From contig JAHBUW010000003.1 in NCBI GenBank assembly GCA_019637875.1, forward strand, positions 1 through 64,000: DNA of 64,000 nt, in the 5' to 3' direction. Origin of the DNA: Pseudobdellovibrionaceae bacterium (GTDB taxonomy: Bacteria; Bdellovibrionota; Bdellovibrionia; Bdellovibrionales; Bdellovibrionaceae). Position 1 is the first letter of the stretch. Each line of letters begins with the position of its first letter. The notes beneath the pieces were generated by a model. That model made no database searches. It saw only the letters and a list, made by a program, of their open reading frames with translations, and had not been told where the DNA came from. Position numbers and translations under genes: made by a program. This document shows positions 1 through 64,000 of this stretch, in pieces.

Positions 1-3000
1 ATCTCCCTCCGCGCACCGGACACGCTGGCCGCGAACTACGCGCTCACGCTCCCCGCCGCGACCGGATCGACGGGTCAATTCCTCGCGACCGATGGTGCCG
101 GCAATCTGTCGTGGGCGACGAATCCCGGCGGCACTCTGGGTTGGGTCCAAGGTGGAAACTCCTTCGGTCAAACCGGAACGCTCGGTACGAACGACAACCA
201 AGACCTCGCCCTTCGCACGAATGGCACGACTCGCCTGCACATCACGAATAGCGGTTACGTGGGGATCGGTACGACTTCGGGCACTCACGCTCTGAACGTC
301 AACGGCAACATCAACCTAATGAATGCCACCGACTCGATCCGTCTCAATGGCAATGCCATCTTCAGTCGCTACCCGGGACAGTGGGGACATATCAATACTT
401 TCATCGGCACCGAACGCCCGATGTCGTCCCTGAACACCGCCATGGCTTGGGGAAATTTGGCCATCGGCTACGATTCCGGGAACAGCCTGACCCTCGGCGG
501 AGGAAATACTTCCGTGGGTATCTACTCTAGCCGGAACGTGACGGATGCAATCAACAATACGGCAATCGGATTCTCTGCCCTATCGGGAACCGGCGTCGGA
601 AGTGGCAACACCGTTATTGGTAGCCATGCGTTGAATAATAGCACGAATGCAACCACCGGGGGGAACACCGCGGTGGGAGCGCATGCTTTGCACCAACTGA
701 CCTCCGGTGTCGATATTACGGCGATCGGGAACTCCGCCGGCTACGATCTACAAACCGGTGGTCACAACCTGTTCATCGGACGCGGAGCCGGAGCGGGCCT
801 TGTCAATGGTGCGAGAAACATCTTTATCGGCAGCAGCAATTTGACCGCACCGACCGGTACCATGAATGATTTCATGACCATCGGTAACCTCATCTACGGT
901 CGTTCGATGACGGGCACCGGGACGACGTCTGCTGGACGCGTCGGTATCCGCACCGACGATCCACAAGCCGTCTTGGATGTTTTCGGAACCGGTGCCGACT
1001 CCGCGATGCTCATTCCTCGAGACACCACGGCAAACCGCCCCACGGGCGTCGATGGAATGATCCGTTACAACAGTCAAACGTCGAAGTTCGAAGGATTCCA
1101 AGCCGGCCTTTGGACGGACATGATCGCCTCGGGTGCCGGAACTCTAGGCTGGGCCCAAGGTGGAAACTCCTTCGGTCAAACCGGAACGCTCGGTACGAAC
1201 GACAACCAGCCCCTCGTTTTCGAAACGAATAACGTCGCGCGGATGACTCTCGGCACGAATGGTTTCTTGGGTATCGGCAGTATCGCTCCGATCAACGGCC
1301 TGACGATTGGCGCAGCGAACAACCCGGACCTTTCAGCGATCAGCGTAGTGAATACCGATTCCTCGACGGCACGTTATCCCAGCGTCGTCGCCGTAAACTA
1401 CATGGGCTCCGCGAACTTAGGGCACCCGATGCTCGCCGTCGTGAATTCTCGAGGCAATTACGGCGGACCGGCACCGGTTGTCGCGGGCGATACTTTAGGA
1501 GCACTCGAGTTCCGCGGTCGTCTGGCGAACTACACGGAGCTTCCCGGCGCGGGAATCTTGGGCCTGGCCGAACAAAACTTCGCCACGGGCGTCGCGGGCT
1601 CCTATCTGAGTTTCCGGACGACCAACCTGAACGCGGGAGCGCTCTCCGAGAAAATGCGGATCACCGCGAACGGGAACGTCGGAATCGGTATCACTGCGCC
1701 GTCGGGACTTCTGCATGTAGAAGGTGGCGAAATCATCGCCGGCCCCGTCGCCACTGGCGCGGGCAACTCGGGTCGCCTGCAACTGCGTGAATTGGCCGCC
1801 AACGGGACAAACGGCGTCTCTTTACGCGCCGCCGACGCTATGGCCGCAAACTATACCCTGACCCTTCCCGCCGCCACCGGTACTTCGGGACAGCTCTTGA
1901 TGACCGATGGTGCCGGTAACTTGGGCTGGGCGACGAATACGGGCGGAACTCTCAACTGGTCGCAAGGTGGAAATTCCTTCGGTCAAACCGGAACGCTCGG
2001 CACGAACGATAGTCATCCTCTCGCGCTGCGCACAGCGGGCACCACACGCATGACGATTAACTCGGGCGGTAGCGTCGGGATCGGCACCGACACTCCTGTC
2101 GCCACTCTGAACGTCAATGGTTCGGCCCAAATCGAACGAAGCTTGACTGTCTATAACCACAGCGCCAACGTCTATTCCCCGAACGGAAGCGCGATGGCTC
2201 CGGAAGGCGGTGGGCATTGGTTCTACAATCCTTCGGCCACCGCCGGGGCCGCATCGAGCCTCATTATCGGTTCAAGGAACGGAACCGGCTACAACCACGC
2301 CTATCTCGGCGCGGTCGCACCGGCGTCTGGATATACCCCCAGCATCGTGATCGGCCAACAGACCGCAGCGACCACTTACGCCGAACGTCTGCGGATCGAT
2401 GCGAACGGATATATGGGTCTGGGCACCACCGCTCCCAGTGGACGCCTGCACGTCCGCAATACCGGGACCACGATGCCCTCGTTGTCGACGGACACGGAGA
2501 TTATCGTACAAAACAACTCCGGAGCCAGCAGTCAGGCCGGCATTTCGATCATTGGTGGAACCACCGGATATTCTTCGATCGCGATGGGTGACGGTGCCGC
2601 TCAATACCGGGCTTGGATCGGTTCGGACAACGCGAACAGCGCGCTCCGCTTCGGCACCGGCCTCAACGAGCAGGCCCGCATCGCGGCGGATGGAAAAATG
2701 GGTCTCGGCACCGCCGTCCCGACCGAACTTTTACACCTATCGGGCGGAAATATGTTGTTGAGCCCCGTTTCGGCGGGCGCGGGCAACACCGCACGACTGC
2801 GGATGCGCGAGCTCGTCGCAAACGGCTCGCATGCGGTCTCGCTACGCGCTCCGGATTCGATCGCGGCGGATTTCACGCTCACGTTGCCCGCCGCAACCGG
2901 AAGCTCGGGACAATTGTTGACGACCGATGGTTCCGGCAACCTGGGTTGGGTCAACAACACCGGCGGAACCCTCAATTGGTCGCAAGGTGGAAACTCGTTC

Positions 3001-4923
3001 GGACAGACCGGGACTCTTGGCACGAATGATAACAACGCCTTGGCGTTCAGAACGAACAACAACACCCGCATGACCATCACCCCCGGCGGAGCGGTCGGGA
3101 TCGGTACGAGCAACCCCGACCAAACACTGACCGTCGAGGACACCACTTTTGTCGGCATCAGCATCAAGGCGACGAACGGTTATACTCACGCCTTCCCCGG
3201 TCTCAACATCGATGCCTACCAAGGCGGGAGCTTCGCGGGGCATCCCCGCATCAATTTCTTCAACGCGCGCGGTTCGGAAGCTTCCACGAATCCGACGCCC
3301 GCCGGTCTCCACCTAGGTGTCGTCAACTTCATGGGATACACCGGTTCAGATGCGGAATTCTCCTCCGCGATCTACGCGGTCTCCGACGCCACATTCACTG
3401 CGGGCAGCAGCCCCTCGTCACTGGTCTTTACAACCACACCCTCGGGATCGACGAGCTCGACAGAGCGGATGATCATCAAAGGCTCGGGGAACGTCGGGAT
3501 CGGCACCACCGCGCCTTCAGGACGTCTGCACGTCGACGGCGGCGAGATCATCGCCGGCCCCATCGCCGCGGGCGCGGGCAACTCGGGTCGCTTGCAGCTG
3601 CGCGAGCTCGCCGTGAACGGCACGAACGGGGTTTCGCTCCGTGCCGCCGATACGATGGCGTCGAACTACACCCTGACTCTTCCCGCCGGTACCGGTACGA
3701 ACGGTCAGATTCTGCAGACCGACGCGTCCGGCAACCTTTCGTGGGTGACCAATTCGGGCGGAACAACCAACTGGGCGCAAGGTGGGAACTCGTTCGGTCA
3801 AACCGGAACCATCGGCACCAACGACAACCAAGCGCTCGCATTTGAAACCAACAACAACACCCGCATGTTCATCAACAGCGGCGGTAGCGTCGCGATCGGA
3901 ACGGGCACCCCCGAAGGCCTGATGGATGTGCGTGGGATGCTGTCGATTGGACCTTCACATTCGGGAATAAACAACCCCAACTCGGTGCTCGTGGCGCGCT
4001 CGCCGGATACATTCAATCCGCACTTCATCCTGGAGAAAGTCGGCCAAAACACCGGCGGATTCGCGCTGGACAACAACAACTTCATTATGGCCTCCGAGAT
4101 GGCGGACATCACCTTCCGCACGGGCGTAAATTACCAGGGTGATTATACGACGACCGGCAGCGAAGTCATGCGTATCAAGAACAACGGAAACGTCGGTATC
4201 GGCGAGACCGATCCGGACGACATGCTCCACATCTCGGCGGCGCCGGGAGAGAAGGCCCGCGCCCGCTTCTCGGCGTGGGGTGGAATCTATCATCGTCACT
4301 ACTCGATCGGTACGGACGGTAGCACCTCGACGATCGACCCGCCTTACTTCGACTTCTCGATTCGCGACGAAGACGCGGGCCAGGACCGTCTGACGGTCGC
4401 CTGGTCGAGCGGTTACGTGGGGATCGGCGAAATCGATCCCGACGAGCGCCTGCACGTGAACGGGAACGTCTTGGCCACGGCGTATCTGTACAGCTCGGAC
4501 GTGCGTTTGAAGAAGGACTTCGTGCTGTTGGATCACTCCCTCGAAAAACTTCTGGAACTGGAGCCCGTCACGTATCGGTGGATCCATCCGCAGAACCCCG
4601 AGGCCGACCGCGAGCAGATCGGTTTGAAAGCGCAACAGGTGCGCGACGTCTATCCGCAAGCGGTCCGCGAGGACGATAAAGGTTTCTTGCGTCTGGATTA
4701 CCCGGCGTTGATCGCCCCCGTCATCAAAGCGATCCAAGAGCTTTACTACGAACTCGTCGGAGTGAAACGTTCGATCGCCTCGAAAGCCGAGCAAACGGAC
4801 GTCGACGCGCTGAAGGCCGATAACGAAGCCAAAGACCGCGAGATCCGTCAGCTGAAACAGGAAAACGAAGCGATCAAAGGCTGGATCTGCGCGAAAGATC
4901 CGAACGCCGAGCTCTGTCGCTAA
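1..4923 (+). CDS. Giant fibre-like surface protein with C-terminal peptidase S74 chaperone (5' end outside window)
   Basis: The frame is open from base 1, so the gene begins upstream; the first ATG at 259 is internal. The visible ~1640 residues are long Gly/Asn/Thr-rich beta repeats. Phrases such as VGIGT and GNSFGQTGTLGTND recur, and one stretch (about 560-840) reads like a YadA-type head (NTAIG, GNTAVGAHAL). The C terminus is a peptidase S74 intramolecular chaperone: SSDVRLKKD (about 4492-4518), then EPVTYRW, IGLKAQQV and LDYPALIAPVIKAIQEL, followed by a coiled coil. In phage tail spikes and endosialidases this domain trimerises the fibre and cuts itself off at the Ser of the SD motif. Inference: a trimeric exported adhesin or fibre. 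No phage genes lie beside it. It converges on the kefC-like gene with a 4-nt overlap. Confidence 0.85.
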   Translation: MSLRAPDTLAANYALTLPAATGSTGQFLATDGAGNLSWATNPGGTLGWVQGGNSFGQTGTLGTNDNQDLALRTNGTTRLHITNSGYVGIGTTSGTHALNVNGNINLMNATDSIRLNGNAIFSRYPGQWGHINTFIGTERPMSSLNTAMAWGNLAIGYDSGNSLTLGGGNTSVGIYSSRNVTDAINNTAIGFSALSGTGVGSGNTVIGSHALNNSTNATTGGNTAVGAHALHQLTSGVDITAIGNSAGYDLQTGGHNLFIGRGAGAGLVNGARNIFIGSSNLTAPTGTMNDFMTIGNLIYGRSMTGTGTTSAGRVGIRTDDPQAVLDVFGTGADSAMLIPRDTTANRPTGVDGMIRYNSQTSKFEGFQAGLWTDMIASGAGTLGWAQGGNSFGQTGTLGTNDNQPLVFETNNVARMTLGTNGFLGIGSIAPINGLTIGAANNPDLSAISVVNTDSSTARYPSVVAVNYMGSANLGHPMLAVVNSRGNYGGPAPVVAGDTLGALEFRGRLANYTELPGAGILGLAEQNFATGVAGSYLSFRTTNLNAGALSEKMRITANGNVGIGITAPSGLLHVEGGEIIAGPVATGAGNSGRLQLRELAANGTNGVSLRAADAMAANYTLTLPAATGTSGQLLMTDGAGNLGWATNTGGTLNWSQGGNSFGQTGTLGTNDSHPLALRTAGTTRMTINSGGSVGIGTDTPVATLNVNGSAQIERSLTVYNHSANVYSPNGSAMAPEGGGHWFYNPSATAGAASSLIIGSRNGTGYNHAYLGAVAPASGYTPSIVIGQQTAATTYAERLRIDANGYMGLGTTAPSGRLHVRNTGTTMPSLSTDTEIIVQNNSGASSQAGISIIGGTTGYSSIAMGDGAAQYRAWIGSDNANSALRFGTGLNEQARIAADGKMGLGTAVPTELLHLSGGNMLLSPVSAGAGNTARLRMRELVANGSHAVSLRAPDSIAADFTLTLPAATGSSGQLLTTDGSGNLGWVNNTGGTLNWSQGGNSFGQTGTLGTNDNNALAFRTNNNTRMTITPGGAVGIGTSNPDQTLTVEDTTFVGISIKATNGYTHAFPGLNIDAYQGGSFAGHPRINFFNARGSEASTNPTPAGLHLGVVNFMGYTGSDAEFSSAIYAVSDATFTAGSSPSSLVFTTTPSGSTSSTERMIIKGSGNVGIGTTAPSGRLHVDGGEIIAGPIAAGAGNSGRLQLRELAVNGTNGVSLRAADTMASNYTLTLPAGTGTNGQILQTDASGNLSWVTNSGGTTNWAQGGNSFGQTGTIGTNDNQALAFETNNNTRMFINSGGSVAIGTGTPEGLMDVRGMLSIGPSHSGINNPNSVLVARSPDTFNPHFILEKVGQNTGGFALDNNNFIMASEMADITFRTGVNYQGDYTTTGSEVMRIKNNGNVGIGETDPDDMLHISAAPGEKARARFSAWGGIYHRHYSIGTDGSTSTIDPPYFDFSIRDEDAGQDRLTVAWSSGYVGIGEIDPDERLHVNGNVLATAYLYSSDVRLKKDFVLLDHSLEKLLELEPVTYRWIHPQNPEADREQIGLKAQQVRDVYPQAVREDDKGFLRLDYPALIAPVIKAIQELYYELVGVKRSIASKAEQTDVDALKADNEAKDREIRQLKQENEAIKGWICAKDPNAELCR
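139..3828 (+). repeat. Five ~60-nt direct repeats within the fibre gene
   Basis: Near-identical 60-nt units encode (G/N)W(V/A/S)QGGNSFGQTGTLGTND at about 139-198, 1147-1206, 1954-2013, 2974-3033 and 3769-3828. Spacing alternates between roughly 1.0 kb and 0.8 kb. Each follows a conserved block (RLQLRELAANG, LRAADxMAxNYTLTLPA) and precedes a variable head-like insert. The gene is thus built of modules that could recombine. Confidence 0.85.
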
Positions 4924-6755
4924 TTCGCAACCCCTTTGACCGTGCTTTCCGTCGCGGCCGTCAGGCTCTGCGACTCGCGCTTCGGCTCGACGAGCGGCGC
5001 GGGTTTGGGAATCGCGTTTCCGTACATGAGCTGACGTCCCGCCGTGAAGCTCTGCCCGCCCGACGCGATGTCGAGCTCCATCCGCTCGCGGTCCCGACGA
5101 CGGATATCCGCCGAGACCAAGGTGACTTCATCCTCACTAACGCCGATTTCCAAAAGTGCATGCTCCCCGAGGAGCATCGCGGATTCGAAAGTCTCACGAA
5201 TCTGGTAGTCGACGCCTTCCATGATGAGCTCCCGCGCCGTGACCCGATCGTAGGCACGCACCAGGGTTTTCGCTTGGGGGAACTCGCTTTTCACGAGCTC
5301 GACGACTTTTTTCGTCGTCTCTTTGTCGTCGATCGCGACGATGATCGCGTCGGCGGTCGCCGCGCCGGACGCCCGCAAGACGTCCAGACGTGAGCCATCC
5401 CCGTAGTAGATTTTGAAACCGAACTCGCCGGCAGAGCGGATCATGTCCGGATCCGCGTCGATGATGGTCACGTTCACGTCGCGCGCCAACAGAAGTTGTG
5501 AAACGACCTGCCCGAAGCGGCCAAAACCGATCAACAGAACGTTCCCGGTTAATCCCTCGGCGACGTCGAGCCCCGACGCATCGACCGAACCCGTGGGTCG
5601 CAGTTTCTGGAACACCAGAACGACCAGCGGGGTGAAGGCCATCGAGAGCACCACGATCGCCGTGAAGTTCGCGTTCGCGGCGGCATCGATCACGCCTTCC
5701 GCGGCGGCGGCGGAATACAGCACGAAGGCGAACTCCCCGCCTTGCGCCATGAGCGTCGCCCGATCCAAGGCTTCGGCGTTCGACGATTTCAGGAACCGTG
5801 CGACGCCGTAGATCGCGAGCCCCTTCACGAACATCATGGCGATCACGCCGCTCAGAATCAGCAGCCAGTTCTCGCTGACGACGTTCACATCGAGCGACAT
5901 CCCCACGCCGATAAAGAAAAGTCCGAGCAAAATTCCGCGAAAAGGTTCGATGTCGGCTTCGATCTGGTGACGGAAGGAGGACTCGGCCAGCAGCACGCCC
6001 GCCAGGAAAGCTCCCATCGCCATGGAGAGTCCCGTCATCTGCATCAGCAGCGCCGCCCCCAAAACCACGAACAACGCGGCGGCGGTCATGACCTCGCGCG
6101 CTTTCGCCAACGCGAGAATCCGGAAGAGCGGATTCAAAAGCCAAACCCCCGCCGTGACGAGCGCCGCGATCGCGCCCCCCGCGAGTCCCACGGAAGCCCA
6201 GCGCGACGTCGCCTCGGACATCGCTTCAACGGGCGACATCAAAACGACAAGCGCGAGGAGCGGCACGATCAACAGATCTTCGAACAGCAGAATCGAAACC
6301 ATCTTCTGCCCCGCGGGCAAATTGAGATCGCCGCGTTCGCCCAGAAGCTGCATCACGATCGCGGTCGACGTCAGCACGAAGCCCATGCCGCCGACGAAAG
6401 CGGTCGCGAAGTTGAAACCGAATGCGAGCCCCACGCCGGTCAAAAGAAGTGTGCAGATGAAAATCTGCAATGAGCCCAATCCGAAGATATCACGCCGCAT
6501 TCCCCAAAGATGCGAGGGCTGCATCTCTAGACCAATGACGAAAAGGAACATGACCACGCCGAGCTCCGCGACGTGCAACACCGCTTGGGAGTCCGAAAAC
6601 CAACCGAAGCCGAAGGGACCGATGATCAACCCGGCGCAAAGATAGCCAAGGACGGAGCCTAAGCCGATGCGGCGGAAAAGGGGGACCATGACGACGGCCA
6701 CGCCCAGGAGCGAGACCACTTTGATGAGATCGGAGGCATGTGCTTCGGCGGCCAT
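4920..6755 (-). CDS. kefC: Monovalent cation:proton antiporter, KefB/KefC-like
   Basis: 611 residues, close to E. coli KefC. The first ~380 residues hold about 12 membrane segments of the CPA2 Na/K:H exchanger fold. A cytosolic TrkA-N (RCK) domain starts near residue 403 with the nucleotide-binding motif GFGRFGQ, then DADPDMIR, YGDGSR and RETFESA, which follow the KefB/KefC pattern. Expected role: ligand-gated K+ efflux in exchange for protons during electrophile or pH stress. No KefF or KefG partner is visible nearby. The 3' end overlaps the convergent fibre gene by 4 nt. Some other CPA2 exchanger cannot be excluded, so the symbol is tentative. Confidence 0.8.
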   Translation of the reverse strand: MAAEAHASDLIKVVSLLGVAVVMVPLFRRIGLGSVLGYLCAGLIIGPFGFGWFSDSQAVLHVAELGVVMFLFVIGLEMQPSHLWGMRRDIFGLGSLQIFICTLLLTGVGLAFGFNFATAFVGGMGFVLTSTAIVMQLLGERGDLNLPAGQKMVSILLFEDLLIVPLLALVVLMSPVEAMSEATSRWASVGLAGGAIAALVTAGVWLLNPLFRILALAKAREVMTAAALFVVLGAALLMQMTGLSMAMGAFLAGVLLAESSFRHQIEADIEPFRGILLGLFFIGVGMSLDVNVVSENWLLILSGVIAMMFVKGLAIYGVARFLKSSNAEALDRATLMAQGGEFAFVLYSAAAAEGVIDAAANANFTAIVVLSMAFTPLVVLVFQKLRPTGSVDASGLDVAEGLTGNVLLIGFGRFGQVVSQLLLARDVNVTIIDADPDMIRSAGEFGFKIYYGDGSRLDVLRASGAATADAIIVAIDDKETTKKVVELVKSEFPQAKTLVRAYDRVTARELIMEGVDYQIRETFESAMLLGEHALLEIGVSEDEVTLVSADIRRRDRERMELDIASGGQSFTAGRQLMYGNAIPKPAPLVEPKRESQSLTAATESTVKGVAN

Positions 6756-6792
6756 GAACGCGATTTCAACCCGTTTTTACGGGGTCTGTCAC

Positions 6793-7860
6793 TCAAAAGC
6801 CATGGGGTGGGTGCGAGCCGAGCAAGTACACGAGCTGTAGCTCCACGCGGTTGTCGACCACGGCGGCGACGCCCCTTTGGGTCAAGGCTTCGTGAACCAG
6901 GCCCCCACGCAACGTGGAGTACTCCCCCGCCCGGTAGGTGCTGTTCAAGGTGAGGGCATAGTCGAGATTGTCGCGCTTCTCGTCGACAAGCTCCCAACGG
7001 CGGTTGAGTTCGCTGAACAGATCGGCGCGAAGACCCGAAGACAGGCGGCGGTTCCAAGTCCGTTGATAGTAGAGATAGGTCCCGGCGTGAACGGACGCCG
7101 CCCCAAGCTCCGGAATCTTATTGCGGTAGTAGGTCTCGGTTTGGATAAGGTGTTTCGCGCGGCCGTGGGACATTTTCTTCCAGACGAAGTCCACTCCGGT
7201 GTGCCACACGCGTTCACCGCTGAAGTCCGTGTAGCCCCAGTAGTTGAGTCCCGTCCGCGAGTCGTCCGTCGCGACTTCTCCACGCAAGTAATGCACCGGT
7301 GCCAGTGGACGGCGGCCCAGTTGATCGCAGTGCCCGTAGCAGTAGCCGTTGGTCACGCCTGCGGTCAGATTGAATGTCTCGTTGAAACGGTGTCGGACTT
7401 CGGCCCCGGTATCCATCGCCGCCTCTTCCGCGAAGAACTGGCGGTGCACGCGCGGAGCTTCGGTGAAAAGCCATTCATGCTGATGAATCTGGTTCAAGCG
7501 GCCGATTCCCAGCAGGAATTTTCCGACCTTCACCTCGGTATTTTCCCAAAGGTAGTCGTTCGTCCGCAGATAGGCCTCGTGCACGTCCCACAAAAAATTT
7601 CCGCCGTGGCTGTGTCCCGCGAAGGTCAACGTTCCCTCGAAATATTGATCGACACTTCCCGAAATACTCAGCTCGGCGGAACGAATACGCAGTCGATTTT
7701 CATCCACTTGATTTTGATCAGAGTGCACGGGCAAAAAAAGGTCCGCCGCGCCCAGAAAATTCAGGCCGTCGAGACCGCCGCCGCCATGATCATGACCTTC
7801 GTGTCCGTCTTGAGCCAACAGCGCGAGTGGAAAAAACAAGATCAGAAAAAATAAACGCAC
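6793..7860 (-). CDS. Putative zinc-regulated outer-membrane protein with His-rich N terminus
   Basis: 355 residues. A signal peptide (MRLFFLILFFPLALLAQ) is followed at once by a metal-binding-looking GHEGHDHGGGG segment. The rest alternates polar and aromatic residues as in a beta-barrel (EVKVGKFLLGIGRLNQIHQHEW, DTGAEVRHRFNETFNLTAGV) and ends in a hydrophobic/aromatic stretch with terminal Phe. It is the last gene of a three-gene minus-strand operon (spacings 3 nt and a 4-nt overlap) that diverges from znuCBA-zur across a Zur-box-like palindrome. Inference: a porin or surface zinc-uptake component. No TonB box or plug domain is apparent. Confidence 0.65.
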   Translation of the reverse strand: MRLFFLILFFPLALLAQDGHEGHDHGGGGLDGLNFLGAADLFLPVHSDQNQVDENRLRIRSAELSISGSVDQYFEGTLTFAGHSHGGNFLWDVHEAYLRTNDYLWENTEVKVGKFLLGIGRLNQIHQHEWLFTEAPRVHRQFFAEEAAMDTGAEVRHRFNETFNLTAGVTNGYCYGHCDQLGRRPLAPVHYLRGEVATDDSRTGLNYWGYTDFSGERVWHTGVDFVWKKMSHGRAKHLIQTETYYRNKIPELGAASVHAGTYLYYQRTWNRRLSSGLRADLFSELNRRWELVDEKRDNLDYALTLNSTYRAGEYSTLRGGLVHEALTQRGVAAVVDNRVELQLVYLLGSHPPHGF

Positions 7861-7863
7861 GAC

Positions 7864-8553
7864 CTAGCCACCATCCTTCGGCGCGCCTTGCTTGAGGCCA
7901 CACAGGCGGACGTTTTCGAGATCCAGAAATTGCGAAGCGCCCAGCCCCTTGCCGGGAGTGCCGACGGTGTCGCGACCGGAATCCATGATCAGACGATCTC
8001 CGTCATAGAAAAGAAGGTGCGCGTACTGCCGATGAGCTTCGTCGTGATGGAAATCGAGATTGAAACGAACTTCATCCCGCGCCAACAACGTTTGCAGCGA
8101 CGTCAAGTCCGACCAGCTCTCGACCGCACCTTGAGCTTCGGTCTGAATCTGTACGCCCGCGGACGAGCGTGCCAGATCCAAGACGAAGGCGTTTTGGCCG
8201 TCGGGCTGCGCTTGACCGATAAAACGCACGCGCGCCCACGACTCCCACCGAAAATGAAAATCGAGATTGAAGGAATCGCTGACCCCAGCCCGATCGGGAA
8301 GACGTAAGCGCCCCTCGCCGATCAGGCAGTTCTCGACCAAACGAAAGTGCCCATGGACCACGGTTAAGACGGGTCCGTCGGCGAGGCGAAGCGTCGCCCC
8401 CGACGCCAATCCGTCCTCCGTTCCCTCGCCGGGACGCTTTTGGCCGTCGGGCTTTCCCAACGGATTCTCGGCGCGCGCGATAAGATCCAGATTCGGACCT
8501 CCCGCACAGGCGGTCAAAAGCAGAGCGAAGGCGAGGGGCAACGCGCGATTCAC
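7864..8553 (-). CDS. Putative lipoprotein in the divergent zinc operon
   Basis: 229 residues. The N terminus MNRALPLAFALLLTACAGG is a lipoprotein signal with lipobox LTAC. The mature part has motifs such as LDFHFRWESWARVRFIG and LDFHHDEAHRQYAHLLFYDG and looks like a beta-sandwich of the laminin/concanavalin type; that fold guess is weak. Its start overlaps the stop of the upstream gene by 4 nt and its stop lies 3 nt before the outer-membrane gene, so the three are translationally coupled. Function unknown. Control through the shared intergenic region suggests a role in zinc acquisition. Confidence 0.65.
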   Translation of the reverse strand: MNRALPLAFALLLTACAGGPNLDLIARAENPLGKPDGQKRPGEGTEDGLASGATLRLADGPVLTVVHGHFRLVENCLIGEGRLRLPDRAGVSDSFNLDFHFRWESWARVRFIGQAQPDGQNAFVLDLARSSAGVQIQTEAQGAVESWSDLTSLQTLLARDEVRFNLDFHHDEAHRQYAHLLFYDGDRLIMDSGRDTVGTPGKGLGASQFLDLENVRLCGLKQGAPKDGG

Positions 8554-9134
8554 GGCTCGTTCGCTCCGACGTTGCGCTGACGATGGCAGTCAATCGCGGC
8601 GCCGTGGTAGTGGCAGCTCAGGAAAGACGTTTTCGTACCTTGCACGCGCACTTGCATATCGCGTCCGTCTTGCCAGACCTTCAGTGCCGTTACGTCCGCG
8701 AGATTCTCCACGCGTCCGTCCAGTAGGATCAGCGATTGTTTCGCTCCTTCAAGAAGTTCTTCAATTTTGAAGGAACGTGCGGGCGCGGAGTAATCGACCG
8801 GGGCACGCGATTCGAGATAGTTGCAATGCGCAGCCGAGTCATGCAGATGGCAATCGTAGACTTCAGTGCCGAGCTGACCGTTCGGCTTCACTTCGTAGAT
8901 ATCGAGGACGGCTTCGTCCTGTTGACGTGTCCATTGAAAGCCCAGAACTTCGTCACCGACCTCACGCCCTTCTTCGGTACGGATATCAGAGCGGAACTGC
9001 GTGAACGCTCCCGCCCACAGCACTTCCAACTCCTCAAGACCTGCGGGCTCTGCCGCCTCACCTTGACCGTGCGCCATCACCAAGGACGAAAAACCAAGAA
9101 CGCTCGCCATTACGACCGGAAAGAACTTTTTCAT
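8550..9134 (-). CDS. Secreted protein with two CHxHxxAxxC motifs, first gene of divergent zinc operon
   Basis: 194 residues from ATG at 9134, preceded by a good GGAGG; an upstream in-frame ATG at 9224 would place 30 non-signal residues first. The signal peptide is MKKFFPVVMASVLGFSSLVMA. The mature protein carries two copies of one pattern, CHLHDSAAHC and CHYHGAAIDC, consistent with paired metal or disulfide sites. The family is not recognised. Its 5' end faces znuC across about 105 bp holding a Zur-box-like palindrome. Inference: a periplasmic zinc binder or chaperone. Confidence 0.7.
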   Translation of the reverse strand: MKKFFPVVMASVLGFSSLVMAHGQGEAAEPAGLEELEVLWAGAFTQFRSDIRTEEGREVGDEVLGFQWTRQQDEAVLDIYEVKPNGQLGTEVYDCHLHDSAAHCNYLESRAPVDYSAPARSFKIEELLEGAKQSLILLDGRVENLADVTALKVWQDGRDMQVRVQGTKTSFLSCHYHGAAIDCHRQRNVGANEP

Positions 9135-9187
9135 GGACCTGACCTCCAGGGCCCCCGGTTTAAAGGGACGATCGGTCCTTGTCCAGA

Positions 9188-9210
9188 CAAATGCAAACCA
9201 CTTGCATTTG
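9188..9210. promoter_or_regulatory. Zur-box-like operator
   Basis: A perfect 9+9 bp inverted repeat, CAAATGCAA and TTGCATTTG, separated by ACCAC, lies between the two divergent zinc operons. It sits 29 bp upstream of the znuC ATG and 54 bp upstream of the CHxH gene. A zur-type regulator gene closes the znu operon. Size and symmetry suit a Fur/Zur dimer. The assignment is inferred from context. Confidence 0.75.
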
Positions 9211-9238
9211 CGTGCCAATCCCATTAGGTCCTTGTCCC

Positions 9239-9925
9239 ATGAGCCCCCGCCCCGTCCTTTTCGACCTTCAAGACATCACCCTCTCCTACCAAGGAAAACC
9301 GGCGCTTCACCATTTCTCGACGACGTTCCGGCAGGGCGAAATGTGGGCGGTCCTCGGACCCAACGGCTCCGGCAAAAGTACATTGCTACGGATCTTGGCC
9401 GGTGAACTCACGCACTGGGAGGGGCGACTGGAACGCGCGGACCTTCGGTCCCGACAGATCGGATATCTCGGACAAACCGCGCTTCTGAATCAAGACCTGC
9501 CCGTCACCGTTTGGGACGTCGTCAGCCAGGGCCTTGCTCCCGAGATGAGTTTCGGATTGTGGATGAGTGGGCGTCGCGCGGCATCGGTCCACGCACGCAT
9601 CGCCACCGCGCTGGAAGCCATGGCGCTGACCGACTTGCGCGACCGCGTCTGGACCCATCTTTCGGGCGGCCAACGCCAGCGCGCCTTAATCGCGCGGCTG
9701 CTCGTACAGGATGCGGACGTGCTGCTTCTGGACGAGCCCATGAACAGCCTCGATGAAGCCAGTCAGCTGCGTTTACTGGAGCTTCTCGGAGAGCTGAATG
9801 CCGCCGGCAAGACCGTGATTTGCATTTTACATGACGAAAAGCTCGCCGCGCGCTTCTTCCCGCTCACGCTCTTGATGCAAGCCCGGTCGTCGGAAAAAAC
9901 CTCTCCGACCGAGGTGCGCGCATGA
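9239..9925 (+). CDS. znuC: Zinc ABC transporter, ATP-binding protein
   Basis: 228 residues from ATG 9239; an upstream in-frame ATG at 9179 would have to read through the operator. It has Walker A GPNGSGKST (residues about 40-48), signature LSGGQRQR (about 141-148), Walker B with DEPMNSLD (about 165-172) and a downstream switch His (CILHDE). The length is normal for a metal-type ABC ATPase. It powers Zn2+ import with the next two genes and overlaps znuB by 4 nt (ATGA). No strong Shine-Dalgarno precedes the start. Confidence 0.9.
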   Translation: MSPRPVLFDLQDITLSYQGKPALHHFSTTFRQGEMWAVLGPNGSGKSTLLRILAGELTHWEGRLERADLRSRQIGYLGQTALLNQDLPVTVWDVVSQGLAPEMSFGLWMSGRRAASVHARIATALEAMALTDLRDRVWTHLSGGQRQRALIARLLVQDADVLLLDEPMNSLDEASQLRLLELLGELNAAGKTVICILHDEKLAARFFPLTLLMQARSSEKTSPTEVRA

Positions 9926-10842
9926 TCGAGCTTTTCTTCACTCCTTTTACCGAACTCGATTTCATGGCCCGGGCGCTCATCGCCTCGATCGCGATCGCGA
10001 TCGTCGGCGCACCGGTGGGGGTGCTCCTCATGTTCCGCCGCCTCTCGCTGGTCGGCGACGCCCTCGGACACGCCCTGCTGCCGGGAGCCGCGTTCGGCTA
10101 CCTGATGTGGGGACTCTATTTTCCGGCGCTCTTCTTCGGCGGCTTGATCGCGGGTTTTACGGTCGCGGGACTCGCGAGCCTCGTCGCGCAAATCTCCCCC
10201 CAGAAGGAAGAAAGTTCGCTCGCCTCGATGTACCTCCTTTCGATCGCCGCGGGAGTCGTTCTCGTCAGCCGGTCGGGAAGCTCCGTCGACCTCATGCACT
10301 TGTTGTTCGGTTCAGTGCTCGCCCTCGACGAAACGACGCTGTACATGGTCCTCGGCGCGAGCTTGGTGACCCTTCTCTTGTGGGCCTTCCTGGGCCGGCT
10401 TCTTCTTTTCGAAGCGCTCGATGCCGCGCACTTGGAGCGCCTCGGTTATCCGGTCCGGTGGATTCATTTCTTGTTTTTGTTCATCGTCGTCCTGACACTC
10501 GTCACGGGGTTTCAAGCCTTGGGAACCTTGATGGCCTTGGGTCTCGTGCTTCTACCTTCGGCCGCCGCACGCTTTTGCGTCGACTCCTTGCCAAAACAAG
10601 TCGGCTTCGCCGTCGCGTTTGGCATCCTCGGAAGTTACTGCGGGCTTCTGACTTCATTCCATTTCAATTGGCCGAGCGGGCCGGCGATCGTTCTCAGCTG
10701 CGGGGCGATCTATCTGGCCGCATTGGTCTTCGGCCCCGCGCACGGCTTGTGGGCACGTCTACGCAAACCACGCCACCGCCCCCACCCCGGGATCACGATC
10801 CGCACGGGCGTCGTCGTTGCGCGCGATGAGGTGAAGTCATGA
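9922..10842 (+). CDS. znuB: Zinc ABC transporter, permease
   Basis: 306 residues with about eight hydrophobic segments of the ABC-3 (ZnuB/MntB) type. Typical family phrases include VGDALGHALLPG near the N terminus and FQALGTLMALGLVLLPSAAA in the C-terminal half. It forms the inner-membrane channel of the zinc importer with ZnuC and receives metal from ZnuA. It overlaps the genes on both sides by 4 nt, so the operon is tightly coupled. The C-terminal tail is short and basic. Confidence 0.9.
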   Translation: MIELFFTPFTELDFMARALIASIAIAIVGAPVGVLLMFRRLSLVGDALGHALLPGAAFGYLMWGLYFPALFFGGLIAGFTVAGLASLVAQISPQKEESSLASMYLLSIAAGVVLVSRSGSSVDLMHLLFGSVLALDETTLYMVLGASLVTLLLWAFLGRLLLFEALDAAHLERLGYPVRWIHFLFLFIVVLTLVTGFQALGTLMALGLVLLPSAAARFCVDSLPKQVGFAVAFGILGSYCGLLTSFHFNWPSGPAIVLSCGAIYLAALVFGPAHGLWARLRKPRHRPHPGITIRTGVVVARDEVKS

Positions 10843-11774
10843 AGTTCGTTGGCTCATTGCTCCTTCTGGTCCTCCTCGCACCGGTCGTTCGGGCGGCCCC
10901 GATTCCCGTCGTGACGAGCTTCTCCATTTTGAAAAATCTGGTCGAAGAAGTGGGCGGCGACGCCGTCACGGTCAAAAGCCTGATTCCCGCCGGCGCCGAT
11001 CCGCACGGTTTTCATCCACGCCCCTCCGACGTTCTCGAGATCAAAAAAGCGCGTCTCGTTTTTTTGAGCGGCTGGGGGCTTGAGCCCTGGGCCGCCCAAC
11101 TTTGGAAGTCCTCCAAATCGACCGCGACTTTGGTGGAAGTCTCGGACGGATTGAAACCGCTTGCCGCCGAGTCGGGCTTGGACCCCGCGCATCTCCATGG
11201 CCATGATCACGACCATGACCATCATCAACACGGCCCCAATGATCCGCACTACTGGCACGATCCCGCGCGCGTCCGCCAAGTCGTCGCGAAGATCGCCGCC
11301 AAGTTGGCCGAGGTCGAACCCACGCGCACGGCAGAGTTCAACGCCCGCGCCGAGAAACTCAACGCCCGGATTCTCGAAATCGAAACAGCCACGCGCACGG
11401 CCCTTGCGGGTCTTCGTCTGAAAGACCGCGTCGCCCTGTCGCCGCACGACGGCTTCAAGTATATGGGCGATGCTTTCGGCGTGCGCTTCGTCTCGGTCAT
11501 GGGCGTTTCGACGAATGAGGACCTGAGCGCCGAGCGACTGGCGGGACTGCAGAAGATGCTGAAAGCCGGCCGCATTCAGGTCGCCTTCTTCGAACGGGGG
11601 CATCACGAGCGAGCGTTGCGGACCGCCCTTTCGCAAAGCCAAATCCCCACGGAAACTCTCGACGGGGATTCGCTGGGCGAGCAAACGAAAACCTATGTCG
11701 AACTTCTCAGATCGAACACCGAAAAACTCGTGCGCGCTTTCGCGGCCGCGGCCTCTTCCAAGGTGACTCCATGA
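10839..11774 (+). CDS. znuA: Zinc ABC transporter, substrate-binding protein
   Basis: 311 residues with signal peptide MKFVGSLLLLVLLAPVVRA. It has the cluster A-I metal-binding fold. DPHGFHPRPSD carries a likely zinc-ligand His, a His/Asp-rich loop with HDHDHDHHQH occupies residues about 118-131, and NDPHYWHDP, SPHDGFKYMGD and ERGHHERA follow. The charged His loop is typical of ZnuA rather than manganese binders. It captures periplasmic zinc for ZnuB and overlaps zur by 4 nt. Confidence 0.92.
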   Translation: MKFVGSLLLLVLLAPVVRAAPIPVVTSFSILKNLVEEVGGDAVTVKSLIPAGADPHGFHPRPSDVLEIKKARLVFLSGWGLEPWAAQLWKSSKSTATLVEVSDGLKPLAAESGLDPAHLHGHDHDHDHHQHGPNDPHYWHDPARVRQVVAKIAAKLAEVEPTRTAEFNARAEKLNARILEIETATRTALAGLRLKDRVALSPHDGFKYMGDAFGVRFVSVMGVSTNEDLSAERLAGLQKMLKAGRIQVAFFERGHHERALRTALSQSQIPTETLDGDSLGEQTKTYVELLRSNTEKLVRAFAAAASSKVTP

Positions 11775-12316
11775 GCGCGCAGGTCAGCTGCGCCGCCCGC
11801 CGTGAGCTGCGCGCCGAAGAACTGCTTAAGAAATCGGGCCTGAAGGTCACCGACATTCGTATGGGGTTATTGACCCTTTTGCATTCAGGTCGACACCCCC
11901 AATCGGCGGAAGATCTCTATTCACAACTCCCGGCCTTGTTGAAGAAACTCGGCTCGCGCAAAAGCGCGGACTTAGTCACGGTCTACCGCAACCTGAAGAG
12001 CTTTCTGGACGCCGGATTAATTCAAGCCACCGAGCTCGGCACGGGACGCAAACTTTACGAGTGGCTTGATCAAAGTCATCATCACCATCATGTCGTCTGC
12101 CGCGATTGCGGGCGTGTCGACGTTCTCGAGATCTGTGGCCTAGATCAGCACTTCAAAGACATCCGCAAGTTGGGTTATGGCGACCTGACTCACCGCCTGG
12201 AATTTTTCGGCGTCTGCGCGACTTGCCAAGAGAAGCGCGTGCGCGAGTCCCTCGGGTCGGCACGGATCACCGAGCTTCCGACGGCACTGCCGCAACGCGG
12301 ACCCACGCGCGCGTGA
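11771..12316 (+). CDS. zur: Fur-family zinc uptake regulator
   Basis: 181 residues. The winged helix is followed by VTVYRNLKSFLDAGLI, the DNA-recognition signature of the Fur family, a His run near residue 100 (QSHHHHHVVC), CRDC (110-113) and CATC (149-152), which form the structural zinc site. Being last gene of the znu operon and 2.6 kb from a Zur-like operator identifies it as Zur rather than Fur or PerR. It likely represses both divergent zinc operons, its own included, when zinc is sufficient. The N terminus carries about 20 extra residues. Confidence 0.88.
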   Translation: MSAQVSCAARRELRAEELLKKSGLKVTDIRMGLLTLLHSGRHPQSAEDLYSQLPALLKKLGSRKSADLVTVYRNLKSFLDAGLIQATELGTGRKLYEWLDQSHHHHHVVCRDCGRVDVLEICGLDQHFKDIRKLGYGDLTHRLEFFGVCATCQEKRVRESLGSARITELPTALPQRGPTRA

Positions 12317-12320
12317 TCGC

Positions 12321-12349
12321 TTGACCCTTCGGGATCCCGCTCCGACAAT
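12321..12349 (+). promoter_or_regulatory. Sigma-70-type promoter of the zrgA-like gene
   Basis: TTGACC at 12321-12326 and GACAAT at 12344-12349 are separated by 17 bp. The predicted start is about 15 nt before the ATG at 12372. The site lies just after the zur stop codon. No copy of the CAAATGCAA palindrome is visible here. Confidence 0.5.
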
Positions 12350-12371
12350 GGGGGCGAAAGCGAGGCTTCAC

Positions 12372-12905
12372 ATGAAACTGCAATCACTTCTCTTAGGTAG
12401 CGCACTGGTTCTCGGCCTGTCGGCGGGCGCGCACGATCACAAACATGAAAAGGGTCACAGCCACGGCAAACACGTTCACGGCGAAGGCCGCATGGATGTC
12501 GCGTTCGAAGCGCTGAAAGGCGAGATCGACTTCAAGATCAGCGCGGACGTCGTGCTCGGTTCCGAGAACGCGCCGAAAGGCGCGAAAGCGAAAGCCGAAG
12601 AAAAAATGAAGCTCGACAACTTGGTCGCCAAGTTCAAAGAGAGCGTGAAATTCGAAGGCGCGACTTGCACGTGGAATAAAGTCGAAGTCGACGTCGACCG
12701 CCACAAAGTCGGCAAAGTCGAGCACGCCGAAATCGAAGTCGAAGCGGACGTCACCTGCGACAAGTCGCTCAAGGGCGGAAAGTTCGTCGTGGATTTACGC
12801 GCGCACTATCCATCGCTCAACAAAATCGAAGTCCAAATCGTCACGCCCGAGCTGCAAAAGGGTGGCGTGATCGACGCGAAGACCAACTCCATCGACCTGA
12901 ATTAA
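12372..12905 (+). CDS. ZrgA-like (DUF2796) secreted zinc-uptake protein
   Basis: 177 residues from ATG 12372, with GAGG upstream. A signal peptide is followed by the His-rich stretch HDHKHEKGHSHGKHVHGEGR, then MDVAFEALKGEIDFKISA and a lysine-rich amphipathic segment. This matches the DUF2796/ZrgA family of periplasmic zinc-uptake proteins known in Vibrio. Two cysteines sit in the second half (ATCTWNKVEV, EADVTCDKS). It lies directly downstream of zur but has its own promoter. Inference: a periplasmic zinc buffer feeding the importer. Confidence 0.78.
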   Translation: MKLQSLLLGSALVLGLSAGAHDHKHEKGHSHGKHVHGEGRMDVAFEALKGEIDFKISADVVLGSENAPKGAKAKAEEKMKLDNLVAKFKESVKFEGATCTWNKVEVDVDRHKVGKVEHAEIEVEADVTCDKSLKGGKFVVDLRAHYPSLNKIEVQIVTPELQKGGVIDAKTNSIDLN

Positions 12906-12922
12906 CTCCGGTTTCCGGGCCT

Positions 12923-12943
12923 GGCGGGACTATCGGTCCCGCC
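12923..12943. terminator. GC-rich hairpin between convergent genes
   Basis: An 8-bp perfect stem GGCGGGAC/GTCCCGCC with loop TATCG lies between the zrgA-like stop and the Nudix stop. It lacks a T run, so intrinsic termination is uncertain. Its core is a copy of the GGAC...GGTCC motif seen elsewhere in the window. Confidence 0.45.
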
Positions 12944-13373
12944 CGACGTCCCCCGACGCCCGAGACGACGCGAGCGCGCAGGCCTGCCGACACAATTCGG
13001 CCTCAAATCCGAAGAACAGTACGAGGCGATCCGCCTCATCCGGCGTAAACCAACCGTAATCGAGAATTTCATCCGGCGCCGTGATCCGGACACCTTCAGC
13101 GCCGCCCGCGAACCAAACCGCATAGAAGTGATCGACACGGTCCGGGCGCTCATTCGTGCGTAAATGCGGACCGATGGTCAACCCGGCCGCGAACGTCGCG
13201 CCGAACTCTTCGCCGAGTTCGCGTAAAAGGGCGGACCGATGGTCCTCGCCCGGCTCGATGCCGCCACCGGGCGTGCCCCACTTCCCGCGATCGAGGACCT
13301 GACGCTCGTCGTGTTGAACGAAGAGGCCCCGTTGGGAGTCATGAATAAGAATCGCGCGTACGGCCTGTCTCAT
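12930..13373 (-). CDS. Nudix hydrolase
   Basis: 147 residues. A complete Nudix box covers residues about 37-59, fitting G-x5-E-x7-RE-U-x-EE-x-G-U (GIEPGE, RELGEEFG). The N terminus MRQAVRAILIHDSQRGLFVQ and the preceding RGKWGTPGGG match small ADP-ribose or nucleotide-sugar pyrophosphatases of the MutT group. Substrate cannot be told from sequence. It ends 24 nt from the convergent zrgA-like stop and is transcribed alone. The Arg-rich tail (SSRASGDVGRDR) is probably disordered. Confidence 0.85.
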   Translation of the reverse strand: MRQAVRAILIHDSQRGLFVQHDERQVLDRGKWGTPGGGIEPGEDHRSALLRELGEEFGATFAAGLTIGPHLRTNERPDRVDHFYAVWFAGGAEGVRITAPDEILDYGWFTPDEADRLVLFFGFEAELCRQACALASSRASGDVGRDR

Positions 13374-13550
13374 CGCGGACGATCCTACCCGCGCGAGTGT
13401 GGAAAGATACGAAGATCAAATCAATCGCGCATGGCGTTCAAAACGAGACACACGCGCGCACTAGTTTGACAGCCTTCCAACTATTGAAATTCGCTCCCCG
13501 TCTCATGTTGACGCAAAACCAAAGTCTGAATTCACAGAATTTCAGATCGG

Positions 13551-14294
13551 GTGAACAATGGACCCATGGAACACATCACAAATATGAAAAAGCGGGTTCT
13601 GTTGATTGATGACGAGGTCGTCCTTCTGTCGGTGCTGGAGCGCTCGCTCAGCTCGGACTTCGAAGTGAAGACCGCTAGCTCGGGCCTGGAGGCGCTGTCC
13701 TTGTGTCAGCAGAACCGGTTCGACATCCTGGTCATGGACGTGAACATGCCCGAAAATGACGGCTTCCAGACGCTGTCTCGAATTCGGACACTGGACCACT
13801 ACAAAAAGGTCCCGGTGCTGTTCTTGTCCGGTCGAGGCGAGATCGACTCGAAGCTCCTGGCCTTCGACTTGGGCGCCCGCGACTATATGTTGAAGCCCGT
13901 CCATACGAAAGAGCTCAAAGCGCGCATCAAGGTCCATCTCGATAAGGCCGCGGCGACCGAAGTCGCCGAGGACACCATCATCGAAGGACCGATGGTCCGC
14001 TTCCACGTGGGCGAGAACCGCGTGTTCCTGAAAGAGACTTCGACTTTTGTTGATCTCACGAAAATTGAGTGCGGCATCTTGCGCATTTTGATGGAGAACC
14101 CCGAGAAGGTGATCTCGCGCGAAAAGCTGCTCGAGACCGTTTGGGGCGATGAGCTGAACGTTCTGCAGCGGACGGTCGATGCCCACATCAAAAAGATCCG
14201 CAAGAAACTCGGCGTGGTCTCGGATCTGATCGAGTCGATCCACGGCGTAGGCTATCGCTATACTCCGCAAATCCGCCTGAAGGTCTCGGCGTAA
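13551..14294 (+). CDS. OmpR/PhoB-family response regulator
   Basis: About 236-247 residues. The receiver domain begins KKRVLLIDDE, with phosphoacceptor Asp in LVMDVNMPE, a conserved FLSGR segment and Lys in YMLKPV. The C-terminal half is a winged-helix DNA-binding domain (CGILRILMENPEKVISREKLLETVWG, DAHIKKIRKKLG, VGYRY). The start is uncertain: GTG 13551, ATG 13566 or ATG 13584 are all in frame and none has a strong ribosome site. No partner kinase is adjacent, so its signal is unknown. A strong terminator follows the stop. Confidence 0.9.
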   Translation: MNNGPMEHITNMKKRVLLIDDEVVLLSVLERSLSSDFEVKTASSGLEALSLCQQNRFDILVMDVNMPENDGFQTLSRIRTLDHYKKVPVLFLSGRGEIDSKLLAFDLGARDYMLKPVHTKELKARIKVHLDKAAATEVAEDTIIEGPMVRFHVGENRVFLKETSTFVDLTKIECGILRILMENPEKVISREKLLETVWGDELNVLQRTVDAHIKKIRKKLGVVSDLIESIHGVGYRYTPQIRLKVSA

Positions 14295-14317
14295 CCGCCG
14301 CCATCCTTCGGAAACGC

Positions 14318-14350
14318 AAAAGCCGGTGGTCTTCCACCGGCTTTTTTATT
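14318..14350. terminator. Bidirectional rho-independent terminator
   Basis: A 12-bp stem runs from 14318 to 14345, with GCCGGTGG/CCACCGGC at its core and loop TCTT. A T-rich tract follows on the plus strand and a run of four A precedes it. It serves the response regulator and, on the minus strand, the tldE gene ending at 14353. Confidence 0.88.
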
Positions 14351-14352
14351 TT

Positions 14353-15714
14353 CTAATTCTCTTTGGATTCGCCCGCGATCGACAAAGCGGGAACGAACAG
14401 ATCGGGCGCCACCACGGAACCGCCGTTTTCATTCAAACGGTTCGAGGCCGCCGTCACGGACTTCATGAGTTCGAACACATTCCCGGAAATCACGAACTGC
14501 TCGAGCGACTGCACCTTCTTGCCGTTGCGGTAAAGCGCGCCGTAAGCCGGCAGCGAGAAATCACCGGTCATCTCCTTCATACCGGAATGAAATCCCGACT
14601 CTTCCGTGATGACCACGACTTCCGGAGCCATGTTGACGAGCTCTTCAAAGGTCTTCGTACCGGGAGCGACCACGAGGTTCGAAGGGGCGATATCCATCCC
14701 CGCCCGACCGCGAACCGCATTTCCCGTCGAGGGCAGCCCCAACTTGCGCGCGTAGAAGGAGTTCGTCAGATAGTTTTCCAGGATGCCGTCTTTAAAGAGC
14801 GCGGTCTGCTGCGAAGGCGTCCCCTCCGCGTCGAACGGACGCGAGCCCGGCAGTTCGGAAGCGAGCGGATTATCGGCGATGTTCAGCACCGGCGAAAGAA
14901 CCGCGCTCCCTTTCTTGTCCTTGAGCATGCTCGTGTTCTCGTCGATCGACTTCGCGGACAAGTGATGTCCCAAAATCGAAAGCAACTGCGCCGCCACGTC
15001 GTTCGTCAGCACCGCCGGCACTTGACCGGTTTTGGGCTGGACCGCGCTCAAAAGATCCAACGCGCGGGTCGCCCCTTCGTGGGCGGTCTCTTTCAGCGGA
15101 AGATCCTTCGCCTCACGACGGAAGAAGCTATGGTAGCCCGACTTCGACTTGTCGCCCTCTTTCGCCAGCGCGTAGGAGTAGCCCGAAATCCCGCTCGACT
15201 GGTAACTGCGATCCAGCCCCTTCGAATTCAAAAGCCGCGTCTTGCCGCTTGAAAGCGTCACGCCCGAATAGGGCACATTCGAAACCCGCTGATCCAGATC
15301 GAGCGCCTCTTGCTCGAGAGACTCGGCCCACTTCAGGCGCTCCGCGATCGGCACCTCTTCATAATCCGAGACGAAGAGTTTCACGTCGGGATAACTCGCG
15401 GCGGGAGCCACGAGATCCTCCGGCTCGCCGCCTTGATCAAGATCCTTCGCCGACTGAAGGGCCGCCGCGAAACACTCCGCGAGAGACTCGGCCGACAGAT
15501 TCTCGGTCGTCGCGATGCCCACGCCCGAACCTTTCAACACCCGGACGACCGCGCTGGCCGTCTGGTCCGAGGAGTACTTCTTAAGTTTACGATCTTGATA
15601 CGTCGCCGAGAACTTGTCGCCCTCGCTGACCGTCATCTCGACTTGCGCTTGGGCCGCCTTCGCTTTCGCTGTCAGATCGCTGAACACTTGAGTGATGTTT
15701 TGCTGTTGGCTCAT
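14353..15714 (-). CDS. tldE: TldE/PmbA metalloprotease subunit
   Basis: 453 residues starting at ATG 15714 (MSQQQNITQVF), which overlaps the tldD stop by 4 nt. It belongs to the TldD/PmbA family but lacks the HExxxH zinc motif, as expected for the non-catalytic TldE partner. Family phrases include YSGVTLSSGKTRLLNSKGL and NYLTNSFYARKLG near the C-terminal domain. TldD and TldE form a heterodimeric cytosolic protease that trims unfolded leader peptides (microcin B17 maturation and CcdA turnover in E. coli). No peptide substrate gene is visible here. It ends at a strong terminator. Confidence 0.88.
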   Translation of the reverse strand: MSQQQNITQVFSDLTAKAKAAQAQVEMTVSEGDKFSATYQDRKLKKYSSDQTASAVVRVLKGSGVGIATTENLSAESLAECFAAALQSAKDLDQGGEPEDLVAPAASYPDVKLFVSDYEEVPIAERLKWAESLEQEALDLDQRVSNVPYSGVTLSSGKTRLLNSKGLDRSYQSSGISGYSYALAKEGDKSKSGYHSFFRREAKDLPLKETAHEGATRALDLLSAVQPKTGQVPAVLTNDVAAQLLSILGHHLSAKSIDENTSMLKDKKGSAVLSPVLNIADNPLASELPGSRPFDAEGTPSQQTALFKDGILENYLTNSFYARKLGLPSTGNAVRGRAGMDIAPSNLVVAPGTKTFEELVNMAPEVVVITEESGFHSGMKEMTGDFSLPAYGALYRNGKKVQSLEQFVISGNVFELMKSVTAASNRLNENGGSVVAPDLFVPALSIAGESKEN

Positions 15715-17147
15715 GCGCGACCTCCCACCAGAATCTTCGAAACCAGAAGCGGCGGTTGCCCCACGGCCGCGGGAATCGAACCGCTGACCGATCCGCACAT
15801 ACCCGCCGACAATTTCAGCTCGCTGCCGACTTTCGTGATCTTGCCGAGCGCATCGATCCCGCGACCGATCAGGCTTGCCCCTTTGATCGGCGTCGCGATC
15901 TTACCGTTCTTAATCAGATAAGCTTCCTGAATCGAGAAGTTGAAATCGCCCGTTCCCGGCGAAACCGAACCCCCACCCATATCTTTCGCGTAGATGCCGT
16001 AGTCGACGTCACGGATCATTTCATCGAGCGAGCTCGTACCGGGCGCGATGAAGGTGTTCCGCATCCGCGAGGTGGGCGTGAATTTGTAGTTCTGTTTACG
16101 GCCCGAACCGGTGACTTCCAACCCGGTCTTCTTCGCGCCGAGCTGGTCCACCATGTAGGACTTCAAGATGCCGTTTTCGATGAGCGTCGTTTTTTGCACC
16201 GGACGACCTTCGTCGTCGTAGCTGAGCGAACCCCAGCCCCCGGCGATCGTGCCGTCGTCGATCGCGGTCACGCAGCTGTCGGCGACCTTTTCGCCGAGCT
16301 TCCCGCAAAAGACCGACGCATTGTGCGCCACCGATGTCGTCTCCAGACCGTGGCCGCAAGCTTCGTGGAAGATCACGCCGCCGAAGCCGTTATCGATCAC
16401 GACCGGAAGCTCGCCCGCCGGCGCGAAGTCGGCCTTCAAGAGCGTCAGCGCGGAGTCCGTCGTCTGCTCGGCCCACTTCTGACCATCCATCGCTTTGAAG
16501 AACGAGGGGTTGTCCACCGACCATTCGTTTTTGTGGTAGCTCTCTTTCTGCCCTTGATCATCGACGAAGACCTCAAGGAACACCCGGTAGTTCGTGCGCT
16601 TGTCCGTCACGTAAACGCCAAAGGAGTTGGCGATCTGCACCTCTTGCATTTTTTCGAGCATGAGGGGCTCCGTCTGCGTCACCAGGCTGGAGCGCTTGCG
16701 GGCCGCGGTGTCCAGACCGCGCATGAACTGGAACTTCTCTTGGCGGTCGGCGACTTGCGCCAGATCCCCGTGGGCCATGTAATCGAAAGGCTTTGCCGGA
16801 GCGTCGCCGAGTTTCACGGGCGTGACTTTCCGCTCTCCCTCGGGACGGGCTTGCGCGGCTTTTTTCGCCGCCTTCACGAGCCCCGCTTCGGTCAGATCGT
16901 TCGTGGTCACGTGGATCTCTTCCAGGCCGAAGTGCACGCGCACCCCCGCACCATACTGACGACCGACCGTCGCACCTTTGGGTTTACCGTCGATCATCGA
17001 CAGCATGGAGCTGCTCGAGTCCTCCACGAAAACTTCGGCGAAATCCGCGCCGGTGGCGAGCGCCTGATCGAGGGCTTTTTCAATCCACGATTTGGGCACG
17101 ATTTCGCGCGCGATCACGGGATTTTTCGCTGCAGTAGCTGAGGACAC
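15711..17147 (-). CDS. tldD: TldD metalloprotease catalytic subunit
   Basis: 478 residues from a GTG at 17147, chosen because a perfect AGGAGG lies 4 nt upstream and the protein then matches family length; the frame extends to 17366 without family-like sequence. The zinc motif HEACGH (HExxxH) is near residue 260 in GGVIFHEACGHGLE, and GAGVRVHFG and DMGGGSVSPGTGDFNF are typical. It is the protease partner of TldE and is translationally coupled to it by a 4-nt overlap. Confidence 0.9.
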   Translation of the reverse strand: MSSATAAKNPVIAREIVPKSWIEKALDQALATGADFAEVFVEDSSSSMLSMIDGKPKGATVGRQYGAGVRVHFGLEEIHVTTNDLTEAGLVKAAKKAAQARPEGERKVTPVKLGDAPAKPFDYMAHGDLAQVADRQEKFQFMRGLDTAARKRSSLVTQTEPLMLEKMQEVQIANSFGVYVTDKRTNYRVFLEVFVDDQGQKESYHKNEWSVDNPSFFKAMDGQKWAEQTTDSALTLLKADFAPAGELPVVIDNGFGGVIFHEACGHGLETTSVAHNASVFCGKLGEKVADSCVTAIDDGTIAGGWGSLSYDDEGRPVQKTTLIENGILKSYMVDQLGAKKTGLEVTGSGRKQNYKFTPTSRMRNTFIAPGTSSLDEMIRDVDYGIYAKDMGGGSVSPGTGDFNFSIQEAYLIKNGKIATPIKGASLIGRGIDALGKITKVGSELKLSAGMCGSVSGSIPAAVGQPPLLVSKILVGGRA

Positions 17148-17310
17148 GAGACCTCCTAAAGTTGATAAAAGGTTGTCGCAAATCCGTCGGAAAAGGTCAA
17201 ACTTGTGGACGGTGTTTCCTTCCCTGACGCGAATCCGCCGAGCAGTGTCGAAGTTCACGGACACGTTGTGAAATGTGGGTCTCACTTTCCGCAAAAGCAA
17301 GGTCGCGGCT

Positions 17311-17338
17311 TTGAAGTTCGCGGCGGTGAATTTATGAT
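17311..17338 (+). promoter_or_regulatory. Candidate sigma-70 promoter of the PA14-like lipoprotein gene
   Basis: TTGAAG at 17311-17316 and TATGAT at 17333-17338 are separated by 16 bp, placing transcription start about 30 nt before the ATG at 17378. The spacing is slightly short and the -35 box imperfect. Confidence 0.4.
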
Positions 17339-17377
17339 GAACGTGAACGGTGGATGGATTCACCAACGGAGTTTGTC

Positions 17378-18541
17378 ATGGATGATATCAGATTGACTCG
17401 CAACGTCCTGGGCCCCTGGACAGGACTGTTGGCACTGACGCTGCCCCTGATGGCCTGCACCCCGAAGACCAACCTGGAGATCAGCGCGGAATCCCTCGCG
17501 CCCCAGGGGCAGCCGTCAAAGCGTGACATGAACGCCTTTCCCTTAAACAAAACCGTTTGCGACCCGTGGTCAGGCGGAGCGCCGGACACAAGCCAAAATG
17601 GCGTCCGCGCCCGCCTCGCCCACCGGTCCTCCGGCCAACCGGCATGGACCCGCTCCTCGGACTATCTGGACCATGGGTCCGCCTCGGGGCGCAGCCTCTT
17701 TTTCTCGGACCTGAACGTGCCGACGCGTTTGTTCCACCAGGGATTCGCGACGGAAACGAGCTCCGTCGTGACCGATGATCAAGGCGAAAAGTTGATCGAG
17801 TATTTCGGCATGGGTTTCAGCTCCCAGATCCGGCTCGCCAGCGAAGACCCCGCGGGGGACTACGAGTTCGCCCTTTTGTCCGACGATGGTACCACGATGC
17901 ATATCGGGACCGATGGCCAAAGAAAAGTCCTGATCGACAACGAAGGCGATCATCCGACGCGGATGGGTTGCGCGAACGATCGCGTTTCGCTCCAACACGG
18001 ACAGGGGCTCGACATGGATATCACTTATTTTCAGGGACCGCGAATGCATATCGCGATGATGTTGATGTGGAGGAAGGTCGACGCGGCCACACGGACCGAG
18101 CCTTTATGCGGAACCTCGGGTAACGACGCGTTTTTCAACCCCGACGACAACTCGAAACCGAACTCGAACTACAAGAAACTTTTGTCGCGCGGCTGGGCCC
18201 CCGTACCGGCGCGGAACTACTTTCTCCCGGGACAAGCGGTTTTCAATCCGTGCGTCTCCGGCGAAGAGTTGACCATCACCGGCGGCGCCATCGTCGAAGT
18301 CTCCAGCTTCCAAGCCGAGATCCAATGGCGCACCTCACGTCCCGCGACATCGCAGGCCCTCGTGCACCGCCTCTCAACGGGCGACCAGTACCTGACCGAC
18401 TCGGATCAAATGTTACGTTCCGCCCATCAACTTCGCATCGAAGGACTGGAAAGCGGCGAGGACTACGATATCCAGCCGGTCTCCGTCGCCGAAGACGGCG
18501 CCAAAGCCCTCGGCGAAAAAATTCGAATTTCGACCCCTTAA
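17378..18541 (+). CDS. Lipoprotein with PA14-like and fibronectin-like domains
   Basis: 387 residues from ATG 17378, preceded by ACGGAG. The leader ends GLLALTLPLMAC, a lipobox. Residues about 80-240 contain YEFALLSDDGTTMHIG, RVSLQHGQGLDMDITYFQG and HIAMMLMW, the pattern of a PA14 carbohydrate-binding beta-barrel with the conserved SDDG and YFQGP-type segments. The last ~90 residues (AEIQWRTSRPATSQALVH, LRIEGLESGEDYDIQPVSV) look like a fibronectin-III module. Inference: surface glycan binding. It is transcribed alone and ends at a strong hairpin. Confidence 0.75.
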   Translation: MDDIRLTRNVLGPWTGLLALTLPLMACTPKTNLEISAESLAPQGQPSKRDMNAFPLNKTVCDPWSGGAPDTSQNGVRARLAHRSSGQPAWTRSSDYLDHGSASGRSLFFSDLNVPTRLFHQGFATETSSVVTDDQGEKLIEYFGMGFSSQIRLASEDPAGDYEFALLSDDGTTMHIGTDGQRKVLIDNEGDHPTRMGCANDRVSLQHGQGLDMDITYFQGPRMHIAMMLMWRKVDAATRTEPLCGTSGNDAFFNPDDNSKPNSNYKKLLSRGWAPVPARNYFLPGQAVFNPCVSGEELTITGGAIVEVSSFQAEIQWRTSRPATSQALVHRLSTGDQYLTDSDQMLRSAHQLRIEGLESGEDYDIQPVSVAEDGAKALGEKIRISTP

Positions 18542-18609
18542 ACCCCGATTTGCCATGTAGGGGAAGTCCACTCCTACCTTGTGATCGAGACCCCATCCTC
18601 GATTGCATC

Positions 18610-18651
18610 AGCCCGCACCGGTTCTGACCTGCCGGTGCGGGCTTTCTTTTT
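18610..18651. terminator. Bidirectional rho-independent terminator
   Basis: A 12-bp stem, AGCCCGCACCGG with CCGGTGCGGGCT, has a 10-nt loop and is followed by TTCTTTTT on the plus strand. It lies between the PA14-like gene and the convergent transposase-like gene. Confidence 0.85.
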
Positions 18652-18654
18652 GCG

Positions 18655-19236
18655 TCAGCGCATGAACGGCAGAACCGGTTCGGGCGGCGGCTCCTCCGGC
18701 GAAACCCGATTGCGCCACCACGCCGACCGCGTCCTTTCGCGCTGATAGGGAATGATTCTCAAGCCTTCAAGCTGGTTCAACAGCACGTAGTCGCGCGCGA
18801 TTTGGTAACCCCGGCGACTCTCCACCACCCTCGTGAAGGGACGGAAGTCGAAAAATCGTTTCTCGAGTTTCTGGCTCCCACAAAGGCGTTTGACGAGTGT
18901 CCCCGTGAAGACCCGATTGAACGCCAATAGATAGCGGCGATGATGAAAGCGCACGAGCATGTGGAAGTGATTTCCGCAGATCCCTACCTCGTGAACACGC
19001 AGACCGTAACGTTTGGCCATTTGGCGAAGCGTGCGGTGAAGAATCACCCGTGAACGCGGATGTAGAAAACTGGTCGGCCCCTTCGCGGAGGACGACTTGA
19101 ACACCATATGCAAGGCGTGACGACTGGAGACGGGCCGCGCCCCTCGCCGGTCGCGACGGCGGCGTAGCGTGCCGCCGTAGGCATTTTCACGCCGAAGTTT
19201 CAGAAACGGGAATCGCAATTGGGAGTGTCGGCTCAT
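18655..19236 (-). CDS. IS200-like/RAYT-type HUH transposase-domain protein
   Basis: 193 residues from ATG 19236 (MSRHSQLRFPFLKL). It resembles Y1 transposases of the REP-associated (RAYT) branch: SRHALHMVFKSS near the N terminus, the HUH motif HFH at residues 90-92 within GNHFHMLV, and the likely catalytic Tyr150 in ARDYVLLNQLEG. The family nicks single-stranded DNA at hairpins. No IS ends or second ORF are seen, so it is probably a domesticated single-copy gene. A long inverted repeat lies about 110 nt upstream of its start. The C terminus is Pro/Arg-rich. Confidence 0.75.
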   Translation of the reverse strand: MSRHSQLRFPFLKLRRENAYGGTLRRRRDRRGARPVSSRHALHMVFKSSSAKGPTSFLHPRSRVILHRTLRQMAKRYGLRVHEVGICGNHFHMLVRFHHRRYLLAFNRVFTGTLVKRLCGSQKLEKRFFDFRPFTRVVESRRGYQIARDYVLLNQLEGLRIIPYQRERTRSAWWRNRVSPEEPPPEPVLPFMR

Positions 19237-19343
19237 ACCCGCCAGAACTGCAAGCGGCGGGAAATCCTGAGCGGCATCGAGGCCCTGACAGAGCCCATGA
19301 CGCGTCCGGAATCCGGGCCTCCACGACACGCCCGGGGCTGGTT

Positions 19344-19406
19344 GGGCCATCGGTCCTCTCGCCGCACGCGCGCTCCGCGCGGGAGCGAAGCGAGGACCGA
19401 TGGCCC
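19344..19406. repeat. 15-bp inverted repeat upstream of the RAYT-like gene
   Basis: GGGCCATCGGTCCTC (19344-19358) is perfectly repeated in reverse complement at 19392-19406. The 33-nt interior is itself GC-rich and partly palindromic (CGCGCGCTCCGCGCG-like). The structure is REP-like and lies next to a RAYT-type gene. Confidence 0.7.
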
Positions 19407-19437
19407 CACCACACCACCACACCACCACACCACCACT
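19407..19437. repeat. CACCACAC microsatellite
   Basis: Nearly four copies of the 8-mer CACCACAC abut the inverted repeat. No credible coding role was found; the tract lies between the transposase-like gene and the terminator of the large Cys-rich gene. Confidence 0.8.
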
Positions 19438-19461
19438 CCCCCGCCGCCGCCCGAAAACGAA

Positions 19462-19491
19462 GAAGCCAGCCCCGATCTCGGGACTGGCTTC
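19462..19491 (-). terminator. Rho-independent terminator of the Cys-rich surface protein gene
   Basis: On the minus strand GAAGCCAG-T-CCCGA pairs with TCGGG-G-CTGGCTTC across a 2-nt gap, giving a long stem followed by TTCGTTTTC. It lies 36 nt after the stop at 19527. Confidence 0.75.
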
Positions 19492-19526
19492 GCGGATTCA
19501 AGATTCAACTGTCGTCGGCGGGACCG

Positions 19527-22500
19527 TTAGTCCTTGTGGCAGTCGGGACGGATCGATTTACCGTCGAACTTCACGTAGACGACTTTCTTCCAGTGGTTCT
19601 GTTTGCGGACTTTCCAGTAGTAGTCCATGCACGAATTGACGTCCTTCTGTTGGCTCGTGCTGTACGACCAATCCGAGAACTTCACTTCGCACTTCTTCAG
19701 CTCCAACCGGTAGATGACCTGGCGGTCGTACTCGACCAATTGAACCGTTTTGTCCGGATACTTCTTCTCGGTGTCCTTCCAGAACTTCTTACAAGCATCG
19801 ACCGAGGGTTCCATCGAGGTCACCGACTCACCCGTGGTGGCGACGACTTGGCAAAGCTTCAGCTGTTCATCACCGAACGGACGGTATTTTTCACCACCGC
19901 TCAACGGCGACGAGTAGATGGGCTGCGAAACTTTGAATTCGCAGAGACCCTTCACCTTCAGATACCAAGGCGTGTTGTTATCCAGACCTTGGAACTTCAG
20001 CTCCACCGTACCTTTCGGAACGACCACCCGGAAATCGCGAATCGCGCTTTCGATGGGGCGGCTGCCGTACCCGGCGGTCAGACACTTGTTCTCGACGTCT
20101 TTATGCGTGCTGATCAAACACGGCTCGAAGATCACCTTCGACTGGCCGTTCGCCAGTTTCGCGGTGATGCGCGCCGAGTTCGCCGCTTTATAAGTCGCGT
20201 AGTCCAAATCGATCTGCAGATCGCCCGACGTTCCGGCCGAGTTCGCCGACTTCACGACGATCGTCTTCGAAACCGGGACGTTCCAGATCTCGGCGCCCGA
20301 TTGGCACGACGGCGGGAGCGTGCTCGCCAAACGAGGCCACAGATCCACGAAGAACGACTTGTGAGCGCCCTTACGGCAAACGGGGTCATTGCCACCATCG
20401 CCGTCTTTAACGCACACGCCGTTCTCGAGGTGATAACCCGAGTTACATTTATTGGGAACGCACGAACCGTAGCCCGAACCGTCGGCCTTACAGACCTTCT
20501 GGCCGCTGCCGTTCGTCACCGAGCACGACTTCACCGCGCCGGGATCACACGCCGTGACTTTCCAGAGGTGATTCGCCTCAGCGAAATTACCCGCTTTGTC
20601 CGTCACGCGAACGAAGAACTGATAGTTCCCCGCGCCCAATCCCGAATAGTCCTTCGGCGAAGAGCAACGCGCGTAGGTCGAGCCGTTCAACGAACACTCG
20701 AAACGATCCACGCCCGAGCCGACATCGCTTCCCTCGAACACCAGGCGCGCCGAGCCCGACGACGTCATGGCCGCAGGACCGCTGACGATCCGCACGGAGG
20801 GCTTCGTCTTATCGACGCAAGCGTTCCCCACGGCTTCATAACCCGCGGGACAACTGAGCTTCACGCACTGACCGTTCTTCAGCTCATATCCGGCATCGCA
20901 CGAACTGGGTACGCATGAACCGTAACCCGATCCGTTCGACGAACACTTCTTGGTGCCCGTTCCGTTCGGCACGTCACAAGGCACCGTCGAGTTCGGCGTA
21001 CACACATTACCAATGGTCCATTTGATATAACGCGACGACTGATTGCCGGCGTTATCCACCGCGAAGATCGCGATTTCGTGGAATCCCACCGCCAGGTTCG
21101 AGATCCTCAGCGGACTCACGCAGGGCGAGTGCGCCTTGCCGTCCAAACGACAGGTCACCGCTTTCACGCCCGAACCGACATCGGTCACCGTGTAGATGAC
21201 TTCGGCGCCACGATCGTTCGAATCTTGCGGACGCTTGGTCACGTTGATGACCGGCGGTTCGCGATCGACGCACTTGCCGTTTTCGAACACGTAGCCTGCG
21301 TCGCAAACTTTCGGGACGCAGCGATTGCCATCGCGGACGTATCCATTGTTACAAGTCGTGGGTTCACACGAGCCGTAGCCCGAACCATCCGGCTTACAGA
21401 CCATCGCTCCCGCGCCATTGGCGATCGGGCACGACAGGGTCTCGCCCGGATTACAGGTCGAAACGGTCCACTGAATGGTCTTCGAGGCCTCGTTCCCCTC
21501 GACATCACGGGCCGTGATGACGAACTGGTGGAAGCCGGGAGTCAGGTTCGCCAAGTTCACGGGGCTATCGCAAGCCGCGTACGCCGCTCCGTCGAATTCA
21601 CAGATCGTCGCCGCCAGATCCGAATCACGATCTTCCACCGTGTATTCGATCAAAGCCGTCCGCGACGGACCGTTGGTCGGCTGCTTCGTCACCTTGATGA
21701 TGGGAGCGGTGCGATCTTTACAGATCCCCCCCACGAGTTCGAAGCCGCGTTGACAAGGATTGTTGTCATCGAAGGGCACGCAGACGTAAGCGCCCGCGAT
21801 GATCGCGTTCAGGTAAGTCCCTTTCGGGCACGTGTAGTTCCAATCGGGAGTCGAATGCGGGTTACAGATCGGCTGGTTGCCGACGAAGCCCATCAAGAAT
21901 TGGCCCTGGCCGCAGGAGCCGTTCCACTTATGATCGGGGGTGGGGATCGTGGTACATGCGTAACCTTGATCCGAAACCGCGGACAGGTACTCGCCGCCGG
22001 GGCAGTAGTAAACGAGGTCACGTTCGGGCGTATTGCCGCACAAAACCGCGTTCGCCGACTGGTTCACGGTCATTTGACCGCCGTTACAGACCGCATCCGG
22101 ATGCGGAGGCGGCATCAGCGTTTGACACACGATTTGTCCCGCGGTCATACCGACAATGGCTTGACCCGACGGACACGATTGCGGGGTCGGGAACGGCAGA
22201 ATGATCGTTTCGCAAATCGGCTGACCGTTAGCGATACCACGCAACTGCTGACCGATAGGACACTGATACGAACCCGGAGGAATCGGCGGGGGAGGATTCA
22301 GCTCCGCGCAGACCGGCTGACCATTCACGACACCACGCAGGTATTGTCCCGGAGGACAATCGTAATTCGGACGCGAGCCGGGCATCCGGATACACGTCAG
22401 AGCGCCGTTCGAAGAGTAAGACTCAAGCTCACGATTGAAGTCGCAAACCGGAAGGAGCGGATCGCGATCGCTAACGAGGATACAGCGAGCCCCACCGCCA

Positions 22501-22793
22501 TTGTCGTAGCCGTAGAGATATTGGCCCACGGGGCAAACTTGGCCCCCGCGATCATTGATATTCACGCAGATGACGACGCCACCGTTCAGACCGATAGCCG
22601 CCTGGCCCGCCGGGCAAACGGCGTCGACCGGGACTTCGTTTCCTAATGATTGGTTGAGCCCCGGTTCACCCGAGAATCCCATCTTCGCTTTTCCGCAGTT
22701 TTGGAATCCGAATAGGACGATGTTCCCCACCAAAAATAAGGTGAAGAACGTCATAAACGAACGCGTCGTCTTCAAAGATGCCTTAATCCCCAC
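19527..22793 (-). CDS. Large Cys-rich surface protein with repeat modules and FQNC anchor
   Basis: 1088 residues from GTG 22793 with GGGGGA just upstream; TTG 22775 is an alternative. A hydrophobic leader ends in GFQNC (Cys33), probably an export or lipid anchor of non-standard type. Residues about 55-350 hold repeated ~40-residue modules of the form CPxGQxLxGxxxGQPxC. Residues about 360-790 hold three Ig-like modules starting DRTAPIIKV, DREPPVINV or DKTKPSVRI and ending ...W.V, alternating with GxGxxCKxDGSGYGSC linkers. The C-terminal ~300 residues are a distinct Cys/Lys-rich domain. Inference: cell-surface adhesin-like protein. It diverges from another FQNC protein gene. Confidence 0.75.
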   Translation of the reverse strand: MGIKASLKTTRSFMTFFTLFLVGNIVLFGFQNCGKAKMGFSGEPGLNQSLGNEVPVDAVCPAGQAAIGLNGGVVICVNINDRGGQVCPVGQYLYGYDNGGGARCILVSDRDPLLPVCDFNRELESYSSNGALTCIRMPGSRPNYDCPPGQYLRGVVNGQPVCAELNPPPPIPPGSYQCPIGQQLRGIANGQPICETIILPFPTPQSCPSGQAIVGMTAGQIVCQTLMPPPHPDAVCNGGQMTVNQSANAVLCGNTPERDLVYYCPGGEYLSAVSDQGYACTTIPTPDHKWNGSCGQGQFLMGFVGNQPICNPHSTPDWNYTCPKGTYLNAIIAGAYVCVPFDDNNPCQRGFELVGGICKDRTAPIIKVTKQPTNGPSRTALIEYTVEDRDSDLAATICEFDGAAYAACDSPVNLANLTPGFHQFVITARDVEGNEASKTIQWTVSTCNPGETLSCPIANGAGAMVCKPDGSGYGSCEPTTCNNGYVRDGNRCVPKVCDAGYVFENGKCVDREPPVINVTKRPQDSNDRGAEVIYTVTDVGSGVKAVTCRLDGKAHSPCVSPLRISNLAVGFHEIAIFAVDNAGNQSSRYIKWTIGNVCTPNSTVPCDVPNGTGTKKCSSNGSGYGSCVPSSCDAGYELKNGQCVKLSCPAGYEAVGNACVDKTKPSVRIVSGPAAMTSSGSARLVFEGSDVGSGVDRFECSLNGSTYARCSSPKDYSGLGAGNYQFFVRVTDKAGNFAEANHLWKVTACDPGAVKSCSVTNGSGQKVCKADGSGYGSCVPNKCNSGYHLENGVCVKDGDGGNDPVCRKGAHKSFFVDLWPRLASTLPPSCQSGAEIWNVPVSKTIVVKSANSAGTSGDLQIDLDYATYKAANSARITAKLANGQSKVIFEPCLISTHKDVENKCLTAGYGSRPIESAIRDFRVVVPKGTVELKFQGLDNNTPWYLKVKGLCEFKVSQPIYSSPLSGGEKYRPFGDEQLKLCQVVATTGESVTSMEPSVDACKKFWKDTEKKYPDKTVQLVEYDRQVIYRLELKKCEVKFSDWSYSTSQQKDVNSCMDYYWKVRKQNHWKKVVYVKFDGKSIRPDCHKD

Positions 22794-23003
22794 AGGTCCC
22801 CCAAGAAAGTCTTATCGATGGACGAAAAACTTCTGCATTCACGTTAGCACTCAACTTTTCGGCAGCCGGTAAGAATCCTGGAATTTTCTCAGAATGATTT
22901 CACAATTTTCTGTCAAACGTCCCGATTTGATTCGCCTTCACGAAGTTGTTTCAATCCCACATGCGTCTCTTTAAGATAGAGAAAGGTACCGAGGGGGAAA
23001 CCG

Positions 23004-24143
23004 ATGTCGTCGTTTCGCAAGAAATCCGTCATAACGACCCAAGTTCTTCTGACATTGGGAATTATCATGACTTTGGCGACTCAGTTTCAAAACTGCGCGG
23101 GCGCGAAGTTCGATCAAGATCCCAATGATCAAGCTCAAGGTCGTCCCGAACCTGAAGTGCCGATCGAAGAGATTTTCAAAACCCTCAAGCCGGCCCTGGC
23201 CGTGCGCGGAATCGGTTGCTTCACTTGTCACGCGAACATCAACGCCTCTATTATTACGGACGCGGGCTTCGGCGATCCCTTCTATCGCAAACATCTGTCG
23301 ACCTACTCGAAGTTTGGTTTCGAACAGATGAACTCGTTCCCGAGTAAACACACCATCTACATCCCCGAAACCGGCGACAACTTGGCGGACTACCTGAAAG
23401 GTTCGAAATCCTACACGGTCGAAAAACGTGATCGTATCCACATCGGCGCGCCGACGGCGGCGGAGCTGCGCGCGGCCGCCGGGGGCTCGGCCCTCAACTA
23501 CCAGAAAAGTTCGGACTCTTCCCCCAACCTCAGCGGCGTGACCGGTTCGGGCGGAGCCTATATCGCGACCGGCAACGTCCAATGCGACGGCGATCTTTTC
23601 GTGGAGGGATCGATCCACCTGAAGGCCGCGACCATCAAATCCAATACCGGTTGCCGCATTTACGTGACCAAAGCCGCGTTCATCACGGGTGGCTTGAAGG
23701 TACAAAGTGTCGGTAGCGGTTCGGATCACAACCTGCAAATTACCGCCGCCCTCGGCATCGCGCTCGGCATGGACTACAATGCCGTCACGGCGAACAATGA
23801 CCCCACGAATCCCCACCTGTACGGGCACCCCGACGACGTGGTTCCCATGCGCGGTTACGCGAGCGTGATCTCGTACGGCCAAGCCATGGCCAGCGAGGCC
23901 TTGAAATTCACGGGTCTGACCCATGCCGACAACGAGACCGGTGGTCGCAATCAACCGATGAGCCGTCTGCTGCTGAACGCGCCCCGCGTGGATAGCCTTT
24001 ATCGCGGTAACTTTTCGGGCGTGATCATCACCGAAGTGGCGATGATGTCTGTCGGAAGTTTCTCTTATAACTACGACGCCGTTTTCATGCGCGTTCCGAT
24101 CTTGCCGAAAATTTCGAACGCGACCTACCTCGACGTGAAGTAA
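23004..24143 (+). CDS. Exported CXXCH-containing protein with FQNC anchor
   Basis: 379 residues; the ATG follows GAGGGGG. The leader ends LATQFQNCAG (Cys31), like the divergent neighbour. CFTCH at residues 72-76 fits a covalent c-type heme site, and the preceding VRGIGCFTCHANINA resembles monoheme cytochromes. The second half is rich in beta-like repeats (VQCDGDLFVEGSIHLKAATI, SNTGCRIYVTKAAFITGGL), similar to bactofilin-like or right-handed beta-helix proteins. Function unknown. Only one heme motif is present, and its axial ligand cannot be assigned. Confidence 0.7.
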   Translation: MSSFRKKSVITTQVLLTLGIIMTLATQFQNCAGAKFDQDPNDQAQGRPEPEVPIEEIFKTLKPALAVRGIGCFTCHANINASIITDAGFGDPFYRKHLSTYSKFGFEQMNSFPSKHTIYIPETGDNLADYLKGSKSYTVEKRDRIHIGAPTAAELRAAAGGSALNYQKSSDSSPNLSGVTGSGGAYIATGNVQCDGDLFVEGSIHLKAATIKSNTGCRIYVTKAAFITGGLKVQSVGSGSDHNLQITAALGIALGMDYNAVTANNDPTNPHLYGHPDDVVPMRGYASVISYGQAMASEALKFTGLTHADNETGGRNQPMSRLLLNAPRVDSLYRGNFSGVIITEVAMMSVGSFSYNYDAVFMRVPILPKISNATYLDVK

Positions 24144-24167
24144 GTCACCGGGCAAGATGCCCGTGAC
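24144..24167 (+). terminator. Hairpin after the CXXCH protein gene
   Basis: GTCAC-C-GGGCA pairs with TGCCC-GTGAC across loop AGA, with one bulged C, starting just after the stop codon. No T run follows, so it may be a weak or factor-aided terminator. Confidence 0.5.
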
Positions 24168-24271
24168 TTCCGGGCGGTGACCGATGGTCCCTCCCTCGAC
24201 CTAGGCCGCGCGACGTGCCGCGGAGGGCCGGAGCTTTTCCACAATCGCGCCTATTTCTCCCCAGCGGTGGA

Positions 24272-24287
24272 TGGCATATCCACTGCA
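24272..24287 (+). promoter_or_regulatory. Sigma-54 promoter candidate of the HPF-like operon
   Basis: TGGCAT-N5-CTGCA has GG at 24273-24274 and GC at 24285-24286, exactly 10 bp apart, as in the RpoN consensus TGGCAC-N5-TTGCA. The predicted start near 24298 leaves a 30-nt leader with a clear ribosome site. Confidence 0.6.
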
Positions 24288-24327
24288 ATCAACTCTCGTG
24301 TGCTGAGCTTTTAACACGGAGGGTTTT

Positions 24328-24645
24328 ATGGAGGAGTTTTCTATTCAATACCGCGGTTTCACACCCGCGAATGCCACGAAGCAGTTCTTTCAGTCGTTGA
24401 TCCGCCGGATTCAGGACGACGCTCCGGATTGCTCATTCATCCGGGCGAGCTTCGCTCACGATCAAGGTGAATACAAAGGCATCATCAACATCAATTCGGA
24501 AGCCGGACGCTTCTTAAGCTTCGCCCAAACCGCCGACCCGAAAGAGTTGGGGGTGCAGTTGTACGAAAAGCTCCGCGAACAACTCAACCAATGGAAAACC
24601 CGCCGCTTCATGGATGAAGAGGTGACCCATGGTCAAGCTCAATAG
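24328..24645 (+). CDS. HPF/RaiA-like ribosome hibernation factor candidate
   Basis: 105 residues with GGAGGG 5 nt before the ATG. The second half, FLSFAQTADPKELGVQLYEKLREQLNQWKTRRF, follows the pattern of the sigma-54-modulation/S30EA (HPF) family: a strand, a conserved Asp, then an amphipathic helix that starts L..KL..QL. The length equals short HPF. Such proteins dimerise or silence ribosomes in stationary phase. It is first in a small operon behind a sigma-54-like promoter, a common context for hpf. The N-terminal half is divergent, so this is a fold-level call. Confidence 0.6.
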   Translation: MEEFSIQYRGFTPANATKQFFQSLIRRIQDDAPDCSFIRASFAHDQGEYKGIININSEAGRFLSFAQTADPKELGVQLYEKLREQLNQWKTRRFMDEEVTHGQAQ

Positions 24646-24736
24646 CCATCGCTGGTCCGCCAAGCTCAACCAAGTTTACATGGCCGTCGTCTTCATGGCG
24701 CTGGTGACCGTTTCATTAGGCATGGACGTCTTGTGA
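24629..24736 (+). CDS. 35-residue single-span membrane protein
   Basis: ATG 24629 is preceded by AAGAGG at 6-7 nt and overlaps the end of the HPF-like gene by 17 nt in another frame. The peptide starts MVKLNSHRWSAKLNQ, a basic N-terminal part, and continues with about 18 hydrophobic residues (VYMAVVFMALVTVSLGM) ending DVL. This is the composition of a small inner-membrane protein with its N terminus inside. The following gene has its own ribosome site 65 nt downstream. Not recognised from any family. Confidence 0.6.
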   Translation: MVKLNSHRWSAKLNQVYMAVVFMALVTVSLGMDVL

Positions 24737-24802
24737 CCGGTCGGACGGGGCAACCATCGTCACCCCGTCGATAAAACCAAAATAATTTCCAGGAGGGATT
24801 CA

Positions 24803-25165
24803 ATGCAAATCGGTGAACTCATCGAAAGCCATGCCGAATCGTTATTCGCATCATCGGCAAAGAATAAAACATCCAGACTTAAATTTCGTCCCGGGGTCAT
24901 CAGCATGGATCCCGACGGAGAGCACTTTCATCTCGTCACTCCCGAGGGGGCCCGCCTGCGCCTGAATCCCCGCCTCAACCGCGAAAGCTTAGAGCATCTG
25001 CGCGGTCAACCGGTGCGCGCGCTTCTTCGCGCGAGCCCCTGGCCGCTCGAACGTCCCCATCACATCGCCCCTCTCCCCCACGCTTCAAGCCCCGCATCGA
25101 AAACAACTTACGATGTTCTGTTTATTGAAACCGCGAGCGAACATGAAGCATCGACGATCAATTGA
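24803..25165 (+). CDS. Hypothetical protein, third gene of the HPF-like operon
   Basis: 120 residues, with an ideal AGGAGGG before ATG 24803. It is predicted to be soluble and has no signal peptide. Central residues GVISMDPDGEHFHLVTPEGARLRLNPRL suggest a small beta-rich domain; the tail is Pro/His/Ser-rich and probably flexible. Not recognised. Its spacing from the small membrane protein and shared direction suggest one transcript from the sigma-54-like promoter. It ends 7 nt before the convergent lipoprotein gene. Confidence 0.6.
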   Translation: MQIGELIESHAESLFASSAKNKTSRLKFRPGVISMDPDGEHFHLVTPEGARLRLNPRLNRESLEHLRGQPVRALLRASPWPLERPHHIAPLPHASSPASKTTYDVLFIETASEHEASTIN

Positions 25166-25172
25166 TCCCGAC

Positions 25173-25853
25173 TCAGAGACTGGTGCGTTCGAATTCGAGG
25201 GTTTCCTCGGCACCACTGGCGACACCGCGGCGGACGCTCGGCACGGGCTCGGCGCCGACGAGCGGCAGATGCCGAAGCTGAATGCGCTGGCCGGAATTGA
25301 CGACGATCTCGCTGGCGAAAGTCTCCCCGCGCGCGGGGAAGCGTCCGAACGCCCCGCACTCACGACCGGTGACCAATTCGCGATCTCCCATTCTCAGTTG
25401 TGCGAGTTCGCAAGGGTCTTGTTGGGCCTCGGCGCGGGTCAACCCCCAACCCGGGCTGATCGCCATGATCTCGACTTCGTCCACACGCAAGAGCAGCGGT
25501 CGAGACGAAGCATCTTTGACGAGGAGCTCTCCGACCTCCACGCGACCGCGGTAAATCACCTGACCGCGGATCTCGCGGCAAAGGGGTTCGAGGGGAATGT
25601 TTTCGATGAGCTCCATACGACCGTCTTGAAAAACCAGACGGCGTTCACGGGCGCAGTGTCCCGCCAAGAGCGGATCGGGAGTGCGATAACTGCCGTCGAG
25701 CAGACGCTCGACTTCGCGACTCCGCACGGGCGCGGCCGAGAGCGGGTTGGCCGTCCCGGACTCGGGGATTTTGGGTCCCAAGGGACTACTGGCGCAGCCA
25801 CCAAGAACGAGCCCAACGCACATCAATAGCGGGCCGAGAGCAGTTCGTATCAT
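25173..25853 (-). CDS. Putative lipoprotein
   Basis: 226 residues from ATG 25853 (MIRTALGPLLMCVGLVLGGCASS), with lipobox LGGC; a TTG seven codons upstream is less likely. The mature part has no familiar domain. It includes LLAGHCARERRLVFQDGRMELIENIPL and a region with GQVIYRGRVEVGELLVKD, suggesting a beta-rich periplasmic fold, plus four cysteines after the anchor. It is divergent from the Hpt-like gene, with only 20 nt between starts, so their promoters must overlap each other's coding sequence. Confidence 0.65.
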   Translation of the reverse strand: MIRTALGPLLMCVGLVLGGCASSPLGPKIPESGTANPLSAAPVRSREVERLLDGSYRTPDPLLAGHCARERRLVFQDGRMELIENIPLEPLCREIRGQVIYRGRVEVGELLVKDASSRPLLLRVDEVEIMAISPGWGLTRAEAQQDPCELAQLRMGDRELVTGRECGAFGRFPARGETFASEIVVNSGQRIQLRHLPLVGAEPVPSVRRGVASGAEETLEFERTSL

Positions 25854-25873
25854 CACGGAAGGTAGGTTTAGCA

Positions 25874-26155
25874 ATGCTGACGAAACACACGCAACTCAAA
25901 TATCTGAACCGCCGCCTCGACGAAATGGCGAGCCTTGAGGACCTGCTCGAGCAAAAAAATTTCCCGGAGGCTTCGCGTTTAGCCCGATTGGTCCGCGGGA
26001 GCGCGCCTTCGCTCCGTTTCGAAGGCCTGGCCGAGCTGGCCGCCCGCTTGGAAAACGCCTGCCGATTCGCGCCCGAGCCCGTGCGCGGTCACGAAACCCG
26101 CGCCGCCTTCGTTCGCTATCGGCAACTCGCCGGAGACCTAAGGGATTCGTTCTAA
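25874..26155 (+). CDS. Hpt-like small protein lacking the phosphoacceptor His
   Basis: 93 residues, all alpha. The segment ARLVRGSAPSLRFEGLAELAARLE (residues 37-60) aligns with the histidine-phosphotransfer motif AHxLKGSA...LG...LA....LE, but Arg38 replaces the phosphorylated His. It lies beside, and convergent with (18-nt overlap), a hybrid sensor kinase with receiver domains at both ends, so a role as pseudo-phosphotransfer or docking protein is plausible. The match is short; an unrelated helical bundle is possible. Confidence 0.55.
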   Translation: MLTKHTQLKYLNRRLDEMASLEDLLEQKNFPEASRLARLVRGSAPSLRFEGLAELAARLENACRFAPEPVRGHETRAAFVRYRQLAGDLRDSF

Positions 26156-27718
26156 AACCGGAGCTTCCGGCGCACCCAAAATCTGTAACGGCGCCACGCG
26201 CGGGCGGCGCCAACTTTCGACCTGATCCACCAAGCGACGCAAAGTGAAAGGTTTCTGCAAGGTGAGCGTCAGCCCCAATGCGACCGCGCGATCCTTCAAA
26301 TCCGGATGCGCCGAAGTCAAAACCACCCGCGCGTCTTTCGGGATCAAGTTCTGCGCGAAAGCCCGGCGCAAAAACTCTCCGCCCGTCATCCCTGGCAGAT
26401 CGTGATCCACGATCAACAGCTGCGGCTTCAGCCCCTGCTGAAGGGCTTCCATCGCCTGGGCGCCGAAGGCCATGCTCGTGACTTCCGTGCGGTCATTGCG
26501 CAAGGTTTCGTCCATCACCTCACGCAGATCTTCGTCGTCTTCCAGCAGCAGAATCGTCAGCTTCTGATCGGGCCCCAGCTCGGCCACGGATTCAAGACTG
26601 GTCTCTTCCGGCAAGTGGGGAATCTCGAACCAGAACTCGCTCCCCTTGCCGGGCGGGGACGACACGCCGATCTCGCCCTCATGTCCGCGCACGATTTCCC
26701 GCGCGATCGAAAGCCCCAAGCCGGTCCCGAATTTTTGCCGGTCCGGAGCCTGCCAGAATTTAGTGAAAACCAGTTCACGCTCGGGCTCGGGAATCCCGGG
26801 CCCCTCGTCGGCGACCGCGAAGCGCAAACCACGCTCGTTTTCCGAGGCGACGATCTGCACATCCGAACCGACGGCCGTGAACTTGATCGCGTTCGAAATC
26901 AGATTGGAAAGAACTTGGTGAATCCTCTCACCGTCGAAAGTCTGCTCGTCCGACTGCAAACGCACATCGAAGTGAAGACTCACGTCACGGCTTTGCGCAA
27001 TCGGCGCGAAGACGTCGTGCAGATCGGCCATCAACTCATGCACGGATGTGCGATGAGGGGAAATGACGAATTTCCCGGCCTCGATCTTGGCTTGATCCAA
27101 CACATCCCGAATCAGCCGATCCACACGGACGACGGATTTACGGATACGTTCGAGCAAAACATGATTGCGATCCCCCTCGGTACGGGTCCCCAGGTTTTCA
27201 CCCAGGAGCTGCAAATTCAGCGTCATCGCGCCGAGCGGGTTTTTCAGATCATGCGACACGATCTCTAAAAGCCGTTCCCGGTCGCGCACGGCCCGCTCGG
27301 CCTGACGGCGACTCTGCTCTTCGATGCGTTCTAAGCGGGCCTCACGGATCGCGCGGAGGACGACCGAAACCAGGCGTTTCAGATTCGATTTGACCAAAAA
27401 GTCTTTCGCGCCGGCCTTCATCATTTCGACCGCGACCTCTTCGCCAATCAGCCCCGAAATCACGACGAGCGGCGGATTCGGCCCCGGCCGGGTCGCCAAA
27501 ATTTCGAGCGCCGTTTCAGCGCCAAAACCCGGGATCAACATATCGCTGATCACGGCGTCGACCGCCCCCTGAGCGAGCGCTTCGCGAAACTGCTCGGCAC
27601 TTTCGGCAAGTCGCCATTCGCAGGCGACCCCTTGTTTCACGAATTGACGTTGAATCAAAAGCACGTCCGCTTCGGAATCTTCCAATAAAAGAAGTTGCAG
27701 CGGTGCGGGGGTCGTCAC
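26138..27718 (-). CDS. Hybrid histidine kinase, receiver-kinase-receiver
   Basis: 526 residues, no membrane segment. Domain order: receiver (LLLEDSEADVLLIQ, about 8-125), short coiled coil, HisKA with SHDLKNP (His near 156), HATPase with DEGPGIP, GTGLGLSI and GKGSEFWFE (about 260-375), then a second receiver (LLLEDDEDLREVMDE, VDHDLPGMTGGEF, LQKPF). As a soluble kinase with an N-terminal receiver it probably relays phosphate from another kinase. It overlaps the upstream response regulator gene by 4 nt. Confidence 0.9.
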   Translation of the reverse strand: MTTPAPLQLLLLEDSEADVLLIQRQFVKQGVACEWRLAESAEQFREALAQGAVDAVISDMLIPGFGAETALEILATRPGPNPPLVVISGLIGEEVAVEMMKAGAKDFLVKSNLKRLVSVVLRAIREARLERIEEQSRRQAERAVRDRERLLEIVSHDLKNPLGAMTLNLQLLGENLGTRTEGDRNHVLLERIRKSVVRVDRLIRDVLDQAKIEAGKFVISPHRTSVHELMADLHDVFAPIAQSRDVSLHFDVRLQSDEQTFDGERIHQVLSNLISNAIKFTAVGSDVQIVASENERGLRFAVADEGPGIPEPERELVFTKFWQAPDRQKFGTGLGLSIAREIVRGHEGEIGVSSPPGKGSEFWFEIPHLPEETSLESVAELGPDQKLTILLLEDDEDLREVMDETLRNDRTEVTSMAFGAQAMEALQQGLKPQLLIVDHDLPGMTGGEFLRRAFAQNLIPKDARVVLTSAHPDLKDRAVALGLTLTLQKPFTLRRLVDQVESWRRPRVAPLQILGAPEAPVLERIP

Positions 27719-28221
27719 GGTTCGGCCTCGGGGTTGAAACGCGCGGGCCGCGACGGCGCCGCGGGCTCGAGATTTTGAATCGTGTCCGCCGGGCCTTCGT
27801 TCAGAATCAGCCAGTACAAACCCAGCTGACGGATCGCCTCGATGAACGTATCGAAGTCGACGGGCTTGCGCACATACGAGTTCGCGCCCAGAGCGTAACC
27901 CTTGGCGATGTCGCGCTCTTCTTTCGAAGTCGTCAGGATGACGACCGGAAGGACCTGCGTGCGCGGGTTCGTCCGAATTTCCTTTAAGACCTCAAGGCCA
28001 TCGATCTTCGGTAACTTCAGGTCCAAAAGCACGATCTGCGGCAGCGCCGGTGGAGTCTCGGACAGATCCGCACCCCCGACGGCTAACCCCAGATAGGCCA
28101 AGGCCTCGGCGCCGTCTCTCGCGACGTGGACGTCATTGGCGACATTGTTCTTTCGCAGAGCCCGGAGGGTCAGGAGCTCATCCTGCTCGTTGTCCTCCAC
28201 CAAGAGAATTGGTCTCAACAT
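27715..28221 (-). CDS. Single-domain response regulator
   Basis: 168 residues: one receiver of the Rcp1/phytochrome-partner type, with acidic pocket LLVEDNEQDE, phosphoacceptor in IVLLDLKLPKIDG, Thr in VVILTTSKEE and Lys in SYVRKPVDFD. No output domain is present; the last ~30 residues are a Pro/Ala-rich tail. It is cotranscribed with the hybrid kinase (ATGA overlap) and probably exchanges phosphate with it. Confidence 0.9.
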   Translation of the reverse strand: MLRPILLVEDNEQDELLTLRALRKNNVANDVHVARDGAEALAYLGLAVGGADLSETPPALPQIVLLDLKLPKIDGLEVLKEIRTNPRTQVLPVVILTTSKEERDIAKGYALGANSYVRKPVDFDTFIEAIRQLGLYWLILNEGPADTIQNLEPAAPSRPARFNPEAEP

Positions 28222-28353
28222 TTACACCCCATATCCATATCCCAACCCAAAAACTGCAAAAAAACGACGCTCAGGGACTGGGAATTTCTCCATACTAATG
28301 TTCTATTTTTCCCTATTCTGTGGCAAAACTCCCCAAAACGAGCTGGCAATTTA

Positions 28354-28369
28354 GGGCACCCGGCTTGCT
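28354..28369 (+). promoter_or_regulatory. Sigma-54 promoter upstream of the NtrC-family gene
   Basis: GGGCAC-CCGGC-TTGCT matches TGGCAC-N5-TTGCW at all but the first base; GG and GC are 10 bp apart. The predicted start is near 28380 and the ATG is 28444. A nearby AT-rich stretch (about 28290-28325) could bend DNA or hold IHF-type sites. Confidence 0.7.
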
Positions 28370-28443
28370 ATGACCTTTTTGTGTCATTCCGCCGCGAACC
28401 CAGGCGTTTCCCCAAAACGCCGACCTAAACGAAGGAGACCTCA

Positions 28444-30219
28444 ATGCTTTCACTGAAGAAACCGGCCGGACATCTGCTCTTTATCGACGACGATGTCGAC
28501 CTCCTGGAAGTGATTCGCGACTACTATCGCCCCCGCGGTTACCGCGTGGATCTTGCCGAATCTGCCTTCCAGCCTTTGGAGCGTTTCCGTCAAAGCCAGA
28601 ACTCCGAGAACCCCTACGACGTGGTCATCTGCGATTTGAAGATGCCCAAGTTCGACGGCCTTGAGTTTATTCGTGAAATGCGCTCGCTGTCACCGACGAC
28701 CCCCATCATTCTGATGACCGCGCATAGCTCCATCGAACTCGCCGTCCAAGCGGTCCGCGAGGGAGCCTATGATTTCGTGAATAAACCCTTGAACTTCTCG
28801 CAACTGAGCGTCGCGATCGAGCGCGCTTTGTCGCTTCGCAAAATTCAGTCCGAGAACGAAACGCTCCGCTCCGTTGCCTCGGCGACCAAGAGCCTGGACG
28901 GAATGATCGCGCGTTCGCCGAATATGTTGAACGTGATCAACTTCGCTCGCCGAATCGCGAGCTCGGAAGCGAACGTTTTGATCCAAGGTGAATCCGGGAC
29001 CGGTAAAGAAGTGATCGCCCGCGCGATCCATACGAATAGCGCTCGGGCGAATGGTCCCTTCGTCGCCATCAACTGTTCGGCGATCCCGGAAACACTTTTG
29101 GAATCGGAGCTTTTCGGTTACGCGAAAGGCGCCTTTACCGGCGCGCAGGATAAAAAAATCGGCCTCTTCGAAGAGGCGAACGAAGGCACCTTGTTCCTGG
29201 ACGAAATCGGAGATCTGAGCCAGCCGCTCCAGGCGAAACTCCTGCGCGTTCTGCAAGAGCGTCAGATCAAACGCGTCGGCGAAAACCAGTACCGCCCGAT
29301 CAACGTGCGTATCTTGGCCGCCACCCACAAGACTTTGGAAACCGAAGTCCAGAAGGGAAACTTCCGTCAGGACTTGTTCTTCCGCTTGAACGTCATCCGG
29401 ATCGACATTCCCGCCTTGCGCGATCGTCGTGACGACATTCTGCCGCTGGCCGATGTCTTCCTGAAAAAATTCGCCGCGAAGAACGGATCCATGGTGCGCG
29501 GGTTCTCGAAAGAATCGCAAGAGTACCTCTTTGGCCAAGACTGGCCCGGTAACGTGCGTGAACTCGAAAACGCGATCGAGCGCGCGGTCATCCTGAGCCA
29601 AAACGACTTGATCCAGCCGCAAGATCTGCCGAGCTTGTCCAATTCGCGCCCGCTGATGCCGATGAACGCGGCGGCGGCGACCGAACCCGCAAGCAATGCC
29701 GCAGGCAACTCGAGCCAGTCGTGGACGACACCCGGCACTCACGCGCCGAATCCCATGCCCTCGCTCCCCGCTTCGGCGCAACCCACGACGATTCCCCAGA
29801 CACCGGTCCTTCCTGCAGCGCCGATGGGAACGCAAATGGGATCACCGATGGGCAGCCACATGATGCCGCAAATGCCCGGCGTCCCCCCGTACTCGATGCC
29901 GAATCACTACTTCGTCCCCAGTGAAGAGGCCGCGCTGTTCCTGCCCCTGCAGAATCGCGAAACCGAAGATTTGCCCACGCTGAACGAAATCTCACTCGAC
30001 TACGTGCAGTTCGTCCTGAAACGCGTGGGCGGAGTCCGTGAGCGCGCCGCCCGCGTCCTCGATATCGATCGTAAGACTCTGTACCGCAAGATCGACGAAT
30101 ATAAGCAGCGGACCGCTCCGGTGAGCGAAACCCCCGCGACTCCCCCGACGGGCACCGGCGGAACCGAAAAGCGCAACCCGAATGCCGGCGGCGACAAACG
30201 CTCGGAACTCAACCACTAA
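28444..30219 (+). CDS. NtrC-family sigma-54-dependent response regulator
   Basis: 591 residues. Receiver ([11 protein letters not shown]; phosphoacceptor in [13 protein letters not shown]), AAA+ sigma-54 activation domain with Walker A GESGTGKE (about 182-189), GAFTGA loop (229-234) and Walker B region [12 protein letters not shown] linker of about 100 Pro/Met/Ala-rich residues (about 400-500) follows, then a Fis-type helix-turn-helix ([20 protein letters not shown]). It opens RpoN-bound promoters when phosphorylated. The linker is much longer than usual. A sigma-54-type promoter precedes the gene, so feedback control is likely. Confidence 0.92.
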
Positions 30220-30226
30220 AAATGGA

Positions 30227-30256
30227 AACGGCACCTTCGATTTCGAAGGTGCCGTT
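30227..30256 (+). terminator. Hairpin after the NtrC-family gene
   Basis: A perfect 14-bp inverted repeat, AACGGCACCTTCGA with TCGAAGGTGCCGTT, starts 8 nt after the stop. It lacks an adjacent T run. A T8 tract (30302-30309) and a second hairpin with AAAGGGG/CCCCTTT arms (30317-30344) follow before the next gene. Confidence 0.65.
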
Positions 30257-30481
30257 GAATGATTGGCAAAGCTTAAGTTTCGATGCCATTTGAGACTTAG
30301 ATTTTTTTTGGGGGGGAAAGGGGAAGCCGCTTGGCCTCCCCTTTCAATTTGAGGGGTTGGGGTTGTCTGACGGAAAGCAGAAGCGAAGAGTATGCCAAAG
30401 ACTCCTTGTCTAAAATGGGAGAGAAGTGGGTAAAATCTCGAGTCCCTCAACTCGAAAGCCCCCACTCACCGCGAAGGAATT

Positions 30482-31606
30482 ATGGATTTTAGCTCCAAAG
30501 ACACTCTTCTCCGTTTCGTCCAGATCGGACTCGTGATCGTCATCTTGATGCTCATTTGGCCGTTCGTGATGCCGATCGCGCTCGCTTTCGTGTTCGCGTC
30601 GCTGCTGTGGCCCTACGCCCGCGACGAATGGCGCTTCGTGAAATCGAAAGTCGCCCGGGCCGCCATCCTGACGATCGGCTTCGTCACGTTGATCCTCGGT
30701 CCCGTCTTGTCGTTGATCGGCGCCGGCGTCTTCGTCCTGCAAAAGAAAATTCAAGAGGGCGCCCTCGATCAGATCGACCTGCAACCCGGCCACTGGATGC
30801 GCGATATCCTGTCCAGCGAGCGTGTCGAAAAAATCCAGGCCGCCCTGAACATCGACGACGAGCAACTGCGAACCTCGCTCATGTCGATCCTGCAGAAAAC
30901 CCAGTACGTCGTTTTGGAGTTCCTGCAGTCGATTCTGACCGGCGCCCCCGCCGCCGTCATGGCCTTCATCATCATGATCTTCTGTCTGTTCTGGATCCTG
31001 AAGGACCAAAACCAAATCGAAGCTTGGCTTTATAAGAACTCGCCCCTCAAACGCAAAGAGACGAACTATCTGGTCGACACGTTCCGTACGGCGAGCGTCT
31101 CGGTCGTCATGGCGGGAATCCTGAGCGGCCTCGCGCAGGCGACGATCATCGGCATCGGCGCCGCGGTTTCGGGTCTGGGGAATCCCTGGGTCGCCGCGAC
31201 GATCGTTTTCTTCGCTTCGTTCTTTCCGTTCTTGGGCTCGGGCCTGGTTTCGATTTCGTTGATCGTCATCGGGGTCGCCACCCAAGATATCGAAGGTCTG
31301 CTCTTCTTCCTGCCCTTTGCCGCGATTTCTTCGATCGCCGACAACATCATCTACCCCCTCGTCGTCGGTGGACGTGGCGAGATCAACCCGCTGATCTCAT
31401 TCCTGGCGGTCATCGGCGGGATTCAACTTTTCGGGATCTTCGGGATCTTCCTGGGCCCCGTGGTGTTCATTTTGTGTCTGCGCGCCCTGAGCCTGCTCTC
31501 CGGGGAACCTATTCCCGAAGTCGGCGCGGAAGAACCGGCGCGCCCGTGGCGTGAACGCCTGCGCGAAATCATGCCCGATTGGCTGAAGAAGAGGTTGCGT
31601 TTCTAA
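30482..31606 (+). CDS. AI-2E family (PerM/TqsA-type) transporter
   Basis: 374 residues with about eight membrane segments and a cytosolic/periplasmic region near residues 90-140, the layout of the AI-2 exporter superfamily (DUF20). Typical phrases are ILKDQNQIE, GLGNPWVAATIVFFASFFPFLGSGLV and DNIIYPLVVGGRGEINPLISFLAVIGGIQLFGIFGIFLGP. Substrates in the family range from AI-2 to ions; none can be assigned. GAAGGAATT precedes the ATG. The next gene, a sensor kinase, starts directly after its stop codon. Confidence 0.9.
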   Translation: MDFSSKDTLLRFVQIGLVIVILMLIWPFVMPIALAFVFASLLWPYARDEWRFVKSKVARAAILTIGFVTLILGPVLSLIGAGVFVLQKKIQEGALDQIDLQPGHWMRDILSSERVEKIQAALNIDDEQLRTSLMSILQKTQYVVLEFLQSILTGAPAAVMAFIIMIFCLFWILKDQNQIEAWLYKNSPLKRKETNYLVDTFRTASVSVVMAGILSGLAQATIIGIGAAVSGLGNPWVAATIVFFASFFPFLGSGLVSISLIVIGVATQDIEGLLFFLPFAAISSIADNIIYPLVVGGRGEINPLISFLAVIGGIQLFGIFGIFLGPVVFILCLRALSLLSGEPIPEVGAEEPARPWRERLREIMPDWLKKRLRF

Positions 31607-33502
31607 ATGACGGAGTGGTTGAAGTTCTTCAGTACCGAGGGTTTGTTGTCGGTCGCCGAGGCTTTCGGCGGACGCGCGGACCTATGGTGGCCGCTCGCCT
31701 TGGGCGATCTCGCGCTGGGAGCCTCCCTCCTCTTCGTCGCCGTCAGTTGCTTTTTTCTGTACCACCGCATCCGCGTTCGCGCTTCGGGCCTGCTCCTCCT
31801 GCTGGCGTCGCTGCTGGCCCTGCTCGGGGCGACCCATTTGGTGTCCGCATGGCTTTTGTGGACGCCGGTGTTCTGGCTTTCGTCGCTCTTAAAAATCGTG
31901 ACGGCGGGCACGGCCGTGGTCGCCGCTCTTTGGATCGCGCAAGTCTGGCCGCAAATCGTAGAGTTCGCGGTCACCGTGCGTCGTTTCGAATCCTACAACT
32001 CGCGCATCGAACGCCGCCACTCCCGCGCGCTTTTCACCGACAAAGGTTTCGAAAAGCTCTTGAACCGCTCCGTCTTTTTGCCGACGGCGCTCGCCCTCGT
32101 ATTGATCGCGGTTTTCACCTCGCAGATCACCTATCTCGTGTACGTGAAGGGCGAGGTCGCCGAAGCTACCCAACGGATTTCGTACATGCACGCGCTGCAA
32201 AGGAACTTCGTCGACGCCGAGTCGGCCCTGCGCGGATATCTATTGACGGGAAAAGCCGAATACCTGCAGCCGCTGGAAAGCGCGACCAGCCGCACCCCGC
32301 GGATGTTGAACGATCTCATGGTGCTGAACAAAGAGCACGCCCTGGTCCACGCGAACCTGCAAAAGCTCGCCTCGAACTTCATCGAATGGGTGGACATCGC
32401 CAATCCCCTGATCGAACGTCGGCGTAAGGGTATTCCCTACCGCAATTCGAACGTCGAAACTTACCACCGCGAGCTCATGGATCAATCGCGCGCGCTTTTT
32501 TCGGAAACGATCCGGCTGACGGTTCGCGAGCGCGACGTGTACAGCGACGACGCCGATCAAGTGACCCATCTGTTCATCTTGGTTTCCGTCTCGCTCGCGG
32601 GACTCATCGGCTTGGGGCTCGCGCTGTGGTCACGCAAACAAATCACCTCGTTGTCCGGTAACTACGCGCAGGCCCTCGAAACCGCGCGTGAACTGAATGC
32701 CCATCTTGAGCAGCGCGTTTCCGAACGCACCCGCGAATTGTTCGAAGCGAACTCTCGACTGGCCGCCGCGAATAGCGAACTTGAGGCCTTCTCGTATTCC
32801 GTTTCGCACGATCTACGGGGTCCCTTGCGCGGAATCGACGGTTTCAGCCAAATTTTGATTGAGGACGAAACCGGACGGCTGAGCCCCGAGTCCCAACGCC
32901 ACATCGGCTTCATCCGCGACGGCGTCCGCAAAATGGGCCAGCTGATCGACGATCTTTTAAATCTTTCGCGCATCTCGAAGGCGGACCTGCAAGCCGAGAA
33001 AACCGACGCCGCCGGCGTCGCGCGCGAAGTCCTGGCGGATCTGCGCGAAGCGCACCCCAACCGGAAGGTCGAATACTTCGCGGATGCCGAGATCCCCGTG
33101 CGCGCCGATCCGGCCCTGCTGAAGATCTTGCTGCAGAATCTGCTCGGCAACGCGTGGAAATTCACGGGGCGCATCGAACACGCGCGCATCGAGGTTCGCG
33201 GCATCGCCGATGTCGGCGCCACGGGCTTCAAAGTGATCGACAACGGCGCGGGCTTCGATATGAACTTCCAGGCGAAACTCTTCCAAGCCTTCCAACGCCT
33301 GCACTCCGCAAAAGAGTTCGAAGGCACCGGCATCGGCCTCGCCCTGTGCCGCCGGATCGTCCAGCGCCACGGCGGTCGCATTTGGGCCGAAGGCCAATTG
33401 GGCCAGGGCGCGACGATTCAAGTTTTATTTCCCACATCACCCGAGAACCACGTGCGCCCGGGATTACCGAAATCGGAGATCCCACCCGAAACCCACGCCT
33501 GA
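31607..33502 (+). CDS. CHASE3 sensor histidine kinase with ethylene-receptor-like N-terminal domain
   Basis: 631 residues. Residues about 28-110 form three membrane helices resembling the ethylene-binding domain: Asp34 in GDLALGASLL, then LGATHLVSAW (73-82), then a W..W.P segment and LKIVTAGTAVVAALWIA. The Cys of the copper motif CGATH is Leu73 here; His77 is kept. A fourth helix (about 150-172), a CHASE3 periplasmic domain (about 173-318) and a fifth helix follow, then coiled coil, HisKA (YSVSHDLRGPLRG, His near 402) and HATPase (DNGAGFDM, GTGIGLALCRRI). Phytochrome-type kinase core, abutting the AI-2E gene. Confidence 0.88.
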   Translation: MTEWLKFFSTEGLLSVAEAFGGRADLWWPLALGDLALGASLLFVAVSCFFLYHRIRVRASGLLLLLASLLALLGATHLVSAWLLWTPVFWLSSLLKIVTAGTAVVAALWIAQVWPQIVEFAVTVRRFESYNSRIERRHSRALFTDKGFEKLLNRSVFLPTALALVLIAVFTSQITYLVYVKGEVAEATQRISYMHALQRNFVDAESALRGYLLTGKAEYLQPLESATSRTPRMLNDLMVLNKEHALVHANLQKLASNFIEWVDIANPLIERRRKGIPYRNSNVETYHRELMDQSRALFSETIRLTVRERDVYSDDADQVTHLFILVSVSLAGLIGLGLALWSRKQITSLSGNYAQALETARELNAHLEQRVSERTRELFEANSRLAAANSELEAFSYSVSHDLRGPLRGIDGFSQILIEDETGRLSPESQRHIGFIRDGVRKMGQLIDDLLNLSRISKADLQAEKTDAAGVAREVLADLREAHPNRKVEYFADAEIPVRADPALLKILLQNLLGNAWKFTGRIEHARIEVRGIADVGATGFKVIDNGAGFDMNFQAKLFQAFQRLHSAKEFEGTGIGLALCRRIVQRHGGRIWAEGQLGQGATIQVLFPTSPENHVRPGLPKSEIPPETHA

Positions 33503-33580
33503 CGCATGTCCCCAAAGACGTTCACACTATCCTCACGCGGCTTTTCCGCGATACAGGGAGCGCTCCAACGAGGGGGTCGG

Positions 33581-34489
33581 ATGTTGCGTGCGGGTGTTTT
33601 CGCGGTCATGGGTCTTTGGGCAGGTTTGGCGTTTGCGCAGACCACGGCCACTCCTCTCGGACAAGAGAGCCGCACCGGCCCGATCAAAGAACAGACGAAA
33701 TTCGAAGAACCCCACATCCTGTCCGACCCGAAGCTGCGCGCCGAAGAGGGTTCGATGTCGCGCTACTCGATCAAGTTCAACCTCTCTTACTACGGCCCCA
33801 CGCTGGGCGACCTCGGCGCGAAAGACCAACCGAATCCCGATGGCAGCGTCGGGATGTACGCGACGGCCCTCGGCGGTTCGGTCAGCGCGCGCTACCGCAC
33901 CAGCCCCACCCGCGCCCTCTCTTTCGGCACGGGCCTGAAAGCGATCTACCCGCTTCACGGCATCGAACGTTTCGACGTGAACAATCCCTATCTGTCCTAC
34001 GATATGTCGAGCCGCTGGGGAAATTTGCAAATGCGCAACTCCCCCGGCATCAACTACATCACCGTCCCGAACTACAAAAAGATCGGCGAGTACGCGGCGC
34101 TGAACTTCGGCAACTCATTAGTTTATGACTTCGCGGGCACGGACATCGCCGTGGGACTGGAAACCGACTTCGGATACTACCTTTACGACCGTGAGTATCG
34201 CCGCGAAGACGGCAAAGCCAGCCGCTTCACCTTTTCGTTCGGACCGAATATCAAATATCGCTTCACCGAAAAGTTGAACGTGAACGCGCGCATGAGCGTG
34301 AACTTCTGGAACCCCCGTTCGCTCGCAAACGAATGGGCTTTGTGGAACCGCTCACCCACCATGAGCGTGGGTTTGGCGTACGGACTGACGAAAGAGATTT
34401 TCATCAGCCCGTATCTGTATTTCTATCCGAACCGGATCACCACCGACAGCGTCAGCATGAATATGTCGACGATCTTCTCGATTCTTTAA
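33581..34489 (+). CDS. Outer-membrane beta-barrel protein
   Basis: 302 residues from ATG 33581 (GAGGGGG upstream), chosen because the signal peptide MLRAGVFAVMGLWAGLAFA starts there. The mature part alternates hydrophobic and polar residues in long strands (YSIKFNLSYYGPTL, GLETDFGYYLYDREYR, FTFSFGPNIKYRFTEKLNVNARMSVNFW) and ends in SIL after a strand. No named family is recognised. It follows the sensor kinase by 78 nt in the same direction and may share its transcript. Confidence 0.72.
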   Translation: MLRAGVFAVMGLWAGLAFAQTTATPLGQESRTGPIKEQTKFEEPHILSDPKLRAEEGSMSRYSIKFNLSYYGPTLGDLGAKDQPNPDGSVGMYATALGGSVSARYRTSPTRALSFGTGLKAIYPLHGIERFDVNNPYLSYDMSSRWGNLQMRNSPGINYITVPNYKKIGEYAALNFGNSLVYDFAGTDIAVGLETDFGYYLYDREYRREDGKASRFTFSFGPNIKYRFTEKLNVNARMSVNFWNPRSLANEWALWNRSPTMSVGLAYGLTKEIFISPYLYFYPNRITTDSVSMNMSTIFSIL

Positions 34490-34493
34490 AGTC

Positions 34494-35237
34494 TCAAGAA
34501 CTGGGGCAGCTTTTGCCCCAGGTGTTGGCGCTCGAATCGCCGACGCCAAAGTGCAGCGACGTGCTCGAGTAGTAGCCGATCGCGCGCAGTTTTCCTTGGC
34601 GACGGTACTGGCACAAAAGACGGAAGGCTTTTTCCTGGTCGGTCTTCGTGCAGAACTGCACGTCGACCGAAGTCCCGAACGGATGACGTCCGGCCGCCCC
34701 GCCGACATTGGCGTTGTAAGGCTCGGGTCTCCACCAGTTGTAAATCCGGCAGACGCGCACGCCTTGCCCCTCAAGATCTTCAATCAGACGAACCGCGCGA
34801 TACGCGTAACTCCAGGTGTTTTCGTCCGGATGAATCAGCTGGTGCACCTGACTTGATCCATAGGTACAGCTGAAGGTCGACCGGCTATCGGGATTGGGAC
34901 GCACGAGCTGCGCGCACCACGGGGACGAATTCGTCGTCGTCGCGCAGTTCTGCAGGAAACGATCTTTTTTGGTGTTCCCCAAATTGACCTGCGCCTTCTG
35001 CGAACTGCTGGCCGCCCGGCAAGCCATGGGACGCGCGAAGGCTCCCCGCGCGGTCAATTCAAAGTCGTCCTCGATGAAACTTTCGGCCCAAGGATCGGCG
35101 TGGCCCGGGCTCAGAATGGATCCCCACTCCAGTGCGGCGTGCTCCATATCCGAGTGCCCCTCGTGGGCTTCGGCCAGATTGAAGATCATCAACGTGATCA
35201 GCAAAGTCAGCGCGGCTAGGCGCAGATGTTTAAACAT
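34494..35237 (-). CDS. M15-like zinc peptidase (secreted)
   Basis: 247 residues from ATG 35237, preceded by GGAGGAGG. Signal peptide, then a His-rich start HEGHSDMEH. The C-terminal half carries YNWWRPEPYNANVGGAAGRHPFGTS...: His185 and Asp192 (H-x6-D) and His229 in SLHFGVGD form the zinc triad of peptidase M15 (D-Ala-D-Ala carboxypeptidase/YcbK-like). Six or more cysteines suggest disulfides in the periplasm or outside. Inference: peptidoglycan crosslink or stem-peptide trimming. It is convergent with the barrel gene, 4 nt apart. Confidence 0.75.
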   Translation of the reverse strand: MFKHLRLAALTLLITLMIFNLAEAHEGHSDMEHAALEWGSILSPGHADPWAESFIEDDFELTARGAFARPMACRAASSSQKAQVNLGNTKKDRFLQNCATTTNSSPWCAQLVRPNPDSRSTFSCTYGSSQVHQLIHPDENTWSYAYRAVRLIEDLEGQGVRVCRIYNWWRPEPYNANVGGAAGRHPFGTSVDVQFCTKTDQEKAFRLLCQYRRQGKLRAIGYYSSTSLHFGVGDSSANTWGKSCPSS

Positions 35238-35424
35238 GGGGTTCCTCCTCCGTGAGAAGCGGGAAAACCGCTCCAGACTTGCCTTTCGGAGTTGGCCGTT
35301 CCGCACTCGAGGAACCCTGACGAAATCCCGACGTCTTCCCGACGAAAGGGACGCATGAAAATGAGACAGCCGACGCATCACACGCAGGTGTTATGTTGCG
35401 CGGGACGATAGGTTTGGGAATCCG

Positions 35425-35454
35425 TTGCCGCCCCGGAAGTCGGAGCGGTAAAAT
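35425..35454 (+). promoter_or_regulatory. Candidate sigma-70 promoter of the YceI-like gene
   Basis: TTGCCG (35425-35430) and TAAAAT (35449-35454) lie 18 bp apart, about 15 nt before a GGAG ribosome site. The -35 box is imperfect. Confidence 0.4.
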
Positions 35455-35475
35455 GGAGCTTCACAGGAGTCCACC

Positions 35476-35967
35476 ATGAGCCAACGCCAAGTCCTCGCCG
35501 CCTTTGCCATCACTCTTTTCACCTCGGGATTCGCGGTCGCGCAGTCCGTGGAAGTCGACCTGAAGATCAGCCCCGCCGGTTCTTTCCAAGCGAAGACCTC
35601 GAAGATCTCGGGAAAGGCCAAGAAAGAGGGCAGCAAGATTGTCGCGAACGGCGTGAAGGTCGACTTGGCCAGCCTGTCGACGGGCATCAAATTGCGCGAC
35701 GAGCACATGAAGGACAAATACCTCGAAGTCGCGAAACATCCCCAGGCGGAGTTGACCGTGGGCGCTTGCGAAGGCGGTAGCGGCAAAGGAAAACTGAAAA
35801 TCCGCGGTATCGAAAAAGACGTCAGCGGCAAGTGCGCGGTTCGTGGCAAGAACGTCTTCGCGGAGTTCGAAATCAGCCTGGCGGACTTCAAGATCGAAGG
35901 CATCCGCTACATGGGCGCGGGCGTGAAGGACAAGGCGACCGTCAAGGCGCTGGTGCCGATCGAATAA
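35476..35967 (+). CDS. YceI-family periplasmic protein
   Basis: 163 residues with signal peptide MSQRQVLAAFAITLFTSGFAVA. The mature domain has the YceI lipocalin-like pattern: VEVDLKISPAGSFQAKTSKISG, VKVDLASLSTGIKLRDEHMKDKYLEVAKHPQAELTV and a C-terminal LADFKIEGIRYMGAGVKDKATVKALV. YceI barrels bind isoprenoid or fatty amphiphiles. It is a single gene, with AGGAG before the ATG, convergent with a tiny secreted-protein gene that starts its stop codon in the next base. Confidence 0.8.
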   Translation: MSQRQVLAAFAITLFTSGFAVAQSVEVDLKISPAGSFQAKTSKISGKAKKEGSKIVANGVKVDLASLSTGIKLRDEHMKDKYLEVAKHPQAELTVGACEGGSGKGKLKIRGIEKDVSGKCAVRGKNVFAEFEISLADFKIEGIRYMGAGVKDKATVKALVPIE

Positions 35968-36222
35968 CTAATCTTCTTTCACGCTGATATCGATATCCAG
36001 GATGGGCGTCGTCCGGCGCGGGCTCATCCGTAGATTCATCGGCGGGCGGCCCGGATCGGCCTTCAACCCACGACCGAGCTTGTGATTTTTGGGTTTCAGC
36101 GGACGCGCGGGATCGACGCTCGCCGGTTGACGGCGGGCGGGCTTCAAGTTCACGGACATCTCGGTTTCCGCAAGAGCCATGTCGGCGCTCAAAACCAGGC
36201 ACAAAATCACGAACCAGCGCAT
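35968..36222 (-). CDS. Small secreted basic protein
   Basis: 84 residues. Signal peptide MRWFVILCLVLSADMALA, then about 65 residues rich in Pro, Arg and Lys (ARPLKPKNHKLGRGLKADPGRPP) with a short acidic end (ILDIDISVKED). No domain recognised; probably disordered. Its stop abuts that of the YceI-like gene. Confidence 0.5.
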   Translation of the reverse strand: MRWFVILCLVLSADMALAETEMSVNLKPARRQPASVDPARPLKPKNHKLGRGLKADPGRPPMNLRMSPRRTTPILDIDISVKED

Positions 36223-36307
36223 AATTCTTCATCGGCCCTAAGGGCCTGGTTTTGAAGTCCGATTTTGCTCTGATCCTGACTTCAACTAAAGTCCAGGTCG
36301 ATAAGCA

Positions 36308-36880
36308 TTGCCCGCTCCCCGGCCCCGCCGCTACCATTTTCAGGTGATCCCACTTCGCGCTTTCGATCCGGCCGCGGCTCCGTCCTCGCTCGCCCTTACG
36401 GGTGAGTTCGATATCCTCAAAGAGGGACAACTGCGTCTGCGTTTCAATTTGAACGACGCCTTGGGCGTGCTGGTCGATGCGCCGCGGGCACGCGAGTTTT
36501 CCCCCGCCGATTTCCGGCGTGCCGATGGACTATGGCAAAGCACCTGCTTCGAAGCTTTCTGGAGCGCGCCCGGTGAGCCCGGGTACTTTGAAGTGAATAT
36601 CGCCGCCGATGGCCGTTGGAATCTGTACCGCTTCGATGACTACCGCACGCCCCAGCCGCCGATGGCCGCTCAAGACTTCGAGCTGATCCAACTGCAAACG
36701 CGGCCCGACTTCGTGGAGGCCACGCTCGCAACCCGACTGCCCGCGCGCGCCTGGGAAGTTTCGCTGTGCGCGGTTCTGCGGACTCGCGAGGCGGGCCCGT
36801 TTTATTTTTCCACCCACCACTCCGGACCCCAACCCGACTTCCACCGACGCGACAGCTTCAACCTGATCCGCCGACCCTAG
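36308..36880 (+). CDS. DOMON-like domain protein
   Basis: About 178-190 residues; the first start is TTG 36308, with GTG 36344 (VIPLRAF) as an alternative that better fits the family's beginning. The pattern GLWQSTCFEAFWS, YFEVNIAADGRWNLYRFDDYR and a final FHRRDSFNLIR matches the DOMON-like/CBM9-like beta-sandwich family found in many proteobacteria. No signal peptide, so probably cytosolic. Function unknown. It is 9 nt from the namZ-like gene and likely cotranscribed with it. Confidence 0.75.
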   Translation: MPAPRPRRYHFQVIPLRAFDPAAAPSSLALTGEFDILKEGQLRLRFNLNDALGVLVDAPRAREFSPADFRRADGLWQSTCFEAFWSAPGEPGYFEVNIAADGRWNLYRFDDYRTPQPPMAAQDFELIQLQTRPDFVEATLATRLPARAWEVSLCAVLRTREAGPFYFSTHHSGPQPDFHRRDSFNLIRRP

Positions 36881-36889
36881 CGAGGCTTC

Positions 36890-38086
36890 ATGAAACTCGG
36901 ACTCGAAATTTTTCTGAACGATAAGCAACTACATCGCGAGCTGAAGGGCCAACGCGTTTCGCTGGTTTGCCATCCCGCTTCGGTGGACCAAAAACTGAAT
37001 CACGCCTTCGATTTGATTCACGAAAAAATCGGACTCGCGAGCGCCTTCGGTCCGCAGCACGGCGTGAAGGGTGAAAAGCAAGACAACATGGTCGAAAGCG
37101 ACGACCTGATCCATCCCACAGCTCAAATCCCGGTCTATTCCCTGTACGGAAAAGTCCGTCGCCCCACCAAAGAGATGATGGACAGCTTCGACGTCCTGCT
37201 GTTCGATCTGCAGGATCTGGGCTGCCGGATCTACACCTTCATCACGACGCTACTTTACGTGATGGAAGAGTGCGCGAAGTACGACAAACGTTTCATCGTG
37301 TTGGACCGCCCGAACCCCATCGGCCGTGACGTCGAAGGCTTTTTACTTGAGCCCGGCTGGGAAAGTTTCGTCGGCGCGGGGCCGATCCCCATGCGCCACG
37401 GCCTGACCGTGGGCGAGCTCGCGCTTTATTTCCGCGATCATTTCTCGCTCGATCTGGATCTGACGGTCGTGCAGATGCAAGGCTACAAACCCAACGCGAA
37501 ACCAGGTCACGGCTGGCCCGCTTCGCTGTCGTGGGTGAACCCTTCGCCCAACGCGCCGACGCTGAACATGGCGCGGGCCTATCCCGGCACCGTGATGATC
37601 GAAGGTACGACTTTGTCCGAAGGGCGCGGCACCACCCGCGCGCTCGAGCAGGTCGGCGCCGCGGACATCGACTTCGCGCGCGTTCTGGAGCTCATGCGCA
37701 AAAAAGGGCCCTCCTGGCTGAAAGGCTCGATCCTGCGCGAGTGCTACTTCCAACCGACCTTTCACAAATTCCAGGGCCAGCTCTGCCACGGATTCATGTT
37801 CCATACCGACGTGCCCGGCTATCGTCCGCGCGACTTCAAACCCTACCGTGTGGTGAGTTTGATGCTCAAATGCGTGCGTGAACTTTATCCCCAGTACCCC
37901 ATCTACCGTGACTTCGCTTACGAATACGTCGAAGATAAATTAGCGTTCGACGTCATTCATGGCGGTCCCCGTTTGCGCGAATGGATCGAGAGTCCGCAAG
38001 CCAAACCCGCGGATCTGGAAAAGCTACTTCGCCGTGACGAGAACGCCTGGAAGAAAGAGTACAAGCGGTACTTCCTCTATCGGTAA
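36890..38086 (+). CDS. NamZ-like (DUF1343) exo-beta-N-acetylmuramidase
   Basis: 398 residues, full family length. Conserved phrases: VSLVCHPASVD, FGPQHGVKGEKQDNM, DVLLFDLQDLGCRIYTFITTLLYVMEE, VLDRPNPIGR and MIEGTTLSEGRGTTRA. Members such as Bacillus NamZ remove terminal MurNAc from peptidoglycan fragments. No signal peptide is present, so it likely acts on muropeptides taken into the cytosol. Downstream of the DOMON-like gene and 12 nt before map; ribosome site GCGAGG. Confidence 0.85.
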   Translation: MKLGLEIFLNDKQLHRELKGQRVSLVCHPASVDQKLNHAFDLIHEKIGLASAFGPQHGVKGEKQDNMVESDDLIHPTAQIPVYSLYGKVRRPTKEMMDSFDVLLFDLQDLGCRIYTFITTLLYVMEECAKYDKRFIVLDRPNPIGRDVEGFLLEPGWESFVGAGPIPMRHGLTVGELALYFRDHFSLDLDLTVVQMQGYKPNAKPGHGWPASLSWVNPSPNAPTLNMARAYPGTVMIEGTTLSEGRGTTRALEQVGAADIDFARVLELMRKKGPSWLKGSILRECYFQPTFHKFQGQLCHGFMFHTDVPGYRPRDFKPYRVVSLMLKCVRELYPQYPIYRDFAYEYVEDKLAFDVIHGGPRLREWIESPQAKPADLEKLLRRDENAWKKEYKRYFLYR

Positions 38087-38098
38087 AAGGCGGTTCCC

Positions 38099-38848
38099 AT
38101 GTCCATCCAAAATGAAAACGATCTGATCGCCCTTCGCCGGATCGGCAAAATCGTCGCGACCTGCCTGAAGCATATGGGGTCTCAGCTCGAACCGGGCATC
38201 ACGACCTTGGAACTCGACGAAATCGGACGGCGTTTTCTGGAACTTCACGGCGCGACCTCGGCCCCGAAACTGACCTACGGCTTTCCGGGCCACACCTGCA
38301 TCAGCGTGAACGAAGAGGCCGCGCACGGTCTCCCCGGCGCCACGGTCTTAAACGCCGGCGACCTCGTGAACATCGACGTCTCGGCCGAACTCGGTGGCTA
38401 TTTCGCCGATACGGGCGGCTCCTTCATCATCCCGCCGGAGTCCCAACTGAAACGCCGTCTGTGTGATGTGGCTTTCAAGGCTATGAATCGTGGCGTGCGT
38501 GAAGCACGTGCGGGCGCCAAACTGAATCTGATCGGCAAAGCTATGGAGTCCGAGGCCGAACGCCACGGCTTCACGGTCATCGAAAACCTGGGCAGCCACG
38601 GCGTGGGCCGCGCGCTGCACGAAGAACCCAAGTTCATTCCGGGATACTATGATCGCAACGACCGCCGTGTCCTGAAGCACGGTCAGGTGATCACCGTCGA
38701 ACCCTTCGTCTCGTCGGGAGCCTTCGAGGTTTTCGATAAGGGCGACGGCTGGACGCTGATGACCGAAAGCGGCGTCTTCACGGCCCAGTATGAGCACACG
38801 ATCGTCGTGACCGACCGTGAGCCGCTGATCATGACCTTGATCGCGTAA
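38099..38848 (+). CDS. map: Methionine aminopeptidase, type I
   Basis: 249 residues. Metal ligands of the pita-bread fold are visible in NIDVSAELGGYFADTGGSF (two Asp), GSHGVGRALHEEP (His), ITVEPF (Glu) and a final QYEHTIVVT (Glu). The substrate His is in EEAAHGLPG. It removes initiator Met from nascent proteins. No extra zinc-finger N terminus. It ends the DOMON-like/namZ-like/map run; no ribosomal-protein or secY genes are near, so it may be one of several map paralogues. Confidence 0.92.
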   Translation: MSIQNENDLIALRRIGKIVATCLKHMGSQLEPGITTLELDEIGRRFLELHGATSAPKLTYGFPGHTCISVNEEAAHGLPGATVLNAGDLVNIDVSAELGGYFADTGGSFIIPPESQLKRRLCDVAFKAMNRGVREARAGAKLNLIGKAMESEAERHGFTVIENLGSHGVGRALHEEPKFIPGYYDRNDRRVLKHGQVITVEPFVSSGAFEVFDKGDGWTLMTESGVFTAQYEHTIVVTDREPLIMTLIA

Positions 38849-38854
38849 CCGTTT

Positions 38855-39652
38855 TTACTGACAATTCGTACCGGGAATCTGGATCGCGTCGCTGATGCTG
38901 AACGTGCGGCCATCGGCGGCGTTTAAGTAAGCGCCGCCGCCACTCGCCGCCATGGTGGCCAAGCGGTTCTGGGCGTCGCTGTTGCTGACCCCGTAATAGA
39001 TCGTGTTGAAGCTCACCTGACCGGGAGCGAGCTCTTGAATCGACTGAATGGACGAGATCAGCTCGGCGGTATCGACCATGGGATCGGGACGTCCGTCCGA
39101 GATGAAAACGACGACATATTTCGTATCGCCCGAACGTCCCGAATCATTCGCGATCGTTTGGTAAATCCGCGACAGCGCCGCCGCGTAGGGCGTTCCGTAT
39201 TCATCCTTCAAACCGTAAAAACTCGAAATCGCGGCCGACATTTGCGATGACGCCGTCGAGAAGCGCGGATTGCTGGGCGAGCCGATCAACGAATATGACG
39301 ACTCGTCATTGAAGGTCAGAAACGACCAAGCGAAGTTCGAACGCGAACCGTAAGCATTGAAAAACTTTTGGATCGCCCCACCGCGGCGGGATTTTCCGAT
39401 GTCGTTTCCGGGAAGCGCGTTTCCACCCGAATCGTAGTGATCGACGTTTGAACCCGAAATATCCACGCTGAAAACGACCTTCACCGGGACGTTCACCGTG
39501 CGCAAGATATCGGTGCACGTCAGCCCCAGGTCGCCATCGTTGTCGAGGCCACCGGTCTTATCGCCTTGCCCGCCATCGTCGGCAGAAAAATTTTGCTGCG
39601 AGCAGGCCGCCGTCGTCATGACTAAGAATGCGATCAGAACGAGTTGTTTCAT
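38855..39652 (-). CDS. Lipoprotein with von Willebrand factor A domain
   Basis: 265 residues from ATG 39652 (MKQLVLIAFLVMTTAAC, lipobox). A short Asp/Gly-rich spacer (DDGGQGDKTGGLDNDGD) precedes a VWA domain with an intact MIDAS motif DISGS, later Thr in LTFNDESS and Asp in VVFISDGRPDP. Such domains bind proteins through a divalent metal. It is alone on the minus strand and convergent with map. Partner unknown; an adhesion or assembly role is inferred. Confidence 0.82.
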   Translation of the reverse strand: MKQLVLIAFLVMTTAACSQQNFSADDGGQGDKTGGLDNDGDLGLTCTDILRTVNVPVKVVFSVDISGSNVDHYDSGGNALPGNDIGKSRRGGAIQKFFNAYGSRSNFAWSFLTFNDESSYSLIGSPSNPRFSTASSQMSAAISSFYGLKDEYGTPYAAALSRIYQTIANDSGRSGDTKYVVVFISDGRPDPMVDTAELISSIQSIQELAPGQVSFNTIYYGVSNSDAQNRLATMAASGGGAYLNAADGRTFSISDAIQIPGTNCQ

Positions 39653-39850
39653 GTTTCCCCCTGAAACAATACCGGAACCCCGTCTCTCCAATCTAGCACC
39701 GGCGCACCACTCTTGAATGGAGAATGCGTGGAAGACCCGATCATTCTCAAACTGAGCCGATCCTCCCGACGAACTTTTGGGCGATCCTGCGTCCGATGTC
39801 AGTCCAGAAATTCCGGCCCCCGGGGCATCCTGTATTCAGGGGGAAACATG
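39650..39850. repeat. 16-nt inverted repeat at two divergent lipoprotein starts
   Basis: CATGTTTCCCCCTGAA at 39650-39665 is the reverse complement of TTCAGGGGGAAACATG at 39835-39850. Each copy holds the ribosome site and start codon of a lipoprotein gene, one on each strand. Confidence 0.75.
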
Positions 39851-40366
39851 GCGCGGACACTGAAGATTCTGATGCTCGCGATGCTGGGGTTGGGACTCAC
39901 GGCTTGTAAGCCGGAAGGCACGACCGCGGTTCAGCGCACGGCGAACGAAAAGTCGGCGATCGCATCCGTGCACGCCGCGTACGCGCGCAAACTTCCCGGC
40001 TGCGCGGTCACTCTGGGTATTGAAAATTACTGGAAAGACCGTTTGCAAAATGACGGCGGCGCGGAAGCGCTCGACACGGCGTTGGGGGAAATCGCGAAGT
40101 CAAAACCCGCCTGCATGACCGGAGTGCACGTTCCGCTCGCCGCACGCGGAGAGACCTACGCGCCGTCAACCGATCCCGCCCTTCCCGACTACGTCATTTC
40201 GCCCGTGGATTGCCCGGGACGTCTTTTGGGACTGACGAGCGCGGGTTACGTCTGTAAACGGGCCCCGGTCGAACCCGTGACCCAAGTCGCTTCGACCGAA
40301 GGCGAATACATCGACGTCGATCCGAGCGTGTTCGAAAGCTCGAACACGCTCGGTGGGGTTCAATAA
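39848..40366 (+). CDS. Putative lipoprotein
   Basis: 172 residues from ATG 39848 (ribosome site GGGGG); earlier in-frame starts lack a signal. MARTLKILMLAMLGLGLTAC is a lipoprotein leader. The mature part has four cysteines (LPGCAVTLG, KPACMTGV, PVDCPGRLLG, GYVCKRAP) and no recognised domain. The acidic tail (STEGEYIDVDPSVFESSN) is probably flexible. Divergent from the VWA lipoprotein and convergent, one base apart, with the methyltransferase gene. Confidence 0.65.
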   Translation: MARTLKILMLAMLGLGLTACKPEGTTAVQRTANEKSAIASVHAAYARKLPGCAVTLGIENYWKDRLQNDGGAEALDTALGEIAKSKPACMTGVHVPLAARGETYAPSTDPALPDYVISPVDCPGRLLGLTSAGYVCKRAPVEPVTQVASTEGEYIDVDPSVFESSNTLGGVQ

Positions 40367-41203
40367 TTACTTCTTTTTCGCGGCGGCGGGCTTCACGAAC
40401 TTCAAGGTCATGCGGTCGCTTTCACCGATCGCCGCGTACTTCGCGCGGTCCTTGTCGCCGTCACGATACGACGGCGGCAAATTCCAAACGCCTTGGGGGT
40501 GGTCCTTCGTGTCTTTCGGATTGGCGTTGATCTCGGACTTGTTCACCAATTTGAAACCCGCCTTCTGCGCCAAGCGGATCACTTGTTTTTCGGTGACGTA
40601 GCCGTTCTTCGCCTTGGGGTCTTCTTTCTTTTTCGCGTTTTCACGATGTTCGACGACGCCCAAGATTCCGCCCGGCTTCAAGGCCTTGAAGAAGGAGTCA
40701 AACGCGGCCTGCGCCCCGTCCGCGGTCATCCAGTTGTGGACGTTACGGAAGGTCAGCACCATGTCGGCCGAACCGGCCTCCGCGATCGCGACTTGCGTCG
40801 GCGGCGCGAAGTCCGTCACGGTGATCTTGTCTTTGAGTTCGGGACGCGCGCCCACGGTCTCTTGAAATTTGCGGCCGCCCGGATAAACGCTGACCGGCGT
40901 CGCCGCGGCGATGTAGCGCCCCTGCGTCGCCAGATACGGCGCCAGGATCTCGGTGTACCATCCGCCACTCGGCGAAATCTCGATCACCGTCATGTTCGGC
41001 TGCAGGCCGAAGAAATCGAGGGTTTCTTTCGGATGGCGGAAAGAGTCGCGCTCTTTATTCACGGGCGTACGGAAGGGGCTCGCGAGCGCTTCGTCCAGCG
41101 TGGTCGGCAGAGCATAGGTTTCGACCGGGGCGGGGGTTTCCGTTTTCGGCGCGCCCGCGCAACCGACCAAGAACGCCAGGGACAAGATCCAGTACTTCAT
41201 CAT
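40367..41203 (-). CDS. Lipid-anchored predicted SAM-dependent methyltransferase
   Basis: 278 residues from ATG 41203 (AAGGAG upstream; ATG 41200 also possible). The leader MMKYWILSLAFLVGCAGA has a lipobox. The body is the COG4798-type predicted methyltransferase: LDEALASPFRTPVNKERDSFRHPKETLDFFG, MTVIEISPSGGWYTEILAPYL (SAM-binding motif I region), VLTFRNVHNWM and LKPGGILGVVEHR. These proteins carry export signals although SAM is cytosolic, so the reaction is unclear. The Lys-rich C terminus ends KPAAAKKK. Confidence 0.75.
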   Translation of the reverse strand: MMKYWILSLAFLVGCAGAPKTETPAPVETYALPTTLDEALASPFRTPVNKERDSFRHPKETLDFFGLQPNMTVIEISPSGGWYTEILAPYLATQGRYIAAATPVSVYPGGRKFQETVGARPELKDKITVTDFAPPTQVAIAEAGSADMVLTFRNVHNWMTADGAQAAFDSFFKALKPGGILGVVEHRENAKKKEDPKAKNGYVTEKQVIRLAQKAGFKLVNKSEINANPKDTKDHPQGVWNLPPSYRDGDKDRAKYAAIGESDRMTLKFVKPAAAKKK

Positions 41204-41260
41204 CGTGAACTCCTTTTCGTTTCGAGTCTGAAACGTTAACGAGGAATCCACGTGATGGCA

Positions 41261-41296
41261 AAAAATGAAAACGCGACGACCGAAGGGTCGTCGCGC
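41261..41296 (-). terminator. Rho-independent terminator of the 41335 gene
   Basis: On the minus strand CGCGACGACC-CTTC-GGTCGTCGCG forms a 10-bp stem followed by TTTTCATTTTTT. It lies 38 nt after the stop of the secreted-protein gene and before the methyltransferase gene. Confidence 0.9.
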
Positions 41297-41334
41297 GTCA
41301 TCCAATTCACAATCTAAATCACGGACCGTTTCAA

Positions 41335-42210
41335 TTAGCGTTCGAACTTGAGCACGTTATCGAGCGCTTGCTCGAGATCACCCAAAGTCGCGGTCGAAGG
41401 CATCGCGCACTCGATACGCAGACCCACGCTGTTATGGATGATGCTGTCGCCGTGACGCTTCAGAATCAGAACGACCTCGCCGGCTTCAAGGCGCTCGGTG
41501 TCCGCCGCGACCATCACCTGCAAACGTTCACCGGCTTCCAGTTTCGTGACCGAGTAATTCATGTTCTGTTGAGCCACGATACAACGGTCGTTCGAGAGCG
41601 CGATTTCGCGAGCACCGAGCAAAGAAATCACCTCGAGCTTACGCGACAGGGTCGCCAGTGTACGGTCATCCCAAAACGTCCGTTGGAAAATGTACGCGAG
41701 CGTCGAAGTGGTGCGTGTGCCCGTCAGGACGTTCAAACCCTGATCTTGCTTCAGCGCCCGTTTACCGCAGCGGCCGATCTCGAGCTTCACGAAGCCCTCT
41801 TCGTCGGCTTTGTTGACCGGGCGACGGTTACGCAGCTCGAAGCGGACCGTATCCGTCGAAGCGATATATTCCATCATTTGAACATCGTGTTTTTCTTCGG
41901 CGTCGACGCGCGCGCTTTCGTTCAAAATATCATCCAACGCGTCGATCGCCAGATCGGGATTCCCGGCGAAACAAACCTTGTTCGGAATGTCGCGCAGGTT
42001 GTACACGAACGCGTAATAGAAGCCCCAGAAACCGGTATTTTCGTTTTGATTGCGGCCCGCGTTCAGATCTTGACGGTAACGGGTCGAAGAGTAGCCATTG
42101 ACCGAGATCCAGCCCGTTTTCTCTTGCGCGAAAGCCGGCGGCAGCGCCGCGAGAAGAGTCGAAGCCAGGGTGATTCCACCAACAATGTGACGCCAATTCA
42201 AAGTTGCCAT
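41335..42210 (-). CDS. Hypothetical secreted protein
   Basis: 291 residues from ATG 42210 (MATLNWRHIVGGITLASTLLAALPPAFA); AAGGA lies upstream, and the TTG at 42228 overlaps that site. The mature protein has few motifs: GFWGFYYAFVYNLRDIPNKVCFAGN near the N terminus, an acidic DDILNESARVDAEEKHD helix and a C-terminal beta-like part with ALSNDRCIVAQQNMNYSVTKLEAGERLQVMV. No family recognised. A strong terminator follows. Confidence 0.6.
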   Translation of the reverse strand: MATLNWRHIVGGITLASTLLAALPPAFAQEKTGWISVNGYSSTRYRQDLNAGRNQNENTGFWGFYYAFVYNLRDIPNKVCFAGNPDLAIDALDDILNESARVDAEEKHDVQMMEYIASTDTVRFELRNRRPVNKADEEGFVKLEIGRCGKRALKQDQGLNVLTGTRTTSTLAYIFQRTFWDDRTLATLSRKLEVISLLGAREIALSNDRCIVAQQNMNYSVTKLEAGERLQVMVAADTERLEAGEVVLILKRHGDSIIHNSVGLRIECAMPSTATLGDLEQALDNVLKFER

Positions 42211-42396
42211 GAGGATATTTCCTTTCAAAGTTTGGGACCGGGAAGGGCTATTGGAAGGTCCGTGCCGGAATGAATGTGCCCTGGGGATGCGTTTTTGTAG
42301 TTTTGATCTGTCAACGGGTTGGTCAGGGAACGGCCCACGGCAGCTTTTAACCCCTCCTTAAGATCTCGTATTTGACAGGAGGAGCGCTTCCGCGAG

Positions 42397-43962
42397 ATGC
42401 CTGTGCCGATGTCTGAATCCCCTTCCGCCCCAGAGTTAGCGCAGGCCCTCGCGGTCCTGGAAAAGCTGAACGCAAGCCCCTCGGCCATGAGCGAATTGCC
42501 CACGGCTTTGCGCGAGGCCCTGATGCGTGAAGCGGGACGCTTTTCCCGGCCGGATCGCAATGAGCTTCGTCTACGCAACAAAGGGATCGACAAAGCCCGG
42601 CGCGAAAAATCCCAGGCCTCGGACCGTGAGGTCCGCCGCAGCACCGGCATCCGCGAAGCCCGCCGCGAAACGGTCTTCACCGCGCCGGAACGCCTTTTGA
42701 CCGCGACGACGGTCAACGACGCGGACGACACCGGGCCCGAGCTGAGTCAGGCGCAGAAGTGTTACGTCTGCAAAGCGCCGTTCGTGAAGATCCATCACTT
42801 CTATGATTCAATGTGCGCCGAGTGCGCCGACTTGAATTACCGCAAACGTTTTCAATCGGCGGATCTACGCGGCCGCGTGGCTTTGATCACGGGTGCGCGC
42901 GTGAAGATCGGCTACCAGGCGGCGCTCATGCTCTTGCGCGCGGGCGCGCGGGTCATCGCGACGACGCGTTTTCCCGTGGACGCCGCGGAACGTTTCGCGC
43001 GCGAGAAAGACTTCGCCGCGTTCGCGGATCGTTTGAGCGTGCGGGGCCTGGATCTGCGGCATACGCCGTCGGTCGAAATCTTCGCGAACTCGATCCTGCA
43101 CTCCGAATCGCGTTTGGATTTTCTGGTGAACAACGCGGCCCAAACGGTGCGGCGCCCCCCCGGATTCTACAAACATCTGCTGGCGACGGAAACGGCCGCC
43201 TTTTCTTCCCTTCGTCCCGAGGTGCGCGGCCTCTTGCGCGAACACGAAGGGTGCGTGGCGCAATTGAGTGGCGTGACCTCGACCTCGGAGAAGGCTTCCG
43301 ATTCGGAAGTGGCGGCGATGCCGACGACCTGGCAATCACAGGCCGCGGCGGCGGGGCTTCACTCTTCGGCGCGTTTGTCGCAAATCCCCTACTCCCACGA
43401 CCATGCCTTGGTGGCGGACGAGGTTTTCCCGCAAGGAGAACTCGACGCGGACTTGCAGCAGGTCGATCTGCGCGGCGTGAACTCGTGGCGTTTGGGTTTG
43501 TCGGATGTCGCCACGCCCGAAATGCTGGAAGTTCACCTGGTGAACGCGGTCGCGCCCTTCGTTCTGTGTTCGCGCCTGGCCCCGTTGATGAGACGTGAAT
43601 CCACGGGCGATCGCCACATCGTGAACGTCAGCGCGATGGAGGGAAAGTTCACGCGCTACACGAAAACCGACCGCCACCCGCACACCAATATGGCCAAGGC
43701 CGCGCTGAACATGCTGACCCACACTTCGGCGAAGGATCTGGTGAAAGACGGGATTTACATGAACGCGGTCGACACCGGCTGGGTGACGGACGAGGATCCC
43801 GCCGAGATTTCTTTGCGTAAGCAGCGCGAGCACGACTTCCAACCGCCGCTCGACATCGTCGATGGCGCGGCCCGCATCCTGGACCCCATCTTCGATGGGC
43901 TCAATACGGGAAAACACTGGTGCGGCCAGTTTCTGAAAGACTATCGACCGACGGAGTGGTGA
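42397..43962 (+). CDS. SDR-family oxidoreductase with N-terminal zinc finger
   Basis: 521 residues, about twice a classical SDR. Residues 122-143 carry CYVC...HH...CAEC, a probable zinc finger. The Rossmann domain starts near residue 152 (GRVALITGARVKIGYQAALML), with NNAAQ further on, a ~100-residue insert, and VNVSAMEGKF for the catalytic Ser. At the usual YxxxK site the sequence is TNMAK (430-434), so the Tyr is replaced by Thr. The family is recurrent in bacteria; substrate unknown. AGGAGG lies 14 nt before the ATG, unusually far. Confidence 0.78.
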   Translation: MPVPMSESPSAPELAQALAVLEKLNASPSAMSELPTALREALMREAGRFSRPDRNELRLRNKGIDKARREKSQASDREVRRSTGIREARRETVFTAPERLLTATTVNDADDTGPELSQAQKCYVCKAPFVKIHHFYDSMCAECADLNYRKRFQSADLRGRVALITGARVKIGYQAALMLLRAGARVIATTRFPVDAAERFAREKDFAAFADRLSVRGLDLRHTPSVEIFANSILHSESRLDFLVNNAAQTVRRPPGFYKHLLATETAAFSSLRPEVRGLLREHEGCVAQLSGVTSTSEKASDSEVAAMPTTWQSQAAAAGLHSSARLSQIPYSHDHALVADEVFPQGELDADLQQVDLRGVNSWRLGLSDVATPEMLEVHLVNAVAPFVLCSRLAPLMRRESTGDRHIVNVSAMEGKFTRYTKTDRHPHTNMAKAALNMLTHTSAKDLVKDGIYMNAVDTGWVTDEDPAEISLRKQREHDFQPPLDIVDGAARILDPIFDGLNTGKHWCGQFLKDYRPTEW

Positions 43963-44166
43963 GGATTTTTTGACGTCCTTTTTGACGCTTTCCCGCCGAA
44001 GCGTTCCCACTCCGCCCCAAAATCGAAAATTTCGTAGGTCCTCGGCCGCAAGCGATGTTATCCTAAAGAAGTCGACGCGACCTTCGTCCGCGCCTTTTTC
44101 CGATTCTCGTTTCTTCTGTTTTGCTTCTGAACTCGCGATGTCTGCTTTTAACCGAAGGAGATTCCC

Positions 44167-44640
44167 GTGGCTGCTCAGATCATTTCTTTTCGCTGTACCC
44201 TTCGCAGTCGGACCGGCCAGTTGATTAGCTCGTCCGTTAGCCGCGACGTCCTGACCGATGTTCCCGGGCAAGAGGGACCGCTGCCGGGCCTGGCCCGTAA
44301 ACTGGTCGATCTCAAAGAGGGCGAACTGCGCGAAATCATCGTTCCCGCGCAAGATGCTTATGGCTACTACGATCCGGAAAAGCTGATCACGATCCCCCGG
44401 CACGACGACGCACGCGCGCCCCTGCACATCGGAGACACGGTCTCGGTGGTGGATCGCGATGGAGTGGCCGGGAACTACCGGGTCGCCCGGATTTTAGGAG
44501 ACGCCATCGAACTCGATGGGAATCATCCTTTGGCGGGACAGGATTTGGCTTTCGAAATCGAGGCCTTCGAAGTTCGCGATGCGACCGCCGAAGAAATCGA
44601 GGAAAGTCGCAACACTCCGGAAAAAACGGGACTGCACTAA
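44167..44640 (+). CDS. FKBP-type peptidyl-prolyl isomerase, SlyD-like
   Basis: 157 residues from GTG 44167, with AAGGAG 5 nt upstream. The FKBP part contains the short, split arrangement of SlyD: LRSRTGQLISSS, PLPGLARKLVDLKEGELREIIVPAQDAYG, an IF-domain insert (about 70-125) and the diagnostic DGNHPLAGQDLAFEIE. The His/Cys-rich nickel-binding tail of E. coli SlyD is absent. Expected role: cytosolic proline isomerase and chaperone. Confidence 0.85.
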   Translation: MAAQIISFRCTLRSRTGQLISSSVSRDVLTDVPGQEGPLPGLARKLVDLKEGELREIIVPAQDAYGYYDPEKLITIPRHDDARAPLHIGDTVSVVDRDGVAGNYRVARILGDAIELDGNHPLAGQDLAFEIEAFEVRDATAEEIEESRNTPEKTGLH

Positions 44641-44654
44641 GGCGCGGGTCTCTG

Positions 44655-44697
44655 GAAGCGCTTAAGGCGCTGGTTTCTGCGAAGCGCTTAAGGCGCT
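44655..44697. repeat. Tandem 17-nt palindromic repeats
   Basis: GAAGCGCTTAAGGCGCT occurs at 44655-44671 and 44681-44697; each contains AGCGC/GCGCT arms. They lie between slyD and the convergent gene, whose stop codon is inside the second copy. A related CGCTTAAAGGCGCT sits at about 49830, also between convergent genes. Confidence 0.65.
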
Positions 44698-45092
44698 TCG
44701 ACCAACCCGTTACAGACCGGGTGCTGCTCCATCACCGCGAGCGCTTCGTCACGGGACAGTTCGACCGAGGCCAACCAACGTCCCTGATCTTGGCGGGAAA
44801 CCAAACCCGAATGGGTGACGACGTAGTTCAGGCCCGCCGCGTGAAGAAGTTCCGATCCGGGCTCTTCTTGAAGGGCGGCGACTTCGCAGACGACTTCCAC
44901 TCCGTTCGGCGAAACCGCCGTCTTGTAGGCAATGCCGTCATCGTGTTCTTCGGCGCGGAACTCGGCTTCGACGCGCTCTTCACAGGCCGCGCGATCATTG
45001 AAGCTCGCGTCCGTGCAGATGCCGCTCGCGAAACCGAGCGAAGGCAGGATTGTGAAAAGGGCGAGAATGATTTTCGACACGACGTTTTTCAT
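44688..45092 (-). CDS. Secreted four-Cys protein, paralogue A
   Basis: 134 residues; signal peptide MKNVVSKIILALFTILPSLGFA. The mature part has four cysteines (GICTDASF, RAACEERVEAEFRAEE, VEVVCEVAAL, HPVCNGLVEAP). It shares order and wording with the gene at 46097: NYVVTHSGLVSRQDQGRWL, DEALAVMEQHPVCNGL. No known family. The two copies bracket an ankyrin and a DUF4442 gene on the other strand, indicating an old duplication. Confidence 0.7.
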   Translation of the reverse strand: MKNVVSKIILALFTILPSLGFASGICTDASFNDRAACEERVEAEFRAEEHDDGIAYKTAVSPNGVEVVCEVAALQEEPGSELLHAAGLNYVVTHSGLVSRQDQGRWLASVELSRDEALAVMEQHPVCNGLVEAP

Positions 45093-45104
45093 GCCCTTCC
45101 CTAG

Positions 45105-45120
45105 TGCAACCGTGACGCCC
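45105..45120 (-). promoter_or_regulatory. Weak sigma-54-like element of paralogue A
   Basis: On the minus strand GGGCGT-CACGG-TTGCA has GG-N10-GC spacing and a perfect TTGCA, but its -24 half is poor. It ends only 12 nt before the ATG, which would give an almost leaderless mRNA. It may instead be a shared translation-start sequence. Confidence 0.3.
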
Positions 45121-45260
45121 GTCCGTGATTCGAGAATTCAATCACTTCCGCTGCGCGAGGCTGTGCAACTCGTCCTGCGGCGCCCAAAAGCGGCGGGTTC
45201 GTGATTCCCGCGTGAAAAGCGTTTCTCATTCGGGAACGTCTCGATTTAAGATCGAAAAAT

Positions 45261-45602
45261 ATGACCGGCGGCGACTGGAAAGACTTTTACGGAGCGTGCA
45301 TCGCGGGAAACTTTCCCGTCGTGCGTTACCACATCGACCATGGGATGAACCCCAACTACCAACATCCCGAATTCGAAGTCACCGCGCTCGTGACCGCGAT
45401 CCTGAACGGTCATTCCGAAATCGCGCTCTATCTTTTGGAAAACGGCGCGGACCCCCGCCTGCGTTCGGACTTCGATCAGCTCACCCCGGAACAAGCGTCG
45501 CTGCGTCGCGAAGATACCGCCGTGCTGAGCGCCCTGCGGGACCGCGGCGCCCTCACCTGGCGCTCCTGGCTTTGGCGCTTGAAAGGACCCCGTGCTGGTT
45601 AA
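45261..45602 (+). CDS. Ankyrin-repeat protein
   Basis: 113 residues, no signal peptide. Two to three ankyrin repeats are visible: DFYGACIAGNFPVVRYHIDHGMNPN, VTALVTAILNGHSEIALYLLENGADP and a degenerate third ending SALRDRGA. Such repeats mediate protein contacts. No clear ribosome site precedes the ATG. Its last 11 nt overlap the DUF4442 gene in another frame, suggesting coupled translation. Confidence 0.75.
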   Translation: MTGGDWKDFYGACIAGNFPVVRYHIDHGMNPNYQHPEFEVTALVTAILNGHSEIALYLLENGADPRLRSDFDQLTPEQASLRREDTAVLSALRDRGALTWRSWLWRLKGPRAG

Positions 45603-46080
45603 ACTCCTGCGGGCGATCGCCGAGCGTTCGCCCACGTTCGTGATGCGGTTGTTCTTCAACCTTTACCCGCCTTACCTCGGCGCGGGCATCCAGGTGGACG
45701 AGATCTCGAAAGACCGACGTTACCTCCGGGTGCGCCTGAAGCTGCGCTTTTACAACCGCAACTACGTCGGCACGCAGTTCGGCGGCTCGATCTACTCGAT
45801 GACCGACCCGCACTATATGTACTTGCTGATCAATAATTTGGGCCCCGACTACGTCGTCTGGGACAAGGCCGCGCGGATCGACTTCATCAAACCCGGCAAA
45901 ACCCACCTGACGGCGGAATTCCGCATCGACCAAAAGCTTTTGGATACGATCAAAGAGCGAACCGCCACGGGCGAGAAGTATATTTTCGATTTACCGCTCA
46001 CGGTTCACGACGACCAACGACAGATCGTCGCGGAGCTTTCCAAAACGCTCTACGTGCGGCGTAAAAGCCCGAAGGCCTAA
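45592..46080 (+). CDS. DUF4442/hotdog-fold thioesterase-like protein
   Basis: 162 residues from GTG 45592. The pattern LYPPYLGAGIQVDEISKDRRYLRVRLKLRFYNRNYVGTQFGGSIYSMTDP fits DUF4442, a hotdog-fold family related to acyl-CoA thioesterases; the central helix would be the segment with GGSIYSMTDPHYMYLLI. A later LTVHDDQRQIVAELSKTLYVRRK completes the sheet. Substrate unknown. It is coupled to the ankyrin gene. Confidence 0.78.
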   Translation: MLVKLLRAIAERSPTFVMRLFFNLYPPYLGAGIQVDEISKDRRYLRVRLKLRFYNRNYVGTQFGGSIYSMTDPHYMYLLINNLGPDYVVWDKAARIDFIKPGKTHLTAEFRIDQKLLDTIKERTATGEKYIFDLPLTVHDDQRQIVAELSKTLYVRRKSPKA

Positions 46081-46096
46081 AGGCAAGACCCGCGCT

Positions 46097-46498
46097 TTAG
46101 GGCGCTTCTTCCAGGCCGTTACAGACGGGATGCGCGTCCATGACCGCGATCGCTTCGTCTTCGCTCATCTCTTTGCGATCCAACCAGTGGCGCGAGTCGT
46201 AGCGCGAAACGTAGCCCGAGTGGGTGACGATGAAGTTACGGCCCGCGATGAAGGGAATGCCGCCGTCGCCCGTATTTTCCAGAGCGTAGACTTGGCAAAC
46301 GATCTCACGGCCCGAAGGCGAAATCGCGTGCTTCCAAGCGACGCCCTCTTCCTGGGCGTCCCGGCGCATCTCGGCTTCGAGACGCTCACGGCAAGCGGTT
46401 TGATCCTCGCGACTTCCCACGAAACAGGTGTTCTGGGCCGAAGCGAACAGCGGAGAAATTGTGAATGTGGCGATGAAAGTCAGGATGGTGTTTTTCAT
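46097..46498 (-). CDS. Secreted four-Cys protein, paralogue B
   Basis: 133 residues; signal peptide MKNTILTFIATFTISPLFASA. Four cysteines match those of the gene at 44688 (NTCFVGS, TACRERLEAEMRRDAQEE, REIVCQVYAL, HPVCNGLEEAP), and FIVTHSGYVSRYDSRHWLDRKEMSEDEAIAVMDAHPVCNGL is shared almost along its length. The function is not known. Conserved Cys spacing suggests two disulfides in the periplasm or outside the cell. Confidence 0.7.
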   Translation of the reverse strand: MKNTILTFIATFTISPLFASAQNTCFVGSREDQTACRERLEAEMRRDAQEEGVAWKHAISPSGREIVCQVYALENTGDGGIPFIAGRNFIVTHSGYVSRYDSRHWLDRKEMSEDEAIAVMDAHPVCNGLEEAP

Positions 46499-46511
46499 AC
46501 CCTACGGAAAT

Positions 46512-46527
46512 TGCAACCGCCGGGCCA
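46512..46527 (-). promoter_or_regulatory. Sigma-54-like element of paralogue B
   Basis: On the minus strand TGGCCC-GGCGG-TTGCA fits the RpoN pattern with one change in the -24 box. The GC is only about 15 nt from the ATG at 46498, so a transcript from it would have a leader of a few bases. Position therefore lowers confidence. Confidence 0.4.
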
Positions 46528-46617
46528 GGCGCGCACGCATTGGCGAAGCGGGCTAACCCGCCCCACCGACGAACCCGTCCCGCGGTGCCGTGAATCGGCA
46601 CCGCCCCGGAACGGAAG

Positions 46618-47463
46618 TTAGATATCCGTGAAGCCGTCGCTATCGTAATTCGGCGAGCCGCCCGAAACCTTGCGCACTCCCGAAACCGGCGCACGCGCGG
46701 CGCGCTCTTTGGCCGTGAATTTCAGAACTTTCCCGGCAGGTCCCGCCCCCACCGGCGCGGTGACCGGCGTCCCCGCCGGCGCCGGCATCTGACCGCCGTG
46801 GATCCTGACTTCCAAACGGGCCACCGTCGAAGTCAAAGCCGAAGCTTGCGCGGACAGCTCTTCCGCCGACGAAGCGCACTCTTCCGAGGTCGCCGCGTTT
46901 TGCTGAGTCATCTGATCGAGCTGGTTCATGGCTTTGTTGATTTCGGCGATACCGCGCGCCTGCTCGTGGCTGGCCGAAGCGATGTCGTTCGCCATGGTCG
47001 TGACCTGACTCACGTTCCCCACGATGTCGTTCAAAGCGTCACCGCACTCACGCGCGATGCGGCTGCCGTCGATCAGGGTGGAAATCTCTTCGGCCGCGGC
47101 GCCACTCAGGCGCGCCAAGTTGCCGACTTCCTCGGCGACCACCGCGAAACCTTTGCCGTGCTCACCGGCGCGCGCCGCCTCGACCGAGGCATTGAACGAC
47201 AGAAGCTCGGTCTTGTTGACGATCTCGTTGATGATTTGGGTTTTCTTCGCGATCTGCTCGACGACCTTCACGATGCCGGCAATCTCTTTGTTGCTGGCGT
47301 TGACCTGCTCCATGATCGTCGCGTTGCCTTGATCGATCCGGGTCATCGCCTCGACCATGCGGTCGACCACGACGCGGCCCTTTTCGGAGGTCTGTTCGGA
47401 TTCCCGCGCCAGCGACGCCGTCGCGCCCGCGTTGTCGGTATTTTTCGTGATCATCGCGGTCAT
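46618..47463 (-). CDS. Truncated methyl-accepting chemotaxis protein (signalling domain only)
   Basis: About 281 residues from ATG 47463; TTG 47487 is also in frame but lies in terminator sequence. It encodes only the cytoplasmic coiled-coil: methylation helix (TKNTDNAGATASLARESEQ), the signalling tip EIVNKTELLSFNASVEAARAGEHGKGFAVVAEEVGNLARLS, return helix and a Pro/Ala-rich tail. Sensor, membrane helices and HAMP are missing, and the break falls just after the tRNA-Met terminator. Either a 5'-deleted relic or a soluble receptor fragment. Confidence 0.7.
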   Translation of the reverse strand: MTAMITKNTDNAGATASLARESEQTSEKGRVVVDRMVEAMTRIDQGNATIMEQVNASNKEIAGIVKVVEQIAKKTQIINEIVNKTELLSFNASVEAARAGEHGKGFAVVAEEVGNLARLSGAAAEEISTLIDGSRIARECGDALNDIVGNVSQVTTMANDIASASHEQARGIAEINKAMNQLDQMTQQNAATSEECASSAEELSAQASALTSTVARLEVRIHGGQMPAPAGTPVTAPVGAGPAGKVLKFTAKERAARAPVSGVRKVSGGSPNYDSDGFTDI

Positions 47464-47485
47464 TCGCGCCCGACTCGAAGTCGGC

Positions 47486-47516
47486 AAAATAAAAAAACCC
47501 GCGTCACCGCGGGTTT
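47486..47516 (-). terminator. Rho-independent terminator of tRNA-Met
   Basis: On the minus strand AAACCCGCG-GTGA-CGCGGGTTT is followed by a long T run (TTTTTTTATTTT). It lies about 70 nt beyond the tRNA 3' end and directly before the chemoreceptor fragment. Confidence 0.85.
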
Positions 47517-47587
47517 CTATTTCGCTCAGAGGCTCATTTCCGGCGAAACTTTCTTTGGATCTGCTCCAAAGACCAGAGCGAAAAATT

Positions 47588-47664
<77 letters not shown>

Positions 47665-47686
47665 ACGGCTTTTAACGCTGCGAGTG

Positions 47687-47715
47687 GTTTTAGGAATTCC
47701 TGAGTCTTCTGTCAA
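47687..47715 (-). promoter_or_regulatory. Sigma-70 promoter of tRNA-Met
   Basis: On the minus strand TTGACA (47715-47710) and TAAAAC (47692-47687) are 17 bp apart, about 23 nt before the tRNA 5' end. Confidence 0.7.
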
Positions 47716-47819
47716 TCTTGAAGGGGCGCGTCTTACAATGTGGGAACGCTTTGGGCCGCTGCGGCTGGATTTCTCTATTGCTTGTCCCCCATGCACCTCC
47801 TAAGTTTTTGCTCCAAATC

Positions 47820-47840
47820 GGACCTCAAGGCTTGAGGTCC
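47820..47840. repeat. 21-nt perfect palindrome in a 5' leader
   Basis: GGACCTCAAG-G-CTTGAGGTCC is a perfect 10+10 palindrome ending 24 nt before the ATG at 47865. It could be a dimeric operator or an RNA hairpin just upstream of the ribosome site. Confidence 0.6.
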
Positions 47841-47864
47841 ACGGATTCATATCGGAGGGAAAAG

Positions 47865-49334
47865 ATGACTCTCAAATTGGTTTCGCTCGCGCTCGCGGGC
47901 GGTTTGCTTGTTTCTTGTTCAAAAACCAGCGTTCCGAAACGCCAAAGCACTTGGGATCAGGTCGCGGAGGTCTTCGGGCTGCAAACCGCAAACACCAGCC
48001 TCAAAGTCGTCGACGTCTTCGGGAAACCGGTCGCCGATGCCCAAATTTTGATCGGAACCGGAGTCGATCAACCCTTCGCGGAAAATTTCATCGCCACCGA
48101 CGCCAACGGCAGCTTCACCGCGCCGGCCGGCTGGACCACGCCCCAGGCCGTGACCGTGAACGCTCCCGGCTACGTCCGCGCCACTTACTTCGCGCAGCTT
48201 CCGGGCGCGCAGACCTATACGCTGCGTCCGCTCGTCGGCGCGCAGAACTTGAAGCTCACCGGTCAAACCACCGGGTACAAAACCGTCGACCGTGACGGCA
48301 TCGTGGACTTCGGAATCGTGATCCCTTCGCTCACGAAAGCGACGCTCTTCAATTTCGACATCTCGGCGTTCATCAGCCCCGAGACCGACGAGATCTCGAT
48401 CATCGGTCGCACCATCAACATCCCGAAGAACATCGTGCTGCCGCAACAGCGCGAGTCCTACTTCTTCCCCATCGAGTTCAATAAACCGAACTACGCCCTG
48501 AACTTCCGTAGCCCCGGTGAGCGCATGATCTACGTCGCGCGCGGGACCTTCCCGCTCGACGACGTGGTGAACGAAGTGCGGAACGGCAAAGAGTTCTACG
48601 AACTCACGAACTACCTGTCGATCAAAGGCGGCGCGCTTCGTAAGCTGGATCTGCAAGGCGATACGGCTCTCAACCTGCCCGTCAACGAGTTGAACTACAC
48701 GGGTTCGCGCCAGGTCATGGCCCCCGCCTTCAAAAATGACGAGGTCGTCCTGACCGCGGCGCTCGCCGAGTGGAAAGGCTGGTTCTACCCGACGGACGTC
48801 AAAATCCTCGATGCCGGCAAAGCCCGCAACCTCACGATCGCGACCGGCGGTACGCCCTCGCTCATCTCGATCTTGAAACGCAAAGACGAGATGTCGCTCA
48901 CGCAAAATACCGACCGTCTGAGCGCGCACTTCGCGACCTTCGATAACGGCGTCACGCCGAACTTCCTGCCGCTGATGGAAAAACCCAAGGTGACGAATGC
49001 GTACGCGTTCGACATCGCCGCGGTCGCCAAACCCGCGCACGTCTTCGAAGGCGCGCAGTTCGCCGTGCTCTCGAAAGTCACCCAAATCCAAGTCGCGGGA
49101 AAGAAATTGGACGTTCTTGAGAACATCTGGGAGGTCTTCTCGCCGAACTGGATGCCCGCAACGCAAATTCCCCAGTGGCCGGGAGAAAACACCCCGAATG
49201 GCGCGGCTGGTAAAATGCGTTGGGAAGTGACTCTGACGGGTCTCCCCAGCGAGAATTCCGTACAGAATGTGGACCTCGGACCGAAGTGGCTCGACGCGGC
49301 CTCGCACGCGACTCGCGCCTCTCAAGACTTCTAA
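47865..49334 (+). CDS. Large lipoprotein with carboxypeptidase-regulatory-like domain
   Basis: 489 residues from ATG 47865, with GGAGGG upstream. MTLKLVSLALAGGLLVSCSK is a lipoprotein leader. Residues about 45-125 (LKVVDVFGKPVADAQILIGTG, ATDANGSFTAPAGWTTPQAVTVNAPGYVRATY) form a carboxypeptidase-regulatory/transthyretin-like beta-sandwich common in surface proteins. The remaining ~350 residues are beta-rich and unrecognised. Its 3' end overlaps the next lipoprotein gene by 68 nt if that gene starts at its first ATG. Presumably attached to the outer membrane. Confidence 0.75.
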   Translation: MTLKLVSLALAGGLLVSCSKTSVPKRQSTWDQVAEVFGLQTANTSLKVVDVFGKPVADAQILIGTGVDQPFAENFIATDANGSFTAPAGWTTPQAVTVNAPGYVRATYFAQLPGAQTYTLRPLVGAQNLKLTGQTTGYKTVDRDGIVDFGIVIPSLTKATLFNFDISAFISPETDEISIIGRTINIPKNIVLPQQRESYFFPIEFNKPNYALNFRSPGERMIYVARGTFPLDDVVNEVRNGKEFYELTNYLSIKGGALRKLDLQGDTALNLPVNELNYTGSRQVMAPAFKNDEVVLTAALAEWKGWFYPTDVKILDAGKARNLTIATGGTPSLISILKRKDEMSLTQNTDRLSAHFATFDNGVTPNFLPLMEKPKVTNAYAFDIAAVAKPAHVFEGAQFAVLSKVTQIQVAGKKLDVLENIWEVFSPNWMPATQIPQWPGENTPNGAAGKMRWEVTLTGLPSENSVQNVDLGPKWLDAASHATRASQDF

Positions 49335-49824
49335 GCTTTTTCTGAGCGCTCTGGCTCTCGTGGTCGGCGTGTTTTCACTCGTCGGCTGCGAAACCATGAA
49401 AAAAGAAGAGCGCATCAACAACGCCATCGAAAAGTCGGTTTTCACTCGCGTGTACTTCGCGAGCTATGAATCCGTATGGCGTGCGGCCCAGCTCGCGCTC
49501 AAATACCCCATCTCGGTGAACAACATGGATAACGGCGTTCTCGAAACCGATTGGGTGCGCGCGCTGGAGGGATTCTCGCCCCCCGGCTCGGGCAAAATCC
49601 CGTCCTCGGGTATCCGCTACAAGATCGCGCTCAATATGGTGAAAGGCCGCTCGCAGGGCCGCGAATCCGTGCGCGTGACCCTACGGAAAAATCTGGAGCG
49701 TCAACGCGACTTCTTCTCGGATCCCGAGCAGATGTTGACGGACAGCTTGGAAGAGAACGTGATTCTTTACCGCATCGAACGCGAGCTCATCATTCAAGAT
49801 GCGCTTCGCAAAGTCGGCGACTGA
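49267..49824 (+). CDS. Putative lipoprotein
   Basis: 185 residues if ATG 49267 is used. The first 23 residues are basic and unusual, then comes FLSALALVVGVFSLVGC, a lipobox. No nearer ATG exists; a CTG or GTG inside the leader would shorten it. The mature part has RVYFASYESVWRAAQLALKYPISVNNMDNGVLETDWV, similar in layout to envelope lipoproteins that end in a BamC-like helix-grip fold; that similarity is a guess. It overlaps the upstream gene and is likely cotranscribed. Confidence 0.65.
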   Translation: MWTSDRSGSTRPRTRLAPLKTSKLFLSALALVVGVFSLVGCETMKKEERINNAIEKSVFTRVYFASYESVWRAAQLALKYPISVNNMDNGVLETDWVRALEGFSPPGSGKIPSSGIRYKIALNMVKGRSQGRESVRVTLRKNLERQRDFFSDPEQMLTDSLEENVILYRIERELIIQDALRKVGD

Positions 49825-49831
49825 TTACCGC

Positions 49832-50587
49832 TTAAAGGCGCTGCGAGTTTTCCGCACGCGCCGCCCACTTCAACCACAGATCGCGCTTTTCGGCGAGGGG
49901 GCTTTCGGTTTTACCGAGAGTCTGGCGGGTGAGCTTTTCCAATCCGCTCACCGCGTGACGGTGCATACGGGCGTCGGTTTCACGTAGGTAAGCGAGGAAC
50001 AGCGGCGCTTCGCGATCCTTCGGCTCTTTCGCCAGGATCTCGAGCATCTGCGGCCGCGTCCACAGGCCTTGAGTTTTACGGAAGTTCCGCGGCTGATCGA
50101 TTTCGTTCCAGAAAAGCTCGCGGATCTCGGAGTCCATTTCGGCTTCCAGCACCAGAATCGCCGCCGAACGGACGACCAGCGCTTTGTCCGTCAGTCGCTC
50201 TTTCGCCACGGTCCGCGCCTCGCGCGGGAGCACGCTTTGATAAGCGACCAATCCCGCATTGCGCATGAACCACTCGTTCGACTTTTGCGTGCGCGCCAAA
50301 AAGCCGCGCGACTCGGGGCCACGCAACTGCGCGTACAGCACGACCGCTTTCCAGCGCTCGGCGAAATCGACTTTGCCGTCGAAGGCGAGTTTTTCGAGTT
50401 CGGGCGCCAGAAGATCACGACGGGCCTCGGCCACCGCCAAACGGTTTTCCGCAGGCATCGACAGAACTTCCCGGACATCCAACTGAATCGTCTTCGGCGG
50501 ATCCGCGACGATCACGCGATTTTTCACCGCCGCCAGGGCGGGCACGCCCAGCAAAAGCATCACGCCCAGCCCCGTCAGGGATTTCAT
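49832..50587 (-). CDS. Secreted HEAT-like helical repeat protein
   Basis: 251 residues with signal peptide MKSLTGLGVMLLLGVPALA. The mature part is helical and repetitive: RLAVAEARRDLLAPELEKLAFDGKVDFAERWKAVVLYAQL, VVRSAAILVLEAEMDSEIRELFWNEI and DARMHRHAVSGLEKLTRQ suggest four to five HEAT-type hairpins, a scaffold for protein contacts. Its start overlaps by 4 nt the stop of the coiled-coil gene, so the two form an operon. Confidence 0.7.
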   Translation of the reverse strand: MKSLTGLGVMLLLGVPALAAVKNRVIVADPPKTIQLDVREVLSMPAENRLAVAEARRDLLAPELEKLAFDGKVDFAERWKAVVLYAQLRGPESRGFLARTQKSNEWFMRNAGLVAYQSVLPREARTVAKERLTDKALVVRSAAILVLEAEMDSEIRELFWNEIDQPRNFRKTQGLWTRPQMLEILAKEPKDREAPLFLAYLRETDARMHRHAVSGLEKLTRQTLGKTESPLAEKRDLWLKWAARAENSQRL

Positions 50588-51630
50588 GCGCCACCCTTTT
50601 TCATGAAGTCCTCGAAGTCGCCCATCAACTTGGCGTCTTCGGGTTTGATGCTTTCCATGGAGGCCGCTTCGGCGGCCAAACGCTCGGCATCGAGCCCCGC
50701 TTCAAGCGCATCCCCCGCCGGCGCATCGCCCACGGTCGCGGCGATCTTTTCCAACTGTCCGGCTTCTTGAGTCATTCGTTCCACATCGAAAAGTCCGGCC
50801 GCCGCCGCTTCGGCTTCCGCGTCCGCCGAGGGCTCTTCCGGAGTGGGGATCCCCCCTTGCGCCGAAACCGCATCCGCGAACTCTTTCAGAAGGTCTTCAT
50901 CCGCCGCCGAGTTGCGCTCCGGAGCGGGAGTGGACGCCACCGACGCCGCAAGTTCTTCGGGCGGCGTGGCCATCAAGCTATCGACCATGGCCTGCGCGGG
51001 ATCGATCTCGGCGGGCGCGGGCACCGGCGCGGGTGCGGCCGGAGTTGCCACGGCCGCTGCGGCCGCCGCGGGCGTCGCCGCGACGGGCGCGCCGCCCTTC
51101 AGGCCTTCGAGCTGCTTTTGCAGTTTGACGTTCTCTTCCTTGTAGAAAGAAAGATCGGCGATGTCCTCGCTGATGATTTCATACTCGGCAAGTTTGGCCT
51201 GCAGGTCGCGAATCTGATCTTCGAGCGCGCGTTTGTCTTCGGATGACAAATTCGCCACGCCCGCCGCGGGCGCCTCGCTGCTCACCGGCGCGGGGGCGCT
51301 GCCTTCCGGGCGGGGCGCCAGCTTCATTTGCTCGATCTGTTCTTGTTTCTCGGCCAACGACGAACGCAGCGTTTCGATCTCGGCAACCAGTTGGGCGGAC
51401 TCCGCATTCGCGGGAACGGCCGGGACCTGCCCCGCACGTTCGAGCAGTTTTTTCAGCGTGCCTTCAAGCTGCTCCAAGTTCGCGGAGCCCGCGACCGGAG
51501 CGGTATCGCCGGAACGCAGAAAGTTCCTCGTGGCGAGGACGGCCACCAAAAGCAGGATCAAGGCGACTAAAGCCTGAATGATCACGGCATTATGCTTGAT
51601 CACGAACGGGATCATGGTTTCGAAGGACAT
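50584..51630 (-). CDS. Coiled-coil membrane protein with Ala/Pro-rich segments
   Basis: 348 residues from ATG 51630; ATG 51639 is an alternative and neither has a strong ribosome site. One membrane helix near the N terminus (AVIIQALVALILLLVAVLAT) is followed by helices with heptad character (LEQLEGTLKKLLERAG, AQLVAEIETLRSSLAEKQEQIEQMK, KRALEDQIRDLQAKLAEYEIIS, YKEENVKLQKQLEGL), then Ala/Pro linkers and acidic helices to the end. Probably anchored in the inner membrane. No family recognised. Divergent from pyrC. Confidence 0.65.
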   Translation of the reverse strand: MSFETMIPFVIKHNAVIIQALVALILLLVAVLATRNFLRSGDTAPVAGSANLEQLEGTLKKLLERAGQVPAVPANAESAQLVAEIETLRSSLAEKQEQIEQMKLAPRPEGSAPAPVSSEAPAAGVANLSSEDKRALEDQIRDLQAKLAEYEIISEDIADLSFYKEENVKLQKQLEGLKGGAPVAATPAAAAAAVATPAAPAPVPAPAEIDPAQAMVDSLMATPPEELAASVASTPAPERNSAADEDLLKEFADAVSAQGGIPTPEEPSADAEAEAAAAGLFDVERMTQEAGQLEKIAATVGDAPAGDALEAGLDAERLAAEAASMESIKPEDAKLMGDFEDFMKKGGA

Positions 51631-51716
51631 CACGACCATTGTGCGGAGAGCTGAGCAGAGGGTCAAGGAGTGGGACCGCGATTGTCTGGAGGCCCGACCT
51701 TTGATAAGCGTCTCGC

Positions 51717-53063
51717 ATGTCATTCGATCTCGTCCTCGCCAATGCCCATTCCGTCCTTCCCGCCGACCCGCAAGCCCAGGGCACCTCGCCTCTAGTCCAG
51801 GAGCTCGTCCATATCGGTATCAAGAACGGCAAAATCGCCGAGATCTCGAAAACGCCTCTCAGTGGAAACGAACTTATCGACTGTACGGGACTGACGGTTC
51901 TTCCCGGCGTGATCGATTCGCAAGTCCACTTCCGTGAACCCGGCATGACCCACAAAGAGGATCTCGAGTCGGGCACCCGCGCGGCCGCGATGGGCGGAGT
52001 CACGACGGTGTTCGAAATGCCGAACACCGTTCCCGCGACAACGACCAAAGAACTCTTCGAAGACAAGATGAACCGCGCCAAAGACCGTGCGTGGACCAAC
52101 TACGCCTTCTACATCGGCGGCAGCCCCGAAAACGTCGACCAGCTGGCCGAACTCGAAAAGCTGCCCGGTTGCTCGGGCATCAAAGTTTTCATGGGAAGCT
52201 CCACCGGCACGCTGCTGGTGGAGGACGATCCGACGCTCGAAAAGATCTTTCGCTCGGGCACCCGTCGCGTGATCCTGCATTCGGAAGACGAGCCCCGTTT
52301 GCGCGAACGCCGCCACATCGCGATCGACTCGGCGGACGTGCGCAACCACCATGTCTGGCGCGATGTCGAGTCGGCGGTCATCTCGACGACGCGACTTTTG
52401 AAGCTGGCCCGCAAAACCGGACGCCCCGTTCATGTTCTGCACGTCTCGACGGCCGAAGAACTCGAAATCTTGAAAGACGAAAAAGACATCGCGTCGGTCG
52501 AATGTCTGCCCCAGCACCTGACGCTAGCGGCGCCGGAAGCTTACGAACGTTTAGGCACGAAGGCGCAGCAGAACCCGCCGATCCGCGAAGATCGCCACCG
52601 CCAAGCGCTGTGGAAAGCCTTGAACGGCGGCGTGATCGACGTGATGGGCTCGGACCATGCGCCCCACACGCTCGAAGAGAAAGCGCGCCCCTATCCGCAA
52701 AGCCCCAGCGGCATGCCGATGGTGCAGACGATGGTGCCGATCATGCTAAACCATATCCACAAGGGCCGCCTTTCCCTGTTCCGCTTCGTGGAACTGGTCG
52801 GCGAAGCCCCCCGCCGCGTCTTCGGTTGCCGCACCAAGGGTCGCATCGCCGTCGGTCTCGACGCCGATTTCACGATCGTGGATCTCAACCGCCAAGAGAC
52901 GATCACCAACGACTGGATTCAGAGCCGCTGCGGGTGGACCCCGTTTGACGGCGAAAAGGTCACCGGCTGGCCCGTGATGAGCCTCGTGGGCGGGAAAATC
53001 CTTCTGAAAGACGGCAAACTTCAGGCCCAGGGACTAGGTCGCCCCGTCTCTTTTCACGTCTAG
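51717..53063 (+). CDS. pyrC: Dihydroorotase
   Basis: 448 residues. Amidohydrolase barrel with the type-I dihydroorotase pattern: GVIDSQVHFREPGMTHKEDLESGTRAA, FEMPNTVPATT, GIKVFMGSSTG (metal-bridging Lys), HSEDE, VHVLHVSTAEE and DVMGSDHAPHTLEEK. The first residue of the usual HxH metal pair is Gln (QVH), a variant I recall in a proteobacterial subgroup annotated as dihydroorotase. It closes carbamoyl-aspartate to dihydroorotate in pyrimidine synthesis. No other pyr gene is adjacent. Confidence 0.85.
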   Translation: MSFDLVLANAHSVLPADPQAQGTSPLVQELVHIGIKNGKIAEISKTPLSGNELIDCTGLTVLPGVIDSQVHFREPGMTHKEDLESGTRAAAMGGVTTVFEMPNTVPATTTKELFEDKMNRAKDRAWTNYAFYIGGSPENVDQLAELEKLPGCSGIKVFMGSSTGTLLVEDDPTLEKIFRSGTRRVILHSEDEPRLRERRHIAIDSADVRNHHVWRDVESAVISTTRLLKLARKTGRPVHVLHVSTAEELEILKDEKDIASVECLPQHLTLAAPEAYERLGTKAQQNPPIREDRHRQALWKALNGGVIDVMGSDHAPHTLEEKARPYPQSPSGMPMVQTMVPIMLNHIHKGRLSLFRFVELVGEAPRRVFGCRTKGRIAVGLDADFTIVDLNRQETITNDWIQSRCGWTPFDGEKVTGWPVMSLVGGKILLKDGKLQAQGLGRPVSFHV

Positions 53064-53113
53064 ATCATTTTTAATTCATTCACGTTCCACGGAGTCGGCG
53101 TAAAATAAGAGTC

Positions 53114-53818
53114 ATGAAAGCACTCTTAGGACTTTTACCGTTCGTCTTCGCCCTTCCCGCCTTCGCCAATTTGGGAAGCGACATCCAATCGCAGTGTTCG
53201 GTCCCCGCTTTGAACCTGCAATCGAACGCGAACGACATCGCGCAAGGACGCCTGGTCGAAGCCCGACAGATCAAAGAGTACTTCACGGGACAAACCGCCA
53301 GCCGCTCGGAAGTCACCGCCGACCGCGACAGCCTGAACCACTACCGCATGCAGGTGAAAGTCGAGGGCGTGAAGTTCGCGCAGAGCAAATGCATCTTGGG
53401 CCTGATCGAAAAGCGCGTCGGCGCCGGCGCGAAGATCTCGAAGCTGAATGAATCCGCCGAGGGACGCAAAGTCCTCGCCGAATACGAAGCTTACGTCAAA
53501 GCCCAGCAGAAAAAGCTGGAAGAAATCCGCGTGAAACTCCAGCAGTGCGAAAAGAAAAACGACGCCGCACAAAAACGCGAATGCCAACTGGCCGCCTACA
53601 ACGACGAAGTGGGCCTGCACGAGCCGGCCGCTCTTCTTGCCGAGATTCAAAAAGCCGGGCGCGTGGGTTTCATCGACGGCCGACAAGATGTGCTGTCCAC
53701 GTACCGCGACAATCGCCTGAACGCGATTCGCGACACGATCAAAGAGCTCAACGATCAGCTGGCGGCCTCGGGCGACCGTTTCTCGGCCCCCGCGAACGAC
53801 GCCTCGGGAACGCGCTAA
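53114..53818 (+). CDS. Secreted coiled-coil protein
   Basis: 234 residues; signal peptide MKALLGLLPFVFALPAFA. The body is strongly helical with heptads (LAEYEAYVKAQQKKLEEIRVKLQQCEKKNDAAQKRECQLAAYNDEV, RLNAIRDTIKELNDQLAASG) and four cysteines. No named domain. TAAAAT at 53101-53106 would be a -10 box placed so close that the mRNA would be nearly leaderless; AAGAG is the only weak ribosome site. Follows pyrC by 50 nt. Confidence 0.65.
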   Translation: MKALLGLLPFVFALPAFANLGSDIQSQCSVPALNLQSNANDIAQGRLVEARQIKEYFTGQTASRSEVTADRDSLNHYRMQVKVEGVKFAQSKCILGLIEKRVGAGAKISKLNESAEGRKVLAEYEAYVKAQQKKLEEIRVKLQQCEKKNDAAQKRECQLAAYNDEVGLHEPAALLAEIQKAGRVGFIDGRQDVLSTYRDNRLNAIRDTIKELNDQLAASGDRFSAPANDASGTR

Positions 53819-53862
53819 CTTACTGATATCCTAAGACTTCGTCTCATTACGGGATCCGCATT

Positions 53863-53878
53863 TGGCCCTGCGCTTGCA
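53863..53878 (+). promoter_or_regulatory. Sigma-54 promoter candidate
   Basis: TGGCCC-TGCGC-TTGCA differs from TGGCAC-N5-TTGCA at one base of the -24 box; GG (53864-53865) and GC (53876-53877) are 10 bp apart. The predicted start near 53889 leaves a 19-nt leader with GGAGGA. Confidence 0.7.
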
Positions 53879-53907
53879 GTGTTATCCAAGCAGATGCGGA
53901 GGAAGAT

Positions 53908-54444
53908 ATGAGCTCGAATTTAAAAGCACTGTTCGTCAAGTCGACACTGTCACTGTCAATTTTATTGCAGGTTTTCGGAGCCCAAGCGGCGCCCGGTGAA
54001 AAACCCATGACCAACTTAGAACAGAAGACTTTCGAGCTTCGTCCTCGTCACGTCTATTTCTTCGGAACCGATGGCAAGCCCAGTGAGTTCGCGAAGAAAG
54101 CGGGCGACCGTCTTTGTGAAATGCGCGGCTTCAAGCGCGCCACCGATTGGACCGACGCACGTATGGCCCAAGCGGATATTGATAACCCTCAAAAACTGAC
54201 CGGTTTCCAAACCTTCCAGAAAGACGGGAAAGCTTTCGTCAAGCTGACCAGCTTCGAGGAGATCATGAAGGATGCGAAACCTTCGGATAACCGGATCGCC
54301 GTGTTGTTCAAGTCGGTCACTTGCGAGCGTGAAAAGACCAAATCGGCCGCCGTCGAGGACTCGCTGTTCCAAGAAGATCCCGCCGACATCGATCAGCAGG
54401 ATATTCGCTCGCGTCTTTCGGACTCTTCCATCGAAGAGCTGTAA
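53908..54444 (+). CDS. Hypothetical secreted protein
   Basis: 178 residues; GGAGGA before the ATG. N-terminal signal ending LLQVFGAQA. The mature part has one clear globular stretch, RHVYFFGTDGKPSEFAKKAGDRLCEMRGFKRATDWTDARMAQ, and an acidic tail (EDSLFQEDPADIDQQDIRSRLSDSSIEEL). Two cysteines. No family recognised. A sigma-54-type promoter and a strong terminator bound it as a single-gene unit. Confidence 0.65.
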   Translation: MSSNLKALFVKSTLSLSILLQVFGAQAAPGEKPMTNLEQKTFELRPRHVYFFGTDGKPSEFAKKAGDRLCEMRGFKRATDWTDARMAQADIDNPQKLTGFQTFQKDGKAFVKLTSFEEIMKDAKPSDNRIAVLFKSVTCEREKTKSAAVEDSLFQEDPADIDQQDIRSRLSDSSIEEL

Positions 54445-54474
54445 TTCGCGATTCCATTCAGAAAGCCGCACGAG

Positions 54475-54509
54475 AAACGCCGTCCCGATTCGGGCGGCGT
54501 TTTTTTATT
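54475..54509 (+). terminator. Rho-independent terminator
   Basis: AAACGCCG-T-CCCG pairs with CGGG-CGGCGTTT across loop ATT, followed by a T run and ATTT. It lies 30 nt after the stop at 54444. Confidence 0.9.
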
Positions 54510-54568
54510 TGCCACGGTGAACGTCCCGAAATTAGCCTTTCCTCATCTCCCGCACGGAAAGGCTTCAC

Positions 54569-55156
54569 ATGCGCTCAATGGCCGCTCTCGTTTTGACTTC
54601 GCTTCTGGCTCTCCCCGCCTTCGCGCAAGACCGCGAACCCGCCCAAGCGGGCCGCCACTTCAAACCGCGCCACGAGCCGACCATGAACCTCCGTTTCAAT
54701 CCGCTGGCGGCACTGCTGCTGACCGTGGACGGGAGCTTCGACTTCATGATCACGCCCCATGTGACCATCGGTCCCAAACTGACCTACATCAACTTCAAGA
54801 TCTTCGACGTGCAACTGAAAGGTCTCGCACTGGGTGGGGAAGGTCGCTATCACTTCAACGGCGCCTTCAACGACGGAGTTTATCTGAACGGGATTCTGAC
54901 CACGATCAGCATCGAGGCTTCGGCGAAAAGCAACCTCACCGGCGAAACCGCGACCGCGAAAGGTGAAGGCCTGAACTACGGCGTCGGCTTGGGCTACCAT
55001 TGGTTTTGGGATTCATTTAACCTGAACCTGGGATTGGTGTTGGGCGGAACATCCGCGGGCAAAATCGAAGTGAAAGATTCAACAGGCTCGACGGTGGAAT
55101 CCACAAGCCCCAATTTGTCGACCGGCCTTGATTTCAAAATCGGGTTTACCTTCTGA
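54569..55156 (+). CDS. Small outer-membrane beta-barrel protein
   Basis: 195 residues; signal peptide MRSMAALVLTSLLALPAFA. The mature part has alternating strands (NLRFNPLAALLLTVDGSFDFMI, HVTIGPKLTYINFKIFDVQLKGLALGGEGRYHF, GLNYGVGLGYHWFWDSFNLNLGLVLGG) and ends in the aromatic signature FKIGFTF with terminal Phe, as in Bam-inserted barrels. Eight strands would fit the length. No specific family. Confidence 0.7.
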   Translation: MRSMAALVLTSLLALPAFAQDREPAQAGRHFKPRHEPTMNLRFNPLAALLLTVDGSFDFMITPHVTIGPKLTYINFKIFDVQLKGLALGGEGRYHFNGAFNDGVYLNGILTTISIEASAKSNLTGETATAKGEGLNYGVGLGYHWFWDSFNLNLGLVLGGTSAGKIEVKDSTGSTVESTSPNLSTGLDFKIGFTF

Positions 55157-55226
55157 TTCCCGCGCATCGCTGCCTCGAAATGGTGGATTTCTAGGACAAG
55201 AAATCCGCCAATCCCCGAAGTGGATT

Positions 55227-55242
55227 TGGCACTGCTGATGCA
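55227..55242 (+). promoter_or_regulatory. Sigma-54 promoter candidate
   Basis: TGGCAC-TGCTG-ATGCA has a perfect -24 box and one mismatch in -12; GG (55228-55229) and GC (55240-55241) are 10 bp apart, preceded by T as in the consensus. Predicted start near 55253, 54 nt before the next ATG. Confidence 0.7.
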
Positions 55243-55306
55243 ACTCCATCGATTGTGTGCGTGAAATGGGAGAAACTCCCGCGCCGCAATCGAAAGGAGT
55301 CTTCTC

Positions 55307-55801
55307 ATGAAAACCGCAGAATTTGCCGAGCTGGTGCAAGGCATTCGCTTTGCGATGTTCACCACTTCAAGTCTCGAAGGTGGTCTCTCGAGTCGCCCAC
55401 TCACCGTACAGGAAATGACCGCGCAGGGGGATCTGTTCTTCTTGATCAGCGACACTTCCACACTTGCGGAAGAAGTGCGCGCGAACGGTCGCGTGAACGC
55501 CACCCTCACGAAACCCGAATCTTCTATTTACGTGTCGCTTGTCGGCTCTGCCGAAGTCACCCACGATCAGGAGCGCATTGATGAGTTGTGGAGCATCGGC
55601 GCGCAAGCCTTCTTTCCGCGCGGACCGAAAGATCCCGACCTTGCCCTCTTGCATATGCGCATAGAAAGCGCCGAGCTTTGGGATTCGCCGTCGTCGCGTA
55701 TCGTGCAAGCTTGGAAATTCGCGAAGGCCATCGTGACTGGTGAGAAGGCATCGGATGCCGGTCGCCACAAATCTTTCGAATTTGAAGTCATTCAAACATA
55801 A
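55307..55801 (+). CDS. Pyridoxamine-5'-phosphate-oxidase-like (general stress 26-type) flavin-binding protein
   Basis: 164 residues with AAGGAG before the ATG. The split-barrel pattern of the general stress protein 26 group is clear: IRFAMFTTSSLEGGLSSRPLTVQEMTAQGDLFFLISDTSTLAEEV, VNATLTKPESSIYVSLVGSAEVTHDQERIDELWS, FFPRGPKDPDLALLHMRIESAELWDSP. Members bind FMN or F420; substrate not known. A sigma-54-type promoter upstream fits stress or stationary-phase control. Confidence 0.85.
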   Translation: MKTAEFAELVQGIRFAMFTTSSLEGGLSSRPLTVQEMTAQGDLFFLISDTSTLAEEVRANGRVNATLTKPESSIYVSLVGSAEVTHDQERIDELWSIGAQAFFPRGPKDPDLALLHMRIESAELWDSPSSRIVQAWKFAKAIVTGEKASDAGRHKSFEFEVIQT

Positions 55802-55929
55802 ATGAATTCGCGATCACATGAATAGTCCGCGCGCGGACCGAGCAGAGAAAAACTGACGGCCCGCATTTTCATTTCACGAACTTCGTCGCCGCGTGCACAT
55901 TCCCTTCCTCAAACATCATCGGAGGGAAT

Positions 55930-56918
55930 GTGCGGAGTGCTTCCATTGCCTTAGTGGCTTTCGGTGCTCTTTTTGCCTTCAACCACACTCACGCGGCAAA
56001 CTCCTACAAAGTCGATCCCGCCGCGACCGTCACGATCTCGGAACTCGGATACTGCCGCGAAGTCACGAACAACCATGCTTCACGCGCGCTCTTCGTACCG
56101 ACACGAACTTCGACCGAGTTCCTGAGCTTCATCAACAACAAGCCCGCGTACGTGAATCTCTCTTTGTGCTGTCCTACCGGTTACGTTTTGATCCCGGGGA
56201 ACGGGACCTACGGGACGAGCAACTTCTGCATGATGCAGTTCGAAGCCAAAAACGTGAGCGGAGTCGCAACCTCGCAGGCGAGTGTCAGCCCCTGGCACAG
56301 TATCAGCCACTACGATGCGCGCCGCCGCTGCCAGGCCCTCGGCACCGGATACGACCTGCCTTCGAACAATCACTGGCAAACCATGGCCCGCAACGTGGAA
56401 TTGGTCGCGGCGAATTGGTCCTCGGGCACGGTGGGAAGCGGTTGTCTTTATATCGGGAACGCGGGCGTCAGCGGGGTCTGCTCTTACAACGGAACGGGGG
56501 CGCCCAACTACGAGACCGGAACCTCCGGCACGAACCGCGCGCGCGCCCGGCTGCGATTGTCCAACGGACAAGAGATCTGGGACGTATCCGCGAACGTCGC
56601 CGAGCATATCGCCGGCGTCTACGATGCGAACACGAGCTTCGTGGGGGGCAACGTCGTCAATATCGATGCGCCTCACAAAAGCGTCTTCGGTCCGTCGGGA
56701 ACTTACTCCGCGGCCTCTTGTGCGGCGTCGAGCACGGACTCGACGGGAGGGCTTTGTGGACTCGGTTGGTACGGCTACGGCTCAGCTCCGGCGCTTCATC
56801 CGACCAAACCAATGCTCGAGGTTGTCACGTGAACGGCACCACTCGAAGACGCGGGACCAACGCCACGACGGAAGGCGCGAGCGCCGCGGTCTATCGCGCT
56901 TGCGCCTGCAACAACTAG
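55930..56918 (+). pseudogene. Secreted SUMF1/FGE-like protein, frameshifted near its 3' end
   Basis: A secreted protein with signal MRSASIALVAFGALFAFNHTHA and a sulfatase-modifying-factor (C-type-lectin-like) domain: FCMMQFEAKNVSG, SHYDARRRCQALGTGYDLPSNNHWQTMARNVELVAANWSSG, RLRLSNGQEIWDVSANVAEHI. The frame stops at 56832 after LHPTKPMLEVVT. The frame starting at any third base from 56775 continues as SSGASSDQTNARGCHVNGTT...VYRACACNN and stops at 56918, right before a terminator. A one-base change near 56770-56800 is implied. The start is GTG 55930; an out-of-frame ATG overlaps it at 55928. Confidence 0.7.
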
Positions 56919-56920
56919 AA

Positions 56921-56945
56921 AAGACGCCGGGGTCCCCGGCGTCTT
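56921..56945. terminator. Rho-independent terminator after the SUMF1-like gene
   Basis: AAGACGCCGGG pairs with CCCGGCGTCTT across loop GTC. It begins 2 nt after the TAG at 56918 and also faces the convergent gene ending at 56976. Confidence 0.82.
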
Positions 56946-56975
56946 CGTCTTCGCTCCTTTGAGATCGTCAAACGA

Positions 56976-57575
56976 TTAGCGGCAACGGCGCCATTGCAAA
57001 CGGTAGATCAAACCCGAGCTGATATCCGCCGAGTCGACCGTGCCGAGAGTCTGCTCTTGGCGCGAGTTCGTCGATGACATCATCGACGCATTCACGCGAA
57101 GGTTCACATCCGCTCCGCAAGGCGACCAAACCAAAGTTGTCGCGATCAGATTGTCGGTCAGAGTGTAAGTGTCGTTGATGGGACCGTTGAACTGACGCGA
57201 GATCCGGGGACCGCGCGAGCCCGCCCAAAAATACTCCGCATCGAAACGGTTGTACCCGCCACGAGGAACCGCGTTGTAACCGCGATAGTCCACTTGGAAA
57301 ACCGCCACGCTGTAACCCGAGGGCACGCGCACGGGAATCGAGAAGTTACACGACTTGCGGTCGATACGGCGACCGGCATCGCGGCCGGCTTCGGTCAGGA
57401 ACTGGTCGAAAAGAATCGAGACCGCCGATTGATCGGGGCTCACCGATACGCTGGCGGTACCGCCGGGACAGCCGGTGCCACCGTACGAAGGTGTGCCGAG
57501 TCTGAGCTGGCTTTGTGCTTGGGCGGTTGCGGCCATCATCAAAGTGGCAATAGCGGTCATCAACATTGTTTTCAT
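56976..57575 (-). CDS. DUF4360 secreted protein
   Basis: 199 residues; signal peptide MKTMLMTAIATLMMAATAQA. The mature part matches DUF4360 along its length: YGGTGCPGGTASVSVSPDQSAVSILFDQF, KSCNFSIPVRVPSGYSVAVFQVDYRGYNAVPRGGYNRF, FNGPINDTYTLTD, VWSPCGADVNLRVNASM, DSADISSGLIYRLQWRRC. Conserved Cys pairs suggest disulfides. The family is secreted in fungi and bacteria and of unknown function. A sigma-54-type promoter lies about 55 nt upstream. Confidence 0.85.
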   Translation of the reverse strand: MKTMLMTAIATLMMAATAQAQSQLRLGTPSYGGTGCPGGTASVSVSPDQSAVSILFDQFLTEAGRDAGRRIDRKSCNFSIPVRVPSGYSVAVFQVDYRGYNAVPRGGYNRFDAEYFWAGSRGPRISRQFNGPINDTYTLTDNLIATTLVWSPCGADVNLRVNASMMSSTNSRQEQTLGTVDSADISSGLIYRLQWRRCR

Positions 57576-57641
57576 GTCGTCCCTCCCCCGAGGTCGTCTT
57601 GTGGTGTGAGTGACTCCACAATTGGAGTCGAGAGTCCCTAG

Positions 57642-57657
57642 AGCAAGGTCCTTGCCA
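57642..57657 (-). promoter_or_regulatory. Sigma-54 promoter candidate of the DUF4360 gene
   Basis: On the minus strand TGGCAA-GGACC-TTGCT has GG-N10-GC spacing and one mismatch in the -24 box. The centre GCAAGG-A-CCTTGC is also a palindrome. Predicted start near 57631, 55 nt before the ATG. Confidence 0.65.
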
Positions 57658-57772
57658 AGTTCGCTTGGAGTCGTTTTGCTCCCGGGCGACCCGTCACTCG
57701 AAAGGTCCGGTTAATTTCCGAAGTCGTATCCGTCGGCGGCGCGGGATGCCAAGCTCTGAGGCAGGAGGCTCC

Positions 57773-58282
57773 ATGAAAAAGATCTCAGGAGAAAATCTGC
57801 TTCTCATCGGAATCGTCATTATGGTGGGAGCAGCAGGATTTGGCCTTTGGCGTTTCACGAAAGATTTCATGTTGAGCTCAACCTACGCGCCAGAACCCCT
57901 CCTCTTCCTTAAGAAGCTGCACACGAACGAAACCGCGTCGTTCGAACAGACCGGCCACTATACCGAAACCCCGGAAATGGCTTTCGCACTTGTGCCCAAC
58001 TGCCCCAACGAGGAGCCCTGTCAGCACTATCTCTATTATGTACGGCAAAGTTGCGAGAGTGGTGGCCGTTGGCTTCCGGCTGAGGCCACTGCGGCCCAAG
58101 CAACGGCCCCGCTTCGCGAAAGGCAAGGCGAGGTCACCAACTACCTCGAAGCGTGGCAGGGTCTCTGCCGCCCCGTTCGAGAGGGCTACGAGGCGCTGGT
58201 GTTCGGCTTAGATCCGAAGACCCAGGTTCTCGAGATTTACTTCGGCAATGAGAAAAACCCGATCGAGAAGATCTCTCGCTAA
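57773..58282 (+). CDS. Small membrane-anchored protein
   Basis: 169 residues from ATG 57773, with GGAGG just upstream; earlier in-frame starts encode an Arg-rich stretch without support. One N-terminal helix (ENLLLIGIVIMVGAAGFGLWRF) anchors it, and the rest is probably periplasmic with four cysteines (VPNCPNEEPCQHYLYYVRQSCESGGRW, GLCRPVREGYEALVFGL). No family recognised. It ends at a bidirectional terminator. Confidence 0.62.
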   Translation: MKKISGENLLLIGIVIMVGAAGFGLWRFTKDFMLSSTYAPEPLLFLKKLHTNETASFEQTGHYTETPEMAFALVPNCPNEEPCQHYLYYVRQSCESGGRWLPAEATAAQATAPLRERQGEVTNYLEAWQGLCRPVREGYEALVFGLDPKTQVLEIYFGNEKNPIEKISR

Positions 58283-58311
58283 AAAAACAAAAGGCCCCTT
58301 ACGGGGCCTTT
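58283..58311. terminator. Bidirectional rho-independent terminator
   Basis: AAAGGCCCC-TTAC-GGGGCCTTT (58290-58311). On the minus strand it is followed by TTTTGTTTTTTT, a strong signal for the subtilase gene; on the plus strand the T run is short. Confidence 0.87.
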
Positions 58312-58340
58312 CGCGTTGAGACTCTTTTCGTGCGGTCGAA

Positions 58341-59882
58341 TTACTTCGAGCAGAAAGGAGCGTCGGGCATGATTTGGCAGATGATTTCGCACATGGCCGC
58401 ATCACCGATCGGGCAAGAACCGGGGTCGCCACCGGGATTACCGGGATCGCCGGGGTTACCGGGAGTCGACTGGGGCTGACCGACATAGATCTTGTACGAA
58501 GTCGCGGTTTTGCCAGCCGCATCCGTGATCGAGACTGTCGTTTCACCTTCCGCAACGGCGGTCATGACACCCGAAGCGTCGATGGTCGCAACCGCAGCGT
58601 TCGACGAAGCGAACTGGAAGGGCGCCGTTCCGAAGACCGCCTCGAAGGCACGAGTCTCACCTTTCGCCATGGTCAATGCGTTGGGCGAAACGAAGGGCGT
58701 CTTGTTCAGAAGCATGTCGACTGCGGTGAACGCGTTCACGCGGCAATCACACGCGACCGAGATACCGACCTTGTCACCCGAAGCTTGCAAGAGCGAACGC
58801 AATTGCAGGGGCGTCAGCGAAGGATCTTGGGCTTTCAACAAAGCCACCAAACCCGCAACCAAGGGAGTCGCCATCGAAGTTCCCGACAGATCACCGTATT
58901 TGTTACCGGGAAGAGTCGACACGATGTTTTCGCCAGGAGCGGAAACGTGGACTTTCGCTTTACCGTAGTTCGACCAGCTGGGTTTTGCGTCCGAAGAGTT
59001 CGAAGCCGCGACCGCGATGGTGTTATCGGTGCCCGCGTTGGTGGGATAGTACTCGGTCTTATCGTTGTTCTGACCGTCGTTCGCTGCCGCAACAACGAAG
59101 GGGATTCCCGCTTTGCCCGCACGCTCAACCGCTTCAACCAGAGGTTGGGCTTGGCTGCGGCTGACTTTCGCGCCCCACGATGCCGAGATCACGGTCGCGC
59201 CTTTTTCGATCGCCCAGTCGATGGCTTTAATACCATCCATCAGGTCACCGCCGCCGTTTTCGTCAAGGAAACGAAGGGGCATGATCGAAACGTTCGGCGA
59301 AAGACCGATGGTTCCGCCGTCTTGCAGACCGGTCGAACCGACGACACCCGCGCAGTGAGTTCCGTGACCGGGATTTTGCATTCCGGTTTTATCCATCGGA
59401 TCGTCGTTTTTGTTTTTGAAGTTGTAGCCGGGCACCATATTGGGCACCAGAGCCGCGTGGCGATAGTCGACACCGGTATCGATGACGGCGACCACGACCG
59501 ACTTGTTCCCTTTATTGCCCGCACGAGTCCAAGCCTCTTCCGCCTTCACTTTCGTGATGGCCCATTGGCTACGCAGCGCAGTGGGATTCATATTCACCGG
59601 CATAAGGAACGAGCGCAGGCGAATGTTCGGAACGATATATTCGACGTTCGGATTCGAATACATGCTCAGCATGGCGTTGATCTTGCCCGATTCCGGGATG
59701 TTCACTTTCGCCAAGTTCGCCGAGTCATGAGTATCGAGGACCTGCATATTCATCGAGTTCATGCTCGAGAAGAATGCGCTCGACCGATACTTCACAATGT
59801 ATTCAGCAGCTTGGGTTGTTTGCACTGCGGTGAGTGCCGTGATTGCGACGAGGCCTTTCAAGGCCCATGAAATCCGTTTCAT
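58341..59882 (-). CDS. Subtilisin-like serine protease (S8) with Big2-type C-terminal domain
   Basis: 513 residues from ATG 59882 (GGAGGGG upstream). Signal peptide, a short inhibitor-like propeptide (AEYIVKYRSSAFF, LAKVNIPESGKINAMLSMYSNPNVEYIVPN), then the S8 domain with Asp134 (VIDTGVD), His173 (GHGTHCAG), oxyanion Asn region (VVAAANDG) and Ser336 (GTSMATP). A Big2-like bacterial Ig domain (SPNALTMAKGETRAFEAV, IDASGVMTAVAEGETTVSI), a collagen-like GNPGDPGNPGGDPG linker and a Cys-rich tail (four Cys) follow. Secreted endopeptidase, single-gene unit. Confidence 0.92.
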   Translation of the reverse strand: MKRISWALKGLVAITALTAVQTTQAAEYIVKYRSSAFFSSMNSMNMQVLDTHDSANLAKVNIPESGKINAMLSMYSNPNVEYIVPNIRLRSFLMPVNMNPTALRSQWAITKVKAEEAWTRAGNKGNKSVVVAVIDTGVDYRHAALVPNMVPGYNFKNKNDDPMDKTGMQNPGHGTHCAGVVGSTGLQDGGTIGLSPNVSIMPLRFLDENGGGDLMDGIKAIDWAIEKGATVISASWGAKVSRSQAQPLVEAVERAGKAGIPFVVAAANDGQNNDKTEYYPTNAGTDNTIAVAASNSSDAKPSWSNYGKAKVHVSAPGENIVSTLPGNKYGDLSGTSMATPLVAGLVALLKAQDPSLTPLQLRSLLQASGDKVGISVACDCRVNAFTAVDMLLNKTPFVSPNALTMAKGETRAFEAVFGTAPFQFASSNAAVATIDASGVMTAVAEGETTVSITDAAGKTATSYKIYVGQPQSTPGNPGDPGNPGGDPGSCPIGDAAMCEIICQIMPDAPFCSK

Positions 59883-60055
59883 AGTTCCCCTCCGTGAGAA
59901 TGAGCAAATCCTAGACATTCATCGCGGTCGCTGTTGAGGAATATTTCAGCTTTGATTTGCTACGTCATACGATTTCGCTGAAGAACGAAGCAGCGTCGAT
60001 AGCCGCCATAAAAGGATTTGATTCTGCCGCCGAGTCCCACAACAATCGCGTGCGC

Positions 60056-60874
60056 ATGACTATTATAGATGTTGTGATTCTCTCCCTCATTGAGGGAGCG
60101 ACCGAGTTCCTTCCCGTTTCGTCGACCGGTCACCTGATCCTGACGAGCGCCCTTCTCGGATATGGCGAAGATCCTTTCCTGAAAGCCTTCAATATCATCA
60201 TTCAGTCCGGCGCCATCATGGCGGTCCTTGTCCTCTATTGGCGACGTTTCCTGCCCAACCTGCCGTTTTACTCTCGCCTCGCCATCGCGTTCACCCCCGC
60301 CGCGGTCATCGGTTTTCTGGTCAAAGACAAAATCGACGCGATCCTGGGCGCGAGTTCGGTGTCGATCGTCGCCTGGGCGCTCATCATCGGCGGGATCGTG
60401 CTCGTTTTGACCGACAGCGAACGCTTCCGTGGCCGCAGCGACAAAGCCGATGTCGTCGACTTCAGCTTCGCGCGCTGCCTGGCGCTCGGCGTGCTGCAAT
60501 GTTTGGCCTTCATCCCCGGCGTTTCGCGTTCGGGGGCGACCATCATCGGCGGGTTGTGGCTCGGCATGAACCAGAAAGCCGCCGCGGAGTTCTCGTTTTT
60601 CCTGGGCGTGCCGACGCTCCTGGCGGCCAGCGGCTACAAAATCTTGAAGCTGATTCGCAGCTCCGGCGGTGAAGGGCCGGACGCCCTGCCCCCGCTCGAC
60701 GGCCATCACTGGTTCCTGCTGGGACTCGGGATCGTGCTGTCCTTCGTTTTCGCGTTGATCGCGATCCGTTTTTTCATGGCGCTCGTTCAAAAATACGGCT
60801 TCCGCCATTTCGGTTACTACCGAATCGTCGTGGGCGTCGCGATCTTGACCATGGTGTATGGAGGGTGGCTGTGA
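60056..60874 (+). CDS. uppP: Undecaprenyl-diphosphatase
   Basis: 272 residues from ATG 60056 (MTIIDVVILSLIEG); the frame extends upstream without family-like sequence and no clear ribosome site is visible. BacA/UppP family motifs: EGATEFLPVSSTGHLIL and PGVSRSGATI, plus about eight membrane segments. It recycles undecaprenyl diphosphate to the monophosphate carrier for peptidoglycan and glycan export. It overlaps the MscS-like gene by 4 nt (GTGA). Confidence 0.92.
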   Translation: MTIIDVVILSLIEGATEFLPVSSTGHLILTSALLGYGEDPFLKAFNIIIQSGAIMAVLVLYWRRFLPNLPFYSRLAIAFTPAAVIGFLVKDKIDAILGASSVSIVAWALIIGGIVLVLTDSERFRGRSDKADVVDFSFARCLALGVLQCLAFIPGVSRSGATIIGGLWLGMNQKAAAEFSFFLGVPTLLAASGYKILKLIRSSGGEGPDALPPLDGHHWFLLGLGIVLSFVFALIAIRFFMALVQKYGFRHFGYYRIVVGVAILTMVYGGWL

Positions 60875-61974
60875 ACGTCGCCGAAGATGTGAAACGCGAA
60901 GGACTCAGCTTCTTACAACAGACCTGGATGCTTTTACCGAATTGGAAATGGCTGGGAATCGCCATCGCGCTGATCGCCGGATTCTTCCTGCTGCATTTCT
61001 TGCGTTGGGTTTTCAACGGGGCCCGGCTGCGCCTGTCCCACCGAATGGCCGGCGACGAGTACCGCTCATTCTTATTGCGCGAGCCTTTGCAAATCCCCTT
61101 GGCCTTGATGATCACCGCGGTTTTCTGGATGTCGGCGCTGCAACTGCTCGCCTTCCCCGAAGGACCCGACCGGGTATTTAAAACCCTCATCCAATTCATC
61201 ATGGGTTGGGCCGTCATCCGCCTGGCTTACATGGCGGTCGATGCCGCGGGACAAAGATTCGCCGTGCACGCGAAGTCGACCCCGTCGACCTTGGACGATC
61301 AGCTCGCCCCGCTCGCGACCCGCACCGCGAAGATCCTGGTCGTCGTCCTGGGCGTCCTGATGATCCTGCAGAACGTCGGCGTGAACGTCGTTTCGATTCT
61401 CGCGGGCCTTGGACTCGGGGGCTTGGCGCTCGCGCTGGCCGCACAGGATACTTTCGCGAACCTTTTTGGTTCGGTGACGATCTTGTTCGATCGCCCGTTT
61501 CAAGTCGGCGAACAGATCAAGGTGGGAGACACCGAAGGCGTCGTCGAAGAGATCGGACTACGCTCGACGCGGGTCCGTACCGCCACCCGCACGATCGTGA
61601 CCGTCCCCAATGCGTTGATGGCGAAAGAGCGGATCGAAAACTTCGGCGTCCGTCCGTCGCGGCGAGTACGTCACGTCATCGGTGTTTCCTACGCGACCGA
61701 CACTCATCAACTGCACGGCTTCATGGATCACATCCGCTACGTGCTGATGCAACACCCGCTCGTGATCAAAGAGGACATCCACGTTTACTTCAACGGCCTC
61801 GGCGACTCGACTTTGAATATTCTGGTGCAGTTCTTCGTCGCGACCCACGACTGGGCGGAGGAACAGCGCACCCAGCAAGAGATTCTCATGCAAATCATGC
61901 AGATCGCCGAACACGACAAGGTGGAATTCGCCTTCCCCTCGCGCACGCTCTACATGGTGAATCCGAAGACCTAA
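60871..61974 (+). CDS. MscS-family mechanosensitive channel
   Basis: 367 residues from GTG 60871, which overlaps the uppP stop and follows GGAGGG; GTG 60865 is the alternative. Four membrane helices precede the pore helix and upper-beta domain: VSILAGLGLGGLALALAAQDTFANLFGSVTILFDRPFQVGEQIKVGDTEGVVEEIGLRSTRVRT...VPN. The C-terminal alpha/beta domain includes VIGVSYATDTHQLHGFMDHIRYVLMQHP and FVATHDWAEEQ. The extra N-terminal helices are like YnaI/YbdG-type channels. It releases osmolytes under membrane tension. Confidence 0.9.
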   Translation: MNVAEDVKREGLSFLQQTWMLLPNWKWLGIAIALIAGFFLLHFLRWVFNGARLRLSHRMAGDEYRSFLLREPLQIPLALMITAVFWMSALQLLAFPEGPDRVFKTLIQFIMGWAVIRLAYMAVDAAGQRFAVHAKSTPSTLDDQLAPLATRTAKILVVVLGVLMILQNVGVNVVSILAGLGLGGLALALAAQDTFANLFGSVTILFDRPFQVGEQIKVGDTEGVVEEIGLRSTRVRTATRTIVTVPNALMAKERIENFGVRPSRRVRHVIGVSYATDTHQLHGFMDHIRYVLMQHPLVIKEDIHVYFNGLGDSTLNILVQFFVATHDWAEEQRTQQEILMQIMQIAEHDKVEFAFPSRTLYMVNPKT

Positions 61975-61993
61975 CGACGACCGACGGAAGGAA

Positions 61994-62299
61994 TCACGGG
62001 CGACCGCGCGTGTCCTTCCCACCCTTATCGTCTTTGCCCTTTTTCTTGTCCGGTATGACCAGCGGTTTGCTGGCGATGGTCAGCTTCTGCCCGACCTCGA
62101 GCTTCATCGGATTCTGCAGATTCGAGGCTTTAATCAAAGCGGCCTCGGTGGTCCCGAACCTTTTCGCGATGGAGGACAGGGTGTCGCCCTGACGAACCCT
62201 ATAGGTTGTGAAGTTTTGGAATGCGAGACCGATGGCGAGCAGACCGCCGAAAACCAACACCGTCGCGATATGTTTGTTCAAGAGTCCCCCTCGGGACAT
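61994..62299 (-). CDS. LysM-domain membrane protein
   Basis: 94-101 residues. An N-terminal membrane helix (HIATVLVFGGLLAIGLAFQ) is followed by one LysM domain, TYRVRQGDTLSSIAKRFGTTEAALIKASNLQNPMKLEVGQKLTI, that binds peptidoglycan, and a Lys/Asp-rich tail. Start is ambiguous: ATG 62299 has little ribosome-site support, while TTG 62278 follows GAGGGGGA at ideal spacing. Convergent with the MscS-like gene. Confidence 0.82.
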   Translation of the reverse strand: MSRGGLLNKHIATVLVFGGLLAIGLAFQNFTTYRVRQGDTLSSIAKRFGTTEAALIKASNLQNPMKLEVGQKLTIASKPLVIPDKKKGKDDKGGKDTRGRP

Positions 62300-62388
62300 G
62301 ATCCCGGATTTCCACGGAGGTCTCTAGTGGCGGTCTCATTTCGAAACGTCGAGGAGAGTCGATTCCCGCTCTTGAGCACGAACCTTAA

Positions 62389-62442
62389 GGCGGACTATGC
62401 CGCCCACCGGTTGATCTTGCGCAGGCGGACTACGCCGCCCAC
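62389..62442. repeat. Two 19-nt hairpin repeats at the 3' end of the PilZ gene
   Basis: GGCGGACTATGCCGCCCAC (62389-62407) and GGCGGACTACGCCGCCCAC (62424-62442) differ at one base and each folds as GGCGG/CCGCC. The second overlaps the PilZ stop codon. They may act as a tandem transcription or decay barrier. Confidence 0.65.
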
Positions 62443-63623
62443 GACTGCTCACGCATCCAGGCGATGAATTCGACCATGGCGGGACTGTCCATGAATTGAA
62501 GATGGTAACGGCCGTCCGCTTGGTCTTCGACCTGACTGGCCAGCAAGTGAAAGGGCGCACGGTTCTTCGGCATCAATACGACCTGCGCGTAACCCACTAA
62601 ACTGTCCGGAAGCGGGTCCTTCGTGCGGATGCCGCCTTCGGAAACGTCCAAGGTCCACGTGCTGAACTGCTCGGTCGTCGTCTGTACGATGACCGGCATC
62701 TGAATCGCGTAACGTTCGCTCTTACGAAGGGCGGCTCCGCCTTCACGCGGTGGCGGCGTCTTCAAATGACGATCCATGGGTTTGACCGAAGTCACCTCGG
62801 TGCGCTCTTCGCGGCTACCCACCGGCGCGCGCGTGAGTTCCGTGAACTCCGGGGCGGGTGTTTCTTCGTCGATGGAGTCATTGAAACCCGGCGGCGGCGG
62901 AACGATCTTCCCGCTGGGGGTCACGAGCTTCGGCGGGGCCGTGGGTTTCAGCACCGGCACCGTCGTCGGGATCGCGTGCACCGCGAGCGGCACCGGCTCG
63001 GGGATCGTCACCACACCCGGTGCGGGCGGCGCCGACAAGACCTCGGGCAAAGCCTCCTTCATTTCGGGAGGTTCCGCCTTCGGCGCGGGTTGCTGTCGGG
63101 TTTGGAACTCGGGATTCACCGACAATTTCGGGGCGCTCGTGGTACGCATCAAATCCGATAGACTCGGCGCCTTCGCGGCTTCGGCAAGCACGGGATGCGT
63201 CAGTTCCGCACGGCCCGCCCAAGTTTCATTCGTCGCGGGAGCCGGTGTCTCGGCCGACCGTTTTTTCGATTTTTTAGAATTCGCGGAGATCGCCGGCCGT
63301 TCGGCGGCGGGCGACGGAGTCGCGGCCGGCTTCGCGGTGGGTTTCGCCGCGGCCACCTGCGGGTCCACGAACAAAATGGGAACCAACGGCACCGGAGGCG
63401 GCGTCTGCGTTTCCACGCGCGGCGTGCGGAAGGGCAAACACTCGGTGTCGTCCAAGCCCTTCCAGTCGTTCCATTCTTCGGTCCAGAATAAAAGATCAGC
63501 ATCCGCCGAACGCGGACGCGAAGCCAGAATGGCAAGAACCTCTCCGAAGCTCAGATTCCGCAGAATCCAATTTTCCTTCAGATCGGTCAGGCAGAAGTGA
63601 GTACGGTCACGACCCGGTTTCAA
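62430..63623 (-). CDS. PilZ-domain (c-di-GMP-binding) protein with long linker
   Basis: 397 residues from TTG 63623 (GAGGA unusually close). Residues about 10-65 (WILRNLSFGEVLAIL, DLLFWTEEWNDWKGLDD) resemble a GYF_2/DUF4339 domain. About 230 Pro/Ala/Lys-rich residues follow. The C-terminal PilZ domain has RKSER (about 300-304, RxxxR) and DVSEGG (D-x-S-x-x-G), the c-di-GMP ligands. It probably relays c-di-GMP levels to motility or surface behaviour; partner unknown. c-di-GMP controls life-style in Bdellovibrio. Confidence 0.85.
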   Translation of the reverse strand: MKPGRDRTHFCLTDLKENWILRNLSFGEVLAILASRPRSADADLLFWTEEWNDWKGLDDTECLPFRTPRVETQTPPPVPLVPILFVDPQVAAAKPTAKPAATPSPAAERPAISANSKKSKKRSAETPAPATNETWAGRAELTHPVLAEAAKAPSLSDLMRTTSAPKLSVNPEFQTRQQPAPKAEPPEMKEALPEVLSAPPAPGVVTIPEPVPLAVHAIPTTVPVLKPTAPPKLVTPSGKIVPPPPGFNDSIDEETPAPEFTELTRAPVGSREERTEVTSVKPMDRHLKTPPPREGGAALRKSERYAIQMPVIVQTTTEQFSTWTLDVSEGGIRTKDPLPDSLVGYAQVVLMPKNRAPFHLLASQVEDQADGRYHLQFMDSPAMVEFIAWMREQSWAA

Positions 63624-63700
63624 CTTCCTCGATCCCCATCAAACGTCCCGGGCGGCGAATTTGGACGATCGCCGCCAGGGGTTTCAGCTCACCGCGCGCC

Positions 63701-64000
63701 TTAACCGCGCTTCGGCGACTTCTTCACCGTCGATGCCCCATTTTTCTTGGGTGCCGCCGGAGCTTTTTCGGTTTTCTTTTTGATCACCGCGCCACCCACC
63801 GAGGCCGGAGCCCGCTTGGGTTTCGCTTCTTCTTTTTTCACGACTTGTTTCTTCACGGGCTTGTCGGCCGCCAGCATCTGCGCCGTTTCGGCACGGATCT
63901 TCTCGGTCTCGGCGCGCATTTTTTCGGTCTCGACTTCCGAAGCCAAAGTTTCCTTCTTGATACCGACCTGGTCGACGCCCATTTTCGCGCGCTCCACCAT
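63701..64000 (-). CDS. Lys/Ala-rich protein, 5' end at window edge
   Basis: 99 visible residues. An ATG lies exactly at 64000, but the frame may continue upstream. An amphipathic charged helix (KKETLASEVETEKMRAETEKIRAETAQML) with a 7-residue TEKMRAE/TEKIRAE repeat is followed by a low-complexity Lys/Ala/Pro tail ending VKKSPKRG. The tail is histone-H1-like in composition; DNA binding is a guess. No domain can be named. Confidence 0.5.
   Translation of the reverse strand: MVERAKMGVDQVGIKKETLASEVETEKMRAETEKIRAETAQMLAADKPVKKQVVKKEEAKPKRAPASVGGAVIKKKTEKAPAAPKKNGASTVKKSPKRG

Follow-up and report, generated by a model that had tools for sequence, protein, structure and literature searches.

The locus described here raises the question of whether three envelope genes that lie back to back with a zinc importer operon form the outer part of the same uptake system. 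It occupies positions 6793-12905 of a 64,000-nt stretch of contig JAHBUW010000003.1 (GCA_019637875.1), hereafter the window. On the minus strand, gene A (8550..9134) encodes an exported double-CHxH protein of 194 aa, gene B (7864..8553) a lipoprotein with the lipobox LTAC and gene C (6793..7860) a predicted outer-membrane beta-barrel of 355 aa. This trio is divergent from a series of plus-strand genes, namely znuC (9239..9925, ABC ATPase), znuB (9922..10842, ABC-3 permease), znuA (10839..11774, periplasmic metal-binding protein with a His-rich loop), zur (11771..12316, Fur-family regulator) and zrgA (12372..12905, ZrgA-family protein). A first-pass annotation of this DNA had listed all these genes and described the trio as translationally coupled. 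The genes are all found where it had placed them, and the coupling agrees with an overlap of 4 nt (GTGA) between A and B and a gap of 3 nt from B to C. On the opposite strand, ATGA overlaps join znuC to znuB, znuB to znuA and znuA to zur. The gap from zur to zrgA is 55 nt long and contains a promoter-like match, so that zrgA is not coupled to zur. A Kef-type Na+(K+)/H+ antiporter gene with a TrkA-N domain (4920-6755, minus strand) begins 37 nt past the C stop and, being on the same strand, may share the trio transcript; no such antiporter was found adjoining C in the relatives. Further out, a long repetitive protein of 1554 aa is encoded at 259-4923 (plus strand), and its C-terminal part resembles by eye the peptidase S74 (self-cleaving fibre chaperone) type.

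Above the Pfam cut-offs, the window proteins match ABC_tran, ABC-3, ZnuA, FUR and ZrgA. With an ABC ATPase (PF00005), an ABC-3 permease (PF00950) and a ZnuA-type protein (PF01297) together, the ABC genes are, by their predicted domain content, a zinc ABC importer of the ZnuABC/AztABC kind. The zur product scores 77 bits against PF01475 (cut-off 23.1) and, from its predicted operator and its gene company, is predicted to be a zinc sensor and the repressor of the zinc genes; a tree of Zur proteins was poorly resolved and was set aside as evidence. The ATPase, the ABC-3 permease, the ZnuA-type protein with its His loop, the Fur-family gene in the operon and the palindromic operator are shared with the known ZnuABC and AztABC systems under Zur. 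The locus differs from these systems by three additional envelope genes under the same box and by ABC genes whose nearest NCBIfam models, the AztABC equivalogs, are matched below cut-off (AztA for znuC, 178 bits with a cut-off of 220; AztB for znuB, 220 with 280; AztC for znuA, 181 with 350).

Between the two operons, the first-pass annotation had noticed a perfect Zur-type palindrome. This palindrome, CAAATGCAA-N5-TTGCATTTG, is present at 9188-9210, with 53 nt separating it from the A start and 28 nt from that of znuC; nowhere else in the genome of 3.98 Mb is there a sequence within 3 mismatches of it. Two further perfect 9+5+9 palindromes occur in the window, and palindromy alone was therefore dropped as evidence; the significance of the predicted box comes from its footprint in relatives. 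The core of the box, ATGCAA-N5-TTGCAT, includes a 17-bp palindrome, ATGCAACnnnGTTGCAT, that was put forward, likewise by prediction, as the Zur site ahead of znuABC-zur in two genomes of Desulfovibrio (PMC545781). The two systems also share a zur gene beside the znu genes, and differ in that the Desulfovibrio operons are listed without envelope genes. At 74 loci chosen by homology alone, the core was scored as present upstream of the trio operon when at least 10 of its 12 positions were kept. By this measure, 41 of the 74 trio operons have the core, compared with 18 among 577 further ORFs of the same loci (Fisher 1.5e-30, a value that ignores relatedness and is computed with controls some of which may be true sites). 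Operons without a box of this type make up about half of those scored, and most of them are more distant. In two genomes of genus g31, the operon is divided between two loci each, A-B-znuA and C-znuC(-znuB) (L059, L060, L063 and L064), and all four upstream regions carry a variant palindrome, (T/A)TGCGA-N5-TCGCAA. Since the four regions share the variant half-site (T/A)TGCGA, the two halves of the operon seem to have changed their box together, as if the site of the regulator had shifted in a co-ordinated way. Further regulon members were also sought in the window genome, in which four places lie at one mismatch to the core; the surrounding ORFs are not zinc genes, and these sites were taken as chance matches.

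To examine the linkage of the trio in relatives, neighbourhoods of up to 20 kb were annotated with profiles built from the window proteins. A search with a single sequence finds C in 41 of the 141 genomes of the order. A blind homology search (window included) gave 39 C loci, of which 35 have znuA (31 loci) or znuC (four loci) beside C; in the one znuC-only locus that was checked, an ABC-3 permease was confirmed. The remaining four are two loci that keep the perfect 12/12 core (L067 and L082) and two on short contigs (L085 and L086). The genes usually run A-B-C-znuA-znuC, mostly as a single operon, and zur often stands at one of its ends. In a named collection, 37 of 40 C loci have znu genes beside C and the other three stop at contig ends. 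The labels in this collection are Bdellovibrio, Bacteriovorax, Halobacteriovorax, Oligoflexales, Silvanigrella and Pseudobacteriovorax, together with a few contigs labelled Zeta- or Betaproteobacteria, Chromatiales, Bradymonadales or Leptospiraceae, among which some labels may be binning errors. A is missing from many Bdellovibrio operons, some of which lack B as well, so neither is essential to the arrangement. The first-pass annotation had proposed a place for the trio in zinc import and had called for its co-occurrence with znu and zur to be examined in other genomes. That co-occurrence is what the 35 loci display, the homologues are not found mainly away from zinc genes, and the placement is now strongly supported, both by the order of the genes and by a predicted Zur box that is conserved across many genomes. 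The window taken singly could suggest a chance neighbourhood, the trio being divergent from the znu operon and not within it. This explanation has next to no probability and is already refuted by the linkage data, given an order conserved in many genera, the footprint of the box, the same variant box in the split loci and the exchange of the ABC transporter described below.

The window genome encodes one ZnuA-family protein, which shares 25% identity with its counterpart in the relatives' operon. Among solved structures, the best match of the window protein is 5w56 (E 3.6e-31), which we take to be AztC of Paracoccus, whereas the relatives' ZnuA has AdcA as its nearest match and reaches 5w56 at only 1.5e-6. 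Because the two ZnuA proteins differ to this extent, the window lineage has a different, Azt-like zinc importer, next to which the trio and the box were kept. We regard this exchange of partner as the strongest sign that the trio serves zinc import as such.

The place of zrgA is different. The first-pass annotation had included ZrgA in the extended system, and the gene is indeed the neighbour of zur, with a product that scores 76 bits against PF10986 (cut-off 27.4). In the relatives' neighbourhoods, no ZrgA was found beside the trio. PF10986 occurs in 68 of the 141 genomes of the order, and ZrgA was counted by hand in 29 of the 41 genomes with C (one weak match) versus 39 of the 100 without C. 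This co-occurrence stems from a single genus, outside which ZrgA is present in 7 of 19 C genomes, so that the expected tracking of the trio by ZrgA is not observed there and ZrgA was dropped as part of the conserved unit. We treat zrgA as a zinc gene that joined the cluster in the window lineage. It belongs to the same Pfam family as ZrgA of the Vibrio ZrgABCDE system (PMC9817125) and, unlike it, stands without zrgB, zrgC or DUF3299, no such ORF lying beside zrgA in the window; the trio is unrelated to the Zrg proteins. In the one relative's locus inspected (L149), zrgA lies in a cluster of its own, DUF3299-zrgA-ABC ATPase-FtsX (FtsX read from sequence), which resembles the Vibrio zrg operon (PMC9817125).

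The C protein has a signal peptide, a His-rich N-terminus and a C-terminal Phe, and the motifs HxHDW, GHxH and HPxHxF are conserved among its relatives. Against the BBP2 porin family (PF07642), the window protein scores 20.2 bits (cut-off 26.2), and 12 of the 25 C relatives of the alignment match this family, with a best E of 3e-9. As proposed here, C would resemble ZnuD and the other Zur-regulated TonB-dependent zinc receptors in providing Zur-controlled zinc entry at the outer membrane. It differs from them by its 355 residues, too few for their large barrel, by the absence of any Pfam match to a plug domain and by a weak BBP2 match as its sole Pfam likeness. PcoB/CopB-type copper outer-membrane proteins are also small His-rich barrels linked to metals; their gene company is different from that of C, and the likeness is drawn without direct comparison. 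A search for C on plasmids gave no match. In the 99% complete genome of one relative (G001), no TonB plug domain was detected. Most C genomes also carry plug domains, and the idea of C as a stand-in for TonB receptors was rejected.

The structure model of A (pLDDT 89) consists of a helix plus four strands, twice, as a tandem repeat in which the final hairpin of either unit bears a Cys/His cluster (CHxH...C). From the strand limits of the model, Cys 95/104 and 174/183 would face each other across these hairpins, with His 96, 98, 103 and His 175, 177, 184 beside the cysteine pairs. Among solved structures, the model is most similar to 4exr (Z 9.5, rmsd 4.1 over 137 residues), an uncharacterised lipoprotein; Foldseek listed nothing for A at E below 0.001, and searching solved structures with profiles of A, B and C gave nothing credible. 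A was detected in 17 of 148 relatives by a single-sequence search and in 32 of 291 genomes of the phylum by a profile search, and relative G001 carries two tandem A genes (L077:7979-9173). B adjoins A in 23 of the 25 genomes with a strong A match. The exceptions are L221, where A is alone, and a Bacteriovoracia-like genome (L222:4548-5970), where A lies beside a His-rich permease resembling the NicO/RcnA type, with a Fur-family gene (zur) 1.3 kb away. Such a neighbour, together with the fact that the ZnuA fold family binds Mn and Fe as well and with the poor resolution of the Zur tree, would be in agreement with a system for another metal (manganese, nickel, cobalt or copper), in which the Fur-family protein would not be a zinc sensor. 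We consider this very improbable in view of the His-rich loop of ZnuA, the zinc AztABC systems as nearest models, the zinc-binding proteins among the best solved relatives of ZnuA, the box core identical to the predicted Zur site of Desulfovibrio znuABC-zur and the presence of ZrgA next door. The zinc specificity attributed to the trio is read from its neighbours.

Neither A nor B has a Pfam family. The model of B (pLDDT 88) is a galectin/CBM66-like beta-sandwich (Z 11.9 and rmsd 3.2 over 151 with CBM66, Z about 10.5 with galectins), and no sequence match of B to galectin/ConA-like lectins was found. H169 and H179 are invariant, and the profile search found B in 51 of the 291 genomes of the phylum. 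A second, weaker B group occurs in Bdellovibrio beside a dCTP-deaminase-like gene (L196:5934-6593 and L198:6329-7000), without a Zur box; in both copies inspected, the first invariant His is kept and the second is absent. These paralogues away from zinc genes, the lectin-like fold and the paired periplasmic cysteines of A could indicate that the trio is controlled by Zur without taking part in transport, as an envelope adaptation to zinc starvation in which B would bind cell wall or polysaccharide and A would be a redox or folding helper for C. A precedent for such control is the cell-wall hydrolase under Zur in Vibrio cholerae (PMC6381278). In most relatives, however, the trio is inside a single operon with znuA and znuC, it is kept next to a different zinc importer in the window lineage, and both C and A have conserved His motifs, so that we regard an adaptation of this kind as unlikely.

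Taken together, the comparisons of gene order, box and partner exchange support a zinc role of the trio well, and we think it probable that A, B and C make up the outer-envelope part of a zinc uptake system under Zur control, with C as entry, A as carrier and B as accessory. This division of labour, with entry through C, carriage by A and assistance by B, is plausible. When zinc is scarce, Zur would leave the common box and both divergent operons would be transcribed. Zinc would then pass the outer membrane along the conserved histidines of C, a small barrel without a TonB plug, and would be bound in the periplasm on the two Cys/His hairpins of A and passed to ZnuA, after which ZnuBC would pump it into the cytoplasm. 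B, as an outer-membrane lipoprotein with a lectin-like fold, may act as an accessory of C, either as scaffold, gate or surface ligand binder. The steps of capture, transfer and import fit the predicted structures; we infer zinc binding, localisation, the direction of flow and every hand-off step. More tentatively, and with rather less than even confidence, the trio could be a dedicated TonB-independent zinc conduit through outer membrane and periplasm, in which C is gated or capped by B and A shuttles zinc on its paired Cys/His hairpins to the ZnuA-type protein of each lineage.

Most of what is known about how zinc crosses the outer membrane concerns TonB-dependent receptors. In an open-access library, searched for work on zinc, znu or Zur in Bdellovibrio, on PF07642 in relation to zinc and on TonB-independent zinc entry, we found no description of the trio, and no zinc regulon described for the Bdellovibrionota, a phylum of bacterial predators. 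The locus points to three protein families, two of them unmatched in Pfam, that accompany zinc importers across this phylum, and the trio suggests a route for zinc across the outer membrane that is so far unstudied. The locus supplies testable genes, residues and a DNA site, as well as a conserved Zur-type motif for the Bdellovibrionota. If the proposed conduit is true, it would represent a class of outer-membrane metal importer not described before and distributed across this predatory phylum.
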